From: Curtobacterium sp. MCSS17_015
GTDB taxonomy: Bacteria > Actinomycetota > Actinomycetes > Actinomycetales > Microbacteriaceae
DNA length: 64,000 bases
Direction of reading: 5' to 3'
Assembly (NCBI RefSeq): GCF_003234265.2
Contig: NZ_CP126256.1
Location: 3,038,001-3,102,000, forward strand
The position numbers and the translations under genes were made by a program. How positions within the stretch are numbered: the first letter of the stretch is position 1; the number at the start of each line of letters is the position of its first letter. This document shows, piece by piece, positions 1-64,000 of the stretch. The notes under the pieces were generated by a model. The model was not told where the DNA came from, did not search any database, and was given only the letters and a program-made list of their open reading frames with translations.

Positions 1-1
1 C

Positions 2-292
2 TCCGAGGGCATCGCCTACGTGACGAGCGACCGGGCGGTCGTGACGCCGTTCGCGCAGGGGTTCCGCGTCCTCGACACGATGCCGCTCGACGTGAAGCGC
101 CTCGCCGCCCGGCTGGCGGCCGACGACATCGGCACGGTCGAGATCAAGAAGCGCGGCGTCGACGTGGACCCGGCCGAGTTCCGCAAGCGCCTGCGCCTGC
201 GGGGCCGCGGTCGCGTCACGCTCGTGCTCACCAGACTGGAGGGTCGCCACACGGCCGTCCTGTGCGAGCGGCTGGACGACGTGACCGGCTGA
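2..292 (+). CDS. C-terminal end of a THUMP-like domain SAM-dependent methyltransferase (5' truncated)
   Basis: Only the last 96 codons are inside the window; the open frame runs in from the left edge in the phase that starts at base 2 and stops at TGA 290-292. The visible part, with a VEIKKRGVDVDPAEFRKRL stretch followed by an RLRG-rich strand and a THxxV-like hydrophobic strand, matches the THUMP-like domain that ends actinobacterial class I SAM methyltransferases of unknown (probably RNA) substrate. The catalytic domain would lie upstream. A GTG at 20 could be read as a start but the domain continues upstream of it, so I treat the gene as partial. Transcription ends at the stem-loop just after the stop. 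Confidence 0.7.
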   Translation, partial: SEGIAYVTSDRAVVTPFAQGFRVLDTMPLDVKRLAARLAADDIGTVEIKKRGVDVDPAEFRKRLRLRGRGRVTLVLTRLEGRHTAVLCERLDDVTG

Positions 293-294
293 GA

Positions 295-335
295 CGACGA
301 ACGGGCACCGCCGTCCTGGCGGTGCCCGTTCGTCG
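295..335. terminator. Bidirectional intrinsic terminator
   Basis: A perfect 18-bp inverted repeat (CGACGAACGGGCACCGCC) with a 5-nt GTCCT loop lies 3 bp after the stop of the methyltransferase fragment and 27 bp from the stop of the convergent DUF4190 gene. It can end transcription in both directions. There is no clear T-run, as is usual for high-GC actinobacterial terminators. Confidence 0.85.
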
Positions 336-361
336 AGGCGGAACCGCCCCGGTGCTGCCGG

Positions 362-1225
362 TCAGGCGATGAGCGCGCTGGCGCCGGAGGTGTCGTACCC
401 GTCGTAGCCGTCGTAGCCGTAGCCGCCCGACCCCGGGTTCTGTGAGGCGAACACGACGAACGAGATGAACAGGATGACGCCGAGCAGGGAGATCGCCGTC
501 AGGATCCAGCCGCCGATGACACCGGCCAGCGCGAGACCGCGGCCCTGCTCCCCGGTCTGTCGGATGCGACCGAGGGCGATGTGGCCCATGATCGCGCCGG
601 CCGGGCTGGTGAGGACCGTGAGTGGTCCGAAGACGAGTCCACCGAAGGCGAAGACGATCGACAGGATCGCGAGGGCGCTCGTCCTGCGCGGCTGTCCGTA
701 GGGGTTCTGGCTCGTGGCGGCGTACGGGTTGTACGCGGCTGCGCCCTGTTGGCCGTACTGCTGCTGGCTGTACTGCTGCTGGTTCGAGGAGGGCTTCTGC
801 GACCCGTACTGGCCCTGCTGGGCGTAGGCCCCGGGCTGCGGGTACGCGCTCTGCCCGGACTGCCGCCCGTACGGGTCCTGCGAGCCCCACGAGGTCGGTG
901 TCCCGTACTGACCCGACTGCCCGGAGGTCGCCTGCGAGCCGTACTGACCGGCGGCACCGTACTGCCCCGCCGACCCGTACTGGCCGGGCGTCGCGTACGG
1001 GCTCTGCTGTCCGGGCGAGGAGGCCCCACCGCTGCGGTCCCCCACGGGGTCCGTGACGCCCTGCGCCGCCGAACCCTGCCCAGAGGACGCGAACGGGTCG
1101 CGCGTCACCGGCTCGTGCGCACGGTCCGGATCGGCAGGCGTCGCAGCCGACGCCTGACCCGACGTCTGGTCGGACACCTGGTCCGGCGTCTCGTCCGGCG
1201 TCGATCGGTCGTTCTGGTCGGACAC
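362..1225 (-). CDS. DUF4190 domain membrane protein with Gln/Tyr/Gly-rich N-terminus
   Basis: A 287-residue protein. The first ~25 residues are acidic, residues ~50-165 are low-complexity Gln/Tyr/Gly/Ser (repeated QYG, YGQ and GQYGS units), and the C-terminal third holds two membrane segments around a GHIALGRIRQTGEQGRGLALAG loop that is diagnostic of DUF4190. The tail carries GYDGYDGYD repeats. GTG 1225 is chosen because a GGGAGGGG ribosome site lies seven bases before it; an upstream ATG at 1276 has no such site. Role unknown; such proteins are membrane proteins of actinobacteria. The stop converges on the upstream terminator. Confidence 0.8.
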   Translation of the reverse strand: MSDQNDRSTPDETPDQVSDQTSGQASAATPADPDRAHEPVTRDPFASSGQGSAAQGVTDPVGDRSGGASSPGQQSPYATPGQYGSAGQYGAAGQYGSQATSGQSGQYGTPTSWGSQDPYGRQSGQSAYPQPGAYAQQGQYGSQKPSSNQQQYSQQQYGQQGAAAYNPYAATSQNPYGQPRRTSALAILSIVFAFGGLVFGPLTVLTSPAGAIMGHIALGRIRQTGEQGRGLALAGVIGGWILTAISLLGVILFISFVVFASQNPGSGGYGYDGYDGYDTSGASALIA

Positions 1226-1323
1226 GTTGCACCCCTCCCGGCGACCGGGCGGCCACCGGCACCGATCCTCCCACACGGCTCCCGGGACCGTTCAGGAGCG
1301 GGACCGGGCGGGGTCGTGCCCGG

Positions 1324-2379
1324 TCAGACCTGGACGGTCGTCACCGGCAGGGTCGAGTCGGCCGCGATGCCGAGGTCGCTCGGGGCGTGCCCCTCGGCGA
1401 CGAGCCGGGCCCCGACCGCCGCGATCATCGCCCCGTTGTCGGTGCAGAGGTCGAACGGCGGGATCCGCAACGCCACCCCGGCTGCCGCGCATCGCTCCTC
1501 GGCCACCTGCCGCAGCCGGGCGTTCGCGACGACCCCGCCGCCGAGCAGCATCCGGTCGACGCCGGTGTCCCGGCACGCGGCCAACGCCTTGGTCAGCAGG
1601 ACGTCGACCACGGCCTCGCGGAAGCTCGCGGCGACGTCGGCGACGGGCACCTCGCGCCCCTCGTCGCGGCAGCGTTCGACCCAGCGGGCCACGGCGGTCT
1701 TCAGCCCGGAGAACGAGAAGTCGTACCGGTGTGCCGCCATGTCCTTCGGCAGCGTCAGGCCCCGGGGGAACCGGATGGCCGTCGGATCGCCCTCGGCTGC
1801 CGCACGGTCGATCTGGGGCCCGCCGGGGTACGGCAGGCCGAGGAGCCGCGCCACCTTGTCGAACGCCTCACCCGCGGCGTCGTCGATGGTCTCGCCGAGC
1901 AGCTCGACGTCGCCGACCAGGTCGCGCACGAGGAGCAACGACGTGTGCCCGCCGGAGACGAGCAACGCCACGGTCGGGAGTTCGATCTCGGAGCCGTCGG
2001 TGCGCAGGACGTCCGCACCGACGTGTCCGACCAGGTGGTTCACGCCGTACAGGGGCTTGCCCGTCGCCACGGCGAGCGCCTTCGCGGCGCCGACACCGAC
2101 CATGAGCGCGCCGGCGAGCCCCGGGCCCGCGGTCACCGCGACGGCGTCGAGCTCGTCGAGGGTCACCCCGGCCTGCTCGAGCGCCTGGTGCAGGGTCGGT
2201 GTCATCGCCTCGAGGTGTGCCCGCGCGGCGACCTCGGGCACGACGCCGCCGTAGCGGGCGTGCTCGTCCATGCTCGACGCGATGACGTTGGCGAGCAGGG
2301 TGGTCCCGCGCACGATGCCGACGCCGGTCTCGTCGCAGCTCGTCTCGATGCCGAGCACCAGTGGTTCAGCCGCGGTCAT
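1324..2379 (-). CDS. tsaD: tRNA N6-adenosine threonylcarbamoyltransferase TsaD
   Basis: 351 residues, full length for the family. TsaD transfers threonylcarbamoyl from TC-AMP to A37 of ANN-decoding tRNAs (t6A), acting with TsaB and TsaE. Visible: the N-terminal [10 protein letters not shown] motif, the [12 protein letters not shown] region holding the metal-binding histidines, the [12 protein letters not shown] and [12 protein letters not shown] stretches of the ASKHA fold and the C-terminal GGGVVAN nucleotide loop. It overlaps the 3' end of rimI by 14 bp, so it is the last gene of the tsaB-rimI-tsaD operon. Confidence 0.96.
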
Positions 2380-2920
2380 CGAGCGCCTCCTGTCCGATCG
2401 GGCCGGGTCCGCGTCGGGGTCCGGGCTCCGCGTCCGCCCCGAGCTCGGCTCGCATCACCCACGCGTCGACCCCGTCCGGCTGGTAGTACCGCGGCCGGGT
2501 GGCGATGTGCTCGAACCCGAACCCGGTGTACATCGTCTGCGCCACCGGGTTGTCCGCGCGGACCTCGAGGAACACCTCGTGCACCCCGCGGCGACGCGCC
2601 TCGTCGAGGAGCTCCGTGAACAGCACCCGGCCGAGGCCCTTGCCACGTTGGTCGGCCGCGACCGCGATGGTCTGCACGTCCGCGACCGGGTTGCCGGGCA
2701 GCGAGGACAGCCCCGCGTACCCGACGACCGTCGGCGCCGCGCCCTCGCCGGTCGTCTCGACGACGACGTAGTACCCGTGCGGGGAGTGCAGCTCACCGGA
2801 CATCTGCGAGGCCGACCAGGCGTCGGTCGGGAACGAGACGTGCTCGAGCCACATGACGTCGTCGAGGTCCTGCGGGTGCGCGCGACGGAGCCGCAGTCCG
2901 TCGGGCAGCACGGCGGTCAC
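2366..2920 (-). CDS. rimI: Ribosomal protein S18 alanine N-acetyltransferase RimI (GNAT)
   Basis: 184 residues with a GNAT fold: the RGKGLGRVL acetyl-CoA pyrophosphate loop (about residues 92-100) and the [20 protein letters not shown] motif typical of RimI. The family acetylates the N-terminal alanine of S18, and possibly other proteins; in actinobacteria it always travels with tsaB and tsaD. It starts at GTG 2920, overlapping the tsaB stop in GTGA, which implies coupled translation. The C-terminal ~25 residues are a Gly/Pro-rich extension that overlaps tsaD. Confidence 0.93.
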
Positions 2921-3537
2921 CGAGCCACCCGCTTCGGCGCTCCCGGCATCGTCACGTCGGGTTCGCGCAGGTAGACCGGGGTGTCAGCGGCCATGGGCGC
3001 GCCGGAGGCGAGCCGATCCGCGGCGAGCGCCCCGAGCCTCCCGGCCGGGATGGTCGCGGCCGTCACGCGCCGCCAGTCGACGGCCTCTGGACGGGAGGCC
3101 CGCAGCACGTCGTCCAGGTCCGCCGGCTTCGCGAGTCCCGGCCCCGCGACGCGTGCGCCGGAGGCGTCGTAGGCGCTCCAGGCGACCTCGCGACGGCGGG
3201 CGTCGGTGAGGACGACGAGCGGCCCGGGCTCCCCCGCGGCGACCGCGTCGTGGCTGACGACGGGGAGGAACGGGACGGCGCGCGCGGCGGCGAAGGTGCG
3301 GGCGGCGGCGATGCCGACCCGGAGGCCGGTGAAGGGGCCGGGGCCCATGCCGGCGACGACGCCCGTGACGTCGGCCGGGGCGAGGTCGGCGGCGCGCAGG
3401 ACCTCGTCGAGGAACGGGCCGATCACCTCGGCGTGCCGACGGGTGTCGTCGGTCTCGCGCTCGGCGAGGACCTGGCGGGTCGTCGGGTCGACGACGGCGA
3501 CGGAGGTCCCGGCGGAGGTGTCGATCGCGAGCAGCAC
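2917..3537 (-). CDS. tsaB: t6A biosynthesis protein TsaB
   Basis: 206 residues from GTG 3537. TsaB is the inactive ASKHA paralogue that dimerises with TsaD in t6A synthesis. Visible: LLAIDTSAGTSVAVVD at the N-terminus, RHAEVIGPFLDEVL, and the signature GMGPGPFTGLRVGIAAARTFA. I start at GTG 3537 because the LLAIDTS strand begins directly after it and a TACGAT -10 box sits six bases upstream, so the mRNA is probably leaderless; the frame stays open further upstream but into the divergent gene. First gene of tsaB-rimI-tsaD. Confidence 0.94.
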   Translation of the reverse strand: MLLAIDTSAGTSVAVVDPTTRQVLAERETDDTRRHAEVIGPFLDEVLRAADLAPADVTGVVAGMGPGPFTGLRVGIAAARTFAAARAVPFLPVVSHDAVAAGEPGPLVVLTDARRREVAWSAYDASGARVAGPGLAKPADLDDVLRASRPEAVDWRRVTAATIPAGRLGALAADRLASGAPMAADTPVYLREPDVTMPGAPKRVAR

Positions 3538-3543
3538 CCGTCC

Positions 3544-3576
3544 ATCGTAGGCGCGGACGGCCACCCGCCCTACGCT
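3544..3576. promoter_or_regulatory. Divergent leaderless promoters of tsaB and the P-loop kinase
   Basis: On the minus strand TACGAT (3549-3544) is six bases from GTG 3537 of tsaB. On the plus strand TACGCT (3571-3576) is six bases from GTG 3583. Both have the TANNNT form and the spacing at which sigma-A transcription would begin on the start codon. The two boxes are 21 bp apart, so the -35 position of each falls on the -10 of the other and the two promoters probably exclude one another. Confidence 0.6.
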
Positions 3577-3582
3577 GACGAG

Positions 3583-4182
3583 GTGGACCGCGATGCCCTG
3601 CTCGAGCACGTCCGGACGCTCCGTGCCTCGGCACGGTCACCGATCGTCGTCGGGGTGTCCGGCCACTGCGGGTCCGGCAAGTCGACGCTCGCCAGGGCCC
3701 TCGTCGACCACATGCCGGGGGCGGTCCGGATCCGCGGTGACGACTTCCTCGACCCGACCCGGTCGCACCGACGATCGACTGACTGGGACGGCATCGAACG
3801 CCTGCGTCTCGGCTCGGAGGTCCTCGAACCGCACCGCGCTGGCCGGACGGGATCGTTCCGCCGCTTCGACTGGTCGACCCGGGCGCTCGGTCGACCGGAA
3901 CCGCTGCCGGTGACCGACGTGCTCGTCGTCGACCTGATCGGGCTCTTCCACCCGGAGGTCCGGTCATTCCTCGACCTGACGGTCTGGTGTGACGTGGACC
4001 TCGATGAAGCGGCCCGACGCGGGATGGCCCGTGATCACGAGCTCGGACGGGCGCACGACGACCTGTGGCGCGACGTGTGGATCCCGAACGACCGGGCGTT
4101 CGCCGAGCGGTTCGGCCCGCGGGACTCTGCGGACGTGCGGTACCGCTCGCGCGGCCGCCCATCGACGCCCGGGAACGGGTGA
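3583..4182 (+). CDS. P-loop NTPase, uridine kinase-like
   Basis: 199 residues. A Walker A motif GVSGHCGSGKSTLA occurs at residues ~23-36, a strand RIRGDDFLDPTRSHRRSTDWD follows as in uridine/phosphoribulokinase-type small-molecule kinases, and VLVVDLIGLFHPEV (about 110-123) resembles their Walker B/lid region. The start is GTG 3583, preceded by a TACGCT box at leaderless spacing; the longer upstream frame overlaps tsaB. Substrate cannot be told from sequence. It is divergent from tsaB and the first gene of the accessory block. Confidence 0.7.
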   Translation: MDRDALLEHVRTLRASARSPIVVGVSGHCGSGKSTLARALVDHMPGAVRIRGDDFLDPTRSHRRSTDWDGIERLRLGSEVLEPHRAGRTGSFRRFDWSTRALGRPEPLPVTDVLVVDLIGLFHPEVRSFLDLTVWCDVDLDEAARRGMARDHELGRAHDDLWRDVWIPNDRAFAERFGPRDSADVRYRSRGRPSTPGNG

Positions 4183-4244
4183 AGCCGCCGTGACCCGAGG
4201 GACTACGACGGCTTCCAGAACCCGAGCAGCCTTCCGACTGCGGG

Positions 4245-4260
4245 ACTATCCATCGATAGT
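4245..4260. promoter_or_regulatory. Operator-like palindrome just before the Abi/HEPN gene
   Basis: ACTATC-CATC-GATAGT is a perfect 6-bp inverted repeat with a 4-bp centre, ending three bases before GTG 4264. It is AT-rich compared with its surroundings and contains no obvious ribosome site, so it could be a repressor site overlapping the promoter or a small mRNA hairpin. Confidence 0.4.
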
Positions 4261-4263
4261 AGC

Positions 4264-5028
4264 GTGCCGTGGGTGATCCCGGCTCCCACGTACGACGAAC
4301 AGCGAGCGCTGATCGCGAGCCTCGCGCCCGCTCGGCTGCGCCGCTTCCGTGCGGCGGTCGGCGGCGCTGACCGCGCCGCGGTCGAACTGGCTCTCGTCGA
4401 CGCATCGTTGGCCTCGCATCTGCACGCGGTCTTGCGCTTCCTCGAGGTCGCGTTGCGCGAGCACCTGCACAGGGCTCTCACGGCGCATTTCGGGCCCCGC
4501 TGGTTCGAGACGCAGCGGGACTCGTTCGACGAGGACCTCCTCCGACAGGTGGAGACGGCGATCACGCGCGTGGGCGTCGGGGCGCAACCGGGCCAGGTCG
4601 TCGCGCAGCTCATGCTGGGGGCTTGGGTCGCCGTGTTGGGCCGCGGTGGCCGCAGACCCGACGGAACGAAGGCGTCCTACACCGAAACGCTCTGGGAACC
4701 AGCGCTCAGCCCCGCGTTCCCGGGTCGGACGCGTCGGGAGGTCCACCGGATCGCCCTGCGCCTCAACTGGGCCCGCAACCGCATCAACCACTGTGAGCCC
4801 GTCGTTTTCGGGTTCCCCCAGCCGGGGATCGTATCGGAGGGACGCCAGCTCCGCCGTTCTCCGGGACGCATCCTCGAGGATGCGCGCATGCTCACCGCCG
4901 CGCTGAGTCCCGAACTCGGAGCGTGGACGAGGCGGTGGGACGCGGTGGACACCCTGGTCCAGGACGAGCGGGCGCTGTCCGCCCTCGACCACATCGCGAC
5001 GGATCGGCGCGTGTCGCTGGAGCGGTGA
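4264..5028 (+). CDS. Abi-like HEPN family protein (putative abortive-infection RNase)
   Basis: 254 residues. The layout follows the Abi_2 (AbiD/AbiF-like) family: an N-terminal helical bundle with HAVLRFLEVALREHLHRAL (about 54-72), a GPRWF block, LMLGAWVAVLGR (117-127), ETLW...FPG, and the HEPN catalytic motif R-x4-H as RNRINH at residues 171-176 followed by CEPV. HEPN proteins with this motif are metal-independent RNases in toxin and phage-defence systems; activity here is inferred. GTG 4264 is the start; a GTG at 4273 is an alternative. It runs convergently into pnkp with a 66-bp gap. No antitoxin gene is adjacent. Confidence 0.75.
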   Translation: MPWVIPAPTYDEQRALIASLAPARLRRFRAAVGGADRAAVELALVDASLASHLHAVLRFLEVALREHLHRALTAHFGPRWFETQRDSFDEDLLRQVETAITRVGVGAQPGQVVAQLMLGAWVAVLGRGGRRPDGTKASYTETLWEPALSPAFPGRTRREVHRIALRLNWARNRINHCEPVVFGFPQPGIVSEGRQLRRSPGRILEDARMLTAALSPELGAWTRRWDAVDTLVQDERALSALDHIATDRRVSLER

Positions 5029-5094
5029 GCAAGAGGCGGCACGACTGGGGCATCGGGCGGGCGGGCGGCGGACGAGCCGCGTGCGCTCGTCCGC

Positions 5095-7713
5095 TCACAA
5101 CCGCGGGTCCACCGCCTCCGACTCGAGCGCCAGCACGCCGAACACCGGCTGGTGCACCCGCCACAACGGCTCCCGCTCGACGAAGCGCGCGAGCGACTCG
5201 AGCCCGAGTGCGTACTCCCGCAGCGCCATCGACCGCTTGTGCCCGAGGTCCCGGTCCTTCAGGCGCGTGAGGTTCGCCGGTGCCGTGTACTCCGGCCCGT
5301 AGATGATCCGCAGGTACTCGCGGCCGCGGACCTTCACGCCCGGCTGCACGAGCCCCTTCGGCCCGAGGGTCAGGTTCGACTCCGGCTTCACGACGGCGCC
5401 CTCACCCCCGGCACCGGTCAGCTCCTGCCACCAGTCGACCCCGGCGGCGCGGGACACGTCGTCGTGTACGTCCACGAGCAGCGACCGCGTGGCACGGACG
5501 ACACCGGGCGCGGCGGCGGCGAGGCGTCCCGCCACCTCCAGGTGCCAGCCGTGCGGCCGGTCCGAGAACGTCCGCCCCTCGGCCGCGAGGACCTGGAACG
5601 GCGCGAACCGCACGTCGTCGATGCCCGTCGCGGGTGCCGCGTACCGCCGGTAGGACTCGGTGTAGGCGGTGGCGTCGCCCGCGCGCTGCTTCGTCCGGGC
5701 CAGCAGGTCCGTGACGTCCACGCCGGCGTCGCGGGCCGCGGCGAGCGCCGTGAGCGTCGCGGGGAACGCCCCTGCCGCTGCCGCACCGACCTCGGCGTAC
5801 CAGTCGCGGATCATGCCCTCGGCCTTGACCGCCCACGGCAGCACCTCGCCGTCGAGGAGGACCCAGTCGGAGTCGAGCTCAGCCCACAGCCCCGCCGCGT
5901 CGACCGCGACGTCGAGGCGGGACAGGAACGTCTCCGAGTCGGTCTCGTCGAAGAACGCCCGGCCGGTGCGCGTCGTGACGACCCCCCACCAGCCGGACGG
6001 GGCGTCGAAGCGGGCCGGGTCGCGGGTGAGGAGCACGGTGGCCCGGGAGCCCATGTGCTTCTCCTCCATCCGGACCGTGTCGACGCCCTGGCCCCGGTAG
6101 TACGCGAACGCATCGTCCGGGTGCTCGAGGTGGTCGGGGCGCGCGGCCGTCGCGACGGGGCTCATCGTCGGCGGCAGGTACGGCAGCCAGCGCGGGTCGA
6201 CGGCGAAGCGACTCATCACCTCGAGCGCACCGGCGGCGTTCTCGGCGCGGATGCCGACCCGGCCGTGGTGCCGGGTCTCGATGACCTGCTTGCCGGTGAC
6301 GTCCTCGATCGGGAGGAGCCCGGGGACGCGACGGGGCGAGGCGGGGGTGACGGCGGGCCTCCCGGCCGGACTGGGGGCTCGTCCGCCGTCCGTCTCGTCG
6401 GCACGCGTTTCCGACGTGCCCGGCGCGCGCAACGGCTCGAGGGGCTTGGCGGCCTCGTAGTGGACGCGCTCGGCGTCCACCTGCACGACCTCGCGCTCCG
6501 GGTAGCGGAGCGCCGAGAGCTTCCCGCCGAACACGCACCCGGTGTCGAGGCACATCGTGCCGTTGATCCACTCGGCGTCGACGGTCGGCGTGTGGCCGTA
6601 GAGGACCATCGCCCGGCCGCGGTAGTCGTCCGCCCACGGCAGCCGCACCGGCAGTCCGTACTCGTCGCTCTCACCGGTCGTGTCGCCGTACAGCGCGAAG
6701 GAGCGGACCCGTCCGGAGGCCCGGCCCTGGTACTGCTCCTTGAGGCCGGCGTGCGCGACGACCAGCTGGCCGTCATCGAGCACGAGGTGCCCCACGAGGG
6801 CGCGACAGAACTCGCGGACCTCGGTGCGGAACACGTCCGGCTCGGCGGCGAGTTGCGCGAGCGTCTCGGCGAGGCCGTGGCCGGTCTGCACCTTCCGGCC
6901 GTCGAGCGCGCGGACGAGCTTGTCCTCGTGGTTGCCCGGGACGGCGAGCGCGTGACCGTTCCGCACCATGCCCATCACGAGCCGGAGGACGCCCGGGCTG
7001 TCCGGGCCACGGTCGACGAGGTCGCCGAGGAACACCGCGCGGCGTCCCTCGGGGTGGACGGCGTCGACGGGCCGCCCGGTGTCGTCACGGAGGAGCGTCC
7101 AGCCGAGTCGTCCGAGCAGTGACTCGAGCTCGGACCGGCAGCCGTGCACGTCGCCGATGACGTCGAACGGGCCGTGCTCGTCCGTCCGGTCGTTGAGCAG
7201 CGGCTCGCGGACGATCGTCGCGGCGGCGACCTCGTCCTCGCCGTGCAGGACGTGGACGCGGCGGAAGCCCTCCTTGCCGAGGCCCTTCAGCCCGCGGCGG
7301 AGCTGCCCCTGCTGGCGCCGGACCACGTCGGCGCCGAACTCCCGGCCGGTGCGGGCCGCGTTGCGGGCGAGGCACAGGGCCGCCGGGACGTCGAGGACGA
7401 TGGCGACCGGCAGGACGTCGTGCTCACGGGCGAGCCGGACGAAGTCCCGGCGGGCCTCGGCCTGGACGTTCGTCGCGTCGATGACGGTGAGCAGTCCGGC
7501 GCGCAGACGCTGGGCGGCGACGTGCTTCAGGGCCTCGAACGCGGCGGGGGTCGCAGCCTGGTCGTCCTCGTCGTTCGAGACGAGCCCGCGGAAGAAGTCG
7601 CTCGACAGGGTCTCGAAGCGACCGAAGTGCTGCGCGGCGAACGTCGACTTGCCGGAGCCGCTCGTGCCGACGAGCAGCACGAGGGACATGGTCGGGATCG
7701 GCAGGGCGGTCAT
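5095..7713 (-). CDS. pnkp: Polynucleotide kinase-phosphatase-ligase Pnkp
   Basis: 872 residues, nearly the length of Clostridium thermocellum Pnkp. Three modules are visible. The N-terminal kinase has a GTSGSGKST P-loop. The metallophosphatase has DVIGDVHG, FLGDLVDRGPDS, PGNHEDK, VVAHAGL and LYGHTP motifs. The C-terminal adenylyltransferase/ligase has nucleotidyl motif I EEKHMGSR, LLDGEVLPW, GGEGAVVKPE and the KVRGREYLRIIYG motif. The family heals and seals broken RNA with its partner Hen1. ATG 7713 overlaps the hen1 stop as ATGA, so translation is coupled; a second Met eight codons on is an alternative. Confidence 0.95.
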   Translation of the reverse strand: MTALPIPTMSLVLLVGTSGSGKSTFAAQHFGRFETLSSDFFRGLVSNDEDDQAATPAAFEALKHVAAQRLRAGLLTVIDATNVQAEARRDFVRLAREHDVLPVAIVLDVPAALCLARNAARTGREFGADVVRRQQGQLRRGLKGLGKEGFRRVHVLHGEDEVAAATIVREPLLNDRTDEHGPFDVIGDVHGCRSELESLLGRLGWTLLRDDTGRPVDAVHPEGRRAVFLGDLVDRGPDSPGVLRLVMGMVRNGHALAVPGNHEDKLVRALDGRKVQTGHGLAETLAQLAAEPDVFRTEVREFCRALVGHLVLDDGQLVVAHAGLKEQYQGRASGRVRSFALYGDTTGESDEYGLPVRLPWADDYRGRAMVLYGHTPTVDAEWINGTMCLDTGCVFGGKLSALRYPEREVVQVDAERVHYEAAKPLEPLRAPGTSETRADETDGGRAPSPAGRPAVTPASPRRVPGLLPIEDVTGKQVIETRHHGRVGIRAENAAGALEVMSRFAVDPRWLPYLPPTMSPVATAARPDHLEHPDDAFAYYRGQGVDTVRMEEKHMGSRATVLLTRDPARFDAPSGWWGVVTTRTGRAFFDETDSETFLSRLDVAVDAAGLWAELDSDWVLLDGEVLPWAVKAEGMIRDWYAEVGAAAAGAFPATLTALAAARDAGVDVTDLLARTKQRAGDATAYTESYRRYAAPATGIDDVRFAPFQVLAAEGRTFSDRPHGWHLEVAGRLAAAAPGVVRATRSLLVDVHDDVSRAAGVDWWQELTGAGGEGAVVKPESNLTLGPKGLVQPGVKVRGREYLRIIYGPEYTAPANLTRLKDRDLGHKRSMALREYALGLESLARFVEREPLWRVHQPVFGVLALESEAVDPRL

Positions 7714-9233
7714 GCGTCGGTGCCTCCGGTCGGGCTGGTGCTGCGGGTCGTCGTCGTACGGCGGAACAGGGCGAGCTGCGTGGGCGGGCCCACCTCGGGG
7801 TCGTCCTCGCCCACGGGGCGGAACTCGACGGTGTACCCGTGCCGGTCGCCGGCGGCCTGCGCCCACGCCCGGAACTCGGCGCGGGTCCACTCGAACCGGT
7901 GGTCGGGGTGCCGGAAGCGCCCGGCCGCCAGGTGCTCGTAGCGCACGTTGTGCTCCGCGTTCGGTGTCGTGAGGACGACGGCACCCGGCCGTGCGGCCTG
8001 GAACACCGAGGCCTCGAGGGCCGGCAGCCGCTCGGGGTCGACGTGTTCGACGACCTCCATGAGGACGACCGCGTCGAGCCCGGCGATCCGGTCGTCGGAG
8101 TACGTCACCGAGGACTGCAGCAACCGCACGCGGGCACGCTGCTCGTCGCTGACGTCGTCCAGCCGCAGTCGACGTTCGGCGCGGGCGAGCTCCCGAGGTG
8201 CCACGTCGGTGCCGATGACCGTCGTGAAGGAGCGGTCCGCGAAGAGGTGCCGGAGCAGAGCGCCCTCGCCGCAGCCGAGGTCGGCGACCGTGCGGGCCTG
8301 GACATCGGCGAGCGCCGCGAGCACCGCCTCGGCGCGCCGGTGGTACAGCGGCGTCTCGGTGTGCAGGTCGTCGATGAGAGGTGACGCGTCGACCGTTGCC
8401 GTGCCTCCCGGCTCGGTGGCCCGGCGGACACCGTCCTCGGCCCCGGCGTCGATCCTCCCGCCGTCCGCGACGCCGGCGTCGAGACCGGCGTCCACGCCGA
8501 GGAGTCGCGAGGTCGCGTCGTCCACGAGCCCGCGCTGATGGGCGAGCGAGCGGGTCGTGATGAGTTCGCGGAGCGGGTGCTCGGCGAGCCACCCCTCGCC
8601 GCGGCGGAGCAGCATGCCGACCTCGTCGTCGCCGACCCAGTAGTGCTTCGCGTCGTCGAGGACCGGCAGCAGCACGGTGAGCTGTCGCAGTGCGTCGGCG
8701 AGTCGGACCTGCCCCTGGAGCCGGAGCCCGACGGTGGCGGCGTCACCCCACTCGGGCCGGGTCTCGTCGAGCGGCCGTCGGGTCTCCTCGACGGTCCAGC
8801 CGAGCGGCGCGAACAACCGCGTCGCGAGCCCCGTCCCGTGCTCGTCGACCTCGCTCGGCACGCTGGTGAGGGCGAGTTCGAGGTCCATCGGTGCCGCGGC
8901 CCGCTCCGGACGGGAGGTGCTCCGGCCGCCCATGGCGCTCCGGAACACCTGCCCGATCGCGAGCGCGAGCATCGACGTCGATGCGTAGGGCCGGTCGTTC
9001 ACGTACCGCGAGAGGGCCTGCGCGTCGGCGCCGTACCGCTTGCTCCGGGCGAGGGCGATCGCGTCGACCTCGAGGAGCAGTGCCGCGGTGCACGTGGTCG
9101 TCGTGTCGGCGGGGTAGAAGACGTGCGCCGTGCCGACGCTGAGGTCGAACGACTGCGCGCGCCCGGGGTGCTTGTGGAGCAGGTGCGAGAGGTCCGGCGC
9201 AGCCTCGCCGCGAGTGGTGATGGTCACGAGCAT
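7710..9233 (-). CDS. hen1: 3'-terminal RNA ribose 2'-O-methyltransferase Hen1
   Basis: 507 residues. The N-terminal half (about 1-250) is the bacterial Hen1-N domain that activates Pnkp ligation. The C-terminal half is a SAM methyltransferase with VADLGCGEGALLRHLF, the metal-binding EVVEHVDPERL and the RHPDHRFEWTRAEF motif that supplies the further histidine of the Hen1 active site. Hen1 methylates the 2'-OH at the 3' side of the break so the sealed RNA resists a second cut at that site. A CGGAGG site six bases upstream fixes ATG 9233. Between the two domains is a 35-residue low-complexity linker. Upstream gene of the hen1-pnkp pair. Confidence 0.95.
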   Translation of the reverse strand: MLVTITTRGEAAPDLSHLLHKHPGRAQSFDLSVGTAHVFYPADTTTTCTAALLLEVDAIALARSKRYGADAQALSRYVNDRPYASTSMLALAIGQVFRSAMGGRSTSRPERAAAPMDLELALTSVPSEVDEHGTGLATRLFAPLGWTVEETRRPLDETRPEWGDAATVGLRLQGQVRLADALRQLTVLLPVLDDAKHYWVGDDEVGMLLRRGEGWLAEHPLRELITTRSLAHQRGLVDDATSRLLGVDAGLDAGVADGGRIDAGAEDGVRRATEPGGTATVDASPLIDDLHTETPLYHRRAEAVLAALADVQARTVADLGCGEGALLRHLFADRSFTTVIGTDVAPRELARAERRLRLDDVSDEQRARVRLLQSSVTYSDDRIAGLDAVVLMEVVEHVDPERLPALEASVFQAARPGAVVLTTPNAEHNVRYEHLAAGRFRHPDHRFEWTRAEFRAWAQAAGDRHGYTVEFRPVGEDDPEVGPPTQLALFRRTTTTRSTSPTGGTDA

Positions 9234-9295
9234 CCGTGGCCTCCGATCGTCGTCGTCCGGCGTCCTGCCGTCCGGCGGGTCGAGGCCGGAGAGTG

Positions 9296-9305
9296 AGCCT
9301 AGTAC
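9296..9305. promoter_or_regulatory. Overlapping divergent -10 boxes
   Basis: AGCCTAGTAC holds TAGGCT on the minus strand (9301-9296, upstream of hen1 with a ~60-nt leader) and TAGTAC on the plus strand (9300-9305, six bases before GTG 9312). They share the central TA. TAGGCT recurs as the -10 of the rplM and rpsL promoters in this window; TAGTAC lacks the usual final T, so the plus-strand promoter is the weaker call. Confidence 0.45.
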
Positions 9306-9311
9306 GACGAC

Positions 9312-10013
9312 GTGGCGGACCGGGAGCACAGGCGGCCCCAGCAGACTGGGACGTCGACCGAGCAGCCACCTCCGGCGCCGGTCGACCCGGACAGGAGGCC
9401 CGTGATGGTCGTGTACGACAGCCGACCGGTCCGACGTGCCCGCCAGGTCGTCACCGACCTCCTCGTCCTCGTCGGTCTGGTCCTCTCCGTGGTGGTGGGC
9501 AGGGAGGTCGCCGGCTCGATCGAACGGCTCGCGTCCATCGGCACCCGCGTGCAGGACGAGGGCTCGGCGTTCCAGCGGCAACTGTCGGCGACCGCACGGG
9601 CCCTGGCGGACATCCCCCTCGCCGGCGACGCCGTGAGCGCGCCGCTGCGGAAGGCGAGCGAGCACGCGGGCGCCGTCGCGGCCGCGGGAGCGCAGCAGCA
9701 CGACACCGCCGTCCACCTGGCGCACCTCGTCGGCGGCGGCCTCACCGTCGTGTTCGTCGTGGTCCTGCTCCTCGTCTGGACGCGCACCCGTGGCCGGTTC
9801 GTCCGCGCCGCGACCGCTGCCCGCGAGGTCGACCGTGGGCCGGACGGGACCGAGGTCCTGGCGCTCCGGGCACTCGTCGGACGCGACGCCGTGACCGCGC
9901 TCGGCCCCGGGGTCGTCGACCGGTGGCGGGAGCGGGACCCGGCGACCATCGCGGCCCTCGCCGACCTCGAACGCCGCAGCTGCGGGCTGCGGAGCCGTCC
10001 CGGTCGGCCCTGA
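9312..10013 (+). CDS. Uncharacterised two-TM membrane protein
   Basis: 233 residues. After a ~45-residue charged, Pro-rich N-terminus comes one membrane segment (TDLLVLVGLVLSVVVG, ~49-64), an extracytoplasmic ~85-residue stretch predicted helical (IERLASIGTRVQDEG, ATARALADIPLAG), a second membrane segment (VGGGLTVVFVVVLLLVW, ~138-154) and a basic C-terminal tail. I recognise no family. GTG 9312 is used because it directly follows a possible leaderless -10 box. Divergent from hen1, so it may share regulation with the RNA-repair operon. Confidence 0.7.
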   Translation: MADREHRRPQQTGTSTEQPPPAPVDPDRRPVMVVYDSRPVRRARQVVTDLLVLVGLVLSVVVGREVAGSIERLASIGTRVQDEGSAFQRQLSATARALADIPLAGDAVSAPLRKASEHAGAVAAAGAQQHDTAVHLAHLVGGGLTVVFVVVLLLVWTRTRGRFVRAATAAREVDRGPDGTEVLALRALVGRDAVTALGPGVVDRWRERDPATIAALADLERRSCGLRSRPGRP

Positions 10014-10030
10014 CCCGGACTGCCGGTGTC

Positions 10031-10059
10031 TTGTCGGGCGGGCAGCCCGGCGGTACCGT
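10031..10059 (+). promoter_or_regulatory. Promoter of the RibD-like reductase gene
   Basis: TTGTCG (10031-10036), a 17-bp spacer and TACCGT (10054-10059) make a good sigma-A promoter. The start codon is at 10084, with an AAGGAG ribosome site between. Confidence 0.6.
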
Positions 10060-10083
10060 CACGGCATCGACGAAGGAGTCCCG

Positions 10084-10683
10084 ATGCCCGCGCGCTTCGT
10101 GTACTGGATGAACGTCTCGCTCGACCTGCTCATCGAGCGGGACCACGGCGACCACAGCGGCCTCGAGGGGCCCGACTGGCTCCGCATCGACGGCCCACTG
10201 CACCGGGAGTTCAACGCCCGTGCCCGCGCGATGACGATGTTCGTCGAGGGGCGGGTCGTCCGCGACATGATGGACCCGTTCTGGCCGGACGCCCGAGCGG
10301 ACGAGTCGCTGCCGGAGTGGTTCCGCGAGTTCGGGCACATCTGGACCGACATCCCGAAGGTCCTGGTGTCGCGGACCCGGACGGCCGCCGACCACCACAC
10401 CCGGGTCATCGGCGGTGACGACGCGATCGCTCAGCTCGCGGCCCTGCGGCAGGAGTCCGAGGGGGACATCGCGGTCGGCGGGGCGACCCTCGCCACGCAG
10501 CTGCTCGCCGCGGGGCTCGTCGACGAGCTCCTGCTGTACACGCACCCCGCGGTCCTCGGCGCCGGTCGACCGCTCTTCGACGAACCGGTCCCGGAGCCCC
10601 TGCTGCTCGACCTCCTCGAACAGCGCGCGTTCCCCGACGGTGTCACCCTGCACCGGTACGCAGTGCGGGGAGCGACGGCGTGA
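10084..10683 (+). CDS. Dihydrofolate reductase / RibD C-terminal family reductase
   Basis: 199 residues. The N-terminal YWMNVSLDLLIE strand, the acidic middle and the GGATLATQLLAAGLVDELLLYTHPAVLGAGRPLF block (about 138-171) identify the RibD-C fold used by bacterial DHFR-like NADPH reductases. The real substrate is unknown; these orphan homologues are often annotated as dihydrofolate reductase family. ATG 10084 follows an AAGGAG site by five bases. It is the last gene of the block lying between tsaB and tsaE. Confidence 0.88.
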   Translation: MPARFVYWMNVSLDLLIERDHGDHSGLEGPDWLRIDGPLHREFNARARAMTMFVEGRVVRDMMDPFWPDARADESLPEWFREFGHIWTDIPKVLVSRTRTAADHHTRVIGGDDAIAQLAALRQESEGDIAVGGATLATQLLAAGLVDELLLYTHPAVLGAGRPLFDEPVPEPLLLDLLEQRAFPDGVTLHRYAVRGATA

Positions 10684-10720
10684 ACGCGCCGGAGCGGCAG
10701 TGCCCGGTCGGGGCGAGGGT

Positions 10721-10766
10721 CGAGGGCGCTCGTTGCGGGTTCGGGTCTCCGCGACGAGCGCCCTCG
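10721..10766 (+). terminator. Stem-loop after the reductase gene
   Basis: CGAGGGCGCTCGT (10721-10733) and ACGAGCGCCCTCG (10754-10766) form a perfect 13-bp stem with a 20-nt loop, 38 bp after the stop. It is the likely terminator, although the loop is larger than usual. Confidence 0.6.
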
Positions 10767-10928
10767 CGCTACGACGCCGTCGGGTACGACGCGTGGTCAC
10801 GACGAGGCCAGCCCGGGAACAGGGATCGGGCATCCGCGGCAGGGTCCGCGGTGTAGCGCGGGCGACGCTACGCCGTTCGCGCTCGATACCCAAGCGTTTC
10901 GAGCATGTTGGCCGATCTCCGCGGTCTC
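10767..10928. other. Non-coding stretch between the two stem-loops
   Basis: Together with its flanking hairpins this belongs to a 331-bp gap between the reductase gene and tsaE. I see no convincing gene: open frames across it are parts of long GC-rich shadow frames without ribosome sites. No promoter is evident. Confidence 0.5.
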
Positions 10929-10986
10929 GGACGGGAGGCCCACACCGCGTCAGGGACGCCCGTGCGGTGATCCGGGCCTCCCGTCC
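10929..10986 (-). terminator. Stem-loop of the GGGAGGCC repeat family after tsaE
   Basis: GGACGGGAGGCCC (10929-10941) pairs perfectly with GGGCCTCCCGTCC (10974-10986), with a second inner CACCGC/GCGGTG stem. It lies 29 bp past the tsaE stop and is a probable terminator for the glmS-to-tsaE operon. The CGGGAGGCC core recurs in other intergenic hairpins of this window. Confidence 0.75.
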
Positions 10987-11014
10987 GGCGCGGGAACCGA
11001 CCCGGGACGGCGGG

Positions 11015-11512
11015 TCAGAGCGTGACGCCCTGCCAGCGCGGTCCACTACCGGTGACGACGACCCGGCGGGGCTCGTCCGGGACGTCGTCCGGGTCGACGT
11101 CCTCGCCGGTCTCGGCGGCACCGCCGGTCGCGCGGACGATCTCGACGTCCAGGACGCTGTCGCTGACTCCGTCGACCATGCCGCGACCCCACTCGACGAC
11201 GACGATCGAGCCGTCCCAGTCGAGGTCCAGGTCGTCGAGCTCCACCGGGTCGCTCAGTCGGTAGGCATCCACGTGGACGAGGTCCGGGCCGGCGGTGGTC
11301 GGGTGGGTGCGAGCGAGCACGAAGGTGGGGCTGGAGACCTGGCCGCGGGCGCCGAGTGCGGACCCGAGGCCGCGCGTCATGGTGGTCTTGCCGGCACCGA
11401 GCGGTCCGGTGAGCACCACGAGGTCCCCGGCGCGCAGCACCCGGGCCAGGCGCGCGCCCAGCGCCCCCATCTGCTCCGTGGTGTCGACCGTGGTGTCGAG
11501 CAGGACGGTCAC
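11015..11512 (-). CDS. tsaE: t6A biosynthesis ATPase TsaE
   Basis: 165 residues. The Walker A motif GPLGAGKTTMTRGL (about 35-48), SPTFVLARTHP, HVDAYRLSDPVELDDLDLDW and the VVVEWGRGM block are the TsaE signature. It drives turnover of the TsaB-TsaD complex in t6A synthesis. GTG 11512 overlaps the stop of the second alanine racemase in GTGA. The C-terminal 40 residues are an acidic extension. Its partners tsaB and tsaD are 7.5 kb away at the other side of the accessory block, on the same strand. Confidence 0.95.
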   Translation of the reverse strand: MTVLLDTTVDTTEQMGALGARLARVLRAGDLVVLTGPLGAGKTTMTRGLGSALGARGQVSSPTFVLARTHPTTAGPDLVHVDAYRLSDPVELDDLDLDWDGSIVVVEWGRGMVDGVSDSVLDVEIVRATGGAAETGEDVDPDDVPDEPRRVVVTGSGPRWQGVTL

Positions 11513-12672
11513 GTCCGCTCCCCGCGCAGGTACTCGCCGACCCGGCCCGCACCGGAGTGGCCCTCGTGCACGCGCTGGACCCGACTGCCGATCCGGCAGA
11601 CGACCTCCTCACCGATGGTGTCGATCGCGGCCGCCCACTCGAGCACGGTCATCTCGCCGTCCTCGCCGGTCCCGAACAGGGTCACCGGGTCACCGACGCG
11701 GACGTCGTCGTCACCGACGTCGACCAGGAACTGGTCCATCGCGACCCGACCGGCGATCGGGTACCTGGTGCCGTTGATCGCGACCTCGACCCGGCCCTGC
11801 GCCGCCCGTGAGACGCCGTCCGCGTACCCGACGGGCACGAGCGCCAGGGTCGTCTCGGCGTCGGTGCGGTACGTGTAGTCGTAGGAGACACCGGTGCCGA
11901 CCGGCACGCGCTTGGTCTTCGCGACCGAGGCGGTCAGGGTCATCACGGGCCGCAGGCCGAGATCCGCGGCGCAGACCCCGTCGGCGCCGGGGATGCCGAA
12001 CAGGTTCGCCCCCATCCGGACCATGTCCTTCCGGAACTCCTTGCGTTCGAGACCGGCGAGCGAGGCGGCGACGTGCTCCCACCGGATGTCGAGACCGAGG
12101 TCCTCGGCCTGCTCGACCATGGCGTCGAAGTGCGCCACGGCCGCGGCGTCGTCGGCGTCCGAGGTCTCCGCCAGGTGGGTGTACGCGGCGACGACCTCGA
12201 TCCGGCCGGCGCGCTGCGCGTCGCGGGCGAGCTCGACGAGGGCCGGCCACTCCCGGGCGGTCGCACCGTCGCGGTGCAGTCCGCTGTCGACGCCGAGGTG
12301 CACGCGGGCCGGACGCTGGTCGACGGCGTCCAGGACGCGTCGCAGCTCGGCGACGTTCGAGACGCCCAGGTCGACGGCGGAGTCGACCGCATCGCGGAAG
12401 TCCAGGCCGGGGTCGTGCTGCCACGTGAACAGCCGGACGTCCTCGCCGACGCCGATCGACCGCAGCCGGAGGGCGGCCGGGACCGTGAGGACCCCGATCC
12501 ACCGGATGCCGGCATCCACCGCGGTCAGGGCGATCGCCTCGAGACCGTGCCCGTAGGCGTCGGCCTTCATGATCGCCATGAGCTCGACGGGGTCCATCCA
12601 CGACCGGACGAGGTCGAGGTTCGCGCGGTAGGCGTCCAGGTCGATGACCGCCCGGCGGAGCGGTGCGCTCAC
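11509..12672 (-). CDS. alr: Alanine racemase, second copy
   Basis: 387 residues, a PLP enzyme that makes D-alanine for peptidoglycan. The PLP lysine lies in MAIMKADAYGHG (about 36-47) and the catalytic tyrosine in GTGVSYDYTYRTDAETT. VPVGYADGVSR and MDQFLVDVGDD complete the C-terminal beta domain. It differs widely from the copy upstream, so this is not a recent duplication. GTG 12672 overlaps the stop of the first copy as GTGA; the longer frame upstream has no support. Whether both copies racemise alanine or one has another substrate cannot be told. Confidence 0.93.
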   Translation of the reverse strand: MSAPLRRAVIDLDAYRANLDLVRSWMDPVELMAIMKADAYGHGLEAIALTAVDAGIRWIGVLTVPAALRLRSIGVGEDVRLFTWQHDPGLDFRDAVDSAVDLGVSNVAELRRVLDAVDQRPARVHLGVDSGLHRDGATAREWPALVELARDAQRAGRIEVVAAYTHLAETSDADDAAAVAHFDAMVEQAEDLGLDIRWEHVAASLAGLERKEFRKDMVRMGANLFGIPGADGVCAADLGLRPVMTLTASVAKTKRVPVGTGVSYDYTYRTDAETTLALVPVGYADGVSRAAQGRVEVAINGTRYPIAGRVAMDQFLVDVGDDDVRVGDPVTLFGTGEDGEMTVLEWAAAIDTIGEEVVCRIGSRVQRVHEGHSGAGRVGEYLRGERT

Positions 12673-13772
12673 GTCGTCCTCCGTTCCACGCTGCGGCCGA
12701 CCCTGGCGACCACCTCGTAGTTGATCGTGCCGATCGCGTCGGCCCACTCCTCCACCGCGGGGTCGCCGTTCGCCGGGTCGCCCCAGAGCACGACCTCGTC
12801 CCCGATCGAGACGTCGGCGTCACCGATGTCGATGTGCATCGCGTTCATCGCCACCCGTCCGACCACCGGGAAGCGGCGGTCGCCGATGCGGACGGACACG
12901 GCGTTGCCGGACCCGCGGTCGAAGCCGTCCGCGTAGCCGAGGCCGATCACCGCGAGCCTCGTGTCACGCTCCGCACGCCACGTGTACCCGTACGAGACAC
13001 CGTCGCCGACGGGGACCGCGATGGTCCGGAGCACGGCGGCGGTCACCCGCATCGCGGGCCGGAGCCCGAGGTCGGCCGAGGTCCGGTCCGGGAACGGGCT
13101 CAGCCCGTACAGCGCGAGCCCCACCCGTGCCAGGTCCCGCCGGGTCTCCGGGAGCGCCAGACTGCCGGCGCTGGCGGCGAGGTGCACCACGTCCGGACGG
13201 ATGCCGACCGCGGCCAGGCCGTCCAGCGCCCGCTGGAGCGCGGCGTCCTGGTCGAGGTCGTCGGCGCGCGACGCGTTCGACAGGTGGGACATCACACCCT
13301 CGATCCGGGTGCGGTCCCCGCCGCGGGACAGCGCCGCCGCCGTCGCGAAGAGCTCGGGCCACTCGGACTCGACCGCGCCGTTGCGGCTCAGGCCGGTGTC
13401 CACGACCAGGTGGACCGCGGGCACGTCGGCGTCGGCCGCGGTCGCGAGCTGCTCGACGCTGGAGACCGCCGGGGTGATGCCGTACCGGGCCGCGCGCCGG
13501 AAGTCCTCGTCCGGGGCGTGCAGCCACGCGAGGACACGGACGCCCTCGTCGATCCCGGCCCGCCGGAGCGCGACCGCCTCGTCGAGGTCGGCGACGCCGA
13601 GCCAGTCCGCGCCGGCGTCCACGAGCGCACGGGCCACCTCGACGGCGCCGTGCCCGTACGCGTCGGCCTTCACCACCGCGACGACGCCGGCCGGGGCCAC
13701 CTGTCCGGCGATCGTCGCGTAGTTGGCGATCAGCGCCTCCCGGTCGACGGTCACCCCCGTGAACGCGCTCAC
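12669..13772 (-). CDS. alr: Alanine racemase, first copy
   Basis: 367 residues. The PLP-binding VVKADAYGHGA motif and the tyrosine motif VGDGVSYGYTWRAERDT are both intact, and the HLSNAS and GLGYADGFDRG motifs match the alanine racemase family. It begins at GTG 13772, overlapping the acpS stop as GTGA, and is itself overlapped by the second alr copy. The gene therefore sits in a chain acpS-alr-alr-tsaE in which each junction is a four-base GTGA overlap, pointing to coupled translation and near-stoichiometric output. Confidence 0.95.
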   Translation of the reverse strand: MSAFTGVTVDREALIANYATIAGQVAPAGVVAVVKADAYGHGAVEVARALVDAGADWLGVADLDEAVALRRAGIDEGVRVLAWLHAPDEDFRRAARYGITPAVSSVEQLATAADADVPAVHLVVDTGLSRNGAVESEWPELFATAAALSRGGDRTRIEGVMSHLSNASRADDLDQDAALQRALDGLAAVGIRPDVVHLAASAGSLALPETRRDLARVGLALYGLSPFPDRTSADLGLRPAMRVTAAVLRTIAVPVGDGVSYGYTWRAERDTRLAVIGLGYADGFDRGSGNAVSVRIGDRRFPVVGRVAMNAMHIDIGDADVSIGDEVVLWGDPANGDPAVEEWADAIGTINYEVVARVGRSVERRTT

Positions 13773-14167
13773 GCGATCGGTCCTTCCGTTGCAGGCCGCT
13801 CCCGGCCCTCGATGACGACGAACGCCGTCGCGATCCCGCCGTCGTGCGACAGCGAGAGGTGCACGTGCGAGACCCCGCGGTCGTCCGCCACCCGCTGCGC
13901 CCCCTCGTGCAGGGTGAGCGACGGGTTCCGCTGGTCGTCCGCGACGACCTCGAGCTCCCGCCAGCGCAGGCCGGCGCTCGACCCGAAGGCCTTGATCAGG
14001 GCCTCCTTGGCGGCAAACCGGGCGGCGAGTGACGCCACCGGGCGCGGCTCGCCGTCCCGCAGTTGCTCGGCGTCGGTGAACAGCCGCGACCGCATCGCGG
14101 GGGTCCGGGTCAGGACCCGCTCGAACCGTTCCAGGTCGACCACGTCGACCCCGATGCCGATGATCAC
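13769..14167 (-). CDS. acpS: Holo-[acyl-carrier-protein] synthase AcpS
   Basis: 132 residues. AcpS moves 4'-phosphopantetheine from CoA to ACP. IGVDVVDLERFERVL holds the first metal aspartate and FAAKEALIKAFGS the second acidic residue; HLSLSHDGGIATAFVVIE ends the fold. GTG 14167 starts seven bases after the glmS stop, so it belongs to the glmS operon. CoaA, for CoA synthesis, lies nearby on the other strand. Confidence 0.96.
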   Translation of the reverse strand: MIIGIGVDVVDLERFERVLTRTPAMRSRLFTDAEQLRDGEPRPVASLAARFAAKEALIKAFGSSAGLRWRELEVVADDQRNPSLTLHEGAQRVADDRGVSHVHLSLSHDGGIATAFVVIEGRERPATEGPIA

Positions 14168-14174
14168 GTCGCGA

Positions 14175-16022
14175 CTACTCGACGGTGACCGACTTCGCGA
14201 GGTTGCGCGGCTGGTCGACGTCGAGGCCCTTGGCCGCGGCGAGCTCCATGCCGAACATGTGCAGCGGGGCCACGGCGAGCAGCGGCTCGAACAGCGGCGT
14301 CGCGAGCGGGATCCGCAGGACCTCGTCCGCGAAGGGCAGCACGGCGGCGTCGCCCTCTTCGGCGATCGCGATCACCCGAGCGCCGCGGGCGCGGATCTCC
14401 TGGATGTTCGAGACGACCTTCGGGTGCAGCGACCGGGCGTCACGCGGCGACGGGACGATGACGAAGACGATCTGGCCGGGCTCGATGAGCGCGATCGGAC
14501 CGTGCTTGAGCTCACCGGCGGCGAAGCCCTCGGCGTGGATGTACGCGAGCTCCTTGAGCTTGAGCGCGCCCTCGAGCGCGATCGGGTACCCGACGTGGCG
14601 GCCGAGGAACAGCACGCTCCGGGTGTCCGCCATCCACTTCGCCAGCTCGGCGACACCGGAGGCGTCCTCGATCGTCTGCTGCAGCTTCTCGGGGAGCCCC
14701 TCGAGCTCGGCGACCTGCTCGGCGACCTGCTCGGCGGTCAGCGTGCCGCGCAGCGTGGCGAGGTGCAGCCCGAGCAGGTACAGCGCGACACCCTGCGCCA
14801 GGAAGGCCTTCGTCGAGGCCACCGCGACCTCGGGCCCGGCGTGCGTGTAGATCACGGCGTCGGACTCGCGCGGGATCGTCGCGCCCTGCGTGTTGCAGAT
14901 CGAGAGGACCTGGGCGCCCTGCTCGCGGGCGTACTTGACGGCCATGAGGGTGTCCATGGTCTCGCCGGACTGGCTGATCGAGACGACCAGGGTGCGGTCG
15001 TTCAACACCGGGTCGCGGTAGCGGAACTCGTGGGCGAGCTCGACCTCCACCGGGACGCGTGCCCACTGCTCGATGGCGTACTTGCCGAGCATGCCGGCGT
15101 AGGCCGCGGTGCCGCAGGCGATGACGATGACGCGGTCCACCTGCTGCAGGCGTTCGGCGATCGGATCGAGGTCGGTCAGCGTGATCGCGCCCTCGTGCAC
15201 GCGGCCGAGGACCGTGTTGCGCACGGCCTCGGGCTCCTCACTGATCTCCTTCGCCATGAACGAGGACCAGCCGCCCTTGTCGGCGGCCGAGGCGTCCCAG
15301 TTCACCTCGAACTCGCTCGGCTCGGCCAGGGTGCCGTCGAAGTGGATGACGTCGACGCCGTCGGGACGGATCGTGGCGATCTCGTCCTGCCCGATCGAGA
15401 GCGCCCGCTGCGTGTAGGCCACGAACGCGGCGACGTCCGAGCCCATGAAGTTCTCGCCGTCCCCGAGCCCCACCACGAGGGGCGAGTTGCGCCGGGCGCC
15501 GACGACGACGCCTGGCTGGTCGGCGTGCACGACGAGGAGCGTGAACGCCCCTTCGAGCCGTGCCACGGTGCGACGCATCGCCTCGGTCAGGTCGTGCGTC
15601 TCGTGGAACTCCCGCGCCACGAGGTGTGCGGCGACCTCGGAGTCGGTCTCGCTCGTGAACGAGACGCCCTCGGCCAGGAGTTCGTCCTTCAGCGGGGCGA
15701 AGTTCTCGATGATGCCGTTGTGGATGAGGGCGAGCTTGCCGCCGTCGGCCAGGTGCGGGTGCGCGTTCTCGTCGGTCGGACCGCCGTGCGTCGCCCAGCG
15801 GGTGTGCCCGATCCCGGTGCCGCCGTCCGCGATGGGGTTGGCGTCCAGCTCGTCGACGAGCATCTGGAGCTTGCCGGCCTTCTTGGCCGAGGTCATGTCA
15901 CCGGAGGGGTCGACCACGGCGATGCCCGCCGAGTCGTACCCGCGGTACTCGAGACGGCGGAGGCCCCCGAGGAGGACGTCCGTGCTGCTGTTGCTGCCGA
16001 CGTAGCCGACGATTCCACACAT
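14175..16022 (-). CDS. glmS: Glutamine--fructose-6-phosphate aminotransferase (isomerizing) GlmS
   Basis: 615 residues. It makes glucosamine-6-phosphate, the first step to UDP-GlcNAc. The N-terminal Cys2 nucleophile (MCGIVGYVG), the GHTRWATHG loop and the two SIS domains (SQSGETMDTL; ESDAVIYTHAGPEVAVASTKAF) are intact, and the C-terminus NLAKSVTVE is canonical. Translation must begin at ATG 16022 for Cys2 to be processed; a TAGGAT box seven bases upstream suggests a leaderless mRNA, so no glmS ribozyme is possible here. First gene of glmS-acpS-alr-alr-tsaE. GlmM, the next enzyme, is 1.8 kb upstream. Confidence 0.98.
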   Translation of the reverse strand: MCGIVGYVGSNSSTDVLLGGLRRLEYRGYDSAGIAVVDPSGDMTSAKKAGKLQMLVDELDANPIADGGTGIGHTRWATHGGPTDENAHPHLADGGKLALIHNGIIENFAPLKDELLAEGVSFTSETDSEVAAHLVAREFHETHDLTEAMRRTVARLEGAFTLLVVHADQPGVVVGARRNSPLVVGLGDGENFMGSDVAAFVAYTQRALSIGQDEIATIRPDGVDVIHFDGTLAEPSEFEVNWDASAADKGGWSSFMAKEISEEPEAVRNTVLGRVHEGAITLTDLDPIAERLQQVDRVIVIACGTAAYAGMLGKYAIEQWARVPVEVELAHEFRYRDPVLNDRTLVVSISQSGETMDTLMAVKYAREQGAQVLSICNTQGATIPRESDAVIYTHAGPEVAVASTKAFLAQGVALYLLGLHLATLRGTLTAEQVAEQVAELEGLPEKLQQTIEDASGVAELAKWMADTRSVLFLGRHVGYPIALEGALKLKELAYIHAEGFAAGELKHGPIALIEPGQIVFVIVPSPRDARSLHPKVVSNIQEIRARGARVIAIAEEGDAAVLPFADEVLRIPLATPLFEPLLAVAPLHMFGMELAAAKGLDVDQPRNLAKSVTVE

Positions 16023-16029
16023 GGGATCG

Positions 16030-16035
16030 ATCCTA
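16030..16035 (-). promoter_or_regulatory. -10 box of glmS (leaderless)
   Basis: Minus-strand TAGGAT (16035-16030) is seven bases before ATG 16022, so transcription would begin on or next to the start codon. Confidence 0.6.
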
Positions 16036-16080
16036 CGGGCACTGCCGGGAGCACCCTGCGAGCCGCCCCGGAGGTGGGGA

Positions 16081-16086
16081 TAGCCT
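16081..16086 (+). promoter_or_regulatory. -10 box of gpx (leaderless)
   Basis: TAGCCT lies six bases before ATG 16093. There is no purine-rich ribosome site in between, in keeping with a leaderless mRNA. Confidence 0.6.
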
Positions 16087-16092
16087 CCGGAC

Positions 16093-16578
16093 ATGGGACG
16101 CTTCGACGACATCGCGATCACCACCCTCACGGGTGAGACCACCACCTTCGGCAGCTTCGGCGACAAGGCGGTGCTCGTGGTGAACGTCGCCTCGCGGTGC
16201 GGGCTGGCGCCGCAGTACGAACAGCTCGAGGAACTCCAGCGCACGTACGGCCCGCGGGGCTTCACCGTGCTCGGTTTCCCGAGCAACCAGTTCCTGCAGG
16301 AGCTCGGCTCGTCCGAGGCCATCGAGGAGTACTGCTCCACCACGTGGGGCGTCAGCTTCCCGATGTCCGAGAAGGTCAAGGTGAACGGCCGGTCCGCGCA
16401 CCCGCTCTACCGGGAACTCACGCAGGCTCCGGACGCGTCGGGCAAGGCCGGTCGCGTGATGTGGAACTTCGAGAAGTTCCTCGTGGCACCGGACGGCACC
16501 GTCACCCGCTTCCGCCCGACGGTCACGCCGGACGCCCCCGAGGTCGTCGCCGCCATCGAGGCGGCCCTCCCCGCCTGA
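16093..16578 (+). CDS. Glutathione peroxidase-family thiol peroxidase
   Basis: 161 residues. NVASRCGLAPQY carries the peroxidatic cysteine, GFPSNQF the conserved glutamine, and WNFEKFLVAPDG the conserved tryptophan-asparagine, so the catalytic tetrad is present. Actinobacteria lack glutathione, so the enzyme probably uses thioredoxin to reduce (lipid) hydroperoxides. No selenocysteine codon is present; the position is Cys (TGC). Single gene, divergent from glmS, ending at a strong stem-loop. Confidence 0.95.
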   Translation: MGRFDDIAITTLTGETTTFGSFGDKAVLVVNVASRCGLAPQYEQLEELQRTYGPRGFTVLGFPSNQFLQELGSSEAIEEYCSTTWGVSFPMSEKVKVNGRSAHPLYRELTQAPDASGKAGRVMWNFEKFLVAPDGTVTRFRPTVTPDAPEVVAAIEAALPA

Positions 16579-16589
16579 CCCGGAGCCCG

Positions 16590-16645
16590 GCCGGGAGGCC
16601 CACCCACCGTCGGCGACGTCGCTGACCGGGGGCGGGCCTCCCGGC
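16590..16645 (+). terminator. GGGAGGCC-family stem-loop after gpx
   Basis: GCCGGGAGGCCC (16590-16601) and GGGCCTCCCGGC (16634-16645) form a perfect 12-bp stem with a 32-nt loop, 12 bp after the gpx stop. The right arm ends four bases before the coaA -10 box, so it overlaps the coaA -35 region. Confidence 0.75.
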
Positions 16646-16649
16646 TGGG

Positions 16650-16655
16650 TACGCT
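16650..16655 (+). promoter_or_regulatory. -10 box of coaA (leaderless)
   Basis: TACGCT is seven bases before ATG 16663. The -35 region falls inside the right arm of the gpx terminator. Confidence 0.55.
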
Positions 16656-16662
16656 CGACCCC

Positions 16663-17607
16663 ATGCCGATCCCGGAGACGACCGTCGCGCACCCCACTCC
16701 CTTCGTGGAGATCCCCCGCGACGAGTGGTCGCAGCTCGCACCGAAGGAGCACCTCTCCCTCACCGAGACCGAGATCGTGCAGCTGCGCGGCCTCGGCGAC
16801 CGCCTCGACATCACCGAGGTGCAGGACGTCTACCTGCCGCTCTCGCGCCTGTTGACGTTGTACGCGGCCGGTGCGCGGGACCTCCACGCCGAGACCAGCC
16901 GCTTCCTCGGCGAACGTGCCGGCCGGACCCCCTTCGTCATCGGCGTCGCCGGATCGGTGGCGGTCGGCAAGAGCACCGTGGCGCGCCTGCTCCGCGAACT
17001 CACCAAGCGCTGGCCGGACACGCCCCGCGTCGAACTCGTGACGACCGACGGCTTCCTGTACCCGAACGCCGAGCTCGAGCGGCGCGGGATCATGGACCGC
17101 AAGGGCTTCCCCGAGTCGTACGACCGCCGGTCCCTGCTGCGGTTCGTCAGCAACGTGAAGAGCGGCGCTGCCGAGGTCCGCGCGCCGTACTACTCACACC
17201 TGGTCTACGACATCGTGCCCGACGCCGAGATCGTCGTGCGACAGCCGGACATCCTCATCGTCGAGGGGCTCAACGTGCTCGCACCGCCGGTGCACGGGCG
17301 CCTGGCACTGTCCGACCTCTTCGACTTCACCATCTACGTCGACGCGAAGACGAAGGACATCGAGTCCTGGTACGTGGACCGGTTCCTGGCGCTGCAGGAG
17401 CAGGCGTTCTCGAGCCCCGACTCGTTCTTCCACCGCTTCGCCGACCTGTCCCGCGAGGACGCCGTCCGCACCGCCACCGAGGTCTGGCGGGCGATCAACG
17501 AGCCGAACCTGCTCGAGAACGTCCTGCCGACCCGCTCCCGCGCAACGCTGGTGCTCAAGAAGGCGGCGGACCACAAGGTGACGAGCGTCCTGCTCCGCAA
17601 GATTTGA
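16663..17607 (+). CDS. coaA: Type I pantothenate kinase CoaA
   Basis: 314 residues, the first committed enzyme of CoA synthesis. The P-loop is [17 protein letters not shown] (about 90-106). [26 protein letters not shown] is the pantothenate-binding region and LIVEGLNVL the Walker B strand; [22 protein letters not shown] is also canonical. ATG 16663 follows a -10 box at leaderless spacing. A monocistronic unit convergent with glmM. Confidence 0.97.
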
Positions 17608-17658
17608 CCCGGAGCGGGTCGCGACGGGGACGGCCCGACCGGGGTCCCACCCCGCGAC

Positions 17659-17692
17659 GACGACGCGCCCCGTCGGAACGGGGCGCGTCGTC
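17659..17692. terminator. Bidirectional terminator between coaA and glmM
   Basis: GACGACGCGCCCCGT, loop CGGA, and ACGGGGCGCGTCGTC form a perfect 15-bp stem between two convergent genes. Confidence 0.85.
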
Positions 17693-17772
17693 TGCGACCG
17701 GGCGCTATCGGCGCCGAGGGCCGCGGGCGACTCCGCGAGCTGCGGGCGACACCGCGAGCCGCGAGCGCGCCG

Positions 17773-19146
17773 CTACGCGGCCTCGAGCGTCAGGCGCGCA
17801 CGGACGACGTCCGCGAGTTCCTCGGCGACGCGCTGGGCGTCCTCCTGGCTGGCGGCCTCGACCATGACGCGGACGACCGGCTCGGTGCCCGACGGACGCA
17901 GGAGCACCCGGCCGGTGTCGCCGAGCGCGTCGGTGGCGGCGGCGATCGCGTCCTGCACACCCTGGTCCTGCAGCCCGTGCCGGTCGACGCCCTTCACGTT
18001 GAGGAGCACCTGCGGGAACACGGTCATGCACGCGGCGAGTTCGCCGAGCGTCTTGCCGGTGCGCGCCATCTCGGCGACGAGGTGGAGGCCCGTCAGGACC
18101 CCGTCACCCGTCGTCGCGTAGTCGTTGAAGATGATGTGGCCGGACTGCTCGCCACCGAGCGAGAAGCCGCCCTCGTTCATCTTCTCGAGCACGTAACGGT
18201 CACCGACGCCGGTCTCGAGCACCGTGATGCCCGCGTCCGCCATGGCCCGCTTGAGACCGAGGTTCGACATGACCGTGGCGACGAGGGTGTCGTCCACCAG
18301 GCGGCCGCGCTCCTTGAGCGACAGCGCCAGGATCGCCATGATCTGGTCGCCGTCCACCGCGTTGCCGTCGGCGTCCACGGCGAGGCACCGGTCCGCGTCG
18401 CCGTCGTGCGCGATGCCGACGTCGGCGCCGGCCTCGAGCACCGCGCGGGCCAGGTTGTCGATGTGGGTCGAGCCGACGCCGTCGTTGATGTTGATGCCGT
18501 TCGGGTCGGCACCGATGAGCGTCACCTTCGCACCCGCGTTGACGAAGACCTCGGGCGAGACGCCGGAGGCTGCCCCGTTGGCGCAGTCGAGCACGACGTG
18601 GAGCCCGTCGAGCCGGTGCGGCAGCGTGCCGAGCAGGTGCACGACGTAGCGGTCCTCGGCGTCGGCGAACCGCGTGATGCGTCCGACCTCGGCACCCGTG
18701 GGGGTCGGCGCGGACTGGTCGTGCATGGCCGCTTCGATGCGGTCCTCGACCTCGTCCGGCAGCTTGCGACCACCTGCGGCGAAGAACTTGATCCCGTTGT
18801 CCGGCGCGGGGTTGTGCGACGCGGAGATCATCACGCCGAAGTCGGCGTCGATGTCGGCGACGAGGTACGCCGCTGCGGGAGTGGGGATGACCCCGGCGTC
18901 GAGGACGTCGACGCCGGCGGAGGCGAGTCCGGCTGCCACGGCGGCGCCCAGGAACTCGCCGGAGACGCGCGGGTCGCGCGCCAGCACGGCCCGCGGGCGC
19001 GTGCGACCGGACGCTCGACGAGCGTCCGCATGGTGTCCGTGCGTGAGCACGGCCGCGCTCGCCTGGGCAAGGCCCAGTGCGAGCGCGGCCGTCAACTCGC
19101 CGTTGGCGAGGCCACGAACGCCGTCGGTACCGAACAGACGCGGCAT
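17773..19146 (-). CDS. glmM: Phosphoglucosamine mutase GlmM
   Basis: 457 residues. GlmM converts glucosamine-6-phosphate to glucosamine-1-phosphate for UDP-GlcNAc. FGTDGVRG opens the protein, [17 protein letters not shown] holds the phosphoserine, [11 protein letters not shown] binds the metal and [16 protein letters not shown] is the phosphate-binding loop. GGGAGA lies four bases before ATG 19146. It follows rpsI by 22 bp and probably reads from the rplM promoter, a common actinobacterial order. Confidence 0.97.
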
Positions 19147-19168
19147 GCGATCTCCCGCCGTCAGGCGA

Positions 19169-19654
19169 TCAGCGCTTCGAGAACTGCGACGCCTTGCGGG
19201 CCTTCTTGAGACCGGCCTTCTTGCGCTCGATGACGCGGGCGTCACGGGTGAGGAAGCCGGCCTTCTTGAGGGTCGCGCGGTTGTTCTCGCGGTCGATCTC
19301 GTTCAAGGTGCGGGCGATGGCGAGGCGGAGCGCGCCGGCCTGACCCGAGGGGCCGCCACCCGTGATGCGGGCGGTGACGTCGTACGAGCCGAGGAGCTCG
19401 AGCACCTTGAACGGGTCGTTGATGAGCTGCTGGTGCAGCTTGTTCGGGAAGTAGTCCTCGAGCGTGCGGCCGTTCACCGAGAAGGTGCCGGAGCCGGGCA
19501 CCAGGCGGACGCGCGCGATGGCCTCCTTGCGGCGACCGACGGCACCGCCCGAGACGTTGAGGATCTGACGGGGAGCGGCCTCGGACGCGACGGGCGCGCT
19601 CTCGGTGGTGAAGCTCTCCGGGGTCTGGTCGATGGAGTCAGCGATCTGAGCCAT
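19169..19654 (-). CDS. rpsI: 30S ribosomal protein S9
   Basis: 161 residues. The C-terminal 130 residues are typical S9 ([34 protein letters not shown]) and end in the canonical KASQFSKR tail that reaches the P-site tRNA. The N-terminal ~33 residues are an acidic/Thr-rich extension seen in actinobacteria. It is 38 bp downstream of rplM. Confidence 0.97.
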
Positions 19655-19692
19655 GAGTGTTTTCTCGTTCCTGGAAGTCGTCGTGGCCGCTG

Positions 19693-20139
19693 TTACTGCG
19701 AGACCTGGTCGAAGGTGTACGGCTTGGGCTGCTGCGCCGCGTGGGGGTGCTCAGCGCCTGCGTAGACCTTGAGCTTCTTGAGCTGCTCGCGACCGAGGGT
19801 GTTCTTCGGCAGCATGCCGCGGATCGCCTTCTCGACGGCGCGGGTCGGGTGCTTCTCGAGCATCTCCGGGTAGCTGGTGGCGGTGAGGCCGCCCGGGTAA
19901 CCGGAGTGGCGGTAGTACACCTTCTTGGCGAGCTTCGACCCGGTCAGGGCGACCTTGTCGGCGTTCACGATGATGACGTAGTCACCCATGTCCATGTGCT
20001 GGGCGAAGGTGGCCTTGTGCTTGCCGCGGAGAAGGGCGGCGACGTGCGAAGCGAGGCGGCCGAGCACGACGTCGGTCGCGTCGATGACGATCCAGTCGTG
20101 CTGGACGTCTGCCGGCTTCGGGGAGAACGTACGAGTCAC
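19693..20139 (-). CDS. rplM: 50S ribosomal protein L13
   Basis: 148 residues from GTG 20139 ([20 protein letters not shown]), matching L13 length. [21 protein letters not shown] and the [15 protein letters not shown] block are diagnostic. The open frame continues 45 codons upstream but has neither homology nor a ribosome site. First gene of rplM-rpsI-(glmM), transcribed from the TTGACC/TAGGCT promoter 140 bp upstream. Confidence 0.97.
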
Positions 20140-20280
20140 AGGAGTGCTGCTTTCGTGTCGAGGTGAGGAGTCCGTGAATCCCGCTCCGGTGGGCGTTCCC
20201 GCGGGCAGATGCCCGGTGAACGACCCGGTGGAGGGCCCATCTGACTGCCTGGCGCAACAGAGCGCGCAGGCCAAGGTGAG

Positions 20281-20310
20281 AGCCTAGCGGACGCGGATCA
20301 CGTCGGTCAA
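20281..20310 (-). promoter_or_regulatory. Sigma-A promoter of rplM-rpsI
   Basis: On the minus strand TTGACC (20310-20305), an 18-bp spacer and TAGGCT (20286-20281). It leaves a ~135-nt untranslated leader before GTG 20139. Confidence 0.75.
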
Positions 20311-20338
20311 CCGCGGGCAGACCCGGATGCGCCACGGA

Positions 20339-20379
20339 CGGGAGGCGCGCTGCGGGTCGGACCCGCAACGCGCCTCCCG
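20339..20379. terminator. GGGAGGCG-type stem-loop after the nuclease gene
   Basis: CGGGAGGCGCG and CGCGCCTCCCG form an 11-bp stem extended by TGCGGGT/ACCCGCA with a 3-nt loop, a hairpin of 41 nt. It lies 24 bp past the nuclease stop and just upstream of the rplM promoter. Confidence 0.85.
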
Positions 20380-20403
20380 GCGGTGGTCGTGTTCAGGGCA
20401 GCC

Positions 20404-23208
20404 TCACTCGGCGCTGCCACCCGTCGTCCGGCGGCGACGGAGGGCGAGGAGCCCACCGCCGGCGGCCAGGAGGGCGAGTGTCGCCGCCAGCCCCGCGCCC
20501 AGCTCCGCACCGGTGAAGGCGAGGTCGCCGTCGGTGCTCGGCGCGCCGCCCGCACCCGGGGTCACGCCGACGCCACCGGCGACCGGGGCGGGGGTCGGTG
20601 TCGCGTCGTCCGCCTCGGGTGCCGGCGTGGGCTCCGGCGTCGGGTCGCCCGGTACCTCGGCCGCGCTCAGGTCGAACCCGACCAGGATCGGGTCGTGGTC
20701 GCTGGCGCGGTAGACGTCGTCCTCGTACAGGTCGGAGACGTTCACGTTGTACCGGCTGTACTCCAGGCCCACCGACTCGGTCGAGTTGATGTTCCAGATG
20801 TCCACGCCGGTGACCGACTCGAGCGCGGCCGGCGATGCCAGCACGTGGTCGAGGGACCCACTCAGACCGCTGAACACGTAGGAGTACTCGTCCTCGTCCT
20901 GCGCCGGAGCGAGGTCGGTGTACCCGGCGTCACGGAGCACCACCATCGGGTCCTCCTCGCTGTACGCGTTGAAGTCACCGATGAGGAAGGTCTTGTCGGT
21001 GCCGTACTGCTCCTGCATGGCGGTGGAGAAGGTCGCGAGGGCCCGCGCCTGTCGTACGCGGTCGGCGTTGGAAGCGCCCTGGCCGTCACCCTGGTCGGCG
21101 TTCTCGCCGGTGCCCGAGCCCTTCGACTTGAAGTGGTTCGCGATGACGAGGAAGTCGTCCTCCGCGGTGCCGCCGACCGGTCGGAAGGCGTCGGCGACGG
21201 GCTGGCGTGCGTTCGTGAACGCCGGGTCGATGAGGATCGTCGACTCGCCCGTGGGTGCGACCCGGTCCTTCTTGTAGATCAGGGCCAGGCGGATGACGTC
21301 CTCGCTGGTCGGTATCACGGACGGCGACTCCGCGTACGCCCAGGTGTCGGTCCCCGTCGCGGCGTTCAGCGCGGCCACGAGCGTGGCGACCGCGGCGTCC
21401 CGGTCCTGCCCGAAGGCCGCCGAGTTCTCGATCTCCTCGAGCGAGACCACGTCGGCGCCGAGGGCGTTGATCGCCTTCACGATCTTCACCTGCTGGCGGT
21501 CGAGGTCCTCCTGCTCGGCGGCACCGCGGGCGTCACAGCCGGAGTTCACCGTGATCGGGTCCCCCACGCGGTCCCGGTAGTACGTGCACCCGGTCAGCTC
21601 GTCACCGGTCGTCGGGAAGTAGTTCAGCACGTTGAACCCGGCGAGCGTGAGGTCGCCGCCGACCGCGGCGGGCGCCGGGGTACGGACGTCCGAGAACGAC
21701 GCGGGCAGGTCGGCCGCCGGGGTGGCGCCGGTGATCGGCGTCGTCGGCTGGAACTTCCAGGCGTTGTTCCGGTAGTCGAGGACCACGGGGTCGGTGAACG
21801 TCGTGGTGGCCCCGACCGTGATCGGACCCGCGTTCGTCAACCACGGGACCGGGATCCCGCGGGCGGCCTGGTCCTGGTCGTCGCGGGGCAGGAAGTTCGT
21901 GCTCGCGCCGTCGTCCAGCGTGACCTTGCGGGCCGCGTTGTCGGCGGCGACCGCAGCGGCCTCAGCGCTGCCCGGACGCGCGACCTCGGTCGGCTGCAGG
22001 AGCCGGCCGGCGCCCGTGGCCAGCGCGATCTCGCCGTACTGGTTCGTCGTGTAGTTGTCCGCGACCGTGTAGTCGCCCTGCGGCAGGACGAGCATGCTCT
22101 CGAGCGCTTCGCGCTCGGCGTCCGAGCGGGGGAACGCGACGGCTGCCGGCTGCGGCGCGACGGCGGGCGTGGTGAGCACCCGGAGTCCGGCGGCGCTCGG
22201 GACGGTGAGCTCGGTCAGCCCGTTGAACTCCGAGACCGCGCCGGTGACCTCGACGTGGTCACCGATCGCGACCCGGCCGACGGTGGCAGCGGAGTAGACG
22301 AAGAGCCCGTCGGACGCGGTCCGCGTGGCCGCGGCGCCCACGCCGGGCGTGCCCGGCGTCTGGATCGTGTAGCCGTTGAGGCCACCGGTCGCGTACACCG
22401 CAGTCACGACGCCGCTCGTGGTGACCGTCCTGCCGACGAGCGGCGAGGTGTCGGTCGTGCCCTGGACCTCGGGGATGGTCGCGGCGACCGCAGGGGTGGC
22501 GGGCGGTGTGGTGCCGCCGTCGCCCGGCGTCGGTGCGGACCCGCCGGTCGCGGTCTCGCCCTTCGCGTTCCGGGGGGTGATCGTGGTGGACAGCGTGAAG
22601 TCCGCGCGGTTGACGTCCGAGTCGGCGCCGCTCGTCGCGCGCGCCAGGGCGTCCGGTGTGGAGTTCGCTCCCGCCGGGTTCGTCGCCGCGGCCGTCTCGA
22701 ACGTGTTCGACGTCCCGTAGCCGAGCAGGTCCACCGCACCGGGGGTCCCGGCGGACACGGTGCCGGCGGGCAGCGTGAGGGCGGTGGCCCGGTCGGACAG
22801 CACGAGGGTGCCGGCGCTGCCGGACGCGTTGAGGGTCGACACCACGTCCGGCGTGGGCAGAGCCGCACCGGCCGTGCCGTTCGAACCACCCTGGACGAGG
22901 AAGGTCCCCTTCGCCGGGACCGTGCCCGTCAGGGGCACCACCGTGCTCGCGGCACCGGTGCTGGTCGCCGAGCGGTACTGCAGCGACCACCCGTCGACCG
23001 ACACGGCGGTGTCGGTCGGGTTGGCGATCTCGACGAACCGGTTCGTGAACGGCTGGTTCGTGCTGCCGCCCTTGAGGTACGCCTCGGAGATGACGAGTCC
23101 GGTGCCCGCGGGGTTCGCGGTCGCGGCGGTGACGGTGACGAGCGGTGCGGCGACCAGGGTCGCGGCAGCCGTGGCGCACAGCAGGGTGCGTCCGACGGTT
23201 CGTTGCAT
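20404..23208 (-). CDS. Secreted ExeM/NucH-type nuclease with LTD domain and LAFTG sortase signal
   Basis: 934 residues. Residues 1-32 are a Sec signal peptide. A lamin-tail domain (LVISEAYLKGGSTNQPFTNRFV, ~37-160) is followed by a Pro/Thr linker, an OB-fold segment (VGRTVTTSGVVTAVY..., ~215-330) and an endonuclease/exonuclease/phosphatase domain (~530-860). This last domain shows FNVLNYFPTTGDEL, VSLEEIENSA, IANHFKSKG, LIGDFNAYSEEDPM and ASDHDPILVGF, so the metal and catalytic Asp/His residues are present. The C-terminus is a Pro-rich spacer, LAFTG, a membrane helix and RRRR, a class E sortase signal. It likely degrades extracellular DNA while bound to the wall. ATG 23208 follows GAAGG. Confidence 0.92.
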   Translation of the reverse strand: MQRTVGRTLLCATAAATLVAAPLVTVTAATANPAGTGLVISEAYLKGGSTNQPFTNRFVEIANPTDTAVSVDGWSLQYRSATSTGAASTVVPLTGTVPAKGTFLVQGGSNGTAGAALPTPDVVSTLNASGSAGTLVLSDRATALTLPAGTVSAGTPGAVDLLGYGTSNTFETAAATNPAGANSTPDALARATSGADSDVNRADFTLSTTITPRNAKGETATGGSAPTPGDGGTTPPATPAVAATIPEVQGTTDTSPLVGRTVTTSGVVTAVYATGGLNGYTIQTPGTPGVGAAATRTASDGLFVYSAATVGRVAIGDHVEVTGAVSEFNGLTELTVPSAAGLRVLTTPAVAPQPAAVAFPRSDAEREALESMLVLPQGDYTVADNYTTNQYGEIALATGAGRLLQPTEVARPGSAEAAAVAADNAARKVTLDDGASTNFLPRDDQDQAARGIPVPWLTNAGPITVGATTTFTDPVVLDYRNNAWKFQPTTPITGATPAADLPASFSDVRTPAPAAVGGDLTLAGFNVLNYFPTTGDELTGCTYYRDRVGDPITVNSGCDARGAAEQEDLDRQQVKIVKAINALGADVVSLEEIENSAAFGQDRDAAVATLVAALNAATGTDTWAYAESPSVIPTSEDVIRLALIYKKDRVAPTGESTILIDPAFTNARQPVADAFRPVGGTAEDDFLVIANHFKSKGSGTGENADQGDGQGASNADRVRQARALATFSTAMQEQYGTDKTFLIGDFNAYSEEDPMVVLRDAGYTDLAPAQDEDEYSYVFSGLSGSLDHVLASPAALESVTGVDIWNINSTESVGLEYSRYNVNVSDLYEDDVYRASDHDPILVGFDLSAAEVPGDPTPEPTPAPEADDATPTPAPVAGGVGVTPGAGGAPSTDGDLAFTGAELGAGLAATLALLAAGGGLLALRRRRTTGGSAE

Positions 23209-23331
23209 GAGGACCTTCGGTTCGTGGTCGGGAGGGATCCCGACGACCGTACGGTCCTGCACGGGCGCACAGGTTACGAGCGGGTGAACCTTCCCCCCGG
23301 ACGAGGGTCGACCGCCCGTTCCGGGATCCGG

Positions 23332-23583
23332 TCACGCTCCGGCGAGGACGCGGATGATGACGACGCCGACAGCGATGAGGTACCAGCCGACGAGGTTCCC
23401 GCGCGACCGAGCGAGGACGATCGAAACGCCCCCCGCTCCTGCGGCCGTCACCGAGGCGACACCCCGTACCGGCAGGCTCTGGTCCTCCACCCCTGCCACC
23501 AACAGCGCCAGCGTCGTGATGACGGCGAGGACCATGACGGCTGATCGCCTGAGCGACCACGAACCTCCCGGACGCTTCATCAT
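23332..23583 (-). CDS. Small membrane protein at the end of the peptide/ABC operon
   Basis: 83 residues with three hydrophobic stretches: SAVMVLAVITTLALLVAG, VASVTAAGAGGVSIVLA and LVGWYLIAVGVVIIRVLAG. I know no family. ATG 23583 (or the adjoining ATG 23580) overlaps the permease stop as ATGA, so it is translated with the transporter. Its size, topology and position fit an accessory or immunity protein for the secreted peptide; that is inference from context. Confidence 0.65.
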   Translation of the reverse strand: MMKRPGGSWSLRRSAVMVLAVITTLALLVAGVEDQSLPVRGVASVTAAGAGGVSIVLARSRGNLVGWYLIAVGVVIIRVLAGA

Positions 23584-24293
23584 GCTGATGCTCGCTTGGT
23601 GCGAACCCACCCGACGAGAAGTGGCAGAGCGATCCACAGCAGCGTCGAGGTGACGGTGGGAAGGAACGCTGTCGTTCCGGTGGACGCGCTCTGGACAGTG
23701 CTGAAGCGGATGAAGACGCTCCAGTCCCCGAGGAAGCCGAGCAGGGCGTCCACCACGAGCAGGACGAGGACGACCGTCACCACGCTGAGTGTCAACGAAC
23801 GGCAGGCCGACCCGATCCCGAAGCCAGCCGCTGCAGACGACAACGACAGGCCCGCGACCTGACCAACCGCTCCGAGCGGGACACCGGATCGGAGGTTTCC
23901 ACCCAGGAGGACGGCCACGCCGGCGCTCGCAGCGGCGACGACTGCGGTGAAGAGCACGAGCGCGGCGATCACCACGATGCACGCCGCACCACGCGCGAAG
24001 AACGCCGCGTCACGGGAATGCCCACCGAGGAGCACATCACCTTCACCGCCCCGTCCGGCATCGCCCACACCGACAACCGCTCCGACGATCGACGAGGCGA
24101 GCGCTGCTGCGAGGCCAGTGGTGACGACGACCTCACTCGCCGCGAATGAGTCAGCCCGGGTCACCACGGAGACGCTGAGCGCACCACACAGCATCACGAT
24201 GAGAGCGAGGAACCCGTATCCGGTCGTGGAACCGCGTGTGTCGAACCGCTTACGGAGTTCCAACCCGATCAGTCTGCAACACCGACTCGTCAT
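23580..24293 (-). CDS. ABC-2-like transporter permease
   Basis: 237 residues with six predicted membrane helices, beginning with a short basic cytoplasmic N-terminus (RLIGLELRKRFDTRGSTTGYG) that is typical of ABC-2 permeases. There is a large Gly/Ala-rich loop after helix 2 (GVGDAGRGGEGDVLLGG) as in export permeases with an intracellular coupling helix. ATG 24293 overlaps the ATPase stop as ATGA. Forms one transporter with the gene upstream; substrate probably the peptide encoded first in the operon, or toxins resembling it. Confidence 0.8.
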   Translation of the reverse strand: MTSRCCRLIGLELRKRFDTRGSTTGYGFLALIVMLCGALSVSVVTRADSFAASEVVVTTGLAAALASSIVGAVVGVGDAGRGGEGDVLLGGHSRDAAFFARGAACIVVIAALVLFTAVVAAASAGVAVLLGGNLRSGVPLGAVGQVAGLSLSSAAAGFGIGSACRSLTLSVVTVVLVLLVVDALLGFLGDWSVFIRFSTVQSASTGTTAFLPTVTSTLLWIALPLLVGWVRTKRASA

Positions 24294-25162
24294 GATGCCT
24301 CCGCTTCGTGTTCTGCTGACGACGTCGCCTCGTACAGCGCCTCGAGCGTGCCGTGACGCGGGGACACCGCCATGACTCGGACGCCGACCTCCACGGCGAA
24401 CCGGACGGCCGCATCGGGCGCGGCCTCGACGAGGAGGCCCGACGCTCCCGGCGTCACAGGCACGCCCTCGTCCTGCAGCGCCGCCATCAGCGCACTCGGT
24501 CGATCCACCGCGATCACGCATCGCTCGGCGCTCCGGAAGTCGTGGTCGTGGATGCGGGCGACCCGCCCTCGACTCATGACGATCGCGGTGTCGATCATCG
24601 GTTCGAGCTCGGCGAGCAGGTGGCTCGACACCAGGACTGTGGCGCCCGCGCTCCTGAGGTCGGATACGACACCGCGCACCCAGGTGATGCCGTTCGGATC
24701 GAGTCCGTTCGTCGGTTCGTCCAACACGACGAGAGATGGCTCACCCAACAGGGCGACCCCGATGGCAAGCCGCATCCGCATCCCGAGCGAGAGCGCTCCG
24801 ACTCGGCGGCTCATGACGTTGTCGAGACCGGTTCGCCGGGCGGCAGCGGTCACCTGCGCACTGTCCGCGTCGACGTACCTCGCGCGCAGCCAGAGCGTCT
24901 CCCGGACCGTCCGCCCGGGATGGACACCCGAATCACCGAATACCGCCCCCACGGCTCGCCCCTGCTGCCACGGCAGACCAGACATGTGGCCCCCGTCCGT
25001 CGGCAGCAGCCCGGTGATGACCCTGAGCAGGGACGACTTCCCAGCACCGTTCGGCCCGATCAGGCCGTACACCTGCGCGCGTTCGAATCTGAGCGTGATG
25101 TCGTCCAGCCGAGGCCTGCCTCGGCCCCGCACGACGATGTTCGCGAGCTCCATCACTGGCAC
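24290..25162 (-). CDS. ABC transporter ATP-binding protein
   Basis: 290 residues. Walker A is GPNGAGKSSLL (about 36-46), the signature is LSLGMRMRLAIGVALLG (the usual LSGGQ is LSLGM), and Walker B is LVVLDEPTNGLD followed by the switch histidine in VLVSSHLLAEL. The usual Q-loop position reads FGDSG, so the canonical glutamine is not obvious. The C-terminal ~85 residues resemble the accessory region of ABC-2 exporters. GTG 25162 has a GGTGAG site; ATG three codons later is an alternative. It is 42 bp downstream of the peptide gene. Confidence 0.9.
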   Translation of the reverse strand: MPVMELANIVVRGRGRPRLDDITLRFERAQVYGLIGPNGAGKSSLLRVITGLLPTDGGHMSGLPWQQGRAVGAVFGDSGVHPGRTVRETLWLRARYVDADSAQVTAAARRTGLDNVMSRRVGALSLGMRMRLAIGVALLGEPSLVVLDEPTNGLDPNGITWVRGVVSDLRSAGATVLVSSHLLAELEPMIDTAIVMSRGRVARIHDHDFRSAERCVIAVDRPSALMAALQDEGVPVTPGASGLLVEAAPDAAVRFAVEVGVRVMAVSPRHGTLEALYEATSSAEHEAEAS

Positions 25163-25204
25163 GTTTCACTCACCGCCCGGTTCGCTGCGGTCGTGCTGCA
25201 TCGT

Positions 25205-25621
25205 TCATCCGAAGAAGTGGTGCCAGAGCTGGCTGAAGAGCTCTTGAAGGCTCATCTGCGCCAGCGCGCTGATCCCGGTCCGGATCCAGCTGGCGAGGCC
25301 GTTCCACCAGTTCTTGAAAGCGTTGAAGCCACTGCGGAGCGCGTTCTTGAGCGCAGGGATGACGGACGACGCGTTGCGCTTGAGCCAGTCGACGATCGGC
25401 CTGATCGGCACCCCGTCCGTGGAGGCGCCGGTGTGAGACAGCGTGGACGGTCCAGTGGTCACCGACGGGGCGACCCCACCGGACGGCACCGTCGGCGTCG
25501 ACGCTCCCCTGACAGTGACACTCGTCAGCGGTACGGCGGAGGCTGCGGTCACACCGACCGGACTCAGCATCGCTCCGACGACGACAGCCCCGACGATCCC
25601 AGCGGTGCGTGCTCTGTTCAT
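25205..25621 (-). CDS. Secreted cationic Trp-rich peptide, bacteriocin-like (unrecognised family)
   Basis: 138 residues. Residues 1-29 form a Sec signal peptide ending ASA. A Ser/Thr/Pro-rich stretch (~30-75) follows. The final ~62 residues are amphipathic, basic and aromatic: VDWLKRNASSVIPALKNAL, then FNAFKNWWNGLASWIRTG, then LQELFSQLWHHFFG. This segment has five tryptophans and about six basic against two acidic residues. I know no matching family; it lacks the lactococcin-972 motif and cysteines. GAGGAGAGG before ATG 25621 is a strong ribosome site, with a 9-bp hairpin just upstream. The order peptide-ATPase-permease-small membrane protein resembles bacteriocin immunity/export operons. Confidence 0.7.
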   Translation of the reverse strand: MNRARTAGIVGAVVVGAMLSPVGVTAASAVPLTSVTVRGASTPTVPSGGVAPSVTTGPSTLSHTGASTDGVPIRPIVDWLKRNASSVIPALKNALRSGFNAFKNWWNGLASWIRTGISALAQMSLQELFSQLWHHFFG

Positions 25622-25635
25622 GTGACCCCTCTCCT

Positions 25636-25659
25636 CTCGACGGCCAGGTTGCCGTCGAG
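25636..25659 (-). promoter_or_regulatory. mRNA hairpin in the peptide-gene leader
   Basis: CTCGACGGC and GCCGTCGAG form a perfect 9-bp stem with a 6-nt loop, ending next to the AGGAGAGG ribosome site. It may protect the mRNA 5' end or tune translation of the peptide. Confidence 0.5.
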
Positions 25660-25677
25660 GAGATCGTGGCACAACTA

Positions 25678-25701
25678 GAATACAGAGTACAAGTACCAGT
25701 A
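25678..25701 (-). repeat. AT-rich hexamer direct repeats in the peptide-gene promoter region
   Basis: On the minus strand three tandem hexamers TACTGG-TACTTG-TACTCT (25701-25684) are followed by GTATTC, and TATTCT at 25682-25677 could serve as the -10 box. This is the most AT-rich intergenic patch noticed in the window and may be a regulator binding site. Confidence 0.45.
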
Positions 25702-25712
25702 TTTCATGGCCC

Positions 25713-26459
25713 TCACGCCTCGATCGGAACCCACTCCGACCCGACCCGGTGCACCGCCGGCCCGTGGCCGGGCAACACGATCGCCGGGTACGGCAGCACA
25801 CCTGCCGACTCCACGGCGAGCGCCTGGTCCGCCGTGAAGAACGGCGTGATCATCCGCGGCCGGGGCGCCCACGAGGCCGGTTGGGTGTCGTGGTGGGTGA
25901 CGACGGCGTCGCCCGTGACGATCGCGTCGGCGGCCGGCAGCAGGTACGCGGTGGACCCGGCGGTGTGTCCGGGCGCGGGCAGCGGGGTCATCGCACGGCC
26001 GTCGAAGTCCCGCGCGGTGAACGCCCGGGCGGACGGCACGGTGGTCGGCCGGAGCGCGTCCGAGGCGATCGCCCGCCCGAGCCACCGCAGCACCCGGGGA
26101 GCGGCGAGCCGTCCGCCGATCTCCGCGGGGGTGACCTGCTGGCGCCCCGGTCCACGGACGTTGGCGAGTTCGTCGGCGTGTGCGAGGACCTCGACGTGCG
26201 GGTGGCGCTCGAGGATCCCGGGCAGGCCCCCGACGTGGTCGACGTGTCCGTGGGTCACGTAGACGCGGCGGAGGTCGTCGAGGTCGTGCCCGGCGAGCAG
26301 CACGCTGTCGAGCACGAGGTCGGTGTCGGCCGGGTACCCGGCGTCGATGAGGGCGACGCCGTCCTCCTCCGCCAGGACGACCCAGTTCGAGACCGGCCCC
26401 TCGACGAAGACCACACCGGGTGCGACGGAGACGACGGAGCGGGGAGTGCGAGGAGCCAT
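25713..26459 (-). CDS. MBL-fold metallo-hydrolase
   Basis: 248 residues. VYVTHGHVDHVGGLPG carries the HxHxDH zinc motif, LPAPGHTAGSTAYLL the next histidine, IVTGDAVVTH the bridging aspartate and VLPGHGPAV the last histidine, so both metal sites look complete. The class resembles glyoxalase II/beta-lactamase-like hydrolases; the substrate is unknown. ATG 26459 lies six bases after a TAGCGT box, so the mRNA is probably leaderless, and its promoter overlaps the truA stop codon. Confidence 0.9.
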   Translation of the reverse strand: MAPRTPRSVVSVAPGVVFVEGPVSNWVVLAEEDGVALIDAGYPADTDLVLDSVLLAGHDLDDLRRVYVTHGHVDHVGGLPGILERHPHVEVLAHADELANVRGPGRQQVTPAEIGGRLAAPRVLRWLGRAIASDALRPTTVPSARAFTARDFDGRAMTPLPAPGHTAGSTAYLLPAADAIVTGDAVVTHHDTQPASWAPRPRMITPFFTADQALAVESAGVLPYPAIVLPGHGPAVHRVGSEWVPIEA

Positions 26460-26465
26460 CCCCCG

Positions 26466-26471
26466 ACGCTA
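26466..26471 (-). promoter_or_regulatory. -10 box of the MBL hydrolase gene, containing the truA stop
   Basis: Minus-strand TAGCGT (26471-26466) is six bases from ATG 26459. Its first three bases are the TAG stop of truA. Confidence 0.5.
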
Positions 26472-27407
26472 CCGCCCGAGGTCGGCCTGGAGGTCGCCGG
26501 GCCGGTGCCCCTCGGCGTCGCGACGCGCGCGCGTCTGCTCGGCACGCGCCTCCAGGGCGTCGTCGTCCGGGTACCCGACCTCGGTGAGGGTGAGTCCGCG
26601 GGCCGGTGCCACCGTGAACGCGCTCGTCCGCTCCTCCGCGATCCGCAGGTCGTCGAGCTGGTCCGGCGTCAGGCGGCCCTCGCCGACGGCGAGCGTGCCG
26701 CCCACCATCGCACGCACCATCGAGTGGCAGAACGCGTCGGCCTGGAGGCTCGCCACCAGCACGCCGTCCGGCTCGCGGTCCCAGCGGAACTCCTGCAGCG
26801 TCCGGATGGTGGTCGCGCCCTCGCGCGGCTTGCAGAACGCCGCGAAGTCGTGCAGCCCGAGCAGGCGGAGCGCACCGCGCTCCATGGCCGCCTGGTCGAG
26901 ACGCCCCGGGTACCAGGTCGTGTGCCCTCGTCGGAGTGGGTCGCGCGGCGCGTCGAGATCGGCCACCCGGTACCGGTACCGCCGCCACACCGGGGAGAAC
27001 CGCGCGTCGAACCCGGCGGGCGCGACGGAGGCGCGGGAGACCACGACGTCGCCGTCGGGGCCAGCGAGTCCGTTGATTCGTCGGACGAGCCCGGCGAAGG
27101 GGTCGCGGACGGTGCCGTCGGCGCTGGGGCGCTTCGGCCTCGTCAGGGCGGCCCACTGGTCCGGGCTGAGGTCGAGGTGTGCGACCTGTCCGGTGGCGTG
27201 CACGCCGGCGTCGGTGCGGCCGGCGACCGTCAGCTGCGGCGGTTCGCCCCACCGGCCGAAGACGGTGGCGAGGGCGGCCTCGAGCGCGCCCTGCACGGTG
27301 CGGAGGCCCGGCTGTCGGGCCCACCCGGAGAACGCGGCTCCGTCGTAGGCGATGTCGAGCCGCAGCCGCACGCCGGCCTCGCCCTCGGTCCGGCCGGTCT
27401 CGCTCAC
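26469..27407 (-). CDS. truA: tRNA pseudouridine(38-40) synthase TruA
   Basis: 312 residues. LRLDIAYDGAAFSGWARQPG, the catalytic-aspartate motif VAGRTDAGVHATGQVAH, the YRYRVAD strand and SMVRAMVGGTLAVGEG are all TruA marks. An insert at 95-135 is longer than in E. coli. GTG 27407 is preceded by TACCGT at six bases, so I read it as leaderless; the GGAGG in between is too close to serve as a ribosome site. Usually next to rplQ; here the FUSC gene separates them. Confidence 0.95.
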   Translation of the reverse strand: MSETGRTEGEAGVRLRLDIAYDGAAFSGWARQPGLRTVQGALEAALATVFGRWGEPPQLTVAGRTDAGVHATGQVAHLDLSPDQWAALTRPKRPSADGTVRDPFAGLVRRINGLAGPDGDVVVSRASVAPAGFDARFSPVWRRYRYRVADLDAPRDPLRRGHTTWYPGRLDQAAMERGALRLLGLHDFAAFCKPREGATTIRTLQEFRWDREPDGVLVASLQADAFCHSMVRAMVGGTLAVGEGRLTPDQLDDLRIAEERTSAFTVAPARGLTLTEVGYPDDDALEARAEQTRARRDAEGHRPGDLQADLGR

Positions 27408-27413
27408 ACCTCC

Positions 27414-27419
27414 ACGGTA
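27414..27419 (-). promoter_or_regulatory. -10 box of truA (leaderless)
   Basis: Minus-strand TACCGT (27419-27414), six bases before GTG 27407. Confidence 0.55.
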
Positions 27420-27480
27420 CCGATGTCCGCGCCCTCGGCCGGTCCACGCCCCGCAGACGGCGGGCCCTCGGCGCGGACGA

Positions 27481-28659
27481 TCAGTCCGACGGACCGCCAC
27501 GCCCGGGTCGGTGCCCTCGCCGTCGGGCGAGCCGGTCGTGGAGGCTCGTGGGCCGCGGCGGCTCCGCCGGGCCGGTCTCGGTGTCGGCGTCATGGGTCGC
27601 CCGCCGCTCCGACTCCACGATCCCGCGGAGCGCCACCAGGGCCGTCGACGTCACGGCGACGTCCGACGGCTTCTCGCGGGAGGCGTCCAGCGCGTGTTCG
27701 AGTTCGGAGATCGCCCGGTCCCCCTCGTCCGGCGGGTGGTCACCGCGGACCATCGCGGCGACCTGCCGGATCGCCCGCACGAGCGGTGTCGTGAACGCCT
27801 CGTCCGGCCGGCCGAGGTTCGACGAGACCGGACCGGACCGGGCCACGAGTTCGGTGAGGTCCGTCGTGTACCAGGCGACCCGCTCCAGTGCGCGGAAGCG
27901 GGCTCCGTCGCGCTGGAGCCGAGCACGGGATCCCCGCAGCGCGCCCCTGGGGTTGACGCGACGGCTCTCCTGCGCGATCGAGACCCGGCTCCGGACGTCG
28001 GCGATCGCCCGGTCCAGGCGGTCCTGCGCCTGGTCCCACGCCCGCTCGTCCCGCCCGCCCTGCTCGAGCACGTCCGCGAGGCCGTCCAGGTGCACGGCCA
28101 GCACGCTGTTCACCTGGTCGATGCGCCGCTCGGCATCCCAGAAGTGCAGGGGCGGGAACACGAGGAAGTTCACGAGCAGCCCGACCACCACGCCGACGGC
28201 CATCTGCACGAGGTACGCGAGTGAGTAGCCCTCGGCGTGGGCGCCGCCGACGAGCAGGACGAAGAGCGCCGCGGTCGAGACCCAGGAACTGCCCTCGCCG
28301 AGGATGCGGAACCCGCCGACCAGCACGCCCACGCCGACCGTGATCGCCACCGCCAGGACCCCGGGGTCGCCGACCCACATCGTGAAGGCGGCGACGGCGA
28401 TGCCGAGGGCGATGCCGACGAGGGTCTGCAGCCCGCTCCGGAGCCCGGCGAACACCGTCGTCTGCATCGCGACCACGGCGCCGAGGGGAGCGTAGTAGGG
28501 GTACTCGGCGGCCACGCCCGGCACGTTCTGCGCGACGACCCACGCGAGCGTCGCCGCCGCTGCTGCCTTCGCGGCGTGCAGCAGTCGGGGCTGCGTGCCG
28601 GAGTTCCGGCTCCACCGCCACAGGCGGGTGCCGACACCGGCGACGTGCTGGAACTGCAT
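27481..28659 (-). CDS. FUSC-family aromatic acid exporter-like membrane protein
   Basis: 392 residues from ATG 28659. The N-terminal half has about six membrane helices with YYAPLGAVVAMQTTVFAGLRSGLQTLVG and GFRILGEGSSWVSTAALFVLL, matching the FUSC (fusaric acid resistance) fold. The C-terminal half is cytoplasmic and helical (QAQDRLDRAIADVRSRVSIAQES...) and ends in a basic, disordered tail. Likely exports small aromatic acids or related compounds. A GTG nine codons upstream and a longer frame are alternatives. It sits between truA and rplQ, a place normally empty. Confidence 0.8.
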   Translation of the reverse strand: MQFQHVAGVGTRLWRWSRNSGTQPRLLHAAKAAAAATLAWVVAQNVPGVAAEYPYYAPLGAVVAMQTTVFAGLRSGLQTLVGIALGIAVAAFTMWVGDPGVLAVAITVGVGVLVGGFRILGEGSSWVSTAALFVLLVGGAHAEGYSLAYLVQMAVGVVVGLLVNFLVFPPLHFWDAERRIDQVNSVLAVHLDGLADVLEQGGRDERAWDQAQDRLDRAIADVRSRVSIAQESRRVNPRGALRGSRARLQRDGARFRALERVAWYTTDLTELVARSGPVSSNLGRPDEAFTTPLVRAIRQVAAMVRGDHPPDEGDRAISELEHALDASREKPSDVAVTSTALVALRGIVESERRATHDADTETGPAEPPRPTSLHDRLARRRGHRPGRGGPSD

Positions 28660-28755
28660 CGGTGCTCTCGTCTCGTCGGCCGTCACGATCCGTGACGGGC
28701 GCGTACCGGGCCTCCCGGGCACATCGCGTCCGGTGGACGGTGTCCGGCCCGAAGC

Positions 28756-28793
28756 AGGAGGGCCCCCGCAGCGAACGCTGCGGGGGCCCTCCT
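28756..28793 (-). terminator. Terminator of the infA-rplQ operon
   Basis: AGGAGGGCCCCCGCAGC and GCTGCGGGGGCCCTCCT form a perfect 17-bp stem with a GAAC loop, 14 bp past the rplQ stop. Confidence 0.9.
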
Positions 28794-28807
28794 GACCTGC
28801 GGTGTGA

Positions 28808-29389
28808 CTACTTGGACTCGTCCGCGGCGTCGTCCGACTTCGCGGCGGCGTCGGCCTCGACCTCTGCGGCAGCGTCGGTCGTGGTCTCGTCGGCGACCGG
28901 GGTCGACTCCTCGGTGGTCTCGGTCTCCTCGACCGGGGCGGCCGTGGTCTCGTCGGACGTGGTGTCCTCGGCGACCGGCGCAGCCGCGGCGGGGGCCGCG
29001 TTGCGCGTGAGGGGGGCCGGCGTGCTCGAGACGGGCTCGAGGACGAGCTCGATCGAGGCGAGCGGCGCGTTGTCGCCCTTGCGGAAGCCGAGCTTCGTGA
29101 TGCGGGTGTAACCGCCCTGGCGGTCCGCCACCTGCGGCGCGATCTCCGTGAACAGCGTGTGCACGACGGTCTTGTCGCGCAGGGCCGCGATCACGCGACG
29201 ACGCGCGTGCAGGTCGCCGCGCTTCGCGAACGTGATGAGGCGCTCGGCGACCGGACGGAGGCGCTTGGCCTTCGTCTCGGTCGTCGTGATGCGACCGTGC
29301 GTGAAGAGGGCGTTGGCGAGGTTGCTCAGGAGCAGGCGCTCGTGTGCGGGACCGCCACCGAGGCGGGGGCCCTTGGTGGGCTTCGGCAT
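28808..29389 (-). CDS. rplQ: 50S ribosomal protein L17 with acidic C-terminal tail
   Basis: 193 residues; the first ~120 are normal L17 ([39 protein letters not shown]). From ~125 onward is a 70-residue Ala/Glu/Thr/Asp tail not found in E. coli L17 but known from actinobacteria. Last gene of infA-rpmJ-rpsM-rpsK-rpoA-rplQ, followed at once by a strong terminator. Confidence 0.97.
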
Positions 29390-29453
29390 GTCAGTTCTCC
29401 AGTGGTGATGGTGGTGCGCCCCGTGTCAGGAGCGCGTGCGCGTCAGCGCGAGG

Positions 29454-30449
29454 TCAGTTGCTGGACTCGTCCTCGTCGTACCCGCTGTAGAAGTGGGCAC
29501 CGTCGAATCCGGGGACGGTGTCCTTGAGGGACAGGCCGAGCTCGGTGAGCTTGTCCTTGACCTCGTCCACCGACTTCTGACCGAAGTTGCGGATGTTCAT
29601 GAGCTGCGTCTCCGACAGGGCGACGAGCTCGGACACCGTGTTGATGCCCTCCCGCTTGAGGCAGTTGTAGCTGCGCACCGACAGGTCGAGGTCCTCGATC
29701 GGGGTCTGCAGCTCGTTCGAGAGCACGGCGTCGACCGGCGCGGGGCCGATCTCGATGCCCTCGGCCGCCGTGTTGAGCTCGCGGGCGAGCCCGAACAGCT
29801 CGACCAGCGTGCGACCGGCCGACGCGATGGCGTCACGCGGCGTGATCGCGGGCTTCGACTCGACGTCGACGACCAGGCGGTCGAAGTCCGTGCGCTCACC
29901 GGCACGCGTCGCCTCGACGCGGTAGGTGACCTTGAGCACGGGCGAGTAGATCGAGTCGATCGGGATCTGACCGGCCTCGCTGAACTCCGAGCGGTTCTGG
30001 GTCGCCGAGACGTAGCCGCGGCCACGCTCGATCGTCAGCTCCAGCTCGAAGCGCGCGGAGTCGTTCAGGGTCGCGATGACGAGGTCCGGGTTGTGGATCT
30101 CGACACCGGCCGGGGCGGAGATGTCCGCCGCGGTGACCTGCCCGGCACCCTGCTTGCGCAGGTACGCGGTGATCGGCTCGTCGTGCTCGCTCGAGACGAC
30201 CAGGCTCTTGATGTTCAGGATGATCTCGGTGACGTCCTCCTTGACACCGGGAACGGTGCTGAACTCGTGGAGGACACCGTCGATGCGGATGCTCGTGACG
30301 GCAGCACCGGGGATGGACGAGAGGAGCGTGCGGCGCAGCGAGTTGCCGAGGGTGTAGCCGAAGCCCGGCTCGAGCGGTTCGATGACGAAGCGCGAGCGGA
30401 ACTCGGAGATCGACTCCTCGTTCAGGGTGGGGCGCTGTGCAATGAGCAC
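29454..30449 (-). CDS. rpoA: RNA polymerase alpha subunit
   Basis: 331 residues from GTG 30449 ([20 protein letters not shown]), preceded by GGAA. The N-terminal dimerisation domain has [22 protein letters not shown]. The C-terminal domain (about 245-310) has [23 protein letters not shown] and [21 protein letters not shown]. The next 13 codons upstream include an in-frame ATG but no homology. Confidence 0.98.
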
Positions 30450-30500
30450 TGTGGAATTCCTTTCGGCGAAGTGTCCGCTATATGACACTTGGCGGTACGA

Positions 30501-30616
30501 CGGGGCCGGCCGGGCCCCGACGGGTCTGTTTCAGTTGTGATCACGCGCACAGGAGTGCGCGATCGAACGACCAGGAATGGCCGACCCCGCTCGTCCCGGT
30601 CAGGGAACGAGCGGGG
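30501..30616 (-). other. Hairpin-rich spacer between rpsK and rpoA, where rpsD would be expected
   Basis: The 188-bp spacer holds three hairpins: CCCCGCTCGT/ACGAGCGGGG (30585-30594 and 30607-30616), GCGCAC-AGGA-GTGCGC (30545-30560) and CGGGGCC/GGCCCCG (30501-30507 and 30513-30519). No S4 gene lies here, though rpsD sits between rpsK and rpoA in mycobacteria. The stems could process or attenuate the transcript before rpoA. Confidence 0.5.
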
Positions 30617-30637
30617 AACGGCCGGTTGCTCCTCGCG

Positions 30638-31036
30638 TCAGACGCGGCGGCGCTTCGGCGGGCGGCACCCGTTGTGCGCCTGCGGCGTGACGTCGTTGAT
30701 CGAGCCGACCTCGAGGCCAGCGGCCTGGAGGGAGCGGATCGCCGTCTCGCGACCCGAGCCCGGGCCCTTGACGAAGACGTCGACCTTCTTGACGCCGTGC
30801 TCGGCGGCCTGACGGGCAGCCGACTCGGCAGCGAGCTGCGCCGCGAACGGCGTCGACTTGCGCGAGCCCTTGAAGCCGACGGCGCCCGAGGACGCCCAGC
30901 TCAGGACGGCACCCGACGGGTCGGTGATGCTGACGATGGTGTTGTTGAACGTGCTCTTGATGTGGGCCTGGCCCACGGCGACGTTCTTCTTCTCCTTGCG
31001 GCGCGGCTTGCGCGCGGCGGTCTTGGGGGTAGCCAT
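30638..31036 (-). CDS. rpsK: 30S ribosomal protein S11
   Basis: 132 residues with the S11 blocks [37 protein letters not shown] and [19 protein letters not shown], and the C-terminal [13 protein letters not shown]. The N-terminus ([18 protein letters not shown]) is a basic extension typical of actinobacteria. Nine bases separate it from rpsM. Confidence 0.98.
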
Positions 31037-31045
31037 CGTGATCTC

Positions 31046-31420
31046 CTATCGAGCCTTCTTCTTGCCTGCCACGGTGCGCTTCGGGCCCTTGCGGGTACGA
31101 GCGTTGGTCTTGGTGCGCTGACCGCGCACCGGGAGACCACGACGGTGGCGGAGACCCTCGTAGCTACCGATCTCGACCTTGCGGCGGATGTCGGCGGCGA
31201 CCTCACGGCGGAGGTCACCCTCCACCTTGAAGGTGCCCTCGATGTAGTCGCGGAGGGCGACGAGCTGGTCGTCGGTGAGGTCCTTGACGCGGATGTCGCC
31301 GGAGATGCCGGTCTCCGCGAGCGTCTGGACGGCGCGGGTACGGCCGACCCCGTAGATGTAGGTGAGTGCGATCTCCACGCGCTTCTCGCGCGGGATGTCG
31401 ACGCCTGCTAGACGTGCCAT
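31046..31420 (-). CDS. rpsM: 30S ribosomal protein S13
   Basis: 124 residues. [20 protein letters not shown] and the [24 protein letters not shown]-terminus are canonical, with the lysine-rich end that contacts tRNA. ATG 31420 is set by this N-terminus; the open frame upstream belongs to the structured leader. Confidence 0.98.
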
Positions 31421-31436
31421 TGTGCTGGCTGCTCCT

Positions 31437-31536
31437 GTTGTCGATGGAGGTGTGGCGCAGTACCGGTGCCCGGGCCTCCGTCCCGAGGTGTCCCCCGCCC
31501 GCCGGAGCGGATGGGTTCTGGTACTGCGTTGTCGAT
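31437..31536 (-). ncRNA. Structured leader candidate upstream of rpsM
   Basis: In the 183-bp rpmJ-rpsM spacer, CGCAGTACC (31456-31464) and GGTACTGCG (31520-31528) make a perfect 9-bp closing stem around a GC-rich 55-nt interior that can fold further (GGCGGGCGGGGG against CCCGGGC-type arms). The element is flanked by direct repeats GTTGTCGAT at 31437-31445 and 31528-31536. It could be an autoregulatory r-protein leader or a mobile miniature element; I cannot tell which. Confidence 0.4.
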
Positions 31537-31604
31537 CTTCAGTTGTGGGTCGTGCTCGAGCCGCTGGCAGTCTCCGACTGGCGGCCCCGGTCACGCGGGA
31601 GGGA

Positions 31605-31721
31605 CTAGCCCTGACGCTGCTTGTGACGCGGGTTGCTCTTGCAGATCACCATGACGCGGCCCTTCCGGCGGATCACTCGGCAGTGCTCGCAGATGGGCTT
31701 GACGCTGGGGTTGACCTTCAT
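31605..31721 (-). CDS. rpmJ: 50S ribosomal protein L36
   Basis: 38 residues ([20 protein letters not shown]...), with the zinc ligands Cys11, Cys14, Cys27 and His32, and ending QRQG. It is too short for most gene finders. ATG 31721 to TAG 31605; it lies between infA and rpsM as usual. Confidence 0.98.
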
Positions 31722-31791
31722 TGTTCGTTCCTCGTGCTCGCTGGCTTCGTGCTCGGCGGGTTCGCCGGGCCGTTCCTTTCCAGCTCGCGGA

Positions 31792-32013
31792 TCACTTGTA
31801 GCGGTAGACGATCCGGCCGCGGGTCAGGTCGTACGGGCTCAGCTCCACGATCACGCGGTCCTCGGGGAGGATGCGGATGTAGTGCTGGCGCATCTTCCCG
31901 GAGATGTGCGCGAGGACCTTGTGTCCGTTGGTCAGCTCAACGCGGAACATCGCGTTGGGCAGAGCTTCGAGCACCGAGCCCTCGATCTCGATGACGCCGT
32001 CTTTCTTGGCCAT
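31792..32013 (-). CDS. infA: Translation initiation factor IF-1
   Basis: 73 residues, the full OB fold ([50 protein letters not shown]). ATG 32013 is fixed by the conserved N-terminus. First gene of the operon read from the TTGGCA/TAAGAT promoter. Confidence 0.99.
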
Positions 32014-32107
32014 AGCCTCACTGTCGCTTGGTTGGATTACCGGTGTGATCCCCGAGCCGGTCTGCGGGTCGGGCGCCACGCCAGAGGGCATGGCACACCA
32101 AAGATCG

Positions 32108-32136
32108 ATCTTATGTGGTAGACCGCGGATTGCCAA
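32108..32136 (-). promoter_or_regulatory. Sigma-A promoter of the infA-rplQ operon
   Basis: Minus strand TTGGCA (32136-32131), a 17-bp spacer and TAAGAT (32113-32108), close to consensus. The leader before infA is about 90 nt. Confidence 0.8.
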
Positions 32137-32300
32137 GTGCTGGCTCCACTCGGAGCGGCGCGGCCACCCCAGTACAGGGGACGGGCGTCCCGGACCGGTG
32201 CGCAGATGCGCTGTTCGACAGCGATCCCACGGTCGCAGCGGTGCCGCAGCAGAGCCCGGAGCCGTACGGTGACGGGAGCAGTCACCGAAGGAGAACCACC

Positions 32301-33590
32301 GTGCCCGACGCCACCGGCCGCGAGCGCCCCGTCGCACGCCACGGCCGACTCCCCCGCCGCCGCGGCTGGACGACCCTGTTGTCCGTCGTCGCCTCCGCCG
32401 CCGCGGTGCTCCTCGTCAGCGGCACGAGCGTGGCCGCGATCGCCGGCGCGCAGCTGGCCGCGGCACCCCGGACGGTGCAGCTCAGCACCGATGACCAGAG
32501 CACGGCGGAGACCGCCGACGTCACCGCCATCGAGGGCGGCGCGAACATCCTGCTCATCGGCAGCGACACCCGCGTCGGCCAGTTCGACTCCGAGGAGGAC
32601 GTCGAAGGCGCCCGCAACGACGTCACGATGCTCGTGCACGTGTCGGAGGACCACCAGCAGCTCACCGCGGTCAGCTTCCCCCGTGACCTCATGGTGCCCA
32701 TCCCTGCGTGCACGAACCCCGAGACCGGCACCACCTACCCCGCCGCCGAGTCCGCGCAGTTCAACACCGCGCTCGGCAACGGCGGGGTGTCCTGCGTGGT
32801 CGACACCGTCGAGAACCTCACCGGCCTCACCGTCCCGTACGCCGGACTCATCACCTTCGACGGGGTCATCGAGATGTCGAACGCACTCGGCGGTGTCGAC
32901 GTGTGCGTCGCGACCCCGATCGACGACACGTTCACCGGCCTCCACCTGACCGCGGGCGCACACTCGCTGCGGGGCTCGGACGCCCTCGCGTTCCTGCGCT
33001 CGCGCCACGGCGTCGGCGACGGCAGCGACCTCGCGCGCATCAGCTCGCAGCAGGTGTTCCTCTCGGCCCTCCTCCGCCAGGTGACCGCGGACGGCACACT
33101 CTCGAACCCGATCACGCTCTACAAGCTCGCCGGCGCCGCGCTCTCCAACATGGCGCTCTCGGACGGGCTCGCCCAGACGCGCACCCTGGTCGGACTCGCG
33201 TCGACCCTGCGCGGCATGAGCACCTCGAGCATGCTGTTCGTGCAGTACCCCGTCATCGACGACCCGGCCGACACCGCGCGGGTCATCGTCGACGAGGCGA
33301 ACGCCCACACGTTGAACGTGGCCCTGCAGACCGACGAGCGGACGACCCTCAGCGACTCGTCGACGGGGCGGGCGTCCCAGGAGTCGTCGGACGCCGAGAG
33401 CACCGCTCCGTCCGCCACGCCGGCGCCGTCCGACACCACGGCCCCGGCGGACACCGCGAGTCCGTCGACGAGCCCCTCGGAGACACCGGGCGGGCAGACG
33501 ACCACCACGAGCAGCCCGTCGGCGACACCGCTGCCCTCCTCGATCACGGGGCAGAGCGCGGCGGAGGAGACCTGCTCCGTCGGCAACTGA
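32301..33590 (+). CDS. LytR-CpsA-Psr (LCP) family glycopolymer ligase
   Basis: 429 residues from GTG 32301, set by a GAAGGAG site seven bases upstream. A basic N-terminus (RLPRRRGW) precedes one membrane anchor (~24-50). The LCP domain follows (~85-320): [12 protein letters not shown] with the first arginine, [10 protein letters not shown] with the catalytic aspartate, [12 protein letters not shown], and [21 protein letters not shown]. The last ~80 residues are a Ser/Thr/Pro-rich disordered tail. LCP proteins attach teichoic-acid-like or other glycopolymers to peptidoglycan. A TACGGT box (32265-32270) lies 30 bp upstream. Confidence 0.92.
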
Positions 33591-33900
33591 CGACACCGAC
33601 CGCGCGCCGGATGCGGCGGCGGCCGGCACGGACCTGCCGGTCGTCGGCGGGAGCCTGCCGAGGCGAGCCTGCGCCACGAGACGCACGGCACCCTGCGACC
33701 TGCTGAGGGGCCTCCCGTCACCGACTCCGGGACCGGGACCGCGAACGGGCCAGGGGACCGAGGACCGAAACCGGGACCGGCAGCTGGAGCGGCAGCTGGA
33801 GCGGCCCGGGCGGACTGGAGGCTCGGCACACCGGACCGACACCGGTGCCAGCCCGCACGGCACGAGCACTTCTCCCCCGCCGGCGGCGGCGGCGCTCGCC
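33591..33900. other. Non-coding gap between LCP gene and map, with short repeats
   Basis: A 310-bp convergent gap. It has a lone GGGCCTCCCGTC arm (33709-33720) without a good partner, a run of GGGACCG units (33729-33779) and a perfect 12-bp tandem duplication CGGCAGCTGGAG (33778-33801). No gene and no clear terminator seen. Confidence 0.5.
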
Positions 33901-34731
33901 CTACGGCACCGGGACCGGGGTCACTCCCAGGGGCGCGAGCGCCGCTGCGCCACCGTCGGCGGCCGTCAGCACCCAGATCCCGTCGGCGTGCACCGCGACG
34001 CTGTGCTCCCAGTGGGCTGCGTCGGACCCGTCGAGCGTCCGCACCGTCCACTCGTCGGCGTCCGTCGAACTGTCGATCGTGCCGGCCGTGACCATCGGCT
34101 CGATGGCGACCGCGAGACCGGGCTGCACGGCGGGGCCGGCGCCACGGACGCGGTGGTTGAACACGGGCGGCTCCTCGTGCATCGAGCGCCCGATGCCGTG
34201 ACCCGTGTAGTCCTCGACGATGCCCCACGCACCGGTCTCGTCGATGGCGTCCTCGACGGCCGCCCCGACCTCGTGCAGGTTCTTCGCGAGCGCGAGCGCC
34301 GCGACGCCGTGCCACAGCGCACGCTCGGTGGTGTCACAGAGCTTCTGCCGGGCGTCCGTCACCGCGGGGTCGCCACCGGGCACGACGACCGTGAACGCGC
34401 TGTCGCCGTTCCACCCGTCGACCTCGGCTCCCGCGTCGACCGACACGATGTCCCCGGCCTGCAGCACCCGCTCCCCGGGGATCCCGTGCACGATCTCGTC
34501 GTTCACCGAGACGCAGAGCGTGTGGCGGTAACCGGGCACGAGCTGGAAGTTCGGGACGCCCCCGCCGTCACGGATGGTGCGCTCCGCGATGGCGTCGAGC
34601 TCGCCGGTGGTCACCCCGGGACGGATCGCCGCGCGGACGGCGTCGAGGGCCTGCGCCGTGAGGAGGCCCGGGCGCACCATGGCGCGCAGTTCCTCCGGCG
34701 TCTTGTAGATCGAGGGCTTCCGCCGTCGCAC
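33901..34731 (-). CDS. map: Methionine aminopeptidase, type I
   Basis: 276 residues. Metal ligands are visible in order: VSVDAGAEVDGWNGDSAFT (two Asp), GHGIGRSMHEEPPVFNH (His), AIEPMVTAG (Glu) and HWEHSVAV (Glu). HGIPGERVLQAGD is also typical. GTG 34731 starts the frame. The C-terminal ~15 residues are an Ala/Pro extension. It follows adk by 14 bp and closes the S10-spc-secY run, as in many bacteria. Confidence 0.96.
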   Translation of the reverse strand: MRRRKPSIYKTPEELRAMVRPGLLTAQALDAVRAAIRPGVTTGELDAIAERTIRDGGGVPNFQLVPGYRHTLCVSVNDEIVHGIPGERVLQAGDIVSVDAGAEVDGWNGDSAFTVVVPGGDPAVTDARQKLCDTTERALWHGVAALALAKNLHEVGAAVEDAIDETGAWGIVEDYTGHGIGRSMHEEPPVFNHRVRGAGPAVQPGLAVAIEPMVTAGTIDSSTDADEWTVRTLDGSDAAHWEHSVAVHADGIWVLTAADGGAAALAPLGVTPVPVP

Positions 34732-34745
34732 CGGGTCGACCTCGG

Positions 34746-35336
34746 TCAGACGGCGGCGGGGAGGCCGCGCGCGGTCAGGGCGTCGGCGATGCGATCGCCG
34801 ACCTCGTCCACGCCGCCGAGCGCGTCCACGTCGACCACGAGGCCACGCTCCTGGTACACGGCGACGATCGGCGCGGTCTGCTCCTGGTAGACCTGCTGCC
34901 GACGACGGATCGTCTCCTCGGTGTCGTCTGCGCGGCCCTGCTCCTGCGCCCGCTGGAGCAGCCGGTCGACGAGGGCGTCCTGGTCGGCGACGAGCTGGAC
35001 GACGACGTCGAGGGCGTCTCCCTGCTCAGCCAGGAGGCCGTCCAGGTACTCCACCTGGGCCACGGTCCGGGGGTACCCGTCGAGCAGGAAGCCGTGCTCC
35101 GCGTCGGACTCGGCCAGGCGGTCCCGGACGAGTTCGTTCGTCAGGTCGTCCGGCACGTACTCGCCGGCGTCCATGAGCGCCTTGGCACGCTGTCCGAGCG
35201 GCGTCCCCTCGGCCACGTTCTTCCGGAAGATGTCGCCGGTGGAGATGGCGGGGATCGAGAAGGTGGACGCGATCCGTCCGGCCTGCGTGCCCTTCCCGGC
35301 TCCGGGAGGTCCGACGATGATGAGGCGTGCGCTCAA
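34746..35336 (-). CDS. adk: Adenylate kinase
   Basis: 196 residues: [15 protein letters not shown]-loop, [18 protein letters not shown] and the short lid (no zinc lid), as in other actinobacteria. The start codon is TTG 35336, overlapping the secY stop as TTGA; it is the only start before the conserved RLIIVGPPG strand. Confidence 0.97.
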
Positions 35337-36655
35337 CGGAGAAGCCCTTCGTAGTGACGTTGCTGCAGCTGCGAGTCGATCTGCTTCACCGTCTCGAGGC
35401 CGACACCCACGATGATCAGGATGCTGGCACCGCCGAACGGGAAGTTCTGGTTCGCCCCGAACAGCGCCAGTGCTGCGAGCGGGATGAGCGCGATGAGACC
35501 GAGGTAGAGCGCACCGGGCAACGTCACCCGGGTGAGGACGTAGTCGAGGTACTCAGCGGTCGGACGTCCGGCACGGATGCCCGGGATGAACCCGCCGTAC
35601 TTCTTCATGTTGTCGGCGACCTCTTCGGGGTTGAAGGTGATCGCGACGTAGAAGTACGTGAAGCCGACGATGAGCAGGAAGTACAGGACCATGTAGAACC
35701 AGTTGTCGCCCGAGGTCAGGTTGCTCTGGATCCAGGTCACCCACGGGGCCGGCGCGCTGCCGTCCGAGGGCTGGTTGAACTGGGCGATCAGCGCCGGCAG
35801 GTACAGCAGCGACGACGCGAAGATGACGGGCACGACGCCGGCCATGTTCACCTTGATCGGGATGTACGTGTTGTTGCCGCCGTACGTGCGGCGCCCGACC
35901 ATGCGCTTGGCGTACTGGACCGGGATCCGCCGCTGCGACTGCTCGACGAACACGACGGCCATCATGATGACCAGGCCGACCAGGATGACGAAGAGGAAGA
36001 GCTCGAAGGACTGCGACTGCTCGATGGCCCAGAGCGCCGACGGGAACTGGGCGGCGATCGACGTGAAGATGAGCAGCGACATGCCGTTGCCGATGCCGCG
36101 CTCGGTCACGAGCTCGCCCATCCACATGATGAGGCCGGTGCCGGCGGTCAGTGTGATGACCATCAGGAGGATGGCGTACCAGCTGTCGTTCGAGATGATC
36201 GACGTGCAGGACGCCGATGCGCTCGTGCCGAAGAGGGCACCAGAGCGGGCGACCGTGATCAGGGTGGTGGACTGCAGCACGCCCAGCGCGATGGTGAGGT
36301 AACGCGTGTACTGCGTCAGCTTCGCCTGACCGGACTGGCCCTCCTTGTAGAGGGAGTCGAAGTGCGGGATCACCACGCGCAGGAGCTGCACGATGATCGA
36401 CGACGTGATGTACGGCATGATCCCGAGCGCGAAGACCGAGAGCTTCAGGAGCGCGCCGCCGGAGAACAGGTTGATCAGGTCGTACAGGCCGCCGGAGGAC
36501 GACGCGGACGCCAGGCAGGCCTGCACGCTGGCGTAGTCCACGAACGGTGCCGGGATGTACGAGCCGAGGCGGAACAGCGCGATGATCGCGAGGGTGAAGC
36601 CGATCTTCTTCCGAAGATCTGGGGTGCGCATGATGCGCGCGACCGCTCTGAACAC
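35333..36655 (-). CDS. secY: Protein translocase subunit SecY
   Basis: 440 residues with ten membrane helices. [26 protein letters not shown] starts helix 1; [15 protein letters not shown] is the lateral gate region, and [16 protein letters not shown] loop ([22 protein letters not shown]) and [17 protein letters not shown] are conserved cytoplasmic loops that contact the ribosome and SecA. GTG 36655 follows GGAG by five bases. It is separated from rplO by a strong hairpin. Confidence 0.98.
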
Positions 36656-36793
36656 GAGTTACTCCGAACTTCTGTGACCGGTTGACCGGTCGAGCCGGGC
36701 GAGGTCGCCCGTGGCCGGAAGCGCCGACCCCGTGGCCCGGCACGCACGTCGAACGACGCCGTGTTCCGGACCTGCCATCAAGGAAACCGTAAC

Positions 36794-36822
36794 GGCGGCC
36801 CGCGCGCAATGCGCGGGCCGCC
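36794..36822 (-). terminator. Stem-loop between rplO and secY
   Basis: GGCGGCCCGCGC and GCGCGGGCCGCC form a 12-bp GC-rich stem with a 5-nt loop, 12 bp past the rplO stop. It may attenuate or process the transcript before secY; the 178-bp spacer offers no clear second promoter. Confidence 0.65.
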
Positions 36823-36833
36823 GCCGACGGGGA

Positions 36834-37298
36834 CTACTTGGTGACGGTGCCGCCCGCCGCCACGATCTTCTCCTCGGCCGAAGCCGAGACCTTGTCGACC
36901 GTGACCGTGATCGCCACGCTGATGTCACCCTGACCGAGAACCTTGACCTTCTCGTTCTTGCGGACGGCGCCCTTGGCGACCAGGTCCGCGACGGTGACGT
37001 CGCCACCGTTCGGGTAGAGCTCCGCGATCTTGTCCAGGTTCACGGGCTGGTACTCGACGCGGAACGGGTTCTTGAACCCGCGGAGCTTCGGGGTGCGCAT
37101 GTGCAGCGGCATCTGCCCACCCTCGAAGCCGACCTTGACCTGGTACCGGGCCTTCTGACCCTTGGTGCCACGGCCGGCGGTCTTGCCCTTCGAACCCTCA
37201 CCACGACCGACGCGGGTGCGGTCCTTCTTGGACCCCGCTGCCGGACGAAGGTGGTGGACCTTCAGGATCTGGACGCGCTCGTTCTTCTCGTCGCTCAT
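36834..37298 (-). CDS. rplO: 50S ribosomal protein L15
   Basis: 154 residues: [37 protein letters not shown] and [20 protein letters not shown] are canonical. ATG 37298 overlaps the rpmD stop as ATGA. Confidence 0.98.
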
Positions 37299-37480
37299 GC
37301 GTCGACCTCCTCGACCTTCACGAGGTGCGCAACCGTCGCGATGTACCCGCGGTTCTGGGAGTTGTCCTCACGCAGGACCGTACGGCCGATGCGCTTGAGA
37401 CCCAGGCTGCGGAGCGTGTCGCGCTGGTACTGCTTCTCGCTGATGACGGACTTCGTCTGCGTGATCTTCAGCATCGCCAT
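37295..37480 (-). CDS. rpmD: 50S ribosomal protein L30
   Basis: 61 residues: [20 protein letters not shown] and [17 protein letters not shown] 37480 shares its first base with the rpsE stop (TGATG); a GTG one codon before is an alternative. Confidence 0.97.
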
Positions 37481-38286
37481 CACGCACCTGCCTTCTCGTT
37501 CGCAGCCGTACGTGCGGCCGCCTCGGCGTGCAGCAGACGGGCCGGGACGACGTGGTCGACGGGCAGACCACGACGGCTGGCGACGGCACGCGGCTCTTCG
37601 AGCTGCTTGAGCGCCGTCACGGTCGCGTGCACGATGTTGATGGTGTTCGACGAACCGAGCGACTTGCTCAGGACGTCGTGGATGCCGGCGCACTCGAGCA
37701 CGGCGCGGACCGGACCACCGGCGATGACACCGGTACCGGCAGCGGCCGGACGCAGGAGGACGACGCCAGCGGCGGCCTCACCCTGCACCGGGTGCGGGAT
37801 CGTGTTGCCGACGCGGGGGACGCGGAAGAAGTTCTTCTTCGCCTCCTCGACGCCCTTCGAGATGGCGGTCGGGACCTCGCGGGCCTTGCCGTAGCCGACG
37901 CCCACCAGACCGTTGCCGTCACCGACGACGACGAGGGCGGTGAAGCTGAAGCGACGACCACCCTTGACGACCTTGGAGACGCGGTTGATGGTGACGACGC
38001 GCTCGAGGAACTGGCTGTCGCCGCCGCGACCGTTGCGGTCGTTGCCGCCACGGCCACCCTGCTGACGGTCACGCCCGCCACCGCTGCCGCCACCACGACG
38101 GCCACGGTTGTCGACGGAGTCGCGGTTGTTCGATGCCGAACCCGCAGCGGTCTCGACGGGACGCTCGACGACCGGGACGTCGGGCTCCTTGGCCGCGGGG
38201 GCCTTCGCCTCGGTGGTCTCGGCGTCGGTCGTCTCGACCTCGGTCGTGGCCTCGGCGTCGTCGTTGGTGTTCGCGATGTCGCTCAC
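37480..38286 (-). CDS. rpsE: 30S ribosomal protein S5 with acidic and RGG-rich N-terminal extension
   Basis: 268 residues, about 100 more than E. coli S5. Residues ~1-55 are acidic (Asp/Glu/Thr/Ala), ~55-90 are Arg/Gly-rich ([20 protein letters not shown]), and the S5 core begins at [20 protein letters not shown]. The core has the usual [13 protein letters not shown] and [20 protein letters not shown] blocks. It ends [12 protein letters not shown]5 sits at the mRNA entry of the 30S. The start overlaps the rplR stop. Confidence 0.97.
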
Positions 38287-38660
38287 AGGTTCAGCCCTCC
38301 TTCACGGGCACCATCGGCGATCGCGGCGACGCGACCGGCGTACTTGCTACCGCCGCGGTCGAAGACCACGGCCTCGACGCCAGCCGACTTCGCACGCTCG
38401 GCGACGAGCTCGCCGACGCGACGGGCCTTGGCGGTCTTGTCGCCGTCGAACGAGCGGAGGTCGGCCTCCATCGTCGATGCGCTGGCGAGGGTGTGACCCT
38501 TGGCGTCGTCGATGACCTGCACGAACACGTGACGTGACGAACGGGTGACGGCGAGACGGGGACGGGTCTCGGTCCCGGTGATCTTCTTCCGGAGACGGTT
38601 GTGGCGACGCGCCTTGGCAGCCGCCTTGCTCTTGCCTCGAGTACGAGTTCCGATGGCCAT
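38283..38660 (-). CDS. rplR: 50S ribosomal protein L18
   Basis: 125 residues from ATG 38660 ([22 protein letters not shown]). [18 protein letters not shown] and [24 protein letters not shown] bind 5S rRNA. A GTG two codons upstream overlaps the rplF stop as GTGA and could be the start. Confidence 0.96.
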
Positions 38661-38662
38661 GA

Positions 38663-39199
38663 TCACTTACCTGACTTTCCGGCCTTGCGGCGCACGATCT
38701 CGCCGGCGTAGCGGACACCCTTGCCCTTGTAGGGCTCGGGCTTGCGCAGCTTGCGGATGTTGGCCGCGACCTCACCGACGAGCTGCTTGTCGATGCCGTT
38801 CACGGTGACCTTGTTGTTGCCCTCGACGGCGAAGCTGATGCCGGCCGGCGGGTTGACCGTGATCGGGTGGGAGTACCCGAGCGCGAACTCGAGGTCGCTG
38901 CCCTTGGCCGCCACGCGGTAACCGGTGCCGACGACCTCGAGGCCCTTGGAGTAGCCCTGGGTGACGCCGATGATCTGGTTCGCGATGAGCGAGCGCGTCA
39001 GGCCGTGCAGCGCGCGGGAGGAACGCTCGTCGTCCGGGCGGCTGACGAGGACCTGGTTGTCCTCGACCTTGGCCTGGATGGGCTCAGCGATGACGAGCGT
39101 GAGCTCGCCCTTCGGGCCCTTGACGGCGACGTTCTGGCCGTCGACCGAGACGGTCGCTCCGGCCGGGATGTCGATGGGGAGACGTCCGATACGAGACAT
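38663..39199 (-). CDS. rplF: 50S ribosomal protein L6
   Basis: 178 residues: [36 protein letters not shown] and the C-terminal [25 protein letters not shown] are diagnostic. Six bases separate it from rpsH. Confidence 0.98.
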
Positions 39200-39205
39200 G
39201 ATCGA

Positions 39206-39604
39206 TCACCAAACGTAGGCGAGGACTTCCCCACCCACGCCCTTCTGCTCGGCTTCGCGGTCGGTCAGGAGCCCCGAGGAGGTCGACAGGATCGCCACGC
39301 CGAGGCCACCGAGGACCCGGGGGATCTCGGTCGACTTCGCGTAGACGCGGAGGCCCGGCTTCGAGACGCGCTTGATGCCGGCAATCGAACGCTCGCGATC
39401 GGGGCCGTACTTGAGGTCGATGGTCAGGGTCTGCCCGACGCGGGCGTCCTCGACCTTCCACTCGCTGATGTAACCCTCGCGCTTGAGGATGTCAGCGATG
39501 GTCTGCTTGAGCTTGGAGCTCGGAAGCGAGACGGCGTCGTGGTGCGCCGAGTTCGCGTTCCGCAATCTGGTCAGCATGTCTGCGACCGGATCGGTCATCG
39601 TCAT
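39206..39604 (-). CDS. rpsH: 30S ribosomal protein S8
   Basis: 132 residues from ATG 39604 ([17 protein letters not shown]), preceded by AAGGACGG at a slightly long spacing; ATG 39598 is an alternative. The C-terminus [28 protein letters not shown] is canonical. rpsN, which usually lies just before it, is absent. Confidence 0.97.
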
Positions 39605-39714
39605 GATGCGTTTTCCGTCCTTCGTCCGGTTTCGACACCCGTTCCACGAGTGCCGACCTCGACGATCGATGTGATCCCAGGGCGGTTCCCCGGGATCGGT
39701 GTGACTTCGTGCGA

Positions 39715-39746
39715 GCGGGCCGGAGGAGAGAACTCCTCCGGCCCGC
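39715..39746 (-). terminator. Strong stem-loop between rplE and rpsH, in place of rpsN
   Basis: GCGGGCCGGAGGAG, loop AGAA, CTCCTCCGGCCCGC form a perfect 14-bp stem 16 bp after the rplE stop. A second weaker stem GATCCC/GGGATC lies at 39673-39696. The 157-bp spacer has no room for an S14 gene. It may act as a partial terminator or RNase-processing site. Confidence 0.7.
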
Positions 39747-39761
39747 ACCGCCCGGAGTAGC

Positions 39762-40352
39762 TTAGACCGTCTGCTCGGCAGAACGGAACGGGAAGCCGAG
39801 CTGGCGGAGCAGCGCGCGGCCTTCGTCGTCCGTCTTCGCGGTGGTCACGACGGTGATGTCGAACCCACGCACGCGGTCGATGCGGTCCTGGTCGATCTCG
39901 TGGAACACGCTCTGCTCCGAGAGACCGAAGGTGTAGTTGCCGTTGCCGTCGAACTGGCGGTCGCTCAGGCCGCGGAAGTCGCGGATGCGCGGGAGTGCCA
40001 GCGACAGCAGGCGGTCCAGGAACTCCCACGCGCGGTCACCGCGGAGGGTGACGTGCGCGCCGATGGCCTGGCCCTCACGCAGCTTGAACTGCGCGATGGA
40101 CTTGCGGGCCAGCGTGACCTGCGGCTTCTGACCGGTGATCGCCGTGAGGTCCTTGATGGCGCCCTCGATGATCTTCGAGTCGCGCGCGGCCTCACCGACA
40201 CCGGTGTTGACGACGACCTTGACCAGGCCGGGGACCTGGTTGACGTTCGCGTAACCGAACTGCTCGGTCAGCGCCGCCTTGATCTCGTTGCGGTACTTCT
40301 GCTTGAGGCGCGGCTGAACTTTCTCAGCAGTCGCGGCAGTCGTGTCGGTCAT
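39762..40352 (-). CDS. rplE: 50S ribosomal protein L5
   Basis: 196 residues: [28 protein letters not shown] N-terminus, [36 protein letters not shown] and [19 protein letters not shown]. Its ATG shares a base with the rplX stop (TGATG). Confidence 0.98.
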
Positions 40353-40705
40353 CAGAGCTTCTCACCAGACTTCTTGGCGTAGCGGACGCGGACGGTCTTG
40401 GTGACGCCGTCCTTCTCCACCTCTTCGTTGCGGAAACCGACGCGGGTCGGCTTCTTGGTCTTCGGGTCGACGATCGCGACGTTCGACACGTGGATCGGGG
40501 CTTCGTGCTGCTCGATGCCGCCGGTCTTCGAACCGCGCTGGGTCTGACCGACGCGGACGTGCTTGGTCACGAAGTTGATGCCCTCGACGACCAGGCGGTC
40601 GCCGCGGACCTCGATGACCTTGCCCTGCTTGCCGCGGTCGCCGCCACGCTCCTGCGTGGCACCCGTGATGACCTGGACCAGGTCACCCTTCTTGATGTTC
40701 GCCAT
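40352..40705 (-). CDS. rplX: 50S ribosomal protein L24
   Basis: 117 residues, KOW domain [21 protein letters not shown] and [20 protein letters not shown], then [20 protein letters not shown]. Three bases downstream of rplN. Confidence 0.98.
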
Positions 40706-40708
40706 GGC

Positions 40709-41077
40709 TTACAGCACCTCCGGCGCGAGCGAGATGATCTTCATGAACTTCTTGTCACGGAGCTCGCGACCGATCGGACCGAAGATGCGCGTGCCGCGCG
40801 GGTCGCCGTCAGCCTTGAGGATCACTGCCGCGTTCTCGTCGAACTTGATGTAGGAGCCGTCCGGACGACGGGTCTCCTTCTTGGTGCGAACGATGACCGC
40901 CTTGACGACGTCACCCTTCTTCACGTTGCCGCCGGGGATGGCGTCCTTCACCGTGGCGACGATGACGTCACCGAGGCCGGCGTAGCGACGACCCGAGCCA
41001 CCGAGAACGCGGATGGTCAAGATCTCCTTGGCACCCGTGTTGTCGGCGACCTTCAGGCGGGATTCCTGCTGAATCAC
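40709..41077 (-). CDS. rplN: 50S ribosomal protein L14
   Basis: 122 residues: [39 protein letters not shown] and [20 protein letters not shown]. Starts at ATG 41077 after a 31-bp gap from rpsQ. Confidence 0.99.
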
Positions 41078-41108
41078 TGCTGTCTCCTATTCCGAAGCGG
41101 GCCGAGGC

Positions 41109-41393
41109 CTACTTGGCCTTCTCGAGGATCTCGACCAGGCGCCAGCGCTTCGTGGCGCTGAGGGGACGGGTCTCGCTGATGACGACCAGGTCGCCGATGC
41201 CGGCGGTCCCGAGCTCGTCGTGGGCCTTGACCTTCGACGTGCGACGGATGACCTTGCCGTAGAGGGGGTGCTTCACGCGGTCCTCGACCTCGACGACGAT
41301 CGTCTTGTCCATCTTGTCGCTCGTGACGTAGCCACGACGGGTCTTCCGGTAGCCGCGGGTGACGGCTGCGGAGTCCTTCTCTTCGGTCGCCAT
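41109..41393 (-). CDS. rpsQ: 30S ribosomal protein S17
   Basis: 94 residues: [40 protein letters not shown] and the [22 protein letters not shown] end. Its ATG shares one base with the rpmC stop (TGATG). Confidence 0.98.
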
Positions 41394-41713
41394 CAGTTCT
41401 CCTCGGCGGTCTCGGCCTCGGTCGACTCAGCCGGCTTCTCGGCCTTCTTCGACGACTTCTTGGCCTTCGGGGCGGTCTCGACGGGGGCGGGCGTGGCACG
41501 GATGCCGAGCTCGCGCTCGCGGAGCACGGTGTAGATGCGCGCGATGTCGCGCTTGACGGCACGGAGACGGCCGTGGCTCTCCAGCTGGCCGGTGGCCGAC
41601 TGGAAGCGGAGGTTGAACAGCTCCTCCTTGGCCTTCTTCAGCTCGTCAGCGAGACGCTCGTTCTCGAAGGTGTCGAGCTCAGTGGGACGGAGCTCCTTGG
41701 AACCGATCGCCAT
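41393..41713 (-). CDS. rpmC: 50S ribosomal protein L29 with Lys/Glu-rich tail
   Basis: 106 residues. The first ~70 are L29 ([42 protein letters not shown]). Residues ~76-106 form a Pro/Ala/Lys then Glu-rich tail absent from E. coli. Start ATG 41713 shares one base with the rplP stop. Confidence 0.97.
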
Positions 41714-42132
41714 TATGCGTCGCCCTCCTCGCGCTTGATGATGCGTGCCTTGAGGGGCAGCTTGTGGATTGCACGGGTCAGTGCCTCGCGGGCGATCTCG
41801 TCGCTCACGCCGGAGAGCTCGAAGAGCACACGACCCGGCTTGACGTTCGCGATCCACCACTCGGGGGAACCCTTACCGGAACCCATTCGGGTCTCAGCCG
41901 GCTTCTTGGTGAGCGGGCGGTCCGGGTAGATGTTGATCCACACCTTGCCGCCACGCTTGATGTGACGCGTCATGGCGATACGAGCGGACTCGATCTGACG
42001 GTTGGTCACGTAGGCCGGGGTGAGCGCCTGGATTCCGTAGTCACCGAAGGAGACCTTGGTGCCACCGGTCGCCTGACCCGAACGCTTCGGGTGGTGCTGC
42101 TTGCGGTGCTTGACTCGACGGGGGATAAGCAT
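41713..42132 (-). CDS. rplP: 50S ribosomal protein L16
   Basis: 139 residues: [40 protein letters not shown] and [20 protein letters not shown]. Two bases separate its ATG from the rpsC stop. Confidence 0.99.
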
Positions 42133-42134
42133 GG

Positions 42135-42941
42135 TTACGCCTCAACTCCTGCGCCGGCCGGCGCGTCCTGCGGGGCCTGCTGCTCGCGACGGTCGCCACC
42201 GCGCTCGTTGCGGTCGCCACGGGGGCCGCCGCCACGACGGTCGCCGCCACGACGCTCCGGGCGGGACGAACGCTGGTTCGCCTGCTCGCGAGCGAGCTCC
42301 TTGTTCGTGATGTCGCCCTTGTAGATCCAGACCTTCACGCCGATGCGGCCGAACGTGGTCCGGGCCTCGTAGAAGCCGTAGTCGATGTTCGCGCGGAGGG
42401 TGTGCAGGGGCACACGGCCCTCGCGGTAGAACTCCGAGCGCGACATCTCGGCGCCACCGAGGCGGCCCGACACCTGGATGCGGACACCCTTGGCGCCGGC
42501 GCGCTGTGCACCCTGCAGGCCCTTGCGCATGGCGCGACGGAACGCGACACGAGCGGAGAGCTGCTCGGCGATGCCCTGCGCGACGAGCTGGGCCTCGGTC
42601 TCGGGGTTCTTGACCTCGAGGATGTTGAGCTGGATCTGCTTCTTGGTGAGCTTCTCCAGCTCGCTCCGGATGCGCTCCGCCTCGGCGCCGCGGCGACCGA
42701 TGACGATGCCCGGGCGTGCCGTGTGGATGTCCACGCGGACGCGGTCACGGGTGCGCTCGAGCTCGATGCGGGCGACGCCCGCGCGGTCGAGGGTCTTCGT
42801 CAGGAACTGACGGATCTTGACGTCCTCGGCCACGAAGTCGGCGTAGCGCTGACCCTTCTTCGTGCTGTCGGCGAACCAGTGGGAGATGTGGTCCGTCGTG
42901 ATCCCGAGACGGAAGCCGTACGGGTTGACCTTCTGGCCCAT
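42135..42941 (-). CDS. rpsC: 30S ribosomal protein S3 with Arg/Gly-rich C-terminal tail
   Basis: 268 residues. [20 protein letters not shown], the KH domain with [20 protein letters not shown] and the second domain [18 protein letters not shown] are canonical. Residues ~222-268 are an RGG-rich tail ([20 protein letters not shown]) and then Gln/Ala-rich. Its ATG shares a base with the rplV stop. Confidence 0.98.
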
Positions 42942-43333
42942 TACTTGCTCGCCTTCTTGCTCGTCGCGGCGGCCTCGGCCTCATCCGGCGTCGCGAGGAC
43001 GACCGTGATGTGGCTGGTGCGCTTGTTGATGCGGAAGGCGCGGCCCTGGGCGCGCGGCTGGAACCGCTTCAGGGTCGTGCCCTCGTCGACGTAGACGCTG
43101 CTCACGTAGAGGTCGCGCTCGTCGAGGAAGCTGTTCGTCGAGTCCGCCTTGACACGTGCGTTGGCGATCGCCGAGGCGACCAGCTTGTACACGGGCTCCG
43201 AAGCGCCCTGGGGGGCGAACTTCAGGATGGCGAGCGCCTCGTGGGCCTGCTTGCCGCGGATCAGCTGGATGACGCGACGGGCCTTCTGAGGCGTGACGCG
43301 GATGTGTCGCACGCGTGCGATCGACTCCACCAT
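42941..43333 (-). CDS. rplV: 50S ribosomal protein L22
   Basis: 130 residues: [23 protein letters not shown] and [23 protein letters not shown], which forms the exit-tunnel hairpin. Position 26 bp after rpsS. Confidence 0.98.
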
Positions 43334-43358
43334 TTCGTTCCTCCTCTTCGTCGCCGCC

Positions 43359-43640
43359 TTAGCGGCGACGGCCCTTCTTGTCGTCCTTCACGTGGCCGCG
43401 GAAGGTGCGGGTCGGCGCGAACTCGCCGAGCTTGTGACCGACCATCGACTCGGTGACGAACACCGGGATGTGCTTGCGGCCGTCGTGCACCGCGATGGTG
43501 TGACCGAGCATGTTCGGGACGATCATCGACCGACGCGACCAGGTACGGATCACGTTCTTGGTGTTGGCCTCGTTCTGCGTGACGACCTTGCGGAGCAGGT
43601 GCTCGTCGACGAAGGGGCCCTTCTTCAGACTGCGTGGCAT
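43359..43640 (-). CDS. rpsS: 30S ribosomal protein S19
   Basis: 93 residues: [42 protein letters not shown] and [22 protein letters not shown]. Confidence 0.99.
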
Positions 43641-43651
43641 CTTCGGAACTC

Positions 43652-44491
43652 CTACTTGCGCTTCTTGCCGGCGTTACGGCGACGGACGATGAGCTTGTCG
43701 CTCGGCTTGTTGGGCTTGCGCGTGCGGCCCTCGGCCTGGCCCCAGGGGCTGACCGGGTGACGACCACCGGACGTCTTGCCCTCACCACCACCGTGCGGGT
43801 GGTCGACCGGGTTCATCGCGACACCACGCACGGTCGGGCGGACGCCCTTCCAGCGCATGCGGCCGGCCTTGCCCCAGTTGATGTTCGACTGCTCGGCGTT
43901 GCCGACCTCGCCGATCGTCGCGCGGCAGCGGGCGTCGACGTTGCGGACCTCGCCCGACGGCAGACGGAGCTGCGCGTAGGGGCCGTCCTTGGCGACGAGA
44001 CGCACCGAGGCACCGGCGGACCGGGCCATCTTCGCGCCGCCACCCGGGCGGAGCTCGATCGCGTGGATCACGGTACCGACGGGGATGTTGCGCAGCGGCA
44101 GGTTGTTGCCCGGCTTGATGTCCGCGCCGGGGCCCGTCTCGACGACGTCGCCCTGCTTGAGCTTGTTCGGCGCGATGATGTAGCGCTTGGTGCCGTCCAC
44201 GAAGTGCAGGAGCGCGATGCGCGCCGTGCGGTTCGGGTCGTACTCGATGTGCGCGACCTTGGCGTCGACACCGTCCTTGTCGGCACGACGGAAGTCGATC
44301 ACGCGGTACTGGCGCTTGTGGCCACCACCGATGTGACGCGTCGTGATGCGACCCGAGCTGTTCCGGCCACCGGTCTTCGGCAGCGGACGGAGCAGGGACT
44401 TCTCCGGGGTCGAACGGGTGATCTCGGCGAAGTCGGCGACCGAGGAGCCGCGACGACCGGGGGTCGTGGGCTTGTAGTTACGAATAGCCAT
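43652..44491 (-). CDS. rplB: 50S ribosomal protein L2
   Basis: 279 residues: [18 protein letters not shown], the [20 protein letters not shown] loop, and the catalytic-centre region [20 protein letters not shown] with the conserved histidine. Ends [16 protein letters not shown]. Confidence 0.99.
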
Positions 44492-44509
44492 GATTTATCC
44501 CTCTGGTCC

Positions 44510-44809
44510 TCAGCCGACAGCCGTGAAGATGTCGATCGAACCGGACTTGAGCGTCACGATGGCGCGCTTGGTGTCCTTGCGCTTGCCGATCCCGAACTTG
44601 GTCCGGCGGGTCTTGCCCGGACGGTTCAGCGTGTTGATGCCGGCGACCTTGACGTCGAAGATCTTCTCGATGGCGAGCTTGATCTCGGTCTTGTTCGCAC
44701 GGGGGTCCACGAGGAACGTGTACTTGCCCTGGTCGATGAGGCCGTAGCTCTTCTCCGACACGACCGGCGAGATGATGATGTCGCGCGGGTCCTTGTTGAA
44801 GCCGCTCAT
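44510..44809 (-). CDS. rplW: 50S ribosomal protein L23
   Basis: 99 residues: [38 protein letters not shown] and [21 protein letters not shown]. It lines the tunnel exit. ATG 44809 overlaps the rplD stop as ATGA. Confidence 0.98.
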
Positions 44810-45465
44810 GCGGTGATCTCCTTCGCGGTCTTCGACGCGATGAAGGCGTCGAGGGCGCTCTTGCTGAAGACGACGGCGTCCGCACGGAGGACGTCGTAGG
44901 CGTTCAGCTGGCCGTACGAGAGCGCGTGGACGTTCGGCAGGTTGCGGACGCTCTTGAGCGTGAGCTCGTCGCCCGACTCGAGCACGACGAGCACGTGCTT
45001 GACGGGCGCGACCTTCTCGAGCAGCGTGCGGGCGGTCTTGGTCGACGGCAGCTCGGCCGCGACGAAGCCCTCCACAGCGGAGATGCGGCCACCGCGGGCA
45101 CGGTCCGAGAGCGAGCCGAGCAGGGCTGCGGCGATCATCTTCTTCGGGGTGCGCTGCGAGTAGTCACGCGGGGTCGGTCCGTGGACGACGCCACCGCCGG
45201 TGTGCTCCGGAGCGCGGACCGAACCCTGACGGGAGCGGCCGGTGCCCTTCTGCTTGAACGGCTTGCGACCGGCACCGCGGACTTCGCCACGGTTCTTGGT
45301 CTTGTGGGTGCCTTGACGCGCGGCGGCGAGCTGCGCGGTGACGACCTGGTGGATCAGCGGGACGTTCGTCTCGACGTCGAAGAGCTCGGCGGGGAGCTCG
45401 ATGCTCCCGGCGACGGCTCCGGTCGCGTCGAGGACGTCGATCGTGGTTGCGGTCGTGGTGGCCAT
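44806..45465 (-). CDS. rplD: 50S ribosomal protein L4
   Basis: 219 residues from ATG 45465. [41 protein letters not shown] and [19 protein letters not shown] form the tunnel loop. A GTG two codons upstream overlaps the rplC stop (GTGA) and is an alternative. In other bacteria L4 represses its own operon. Confidence 0.97.
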
Positions 45466-45467
45466 GA

Positions 45468-46121
45468 TCACTTACCCTTCACGGCGGTGCGGACGAAGAC
45501 GGAACGGCCACGAGCACCGGGGACGGCGCCCTTGACGAGCAGCAGACCCTTCTCGGCGTCGACGGCGTGGACCGTGAGGTTGAGGACGGTCACGCGGTCG
45601 CCACCCATCCGACCGGCCATGCGCATGCCCTTGAAGACACGCGACGGGGTCGAGGAGGCGCCGATCGAACCGGGCTTGCGGTGGTTGCGGTGCGAACCGT
45701 GCGAGGCGGAGACACCGGCGAAGCCGTGACGCTTCATGACACCGGCGAAGCCCTTGCCCTTGCTGGTGCCGACGACGTCGACCTTCTGGCCCGCTTCGAA
45801 CAGGTCGACCGTGAGCTCCTGGCCGAGCGTGTACTCGGCGGAGTCGTTCGTCCGGATCTCGGTGAGCGTGCGGCGCGGGGTGACCCCGGCGGCCTCGAAG
45901 TGGCCAGCGGCCGGCTTGTTCACCTTGCGGGGGTCGATCTGGCCCGCGGCGATCTGGATCGCCTCGTAGCCGTCGCGCTCGACGTTGCGGATCTGGGTGA
46001 CCACGTTCGGGCCGACCTCGATCACGGTGACGGGGATGAACTTGTTGTTCTCGTCCCACACCTGGGTCATCCCGAGCTTCTTGCCGAGGAGGCCCTTGAC
46101 GGTCTTGGTTGAGTTCGCCAT
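45468..46121 (-). CDS. rplC: 50S ribosomal protein L3
   Basis: 217 residues from ATG 46121 ([21 protein letters not shown]). [28 protein letters not shown] loop with the conserved methylatable Gln position replaced in the usual actinobacterial manner, then [23 protein letters not shown]. Fourteen bases after rpsJ. Confidence 0.98.
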
Positions 46122-46135
46122 GAGTTCCAGCCCCC

Positions 46136-46444
46136 TTACAGCTTGATCTCGATGTTGACGTCCGCCGGGAGGTCGAGTCGCATGAGCGAGTCGACGGCCT
46201 TCGGCGTCGGGTCGACGATGTCGATGACCCGCTTGTGCGTGCGCTTCTCGAAGTGCTCGCGCGAGTCCTTGTACTTGTGAGGGGAACGGATCACGGGGAT
46301 CACGTTCTTCTCGGTGGGGAGCGGCACCGGGCCGACCACGGTCGCACCGGCACGGGTCACCGTGTCGACGATCTTCCGGGCCGACGTGTCGATGACCTCG
46401 TGGTCGTACGACTTGAGCCGGATGCGGATCTTCTGTCCCGCCAT
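46136..46444 (-). CDS. rpsJ: 30S ribosomal protein S10
   Basis: 102 residues: [61 protein letters not shown]. First gene of the S10-spc run. It follows a long non-coding leader. Confidence 0.99.
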
Positions 46445-46815
46445 GTGTTTTCCTGTCCTCTCTGCGCCGCGCACCCTCAGGCCGCCTGACGCCGCCGGGG
46501 CTCCGCTGTCGCGTGCCCGGCTGTTTGCGTGAACCACCGGCTCCATCCGCAGGGGATGACCGCTGTTCTCCTGTCAACCGCGCGAGTACCAGGGGCACCC
46601 GCGTGGGCATGTCGTCACCCGCGCACCGGATCGCGCTGCACTGTCGTGCCGCACGGTGGTGCTGGAGGATGTCGATCGTGTTCTGCTGCCTGCGGCCCAA
46701 CCCAGCCCTGCTGAACAAGGGGGTTGTGCACTGCCAGAGCAGTGACCCCGCGGGCGCGTGCGCCTCGGGATTTCGGAACCGGACAAGTCTCGCATAGGCC
46801 CCGCATCCGTGCAAC
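46445..46815 (-). promoter_or_regulatory. Long S10-operon leader with candidate promoter
   Basis: The region upstream of rpsJ (part of a 539-bp gap shared with the divergent methylase) holds no gene. The best promoter is minus-strand TTGCAC (46814-46809), a 17-bp spacer and GAGACT (46791-46786), which gives a leader of about 335 nt. Inside lie a small hairpin CACTGC-CAGA-GCAGTG (46729-46744) and a TTGACA (46571-46566) without a matching -10. The length suggests leader-based control, as with L4 control in E. coli, though I see no resemblance in sequence. Confidence 0.4.
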
Positions 46816-46845
46816 CCGGGCGTGTCGCGCTCTGCGCGGCGTGTC

Positions 46846-46868
46846 GGGAGGCCCGCCACGGGCCTCCC
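46846..46868. repeat. GGGAGGCC-family hairpin between S10 operon and methylase
   Basis: GGGAGGCCCG, loop CCA, CGGGCCTCCC: a perfect 10-bp stem placed upstream of both divergent genes, so it is not a terminator for either. It shares its core with the stem-loops at 10929-10986 and 16590-16645. Confidence 0.6.
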
Positions 46869-46971
46869 CGGCCGCCCTGACCGAGCCTGGAGGCTCGCCC
46901 TCCGCGCGGCGGTCGACGCACGTCCTGCGCGGGGCGGTGACGCAGCCCCCGGCGGGCGTCCGACGCGCTGC

Positions 46972-46977
46972 TAGCCT
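46972..46977 (+). promoter_or_regulatory. -10 box of the TsnR-like gene (leaderless)
   Basis: TAGCCT is six bases before ATG 46984, the same arrangement as for gpx. Confidence 0.6.
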
Positions 46978-46983
46978 TCGCCC

Positions 46984-47781
46984 ATGCCGGAACACGAAGT
47001 GCTCACCGACCCGTCCGACCCAGCGGTGCAGCGGCTCGCCGACCTCGCCAAGCCGGCTCGCGGAACCGTCCGCACCGCGATCGTCGAGGACCCCGAGCCC
47101 CTCGTGCAAGCACTCCGCGCCGGCGTCCGGTTCGTCGAGGTGTACGGCGAATCGACCCGCGAGTTCCCCGCCGACCTCACCGCCCTGTGCGGTGAGCACG
47201 GAGTCCCGGTCCGACTGGTGGACCCGGCCGTGCTCACCAAGGTGTTCCGCTCCGAGAAGCGCCCGAAGGTGTTCGGTGTCGCGTCCGTCCCCGCCCCCGC
47301 CCGGTTCTCCGCCCTCGCCGAGGGAGCCGGGGACGTGCTCGTCCTCGACGGCGTGAAGATCGTCGGCAACATCGGCGCGATCGTCCGGACCGCGGTCGGT
47401 CTCGGCGCGCGCGGCGTCGTCCTGGTCGACAGCGACCTCGCGACCATCGCCGACCGCCGTGTCGTCCGCGCCAGCCGCGGGCACGTGTTCTCGGTGCCGG
47501 TCCTGCTCGAGACCCGGGAGCGCGTCGCACGGTGGCTCGGCGAATCCGGCCTCCGTGTCGTCGACGTCGACATGGACGGCTCACTGTCGCCGGAGTCCCT
47601 CGGCGCCCTCGACGAGGACGTCGCACTGCTGCTCGGTGCGGAGAAGACTGGTGCCTCGGACGTCCTGCAGGACCTCGCCACGCAGACGGTCTCGGTCCCG
47701 ATCGACGACCGTGTGGAGTCGCTCAACGTGTCGGTCGTCGCCGGCATCGTGCTGTACGCCCGCTCGCGCCGGCACGGCTGA
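46984..47781 (+). CDS. TsnR/NshR-like 23S rRNA 2'-O-methyltransferase (SPOUT)
   Basis: 265 residues. From memory it follows the thiostrepton-resistance methylase TsnR closely: DPSDPAVQRLADLAKPAR near the N-terminus, RFVEVYGES, PVRLVD, LDGVKIVGNIGAIVRT (about 121-136), LVDSDLATIADRRVVRASRG (147-166) and the C-terminal knot motif ESLNVSVVAG. The arginine in GAIVRT and the NVS loop are the catalytic and SAM-binding elements. TsnR methylates A1067 in the L11-binding region, giving resistance to thiopeptides; the same target is inferred here. Divergent from the S10 operon, monocistronic, probably leaderless. Confidence 0.88.
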   Translation: MPEHEVLTDPSDPAVQRLADLAKPARGTVRTAIVEDPEPLVQALRAGVRFVEVYGESTREFPADLTALCGEHGVPVRLVDPAVLTKVFRSEKRPKVFGVASVPAPARFSALAEGAGDVLVLDGVKIVGNIGAIVRTAVGLGARGVVLVDSDLATIADRRVVRASRGHVFSVPVLLETRERVARWLGESGLRVVDVDMDGSLSPESLGALDEDVALLLGAEKTGASDVLQDLATQTVSVPIDDRVESLNVSVVAGIVLYARSRRHG

Positions 47782-47800
47782 GCCGCCCGCCGGGACGACG

Positions 47801-47833
47801 ACGCCCCGGGTCCCTCGTGGGGATCCGGGGCGT
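47801..47833. terminator. Terminator between the TsnR-like and DarT-like genes
   Basis: ACGCCCCGG (47801-47809) and CCGGGGCGT (47825-47833) form a 9-bp stem with further inner pairing, between convergent genes. Confidence 0.75.
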
Positions 47834-47856
47834 TCGCACGTCCTGGCGGTCCGGCG

Positions 47857-48654
47857 TCAGTCCTCGGGCAGCGGCGGGACGAACCACGGCGGGAAGACCG
47901 CCACGCGGGGCGCGGCCCCACCCTGCTCGGCGAAGACGGCCTTCACCTGCTGGCGGACCTTGTCGTTCGGGACACCCACCAGGGCGACCGAGGACAGCGG
48001 CACCCGGGGGCCGGCGAGCAGCTCGACGCCGTGCATCGACGGGTCCGTGATGTCGGTCCGGCGGAGCAGGTTGGTCGCTGCCTCCGGCCCGACGGCGAAC
48101 CGCACGTCCGGGTCGTCGGCGTCGGTGTCCGCCAGGATCACGGAGGCACCGAACGCGGTCGTCGGGACCACGAGGACGACGTACTCGGTCGCGCGGGTGC
48201 GCCGGGCGGCGTCCGACCAACGGCCCTCCTCGGCGCCGGAACGGAGCTCGTCCCAGCGGCGGGCGTCGGGCGACAGGGTGAACGGGACGTGGCCGGCCAC
48301 GCTGGAACCGTCGGGTGCGGTGGCCGCACCACGGGCCTCCCGGGTGGCGGCGGAGCTGACGTCGACGGACGGCGCCGCCTGGTCGGCGGCGAGGATCGCG
48401 CCCTCGGCGACGATGGACGCGAGGTTGTCCACGTGTGTGACGTGGTGGGCCCGGAGTGCCGCGAAGTCGCGGGTGGCGGGGAGCGTCGGCTCGACGGGCT
48501 TCCCGTTCGCGTTCGTCGGGGCGGACCGCAGGGACGTCGTCACACGGGTCCGCCGCGGCGTCGGGGTCTTCGTGATGGTCTCCGGATCACGCTGCCGGGG
48601 GGAGCAGATGTCGCAGAGTTCGATGGGGAAACCGTGGATGCACTCGTCGGTCAC
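47857..48654 (-). CDS. DarT-like (DUF4433) DNA ADP-ribosyltransferase, orphan
   Basis: 265 residues. Residues 4-18 hold a small Cys cluster CIHGFPIELCDIC (zinc-knuckle-like), then a basic linker (~20-60). From ~64 the protein resembles DarT: RAHHVTHVDNLASIVAEGAIL corresponds to the HiThidNL NAD-binding start, then VDVSSAATREAR, GHVPFTLSPDARRW and further strands. The catalytic Glu of DarT near the C-terminus could be the one in HGVELLAGPRVP. DarT modifies thymidine on ssDNA. No macrodomain antitoxin DarG lies next to it. GTG 48654 follows AAGGA at slightly long spacing. Activity is unproven. Confidence 0.65.
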   Translation of the reverse strand: MTDECIHGFPIELCDICSPRQRDPETITKTPTPRRTRVTTSLRSAPTNANGKPVEPTLPATRDFAALRAHHVTHVDNLASIVAEGAILAADQAAPSVDVSSAATREARGAATAPDGSSVAGHVPFTLSPDARRWDELRSGAEEGRWSDAARRTRATEYVVLVVPTTAFGASVILADTDADDPDVRFAVGPEAATNLLRRTDITDPSMHGVELLAGPRVPLSSVALVGVPNDKVRQQVKAVFAEQGGAAPRVAVFPPWFVPPLPED

Positions 48655-48741
48655 GACTGATGGGTCCTTCCGTGCCTCGTGGGGTGGGCGGGCACGACCA
48701 CCAACGCTACGTCATCCGGGAACCGCGGGCGACCGATCACG

Positions 48742-49719
48742 TCACTGGCGGTACAGGAGTGCCCGGACCTCGGCCTCGGCCGCGTGCAACCGGGTCGGGT
48801 CGATGGTCTCGCCGTGCTCGTACGCATCCAGGAGCCGCGGGTCGATGTAGCTCTGACGGGCGACGGTCGGGGTGTTGCCCAGGACCTCGCTGGCGGCCTT
48901 CACCGCGTGCGAGATCGCCTTCTTGCGCTTGGCCTGACTGGACAGGACGCCGGTCTGGGCCAGGTCGACCGCGGCCGCGACCGTGCCGTGCAGCGTGCGG
49001 AAGTCCTTGGCGGTGAAGTCCTCCCCCGCGCGCTCCTTGACGTACGCGTTGATGTCCTCGGCCGTCACCGGTTGCCAGTCGTCGCCGCGCCGTTCACGGA
49101 ACGACAGCAGGCGCGCGGTCGGCCCGCGGCGCTTCATCCCGACCAGGACACGGGCGAGGTCGGCGTCGTGGATCGTCGAGGACCACGCCTGGTGGCTCTT
49201 GCCGGGGAACTCCAGCTCGATGTCGTCGCCGGAGATGTGGGCGTGCGTGCAGAGCAGGGTGGACAGGCCGTGGCTGCCGTGCTCGGTGGCGTAGCGCTCG
49301 GAGCCGACGCGCAGGGACCCCTGGTCGAGCATCCGGAACGCGGCAGCCAGCGCCCGTCGGCGGTCCGGCTCCGGGCGGCGGAGGTCCTGCGTGACCATGC
49401 GTCGGGCGGCCGGGAGGGACTCGGCCAGCGCCAACGCACGGTCGTACTTGATCTTGTCCATCCGGTCGCGCCAGGACGGGTGGTACATGTACTGCCGGCG
49501 TCCGGCGCCGTCGATCCCGGTGGCCAGGATGTGGCCGTTGTCGTACGGCGAGATCCAGACGTCGTCCCATGCCGGCGGGATGACGAGGTCCTCGAGGCGC
49601 TGGCGTACCTCGGGGTCCGTCACCGTCGTGCCGTGCGGGTCGCGGTAGGAGAAGCCCTTGCCACTGCGGACGCGGTGGTACCCGCGACCCTTGGTCGAGG
49701 AGCGGCGAAGACGTGTCAC
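48742..49719 (-). CDS. DNA topoisomerase IB
   Basis: 325 residues, the usual size of bacterial (poxvirus-like) TopIB. Visible: [70 protein letters not shown] with catalytic Arg, [24 protein letters not shown] with catalytic Arg and His, and [17 protein letters not shown] with the nucleophilic tyrosine. It relaxes supercoils without ATP. GTG 49719 is the start. Monocistronic. Confidence 0.94.
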
Positions 49720-49793
49720 GTCCTCGATGCAACACCATCGGCACTGCCGTCGGCGGCAGGAACGTACCCCGGACGGCGGTCCGGGAACACGGA

Positions 49794-49825
49794 AGCGGGG
49801 CCGGACCCGAAGGCCCGACCCCGCT
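49794..49825 (-). terminator. Terminator of tuf / str operon
   Basis: AGCGGGG-CCGG and CCGA-CCCCGCT form a 10-bp stem with one mismatch and a 10-nt loop, 17 bp past the tuf stop. Confidence 0.75.
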
Positions 49826-49841
49826 GACGCAGCAACCGGAG

Positions 49842-51029
49842 TTACTTGATGATCTTCTCGACCGTACCGGCACCGACCGTACGACCACCCTCGCGGATGG
49901 CGAAACGGAGGCCCTCTTCCATGGCGATCGGCTGGATCAGCTCGACGGTCATGGCGACGGTGTCACCGGGCATGACCATCTCGGTGCCCTCGGGCAGCGT
50001 GATGACGCCGGTGACGTCCGTGGTGCGGAAGTAGAACTGCGGACGGTAGTTCGCGTAGAACGGGTTGTGACGACCGCCCTCTTCCTTGTTCAGGATGTAC
50101 GCGTTCGCGGTGAACTCGGTGTGCGGCGTGACCGAACCCGGCTTCACGACGACCTGGCCGCGCTCGACGTCCTCGCGCTTGAGGCCACGGATGAGCAGAC
50201 CGGTGTTGTCACCGGCGACTGCCTTGTCCAGCAGCTTGCGGAACATCTCGATGCCGGTGACCGTGGTCTTCTGGGTCGCCTTGATGCCGACGATCTCGAC
50301 CTCGGAGTTGATGTCGAGCTCACCGCGCTCGACACGACCGGTGACGACGGTGCCACGACCGGTGATCGTGAAGACGTCCTCGATCGGCATGAGGAACGGC
50401 TGGTCGGTGGCGCGCACCGGGTCCGGGACGTTCTCGTCGACGGCGGCCATCAGGTCCTGGACGGACTTGACCCACTTCTCGTCGCCCTCGAGCGCCTTGA
50501 GCGCCGAGACCTGCACGACGGGGGCGTCCTCGTCGAACTCCTGCGAGCCGAGCAGCTCGCGGACCTCGAGCTCGACGAGCTCCAGGATCTCCTCGTCGTC
50601 CACCATGTCGGCCTTGTTCAGCGCGACGACGATGTACGGGACGCCGACCTGGCGGGCGAGCAGCACGTGCTCACGCGTCTGGGGCATCGGGCCGTCGGTG
50701 GCGGCGACCACGAGGATCGCGCCGTCCATCTGGGCCGCACCGGTGATCATGTTCTTCACGTAGTCGGCGTGACCAGGAGCGTCGACGTGCGCGTAGTGGC
50801 GCTTGTCGGTCTGGTACTCGACGTGCGAGATGTTGATCGTGATGCCGCGCTGACGCTCTTCGGGAGCGTTGTCGATCTGCGCGAAGTCACGGGCCTCGTT
50901 GAGGTCCGGGTACTGGTCGTGCAGAACCTTGGTGATCGCCGCCGTGAGCGTGGTCTTGCCGTGGTCGACGTGACCGATGGTTCCGATGTTGACGTGCGGC
51001 TTGGTCCGCTCGAACTTGGCCTTGGCCAC
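49842..51029 (-). CDS. tuf: Elongation factor Tu
   Basis: 395 residues: [18 protein letters not shown]-loop, the [12 protein letters not shown] switch [21 protein letters not shown] and the C-terminal VKIIK-like end (GTVEKIIK). GTG 51029 is seven bases after GGAGG. Fourth gene of rpsL-rpsG-fusA-tuf; it may also have its own promoter in the 149-bp fusA-tuf spacer. Confidence 0.99.
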
Positions 51030-51116
51030 TGTGGGTCCTCCTCAGGACTCGGATGCGTCGCCCCCGGCAGGACCTTGGTCGGCCCTGCACTGTTGGCGCG
51101 CGGTGTGTGTGTCTCT

Positions 51117-51145
51117 ACTTTACTTGGTGACGAGGGGCCCGTCGC
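51117..51145 (-). promoter_or_regulatory. Possible internal promoter for tuf
   Basis: Minus-strand TAAAGT (51122-51117) with GCGACG 17 bp upstream (51145-51140) lies in the fusA-tuf spacer. The -10 is AT-rich for this genome; the -35 keeps only the GAC core. Confidence 0.35.
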
Positions 51146-51178
51146 CGGGCACCCTCGCCTGGGGATGACGCGGGAGCG

Positions 51179-53293
51179 TCAGGCCCCGGTGCTCTTCTGG
51201 ATGATCTCGTCCGCCACGTTGCGCGGGACCTCGTTGTAGGTCTCGAACACCATGGAGAAGACAGCACGACCAGAGGTCTTGGAGCGCAGGTCGCCCACGT
51301 ACCCGAACATCTCGGACAGCGGGACGCTCGCGCGGACCACCTTGACGCCCGACGCATCGGTCATCTCGGAGATCTGACCACGACGCGAGTTCAGGTCGCC
51401 GATGACGTCGCCCATGTACTCCTCGGGCGTACGGACCTCGACGGCCATGATCGGCTCGAGCAGCACGGGACCGGCCTTGCGAGCCGCTTCCTTGTACGCG
51501 ATCGAGCCGGCGATCTTGAACGCCATCTCGGACGAGTCGACGTCGTGCGCCGCACCGTCCTTGAGGATGGCCTTGACACCCACGGTCGGGAAGCCGGCGA
51601 GCACGCCCACCTGCATCGCGTCCTGGATACCAGCGTCGACCGAGGGGATGTACTCGCGCGGGACGCGGCCACCGGTGACGGCGTTCTCGAACTCGTACAC
51701 CTTCTCAGCGGTGACGGGCATCGGCTCGAGCGCGATCTGCACCTTCGCGAACTGACCGGAACCACCGGTCTGCTTCTTGTGGGTGTAGTCGTAGCGCTCG
51801 ACGACCTTGGTCAGGGTCTCGCGGTAGGCCACCTGCGGCTTGCCGACGTTCGCCTCGACCTTGAACTCGCGCTTCATGCGGTCGACGAGGATGTCGAGGT
51901 GGAGCTCGCCCATGCCCTTGATCGTCGTCTGACCGGTCTCGGCGTTGAGCTCGACGCGGAACGTCGGGTCCTCTTCGGCGAGCTTCTGGATCGCGGTGGA
52001 GAGCTTCTCCTGGTCGGCCTTGGTGTTCGGCTCGATCGCGACCTCGATGACCGGCTCCGGGAACGTCATCGACTCGAGGACGACCTGGTTCGACGGGTCG
52101 CACAGGGTGTCACCCGTGGTCGTGTCCTTGAGACCGATGACCGCGTAGATGTGGCCGGCGGTGACCGAGTCGACCGGGTTCTCCTTGTTGGAGTGCATCT
52201 GGAAGATCTTGCCGATGCGCTCCTTGCGGCCCTTGGTCGAGTTGATGACCTGGGCGCCGGAGTCGATGTGACCGGAGTACACGCGGACGTAGGTGAGGCG
52301 ACCGAAGAACGGGTGCACCGCGACCTTGAACGCAAGCGCCGAGAAGGGCTCGGTGGCATCCGGCTTGCGGATGATCTCGACCTCTTCGTCCTTGACGTCG
52401 TGGCCGATCATCGGCGGGACGTCGAGCGGCGACGGCAGGTAGTCGATGACCGCGTCGAGCATCGGCTGCACGCCACGGTTCTTGAAGGCCGAGCCGCAGA
52501 GGATCGGGTAGACCTCGGAGTTGATCGTCAGCTTGCGGATCGCAGCCTTGATCTCTTCCTTGGTGAGCTCCTCGCCGCCGAAGTACTTCTCGAGCAGCGC
52601 GTCGTCGGTCTCCGCGACACGCTCGACGAGCTTGGCGCGGTACTCCTCGGCGCGGTCCTTGAGGTCCGCGGGGATCTCCTGGACCTCGTACTGGGCGCCC
52701 ATGGTGACGTCACCCTTGGCATCGCCCGGCCAGACCTTGGCGTGCATCTCGATCAGGTCGATGACGCCCACGAAGTCGTTCTCGGCACCGATCGGGAGCT
52801 GGAGCACGAGCGGCTCCGCACCGAGGCGGTTGATGATCGTGTCGACGGTGAAGTAGAAGTCCGCACCGAGCTTGTCCATCTTGTTGACGAAGCAGATACG
52901 GGGGACGTTGTACTTGTCCGCCTGACGCCACACGGTCTCGGACTGGGGCTCGACGCCCTCCTTGCCGTCGAAGACGGCGACCGCACCGTCGAGGACGCGG
53001 AGCGAACGCTCCACCTCGACCGTGAAGTCCACGTGACCCGGGGTGTCGATGATGTTGATCTGGTTGTTGTCCCAGAAGCACGTCGTCGCGGCCGACGTGA
53101 TCGTGATGCCGCGCTCCTGCTCCTGCGCCATCCAGTCCATGGTGGCTGCGCCGTCGTGGACTTCACCGATCTTGTGCGTGATGCCCGTGTAGAACAGGAT
53201 GCGCTCGGTGGTCGTGGTCTTGCCGGCGTCGATGTGCGCCATGATGCCGATGTTGCGGACCTTGTTCAGGTCGGTGAGCACGTCCTGTGCCAC
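51179..53293 (-). CDS. fusA: Elongation factor G
   Basis: 704 residues: [21 protein letters not shown]-loop, [15 protein letters not shown] switch [29 protein letters not shown], and domains II-V with [22 protein letters not shown] domain IV loop and [11 protein letters not shown] 53293 follows GGAGG by six bases. It comes 88 bp after rpsG, separated by a long hairpin. Confidence 0.99.
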
Positions 53294-53330
53294 AGGGTTC
53301 CTCCGAGAGAGTTGTAGGAGAGGGTGGCGG

Positions 53331-53371
53331 CCGTCCGGGTGCCTCGGCTGTTGACCGAGGCACCCGGACGG
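53331..53371 (-). terminator. Long stem-loop between rpsG and fusA
   Basis: CCGTCCGGGTGCCTCGG and CCGAGGCACCCGGACGG form a perfect 17-bp stem with a 7-nt loop, 10 bp past the rpsG stop. No T-run follows. It looks like a partial terminator or a processing site within the str operon. Confidence 0.65.
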
Positions 53372-53381
53372 TGCCGGATGA

Positions 53382-53852
53382 CTACCAGCGGTAGTGCGCG
53401 AAGGCCTTGTTCGACTCGGCCATCTTGTGGGTGTCCTCACGGCGCTTGACCGCGGCACCGAGACCGTTCGACGCGTCGAGGATCTCGTTCATGAGACGCT
53501 CGGTCATCGTCTTCTCGCGACGGGCCTTGGCGTACGAGGTCAGCCAGCGCAGCGCGAGCGTGTTCGCACGGTGCGGCTTGACCTCGACCGGGACCTGGTA
53601 GGTCGAGCCACCGACGCGGCGGCTGCGGACCTCGAGGGTCGGACGGACGTTGTCGAGCGCCTTCTTGAGCGTCGTGACGGCGTCCTGGCCGTTCTTGGAG
53701 GAGACCCCTTCGAGTGCGTCGTAGACGATGCGCTCGGCGAGGCCCTTCTTGCCGTCGAGGAGGATCTTGTTGACGAGCTGGCTGACGACGGGAGCGCCGT
53801 AGACCGGATCGGCGACGACGGGGCGCTTCGGGGCGGGACCCTTACGAGGCAT
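53382..53852 (-). CDS. rpsG: 30S ribosomal protein S7
   Basis: 156 residues: [37 protein letters not shown] and [22 protein letters not shown], ending KAFAHYRW. Five bases after rpsL. Confidence 0.99.
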
Positions 53853-53857
53853 CTAAC

Positions 53858-54226
53858 TCAACCCTTCTTCGCACCGTAGCGGCTACGAGCCTGCTTACGG
53901 TTCTTGACGGCCTGGGTGTCCAGGGCACCACGGATGATCTTGTAGCGGACACCCGGGAGGTCCTTCACACGACCGCCGCGGACGAGCACCATCGAGTGCT
54001 CCTGCAGGTTGTGGCCCTCACCGGGGATGTAGGCCGTGACCTCGGTGCCGTTCGAGAGCTTGACACGAGCGACCTTGCGCAGTGCCGAGTTCGGCTTCTT
54101 CGGGGTGGTGGTGTAGACGCGGGTGCACACGCCACGCTGCTGGGGGTTCGCCTTCAGGGCGGGCGCCTTGGTCTTGACGACCTTCGGCGTACGACCCTTG
54201 CGAACGAGCTGCTGGATGGTAGGCAA
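53858..54226 (-). CDS. rpsL: 30S ribosomal protein S12
   Basis: 122 residues from TTG 54226 ([20 protein letters not shown]). AGGAG lies five bases before the TTG. ATG/GTG starts further up would add a stretch with no S12 homology. [21 protein letters not shown] carries Lys43 and [13 protein letters not shown]ys88, the streptomycin-resistance positions, both wild type. Confidence 0.97.
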
Positions 54227-54338
54227 CTGTTCTCCTGGTTCTTCGCTCGTGCTCTCTGGCCGACGCGGTCCGTCGGCTTCCTCATCCCACACGGACCACC
54301 GCCTGACGGCGGGGAAGACTGGGGATGGAGTGATCAGG

Positions 54339-54386
54339 AGGCCGGAGGCCTGCAGGATCTGGGCGCGCCCGAAGGCGCACACCCAG
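54339..54386 (-). ncRNA. Structured 5' leader of the str operon
   Basis: Directly after the promoter the transcript can form CUGGG-GCGCC-UUCG-GGCGC-CCCAG (54386-54359; a UUCG tetraloop stem with a small bulge) and then AGGCC-UCC-GGCCU (54351-54339). The whole leader is about 155 nt. It could stabilise the mRNA or mediate S7/S12 control. Confidence 0.45.
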
Positions 54387-54389
54387 AAG

Positions 54390-54418
54390 AGCCTAGCCGT
54401 CGGACCCGCTGAAATCAA
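54390..54418 (-). promoter_or_regulatory. Sigma-A promoter of the str operon
   Basis: Minus strand TTGATT (54418-54413), a 17-bp spacer and TAGGCT (54395-54390). Same -10 as the rplM promoter. Confidence 0.8.
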
Positions 54419-54487
54419 TCCGCGGCAGCCCCGGCACCACGCCGTCCACCCAGGGCGAGAACGGCGTCGCTGCGGGGAACGGGATGC

Positions 54488-55681
54488 TCAGGAGCCGGAG
54501 TCGCTGCTGCCGTTGGCGACGGCGGGAACGAAGGTGGCGCCGTCGTCGTCGAAGCCCGTGATCCACCCCGACGCGTTGACGTCGATCGGACCGGCCGTCG
54601 CCCTCCCGCGCCCGGCCGGGCCGGTGAAGTCCGCCGTGAAGCTCGCGGAGCCCGGGGAGCGCGTCTCGACCAGCCATCCCTTCGACGACCACGCGCCGAC
54701 CCCGACGGCCGGACGGGCGTCGAGCGTCCACTTCTGGTTCGTGTAGGTGTTCGCCGGGTTCTCGCCGTACGCGTAGAAGCTGCACCCGTCGGGCGTGGCC
54801 GTGGGCGATGCCACACAGCCGTCCACCCACGAGTCGACCGCCTTGCTCGCCGCCTGCTGGCCCGCGTCCGTCAGGGTCGTGGCGAGCACGACGGGGGTCC
54901 CTGGGGTCCCGAACCCCCGGACGGCAGCCGTCGACGCATCTGCCGTGAACCACTTCCCACCGTCGGCCGAGACCTCGTAGGAGCCGGGGAACGCCCGCAG
55001 CGCGACCGCACCCAGGTCACCGGTCGTCACCTGGGCCCCGGCGACCTGCACCCCGCTGCGGGTCGGCCCCTGCACGACGACCTCGACCGAACCGAGGGAC
55101 GGCGGCTGCAGCTCCCAGACGGGGAACACGCCCCAGTCGGTGCCGGTGCGCTCGAGTTCGAAGGTGGCCGGCACGCTCCGGCCGGCCTGGGTCAGCAGCA
55201 CTCGCACGGTCGCCCGGTCGTCACCTTCGTCGACGGAGGTGATCCGGTGCGCCGTGATCTTGTCGCCCGCCTCGGCGTACGCGGCATCGGTGAGGAGCAC
55301 GTCGTCGGTGTCGCGGTCGATGCCCGCGGACTCGAGCGCGTCCGACAACCGACCGTCCTCGACGTCCTGCAGGAACGCCTGCACCGGCCGTTCCGCCGAG
55401 TGGCTGTCCGATCCGACCGACCAACCGATCCCACCGGCGACCACGAGGAGCACGAGCGCTGCCGCCCCTGCGACGATGCCGATCACCGCACCCTTGCGCA
55501 GCCCCCGCCGGGGGCGGCCGGGGCCGTGCCCCGGGCCACCGGCGGACGCATCCGGCTGCCCCGACGGGGGGCCGCCCGGCGCAGGCGCGGTCATCACGGC
55601 GGGGAGCACGGCGTCCCCGCGCAGGGTGTCCGCCCCCGGCACCGATCCCCAGCCCGGTACGTGGTCAGGTCCGTCGGTCAT
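54488..55681 (-). CDS. Uncharacterised single-pass membrane protein with secreted domain
   Basis: 397 residues. A Gly/Pro-rich cytoplasmic N-terminus (~1-60) precedes one membrane helix (AVIGIVAGAAALVLLVVAGGIGWSVG region, ~65-90). Outside is a 300-residue domain that starts VQAFLQDVEDGRLSDALESAG, like DUF4878/NTF2-type lipoprotein folds, then repeats of beta strands including GSVEVVVQGPTRSGVQVAG. There are two cysteines (DGCVAS, DGCSFY), perhaps a disulfide. I do not recognise the family. A TACGAT box at 55724-55719 probably drives it. Ends near the str promoter. Confidence 0.75.
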   Translation of the reverse strand: MTDGPDHVPGWGSVPGADTLRGDAVLPAVMTAPAPGGPPSGQPDASAGGPGHGPGRPRRGLRKGAVIGIVAGAAALVLLVVAGGIGWSVGSDSHSAERPVQAFLQDVEDGRLSDALESAGIDRDTDDVLLTDAAYAEAGDKITAHRITSVDEGDDRATVRVLLTQAGRSVPATFELERTGTDWGVFPVWELQPPSLGSVEVVVQGPTRSGVQVAGAQVTTGDLGAVALRAFPGSYEVSADGGKWFTADASTAAVRGFGTPGTPVVLATTLTDAGQQAASKAVDSWVDGCVASPTATPDGCSFYAYGENPANTYTNQKWTLDARPAVGVGAWSSKGWLVETRSPGSASFTADFTGPAGRGRATAGPIDVNASGWITGFDDDGATFVPAVANGSSDSGS

Positions 55682-55756
55682 GAGTCCCCCAAGGTGCGAT
55701 CGGTCAGCCCGTCTCGGAATCGTACCGGGCGGGACGGAGGTGGGGCGGGCCTCCCG

Positions 55757-56212
55757 TCAGTCCTGTGGACGGACCGGTGCCGCTTGCTGCCCCTGTGGAC
55801 GAGGCGCCTGCCACCGCACCGCCGAGATGCCGCCGACGACCGTGACGAGCGCGACCACGACGCCGCCGACGACGAACGGACTGAGCGCGTACCCGGCCGG
55901 GAAGACGAGCAGTTCGGCGGCGTCCGACCGGACGAGTGTGTAGCCGACCGCCCCCACGCCGAGCATCACGAGGTAGGTCGTCGCAGCGGCGACGAGCCCG
56001 GTGACGACCGGGTTGCCCTCGCGCGCGCCCGTCGCGGTCGCCAGGAAGACGACGACCGCGGCCCCGACGACCATGCCGGGTCCGAGGTACGGGGTGGCGT
56101 CCGGCTGGCGGATCGCCTCGACGTCCGCGAGCAGCGCTTCGAAGCCCGTCACGGCGATGACGAGCGCGATGAAGAGGACGGACGCCATCGTCGCCACCAA
56201 CCACCGGGACAT
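55757..56212 (-). CDS. Four-TM uncharacterised membrane protein
   Basis: 151 residues with four hydrophobic helices: WLVATMASVLFIALVIAVTG, YLGPGMVVGAAVVVFLA, VVTGLVAAATTYLVMLGVGAVGY-like and FVVGGVVVALVTVVGGI. The C-terminus is Pro/Gln-rich. Resembles small actinobacterial DUF membrane proteins of unknown function. ATG 56212 follows TACGAT by six bases (56224-56219), so leaderless. Confidence 0.75.
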   Translation of the reverse strand: MSRWLVATMASVLFIALVIAVTGFEALLADVEAIRQPDATPYLGPGMVVGAAVVVFLATATGAREGNPVVTGLVAAATTYLVMLGVGAVGYTLVRSDAAELLVFPAGYALSPFVVGGVVVALVTVVGGISAVRWQAPRPQGQQAAPVRPQD

Positions 56213-56253
56213 GCGCCGATCGTAGCGCCCTGCGGAGGGTCCGGGTCCGGCCG

Positions 56254-56883
56254 CTACGGGGCGTCCGCGGGTTCGGGCTGCGCCGTGTCCCGCTGCGCGG
56301 CCCCCTGCTGTTGAGCGTGCTGCTGGTGGGCCGCCTGGACGAGCGCCAGCGCGATGGTCGCCGTGATGACCGGGACCGTCTCGGTCATCGGCGCGGGAGC
56401 ATCGTGGCCGACGGCCGGGCCGGTGCGGTCACCGTCAGCGGACGGGAGGCCCGGGGTCGGGGCGACGACGGTCGTCGCGTCCGCCACGTGGGACGTCGGC
56501 GCCTGCTGCGGTGCCGGTTCGCGACCGGCCTCGACCAGGTCGTGGTCGCGCAGCGCCGGACCGATCACCGGGAGGACCGCGGTCGTGGTGGGCGGCTCCG
56601 CGTGCAGCTCGGGCGTCGGCTGCACACCGGCCGTACCCCGACGTCGACGCACGACCATCCGGACGAGCACCACGGCGGCGACGGCGGCCCAGATGCTGTT
56701 CACGATCGTGGACGGCACGGCGTTGTGCGCGGCCACGTTGACGGCGATCGCGACACCGCCGACCAGGTTGAACAGCTGGTAGACCGGGCCGTTCGCGATC
56801 TTCCCGAGGGAGAACAGGATGTAACCGACGAGGACGGTTACGGCTCCGAACCAGCCGAGGAACTCCACGACACCGACCAACAC
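56254..56883 (-). CDS. CBU_0592-like membrane protein with long Pro/Thr-rich tail
   Basis: 209 residues. The first ~80 (VVEFLGWFGAVTVLVGYILFS, GPVYQLFNLVGGVAIAVNVA) match the CBU_0592-like three-helix domain of unknown role. After VVRRRRG comes a ~125-residue low-complexity tail rich in Pro/Ala/Thr/Gln. GTG 56883 has GGAG six bases upstream. Confidence 0.75.
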   Translation of the reverse strand: MLVGVVEFLGWFGAVTVLVGYILFSLGKIANGPVYQLFNLVGGVAIAVNVAAHNAVPSTIVNSIWAAVAAVVLVRMVVRRRRGTAGVQPTPELHAEPPTTTAVLPVIGPALRDHDLVEAGREPAPQQAPTSHVADATTVVAPTPGLPSADGDRTGPAVGHDAPAPMTETVPVITATIALALVQAAHQQHAQQQGAAQRDTAQPEPADAP

Positions 56884-57056
56884 GAGCGACTCCGGGCACG
56901 ACGAGGGACGCCCGTTCCGAGGGGACGTCCGAGAGGGAGATGGGCAGCCGCGAGCGCGGGCCCGAGCAGCATCGTAGAGGCACGGAACGCCCCGGCGGAA
57001 GCGGGTCCGGCGTGGCGGCGGGACCCCTTCCGGGGGGCGTTCTGCGGGGATGGGGG

Positions 57057-57788
57057 TCAGCCGGCGGCGTCGGAAGCTGCGGCCGTGCCCGACGCGTCGG
57101 CATCGATGTCGAGGACGTAGACGTAGCCGCCGAAGTTCCAGGTCGTGGAGGACGTCTCGGTGGATTCCGCCGACGGCTCGGAGGCGGACGACGTGATCGA
57201 CGTCACGAGGTACAGCCGGGACAGGTCCTGTACCTCGGTCGCGAAGGCCATCGCCTGGTCGAACGAGCCGTCCACCGACACCGTGACGGGGATCACGGAG
57301 AAGTTCTCCCCGGTGATCCGCGCGTCGGTCGTGACGCCCGGCGGCGAGGGCGTGGCCGATGCGGACGGCGCGGGGGTCGCAGTGGGCGGGGCCGCCGGCT
57401 CGGTCCCGTCGGTCGCGGTCGACGCCGCTTCGGCGACCGGCGGGATGTAGGCGGTCGCGTCCGAGGTGGTGATCGTCGAGACCGTGACTCCTGCCGTCGT
57501 CGCTGCCTGGTCGACCTCGTCGTAGAACGCGGACATGCGGTCCGACGACGGCACGGAGGCCTGCAACTCGGCAAGTGCCGTCCGCATCTCGGGCAGGGTC
57601 TTCGCCTGCTGCCGCAAGCGGGCGAGTTCGCCGGACTTCACCGCGTTCTCGTGCTCGACGGTCGCCTGCTGGGCACCGTCGGTCGCCGCACGGCTGAGCT
57701 GGGGTTGCACGCCGAGGAAGAAGCCTGCAGTCGCGACCACCACCATGGCGAGCACGGCCAGGACCATGTTGAGGTGGTTCCGGGTCAT
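57057..57788 (-). CDS. pilO: Type IV pilus inner-membrane protein PilO
   Basis: 243 residues. One membrane helix near the N-terminus (LAVLAMVVVATAGFFLGVQP), a coiled-coil region (~35-80, LARLRQQAKTLPEMRTALAEL), a Pro/Ala-rich linker (~118-155) and a ferredoxin-like C-terminal domain (FSVIPVTVSVDGSFDQAMAF). PilO pairs with PilN and joins PilM. ATG 57788 is one base after the pilN stop. Confidence 0.82.
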   Translation of the reverse strand: MTRNHLNMVLAVLAMVVVATAGFFLGVQPQLSRAATDGAQQATVEHENAVKSGELARLRQQAKTLPEMRTALAELQASVPSSDRMSAFYDEVDQAATTAGVTVSTITTSDATAYIPPVAEAASTATDGTEPAAPPTATPAPSASATPSPPGVTTDARITGENFSVIPVTVSVDGSFDQAMAFATEVQDLSRLYLVTSITSSASEPSAESTETSSTTWNFGGYVYVLDIDADASGTAAASDAAG

Positions 57789-57789
57789 G

Positions 57790-58569
57790 TCATTCCCCCT
57801 TCTTCTGCGGGAGGTACTTGCCGTCGAATGCTCGCTCGTCGACGTGGATGGTCATGTTGACCGTGTAGTGGCCACTCGTCTCCTCGAGCGTCACGGAATT
57901 GACGGTCGCGTCGACGAAGCCGTCCAACGATCGAACCGCCTCGAGCCAGTCCGGCACGGTCGGCAACGTCTGGCTGATCGCGTCGAGCGTCAGCGTGGCG
58001 ACCCGCCTGCCCTGCAGGGGCGCATCGGTCTGTGCGTACGGCTCGAGCGGGGAAGCCGAGTCGACGCCCACGCCGTTGATGACGACGCCCTCGGGGAGGG
58101 ATGTCCGCACCTCTCGCAGGTACGGCCCCCACGCGATCTCGGTCGACCCTCCGACCGCCTGTGCGGACTCCAGGAGCGACGTCGAGGTCTCGGTCGTCCG
58201 CACTTCCTTGTACTGCGCCTGCTGCTGCAGGAGCGAGAGCGTCTGCGCCTGTGCGTTCGCGAGGTCGTCCGTCGCTCGGGTCGCCACGAGGGAAGCGCCT
58301 CCGATGCCGATGCCGACCGCCACCGCGACGACGACGACTCCCGCCCACAGACGACCGACGACCCGTCGTTCACGCCGGTGAACCAGCACCTCGGTCGGCA
58401 GGAGGTCCGCACGCGGACGGGCGCCGACGACCGGACCGTTGCCGGCCCCACGTCGGGGCTGGCGCTTCGACCGCTGCGCGGTCTCCTCGACGACGCGGCG
58501 CTCCGGGCTCACACTCGTGCGCCCACGCGCCCCGGCGAACCGCGGCTGCTTCATCTTCGCCTCGCTCAT
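57790..58569 (-). CDS. pilN: Type IV pilus assembly protein PilN
   Basis: 259 residues. The N-terminal cytoplasmic part (~75 residues) is basic and contains DLLPTEVLVHRRERR, the PilM-binding equivalent of the INLLP motif. One membrane helix follows (WAGVVVVAVAVGIGIGGASLV), then coiled coil and a ferredoxin-like domain (LTLDAISQTLPTVPDWLEAV). ATG 58569 overlaps the pilM stop as ATGA. Confidence 0.85.
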   Translation of the reverse strand: MSEAKMKQPRFAGARGRTSVSPERRVVEETAQRSKRQPRRGAGNGPVVGARPRADLLPTEVLVHRRERRVVGRLWAGVVVVAVAVGIGIGGASLVATRATDDLANAQAQTLSLLQQQAQYKEVRTTETSTSLLESAQAVGGSTEIAWGPYLREVRTSLPEGVVINGVGVDSASPLEPYAQTDAPLQGRRVATLTLDAISQTLPTVPDWLEAVRSLDGFVDATVNSVTLEETSGHYTVNMTIHVDERAFDGKYLPQKKGE

Positions 58570-59618
58570 GCTGCCTTCCCTCCGACAGCGAGCCCCCACG
58601 CCACCGTGATCGACGAGGCGTGGGTCTGGAGGTCCTCGGGGCGGATCGACTTCGCGAGCCCGGCGTGGGTGAACGGCTCACCGCGTCGGACGGGCAAGCC
58701 GGTGGCCTCAGCGAGCGCCGACGCGAAGCCCGGCAGCTCAGCCGCACCGCCGACCAGCAGGACCTCGCCGACGGGCTCGGACGGGTGGGTGTTCACGAAG
58801 TAGTTCATCGTGTTCCGGAGGCTCGCGAGCAGCTCTCCGACCGTCTCCCGGACCGCGGCGACCGCAAGGGCGTCGTCGCGGGTCCGGGCACGGGTCGAGT
58901 CCATACCGAAGTGACGCTTCACGGACTCCGCTGCGGATGCTGGGACTTCGAGACGGCCAGCCAGCAGCCGGGTCACGTCCTCGCCTCCGGTGGGGATGAT
59001 GCGCACGAACTTCGGCACGCCGTCGGTGACGACCACGACCGTGGTGGTGTTGCCGCCGCATTCGACGATGGCCGTGGTCCCGCTCCGCTGGGACGGCGAG
59101 AGGACGCGCGCGAGGGCGAACGGGATGAGGTCGACCGCGACCGGGTTGAGGCCGGCGGTCTGGACCGCGCGCACGTTCGCGAGGACCGCGTCCTTCACGG
59201 CGGCGACCAGGAGACCGCTGACCGTCGGGCCGTTCTCGCTCGTCCCTTCCGAGGTCGGGTAGAAATCGAGGATCGCGTCCACGACCGGGACCGGCAACAT
59301 GTCCTGGACCTGGAACGGCAGTGATTCCCTGATCTGCGCCAGCGGAGCCTTCGGCACGGTCAGGTCACGGGAGAGCACGCGCTGGTTCCCCATCCCGAGG
59401 ACGACGTCGCGCGACCGGAACTTCCCGACGGACCACAGCTGGCGGAGGGTGGCCGCGACCGTGTTGGGCTCGACCACCTCGCCCTGCCGCGTGGATCCCT
59501 CGGGCACCGGCACCTCGGCGAAGCGGAGGATCACCGGCTTCGCCCGATCTGCGTCCTGCACCTCGACAGCGCGGATCGAAGCCGCGCCGATGTCGACGCC
59601 GACGATGCTCTTGGCCAT
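58566..59618 (-). CDS. pilM: Type IV pilus assembly ATPase PilM
   Basis: 350 residues of the FtsA-like actin fold: IVGVDIGAASIRAVEV phosphate-1 loop, LPFQVQDMLPVPVVDAILDFY, AIVECGGNTTTVVVV phosphate-2 and LLVGGAAELPGFASAL adenosine motif. PilM links the cytoplasmic motor to PilN/PilO. ATG 59618 has GAGG upstream. Confidence 0.92.
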   Translation of the reverse strand: MAKSIVGVDIGAASIRAVEVQDADRAKPVILRFAEVPVPEGSTRQGEVVEPNTVAATLRQLWSVGKFRSRDVVLGMGNQRVLSRDLTVPKAPLAQIRESLPFQVQDMLPVPVVDAILDFYPTSEGTSENGPTVSGLLVAAVKDAVLANVRAVQTAGLNPVAVDLIPFALARVLSPSQRSGTTAIVECGGNTTTVVVVTDGVPKFVRIIPTGGEDVTRLLAGRLEVPASAAESVKRHFGMDSTRARTRDDALAVAAVRETVGELLASLRNTMNYFVNTHPSEPVGEVLLVGGAAELPGFASALAEATGLPVRRGEPFTHAGLAKSIRPEDLQTHASSITVAWGLAVGGKAA

Positions 59619-59719
59619 GACGGCCTCCTTCCGTGCCGCCGCGGAGGAGCTCTGCGGAGGATGGTGCATGCCCGGGCCGGACGCCGGGAGGACTTGGTGG
59701 GTTCGCGGTCGAGGGCTGA

Positions 59720-60577
59720 TCACGAGAGCCCGAGGAGCCCGAGGTACATCGCCCAGAGCGGTGGACCGAACGCGATCCCGAGCCAGGCGCCGACGAGCAT
59801 CCAGGGGCCGAACGGGATCCCGCTCCGCCGTCCGGCTCGCCGCACGGCGACCAGGGCGATGGCGAAGATACCGCCGAGGAGGAACGCACCGAAAGAACCC
59901 ACTGCGAGGGGTCCCCATCCGAGGTACGCCAGGGCGAGCCCGAGCACGACGGCGAGTTTCACGTCCCCGAACCCCATACCGCCGGGCACCGCCACGGCGA
60001 GCCCCAAGTAGGCCCCGCCGAGGATCACCGCTCCGACCGCGCCCCGCCCCAGCGCTGCCCAGTCGCCGGACAGGACGGATGCCGTGATCAGCAGCACCGG
60101 CATCACCACGGAGGCCGGCAGCACGATCCGGTTCGGCAACGTGTGGGTGTCGAGGTCGATGAGCGCGAGCGCCACGCTGAGCGCCATCAGGTACAGGTAC
60201 GCGACGAGCACGACGAGCGCGTGGACGTCCGCTGACGCTCCCGTTGCCCCACCGGTCGCGGGCGACCAGGGCGCCGTGAGGAGGAGGAGCGTGACGACCA
60301 CGAAGAGCCCGCCCGTCGCCGCCTCGACCAGCGGGTACCGTTTCGAGATACGGACGCCACAGTCCCGGCAACGACCCCGCAGCGCAAGCCACGACAGGAC
60401 GGGCACGTTGTCGCGACGGCGGATCGCGTGCCCACACCGCGGGCACGCGCTGGCCGGCCGGACGACGGAGAGTCCGGCGGGGACGCGGTGGACGACCACG
60501 TTCAGGAACGACCCGACGACGATGCCCAGGACGCCGACGAGCACGACCAGGACAGGAGCGGCTGCCGAGATCGTCAC
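59720..60577 (-). CDS. pilD: Prepilin peptidase / N-methyltransferase (PilD)
   Basis: 285 residues, eight-helix aspartic protease. SFLNVVVHRVPAG, CPRCGH and CRDCGVRI (four-Cys zinc site), the first aspartate in LALIDLDTHTLPNRI and the second in GGMGFGDVKLAVVLG are present. Cleaves the pilin leaders of the genes upstream. GTG 60577 overlaps the stop of the upstream gene as GTGA. Confidence 0.95.
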   Translation of the reverse strand: MTISAAAPVLVVLVGVLGIVVGSFLNVVVHRVPAGLSVVRPASACPRCGHAIRRRDNVPVLSWLALRGRCRDCGVRISKRYPLVEAATGGLFVVVTLLLLTAPWSPATGGATGASADVHALVVLVAYLYLMALSVALALIDLDTHTLPNRIVLPASVVMPVLLITASVLSGDWAALGRGAVGAVILGGAYLGLAVAVPGGMGFGDVKLAVVLGLALAYLGWGPLAVGSFGAFLLGGIFAIALVAVRRAGRRSGIPFGPWMLVGAWLGIAFGPPLWAMYLGLLGLS

Positions 60578-62409
60578 GGTACCGCTGCCCCCGATGCGGT
60601 GTAGGCGGTGCGGGACTCGAGCTGCGTCGCGACGCGGTAGGTCGTGATCGTCGGTTGCGGGAACTTCGGCGGGGTGTACGTGGCGAGGGACGGGTCGTAG
60701 GCGTAGTCCTTGAAGTACCCGCTCGCCCCGCTCCCGGTCCCCACCGCACCACGGAAGTTCTGCGCGATCGATCCGTTCACGGTCAGTGTTCCCCGAGAGG
60801 ACCCGAGCGTGTAGTTCTGTACCGCGAACGTGCCGTCGTTCGCGAGGATCGCCGCGTCGATCCGGCGGTTGGCCGGCTTGTAGGGCTGCTTGGCCTGGTT
60901 GACGGGGTTCCAGACCCACACCGCACGCTGTCCGATCAGTCCGAGGACCGTCGACGCCGACCGGGTCGCGGGGTAGGTGATGTCGCCGGTGACGTACAGG
61001 TAGTTCTCCGCAGCGACGGTCACCGCTTTGTCCACCGTGCCCCTCACGAAGACGTCACCGTTGTCGCAGCCGTACGGATCGGTCACGGTGTTGCCGAGGC
61101 CCGCTGTCGGGTCTGCCTCGTTGGTGCTGCCGACCTCGGGGAAACCCACCCCGTTCGACGGCAGCGTCGTGGCCGTGCTGGCGCGCGTCGTGACGTCGCA
61201 CGCGGTGGCCTCCCGCTTGTACTCCGAGCTGCTCCAGAGATTGGGGTCCTGACCGCCACGCGACCGGACGGCCGGTTCGTTCTGCACGTAGATGAGGTTG
61301 TTCTTCGGGATGTCGATCGTCGCGCCGGCGGGGGTGTGCAGCTGTTCGACGTCCCCGCAACGGGCTGGCTGGCTGCCGCCCGTCAGGAAACCGCCCGCTT
61401 GTTCGGCTGCTCCCTTCACCCACGTCTTCACGGTCATCGGCGAGACGATGTTGACCTTCCCTCCGCCGAGGAAGGTGATCTTCGTGGGACCGGTGTACAG
61501 GCAGCCCGGGCCCTCCGGCGTGTCCGTCGTCGACCGGAGGTCCTCGCGCGTGTAGTCGCGGAGATCCGCGATGGTGGCCGGCGGCGTGAGCGTCGAGCTC
61601 GTCGTGGGGTTGCTCGCGAAGGTCGGCGTCGTGCCGGTGCACCCTGCCTTGGTCCAGCCGTACACGCTCTGCACGGTGCCCTGGAAGGTCGCGCCGCAGA
61701 TCCGGAACTGGTCGTTCGACCGCACCGGGCCTTCGAGCAGGTCGCGTGCCGCGAACTGGATGTACTGGCAGGTCGTCCCGACGGCGAACGGCCGGTACTC
61801 ACTGGTGCAGGGGACCTTGCACTGCTGACCGCCGCAGGTGGAGTTGACCGTCTCGTTGCTCACGGAGGGATCCTGGGACTCGTAGTTCGTGAAGTACAGG
61901 TAGTTGGAGAAGCCGTCCGGTCGGACGTTCGCGATGAACGTCCGTGTCGTCGAACCAGCGCGCCCCGTCGACTGCACACGGATGGCACCCTGCGATGTGA
62001 GCTTCGAGTTGTCGACCGCGTACCGGTAGGAGCCACCACTCGGAGTGCCGTCGCGCCCGGGAACGTTCACCCAACGGTCTTCGGGCCGGTACCCGAAGGC
62101 CGGATTGCCGCCGGGGCCGTCGGAGAACTTGCTCCCGCTGTCCCTGCTGAACGGAGCGGCCTCCTCGCCGTGGGTCCCGTACGAGTTGTCCGCATTGAGA
62201 CGGGCCTGGTAGTCCGCGATGCCCGCGTAGGCCGCGGCCGCGGCACGCGCCCAGTCCCGGTCGTTCGTGGTGAGTCGCGCTCCGCTCGACGAGACCGCTA
62301 CGAGCGTCGCGACGAGCATCATGACCACCATGCCCACGCCGACGACCGCGACGAGTGCGACGCCGCGCTCGTCGTCGCGAGCACGCAGCGTATGGAGGAT
62401 CCGGATCAC
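60574..62409 (-). CDS. Large PilX-like minor pilin / pilus tip protein
   Basis: 611 residues. The N-terminus DDERGVALVAVVGVGMVVMMLVATL is a class III/IV-type pilin signal: cleavage after Gly, hydrophobic helix. An unusually large ~570-residue extracellular part follows, with ten or so cysteines (e.g. TCGGQQCKVPC) and many Thr/Ser/Asn strands, consistent with a tip adhesin rather than a structural subunit. It lacks the Glu5 of major pilins (VALVA). Start at ATG 62409. Confidence 0.72.
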   Translation of the reverse strand: MIRILHTLRARDDERGVALVAVVGVGMVVMMLVATLVAVSSSGARLTTNDRDWARAAAAAYAGIADYQARLNADNSYGTHGEEAAPFSRDSGSKFSDGPGGNPAFGYRPEDRWVNVPGRDGTPSGGSYRYAVDNSKLTSQGAIRVQSTGRAGSTTRTFIANVRPDGFSNYLYFTNYESQDPSVSNETVNSTCGGQQCKVPCTSEYRPFAVGTTCQYIQFAARDLLEGPVRSNDQFRICGATFQGTVQSVYGWTKAGCTGTTPTFASNPTTSSTLTPPATIADLRDYTREDLRSTTDTPEGPGCLYTGPTKITFLGGGKVNIVSPMTVKTWVKGAAEQAGGFLTGGSQPARCGDVEQLHTPAGATIDIPKNNLIYVQNEPAVRSRGGQDPNLWSSSEYKREATACDVTTRASTATTLPSNGVGFPEVGSTNEADPTAGLGNTVTDPYGCDNGDVFVRGTVDKAVTVAAENYLYVTGDITYPATRSASTVLGLIGQRAVWVWNPVNQAKQPYKPANRRIDAAILANDGTFAVQNYTLGSSRGTLTVNGSIAQNFRGAVGTGSGASGYFKDYAYDPSLATYTPPKFPQPTITTYRVATQLESRTAYTASGAAVP

Positions 62410-62422
62410 GATGAGGCTCCGA

Positions 62423-63112
62423 TCAGAGGTTCGCGAGGCTGACGCTGTTCGTCAACGTCGTTGCGCGGCGGTCGGACAGGTCCGTTCCCGCGGTGATGGT
62501 GATCGCAACGCGACGGACGTTGGTCAGGTCGGTTGCACTGAGGGGGGCGTCGATCGAACCGAGCATGGTGCCTGCGGCGTTGGTGAACGTGAAGGCACGC
62601 GTGGACACGACCGACGTCGCCAACGTGCGGGTCGACATCGGCGTCGCACTCAGGGACGGCGTCGACGCCAGGGGGAAGGTGTAGTAATCACTCGCACCCA
62701 CCTGGGTGCCCGCCCACTTCGTCTCGATGATCGATCGTCGGACCGGATCGAGCGTGAGCTGCACCAGCACGGGCCGCGACGCCGTCGAGGCCGTGTTGAC
62801 GTAGGAGAAGAAGCGGACGCTGGTCGCACTCGCGTACTGGAAGGCGTACTGCGGTTCGTCACCCGTCGACACCGCGTTGTTCGTCGCCGATCGCAGGATC
62901 CGGGTCATCTCGTTCATCGCTGCTGCTGCCGTACGCGTGTTGTCGTTGACCGCTCGAGCCGTCACCGACGCGCGTTGCGCCGACACGAGGAAGGACCCTG
63001 CGACCGTCAGGATGAGGATGCTGAGGGTCATCGCCACGATGAGTTCGACGAGACTGATGCCGCGCTCCTCGACGAGCACCCGTCGACGCAGCTCTCTCCA
63101 CCGCCGCGTCAC
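62423..63112 (-). CDS. PilW/PulJ-like prepilin with N-methylation motif
   Basis: 229 residues. EERGISLVELIVAMTLSILIL is a perfect prepilin signal, with Gly-1 and Glu5. The body has Thr/Ser-rich strands and is typical of minor pilins PilW/PulJ. GTG 63112 overlaps the upstream stop as GTGA. Confidence 0.88.
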   Translation of the reverse strand: MTRRWRELRRRVLVEERGISLVELIVAMTLSILILTVAGSFLVSAQRASVTARAVNDNTRTAAAAMNEMTRILRSATNNAVSTGDEPQYAFQYASATSVRFFSYVNTASTASRPVLVQLTLDPVRRSIIETKWAGTQVGASDYYTFPLASTPSLSATPMSTRTLATSVVSTRAFTFTNAAGTMLGSIDAPLSATDLTNVRRVAITITAGTDLSDRRATTLTNSVSLANL

Positions 63113-64000
63113 GGCGCGCCCTTCGTCCGGGGATCGAAGAGCACCGTGCTTCCGGAGACCGTCACGTTGACGTTCGTCGCGCCGACGGAAGCGGCGAAGA
63201 CGGGAGTGTTCGGCCCGAGCGCTGCCGCAGACGTCCCTTCCTTGAACTGGAAGGTCCCGTACGGCAGGGCGATGGTCGTCGCGGTCTTCGAATTCAGCCC
63301 GGTGAAGGTGTAGGTGGTTGCCGGTCGGGTCGTGCACCCGGGGTCGTTCGCGGCACTCGGCCCGGGAGTCGGAGTCGCGACCAGGACGGTGTCGGAACCC
63401 ACGAGCTTCACGTCGATCAGGCCCATCGGGATCTTGGCCGTGCTCGAGTCGCCCGCGACTCCGCCGACCCCGGTGGGGACACTGGCCGCGTCCACCATGA
63501 GGTTCGACGTCGTGGGGATCGACCACGCCAAGGGGTTGACGTTGGCGCACGTCGTCTTGTCGTACTTGCCCGCGTAGACGTCGTACCCGTAGGGGAACAC
63601 CCTCGTCTGCGAGGACGTCACCGTCGTCACCGTCTGACCGCGGACGAAGGACGCGGACAGACCGCTCGGCAGTTTCGGGTTGCTCCCGGCCCTGGCGTTC
63701 GCCGCGTACTGCAGCGTCACCGATGCCGGCTGGTCGAGCAGGAACGACTGGCTGGCCACGCTGCCGGCGACGGTGGCAACCTGCTTCGAGGCGGTGGAAG
63801 CGAAGTCCTCGTCGGTGTTCCCGCTCTTCGAGACCGAGACCTCGTAGGTCCCCGGCTTCACGTCGACGGCGTAGGAGCACCCGTTCGCGTCGGTCGGAGC
63901 CGGTTGCGCGGGCGGGAGCGCAGCACCGCCTCCCACCGGCCTGACGGCGACCGTCGCACCGGTGTTGGGCGCACCGTTCGCCGTCGACACCGCGATGACG
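63109..64000 (-). CDS. C-terminal part of a minor pilin-like protein with carboxypeptidase-like domain (5' end outside window)
   Basis: About 297 residues are visible; the frame runs off the right edge (VIAVSTANGAPNTG at the edge). A carboxypeptidase-regulatory-like beta domain (ATVAVRPVGGG, NGCSYAVDVKPGTYEVSVSKSG) is followed by Thr/Ser-rich strands up to VLFDPRTKGAP. Position in the pilin operon suggests a PilV-like prepilin whose signal lies beyond the window. The GTG at 63990 is not a likely true start. Confidence 0.65.
   Translation of the reverse strand, partial: VIAVSTANGAPNTGATVAVRPVGGGAALPPAQPAPTDANGCSYAVDVKPGTYEVSVSKSGNTDEDFASTASKQVATVAGSVASQSFLLDQPASVTLQYAANARAGSNPKLPSGLSASFVRGQTVTTVTSSQTRVFPYGYDVYAGKYDKTTCANVNPLAWSIPTTSNLMVDAASVPTGVGGVAGDSSTAKIPMGLIDVKLVGSDTVLVATPTPGPSAANDPGCTTRPATTYTFTGLNSKTATTIALPYGTFQFKEGTSAAALGPNTPVFAASVGATNVNVTVSGSTVLFDPRTKGAP

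Follow-up and report, generated by a model that had tools for sequence, protein, structure and literature searches.

A four-gene set in Curtobacterium that probably encodes a Sec-exported pro-bacteriocin and self-immunity proteins

Is a small, tryptophan-rich protein that is encoded next to ABC transporter genes in Curtobacterium the peptide of a bacteriocin system? Bacteriocin activity of plant-pathogenic coryneforms is described in older reports, and we know of no genes for it. The locus lies in a 64,000-nucleotide stretch of the genome of Curtobacterium sp. MCSS17_015 (NZ_CP126256.1, positions 3,038,001 to 3,102,000), here called the window. An original prediction, made from the sequence of this stretch, had proposed a new bacteriocin with export or immunity genes. 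In passages of PMC11580447, the authors count Curtobacterium and Frondihabitans among the genera without described bacteriocins. We analyzed the gene row, the relatives of the peptide, and the genomic site of the cassette.

The gene row and its precursor peptide

Four genes with intact frames form a row on the minus strand (23332-25621). The precursor peptide gene (25205-25621; 138 aa) has an ATG start, with GAGAGGAGAGGGG ahead of the gene, and is separated by a gap of 51 bases from the gene of an ABC transporter ATPase (24290-25153; 287 aa). The permease gene (23580-24293; 237 aa) has its ATG at 24293-24291, and the last gene (23332-23583) encodes a small membrane protein of 83 aa. ATGA overlaps are present between the ATPase and permease genes at 24290-24293 and between the permease and small-protein genes at 23580-23583, confirming by coordinates the operon that had been predicted with such overlaps at its last two genes.

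Few stretches of the window are as AT-rich as the one upstream of the precursor gene, in agreement with the AT-rich promoter expected there. The promoter/leader region (25622-25712, minus strand) has a G+C content of 55%, and its part 25666-25712 one of 45%, versus 70% in the whole window; the latter value is matched by 0.03% of the 47-base stretches in the window. Immediately upstream of the ribosome site, this region contains the inverted repeat CTCGACGGC/GCCGTCGAG. Of the 12 aligned genomes, 11 to 12 retain the central 4-bp pairing. A leader hairpin is supported by four base pairs, among which we saw a single compensatory change and a single broken pair, and we do not press this putative structure.

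For the peptide, we found no Pfam match at E ≤ 1 and no NCBIfam family. An initial protein search yielded thirteen relatives. In the resulting alignment of 14 sequences, a signal-like start and the C-terminal part were conserved, and the Ser/Thr/Pro spacer was variable in length and sequence. The putative Sec-type signal (residues 1 to about 29) was called from the sequence pattern, which comprises a basic start, a hydrophobic stretch, and ASA before VP as the predicted cleavage site. The spacer covers about residues 30-68, and the core about residues 71-138 (25208-25411). Five residues, Trp79, Trp105, Trp106, Trp112, and Trp133, are invariant across the 14 sequences; a relative outside this alignment (G055) has Arg in place of Trp112. 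Besides the five Trp, the last 68 residues contain seven Lys or Arg and two Asp or Glu, and the entire protein is free of Cys.

The core is strongly amphipathic. Its mean helical moment was 0.469 versus 0.220 (sd 0.049) when the same residues were shuffled, and none of 5000 shuffles was as high. Amphipathicity was tested in seven cores altogether; in the six distant ones, the observed moment was reached by 0 to 20 of 2000 shuffles. Thus, the composition and build foreseen for the 138-residue protein, with its spacer and basic, amphipathic C-terminus, were confirmed, and the conserved core is now put at 68 residues. We also determined dN/dS in six pairs. In four divergent pairs, it was 0.14-0.25 for the core and 0.18-0.36 for the part before the core, and in two of these four the pre-core part was constrained about equally to the core; the remaining two pairs were near-identical, with changes too few to judge.

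A core model made from 12 cores showed four helices (pLDDT 72.8, pTM 0.54). The full-length model was poor and contained helices at 73-122 and 125-137, the first three core helices being drawn as one. No PDB fold match to the core was obtained at E ≤ 0.001, and a second look took in 15 chains. In these searches, we found no confident sequence or fold match of the peptide to a known bacteriocin, and among the matches listed from the open-licence PubMed Central literature, no paper describes it. The results agree with the proposal of a new peptide family without a known motif.

Distribution and history of the cassette

Among 66 Curtobacterium genomes, the precursor was found in 13, and all four genes together at one site in 12. 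This site is located between a nuclease gene and a metallo-hydrolase (mbl) or truA gene. Of the 66 genomes searched at E ≤ 0.001, precisely the 12 main-site ones gave a permease match. ORF reading and genome search revealed the small protein in all 12, including L019, L020, L023, and L024, where it is below tblastn detection. The thirteenth carrier, G011, has a distant precursor at another locus (27% identity, E 1.5e-7), which is closely flanked by a PadR gene, an ABC ATPase, a permease, and a CPBP-DUF418 protein.

We examined the site in 19 of the 53 peptide-less genomes and found neither precursor nor permease there. ATPase matches in these 19 genomes were 29-37% identical and were located beyond truA. 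The nuclease gene lies beside mbl at 18 of the 19 sites, three of which have an orphan small protein between the two genes; at the site of G042 (L051), no nuclease match was seen. At the 15 sites that have both neighbours and no orphan, the matched ends were 55-215 bases apart. The nearest relatives by mbl identity, G036 (99%) and G045 (98%), have empty sites. The nuclease gene occurs without the cassette, too.

Four of the 53 peptide-less genomes (G012, G037, G033, and G052) have the small membrane protein alone, each at the cassette site. Six further small-protein matches at E 0.001-0.01 were inside frames of 408-495 aa and were dropped as chance. The orphan pair of G033 and G052 shows one nonsynonymous and eight synonymous changes (dN/dS 0.05), and that of G012 and G037 is under weak constraint (dN/dS 0.57). 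By nuclease and TruA distance, about 4% separates the hosts G033 and G052 from the full-set carriers L016/L017, yet the small proteins of G033 and G052 differ by at least 48% from those of all carriers. For immunity genes of differing specificity, one would expect this kind of allelic difference at a single site in closely related hosts, and it suggests allele exchange. This pattern points to small proteins that behave as orphan immunity genes do.

The G+C content of the cassette is 0.65-0.68 in the 12 carriers versus 0.70-0.75 in the flanking stretches compared. Across these carriers, cassette distances followed host distances (Mantel r 0.875, 0 of 2000 permutations), and the distances between cassette proteins were about three times those between hosts. 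The small protein tracks the hosts less closely (r 0.626, 16 genomes, 0 of 2000). Because of the correlation between cassette and host, a recent horizontal gain, which had been considered as the origin of the genes, was rejected as the main history. Cassette-less nearest relatives, the lower cassette G+C, and exchanged-looking orphan alleles point the other way, toward transfer. These distances are better explained by a set that has long been resident, with losses and some exchange of alleles, than by a single recent transfer.

The peptide is also present in other genera. A genome-contig scan with the alignment detected at least 12 loci: seven in Curtobacterium and the others in Frondihabitans PhB188, Glutamicibacter soli and protophormiae, Sinomonas ASV322, and an uncultured Micropruina. 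An order-level scan at E ≤ 1e-4 gave matches in at least 5 of 396 genomes (the window genome, G657, G702, G727, and G796). The G657 match is the Glutamicibacter protophormiae locus; the G796 match was dropped as chance, as were seven family-level rows at E 0.002-0.009. Because the alignment searches scored the best 10 candidates per genome and the contig scan used one peptide pattern, the numbers outside the genus are minimum values. By profile comparison, the G011-type profile was related to the main cores (97.3%, E 2.3e-11), but the five sequences behind it were retrieved with family profiles already containing the G011 member, and the independent evidence for this group is therefore the single-sequence match of G011 (27%, E 1.5e-7).

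Eight lineages were distinguished: main Curtobacterium, G011-type Curtobacterium, Frondihabitans, Glutamicibacter, Sinomonas, Micropruina, G702, and G727. In seven of them (all but G727), an ABC ATPase is encoded at most 3 kb from the precursor gene, and in four (Glutamicibacter, Micropruina, G702, and G011) a CPBP/CAAX-type protein over the Pfam cut-off is present. A rough chance figure for the ABC linkage is 5e-5, assuming one ABC ATPase per 32 kb (105 first-look candidates) and with lineages that are not a random draw. The original prediction had stated beforehand that a lack of conserved peptide-transporter linkage in other genomes would speak against it; the linkage was found in all 12 main-site genomes and, for ABC genes, in seven of eight lineages.

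Gene content around the precursor differs between lineages. In Sinomonas, the order is precursor-ATPase-permease-small membrane protein, and in G702 it is precursor-ATPase-permease-CPBP. Glutamicibacter has precursor-CPBP-PadR-small membrane protein-ATPase-permease, and Micropruina has precursor-CPBP-small membrane protein-ATPase-permease, with the ABC genes identified by tblastn. In G727, a PadR gene faces the precursor gene, and five ATPase queries revealed no ABC gene in the 13.5 kb around the latter. The order in Frondihabitans is precursor-ATPase-permease, followed by an 84-aa membrane protein. The latter was not detectably related to the small protein of the window (no tblastn match; profile score of 2.0 bits versus up to 9.8 in shuffles), and thus the window-type small protein is shown only in Curtobacterium.

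Candidate immunity genes and alternative functions

The top NCBIfam model of the ATPase is TIGR03740 (lantibiotic protection), with 144.2 bits under a cut-off of 309.75; further matches, far under the respective cut-offs, are to the PmtC and PmtA models. The window permease has no Pfam match of its own and was considered ABC-2-like by its position and by weak Pfam matches of its relatives. A hydropathy scan of the 83-aa protein supported two clear membrane helices of the three that had been predicted; the middle helix was recognized by eye in the aligned relatives.

The ABC pair had been proposed to serve export or immunity. Of the two, immunity is more likely: since the precursor appears to have its own Sec-type signal, export would need no ABC proteins, and the pair is read as a probable immunity pump. 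The small membrane protein is a probable dedicated immunity protein. In line with the predicted bacteriocin with immunity, the orphan small proteins and the CPBP neighbours in relatives point in this direction. A CPBP neighbour does not prove immunity, however, because a CAAX protease encoded beside a bacteriocin acted in signal processing and not in immunity, according to the part of PMC9298176 that concerns it.

Taken together, we regard it as quite probable that the four-gene set is a pro-bacteriocin operon, combining a Sec-exported peptide with self-immunity genes. Its amphipathic, Trp-rich core could also belong to a secreted surfactant or cytolysin-like peptide that, like the phenol-soluble modulins (PSMs) with their Pmt exporter, serves surface spreading or acts against plant or other eukaryotic cells, with the ABC genes protecting the membrane. 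Curtobacterium is a plant-associated genus, and the low-scoring PmtC and PmtA matches would suit such a function. However, PSMs are leaderless and exported by Pmt, whereas the precursor has a Sec-type signal. The orphan small membrane proteins in peptide-less strains fit killing between strains better, and the CPBP neighbours in relatives also argue against a surfactant, making it an improbable alternative.

We attach even less weight to a signalling peptide that is processed outside the cell and then sensed or imported via the ABC proteins. In the Glutamicibacter, G011, and G727 loci, PadR regulator genes (PF03551 over the cut-off) are found near that of the precursor, as might be expected for signalling, but at 68 residues the conserved and highly amphipathic core is longer than one would expect of a signal, and we saw no regulator or sensor gene within the four-gene operon. 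The patchy presence of the precursor (13 of 66 genomes) and nearest relatives that lack the cassette are unlike what a structural part would show. A structural or surface protein with assembly assisted by the ABC genes is therefore very unlikely, despite its Sec-type signal and a neighbouring gene for an extracellular nuclease, the tail motif of which we take to be sortase-like; as mentioned above, that gene is also found without the cassette.

Beyond the window, the pro-bacteriocin reading can be extended to a new actinobacterial class of such Sec-exported peptides, which by family codes spans four families. Its members would share a conserved Trp-rich core and draw on interchangeable immunity modules, namely the ABC pair, small membrane proteins, and the CPBP protein. 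At one fixed chromosomal site, non-producing Curtobacterium strains would retain orphan immunity alleles that have diverged, much as in a producer/resistant polymorphism that is still ongoing. We consider the chances of this extended proposal to be evenly balanced.

Proposed mode of action and comparison with known systems

According to our working model of the pro-bacteriocin, the 138-aa precursor would exit by Sec, and the signal would be removed at ASA/VP. Because the conserved core follows a variable spacer, release of the core by proteolysis outside the cell is proposed; such release is described for PAMP (protease-activated antimicrobial peptide) of Propionibacterium jensenii in part of PMC5756557. 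An extracellular protease would cut off the spacer near residues 66-72; in this supposed cut region, distant relatives show QKR/I. The freed cationic, Trp-rich, amphipathic helices of about 68 residues may permeabilise membranes of related actinobacteria. In the producer, a LanFEG-like immunity pump formed by the ATPase and permease would clear the peptide from the cell's own membrane, and extra or stand-alone immunity may come from the small membrane protein. The four-gene set is a concrete, testable bacteriocin candidate in Curtobacterium. Since the fixed site occurs in a full, an orphan, and an empty state, producer/resistant/sensitive dynamics are testable in strain pairs.

The lactococcin 972 family (PF09683) comprises secreted bacteriocins with ABC genes often following. 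The original prediction had drawn this comparison, which was not sustained, as the peptide has no PF09683 match. In the same genome, two PF09683 loci over the cut-off (C1:3245225 and C1:1159611) are both outside the window. With LanFEG and Pmt-type ABC systems (TIGR03740, PmtC), the set shares an ATPase and a permease beside a membrane-active-looking peptide. It differs from them in that the ATPase is well under the curated cut-off and there is one permease gene, without Pfam match.

The likeness to aureocin A53-like peptides (PF11758) consists in a cationic, Trp-rich core encoded near ABC transporter-like genes. According to passages of PMC11580447, aureocin A53 has 51 residues with five Trp and acts on membranes, and aureocin A53-like peptides are reported in Curtobacterium and Frondihabitans. 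These peptides are without a leader, whereas the window peptide and its aligned relatives (14 sequences in all) have, by pattern, a signal-like N-terminus and a spacer ahead of the core. PF11758 gave no HMM match to the window peptide, and profile comparison gave a probability of 5.2%; membership was rejected, and a resemblance in layout to G011-type peptides found no support in profile comparison. PF11758 matches were found in 4 of the 66 genus genomes (G054, G037, G011, and G021), none at the cassette site; G054 also has the cassette. Each of these loci has an ABC ATPase at most about 1.1 kb away, and its 34-39% identity to the cassette ATPase means little alone, because other ABC ATPases near the cassette site are already 30-34% identical. 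Judged by the profile tests, the core appears to form its own family, apart from the aureocin and lactococcin 972 types.

PAMP, which we compared by its description, seems similar in build, with a signal, a propeptide, and a C-terminal active part, a layout that we infer for the window peptide. As described in part of PMC5756557, PAMP has a 27-aa signal peptide, and its C-terminal active part of 6383 Da is freed outside the cell. That description names no ABC or small-protein immunity genes, whereas the window peptide is encoded beside candidates for both. The likeliest reading is a new family of Sec-exported pro-bacteriocins with a PAMP-like build and perhaps an aureocin A53-like action.

Leader, flank and copy variation among the carriers

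The leader of the precursor mRNA contains an inverted repeat (window positions 25622-25665), the central four pairs of which are largely kept across the 12 carriers, with one compensatory change and one broken pair. In four of the 12 cassette genomes (loci L019, L021, L022 and L024) no metallo-hydrolase (mbl) gene was detected, and there the precursor gene adjoins truA.

At the G055 locus (L023, 8631-9047 and 9296-10032), the precursor carries Arg at the position of Trp112, a residue that is Trp in the other carriers, and the mbl match is split into two pieces. In the very closely related genome G003, the Trp is kept and the mbl match is unbroken. The G055 copy is possibly decaying.

The adjoining nuclease gene

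The operon is adjoined by an extracellular nuclease gene (20404-23262, minus strand). At the C-terminus of the encoded protein, LAFTG is followed by a hydrophobic segment and then RRRR, a tail like that of a sortase-anchored surface protein.

Other bacteriocin-like genes

Profile PF09683 matched two lactococcin 972 family genes in the source genome, both beyond the window: L087 (G000:C1:3245225-3245407, minus strand; 46.3 bits) and L088 (G000:C1:1159611-1159796, plus strand; 30.8 bits). Because these occur besides the cassette, the strain may produce several peptide bacteriocins. Within the genus, aureocin-like leaderless peptides (PF11758) were detected in 4 of 66 genomes (G054, G037, G021 and G011), and at every one of these loci an ABC ATPase gene lies no more than about 1.1 kb away (L083-L086 and L090-L093).
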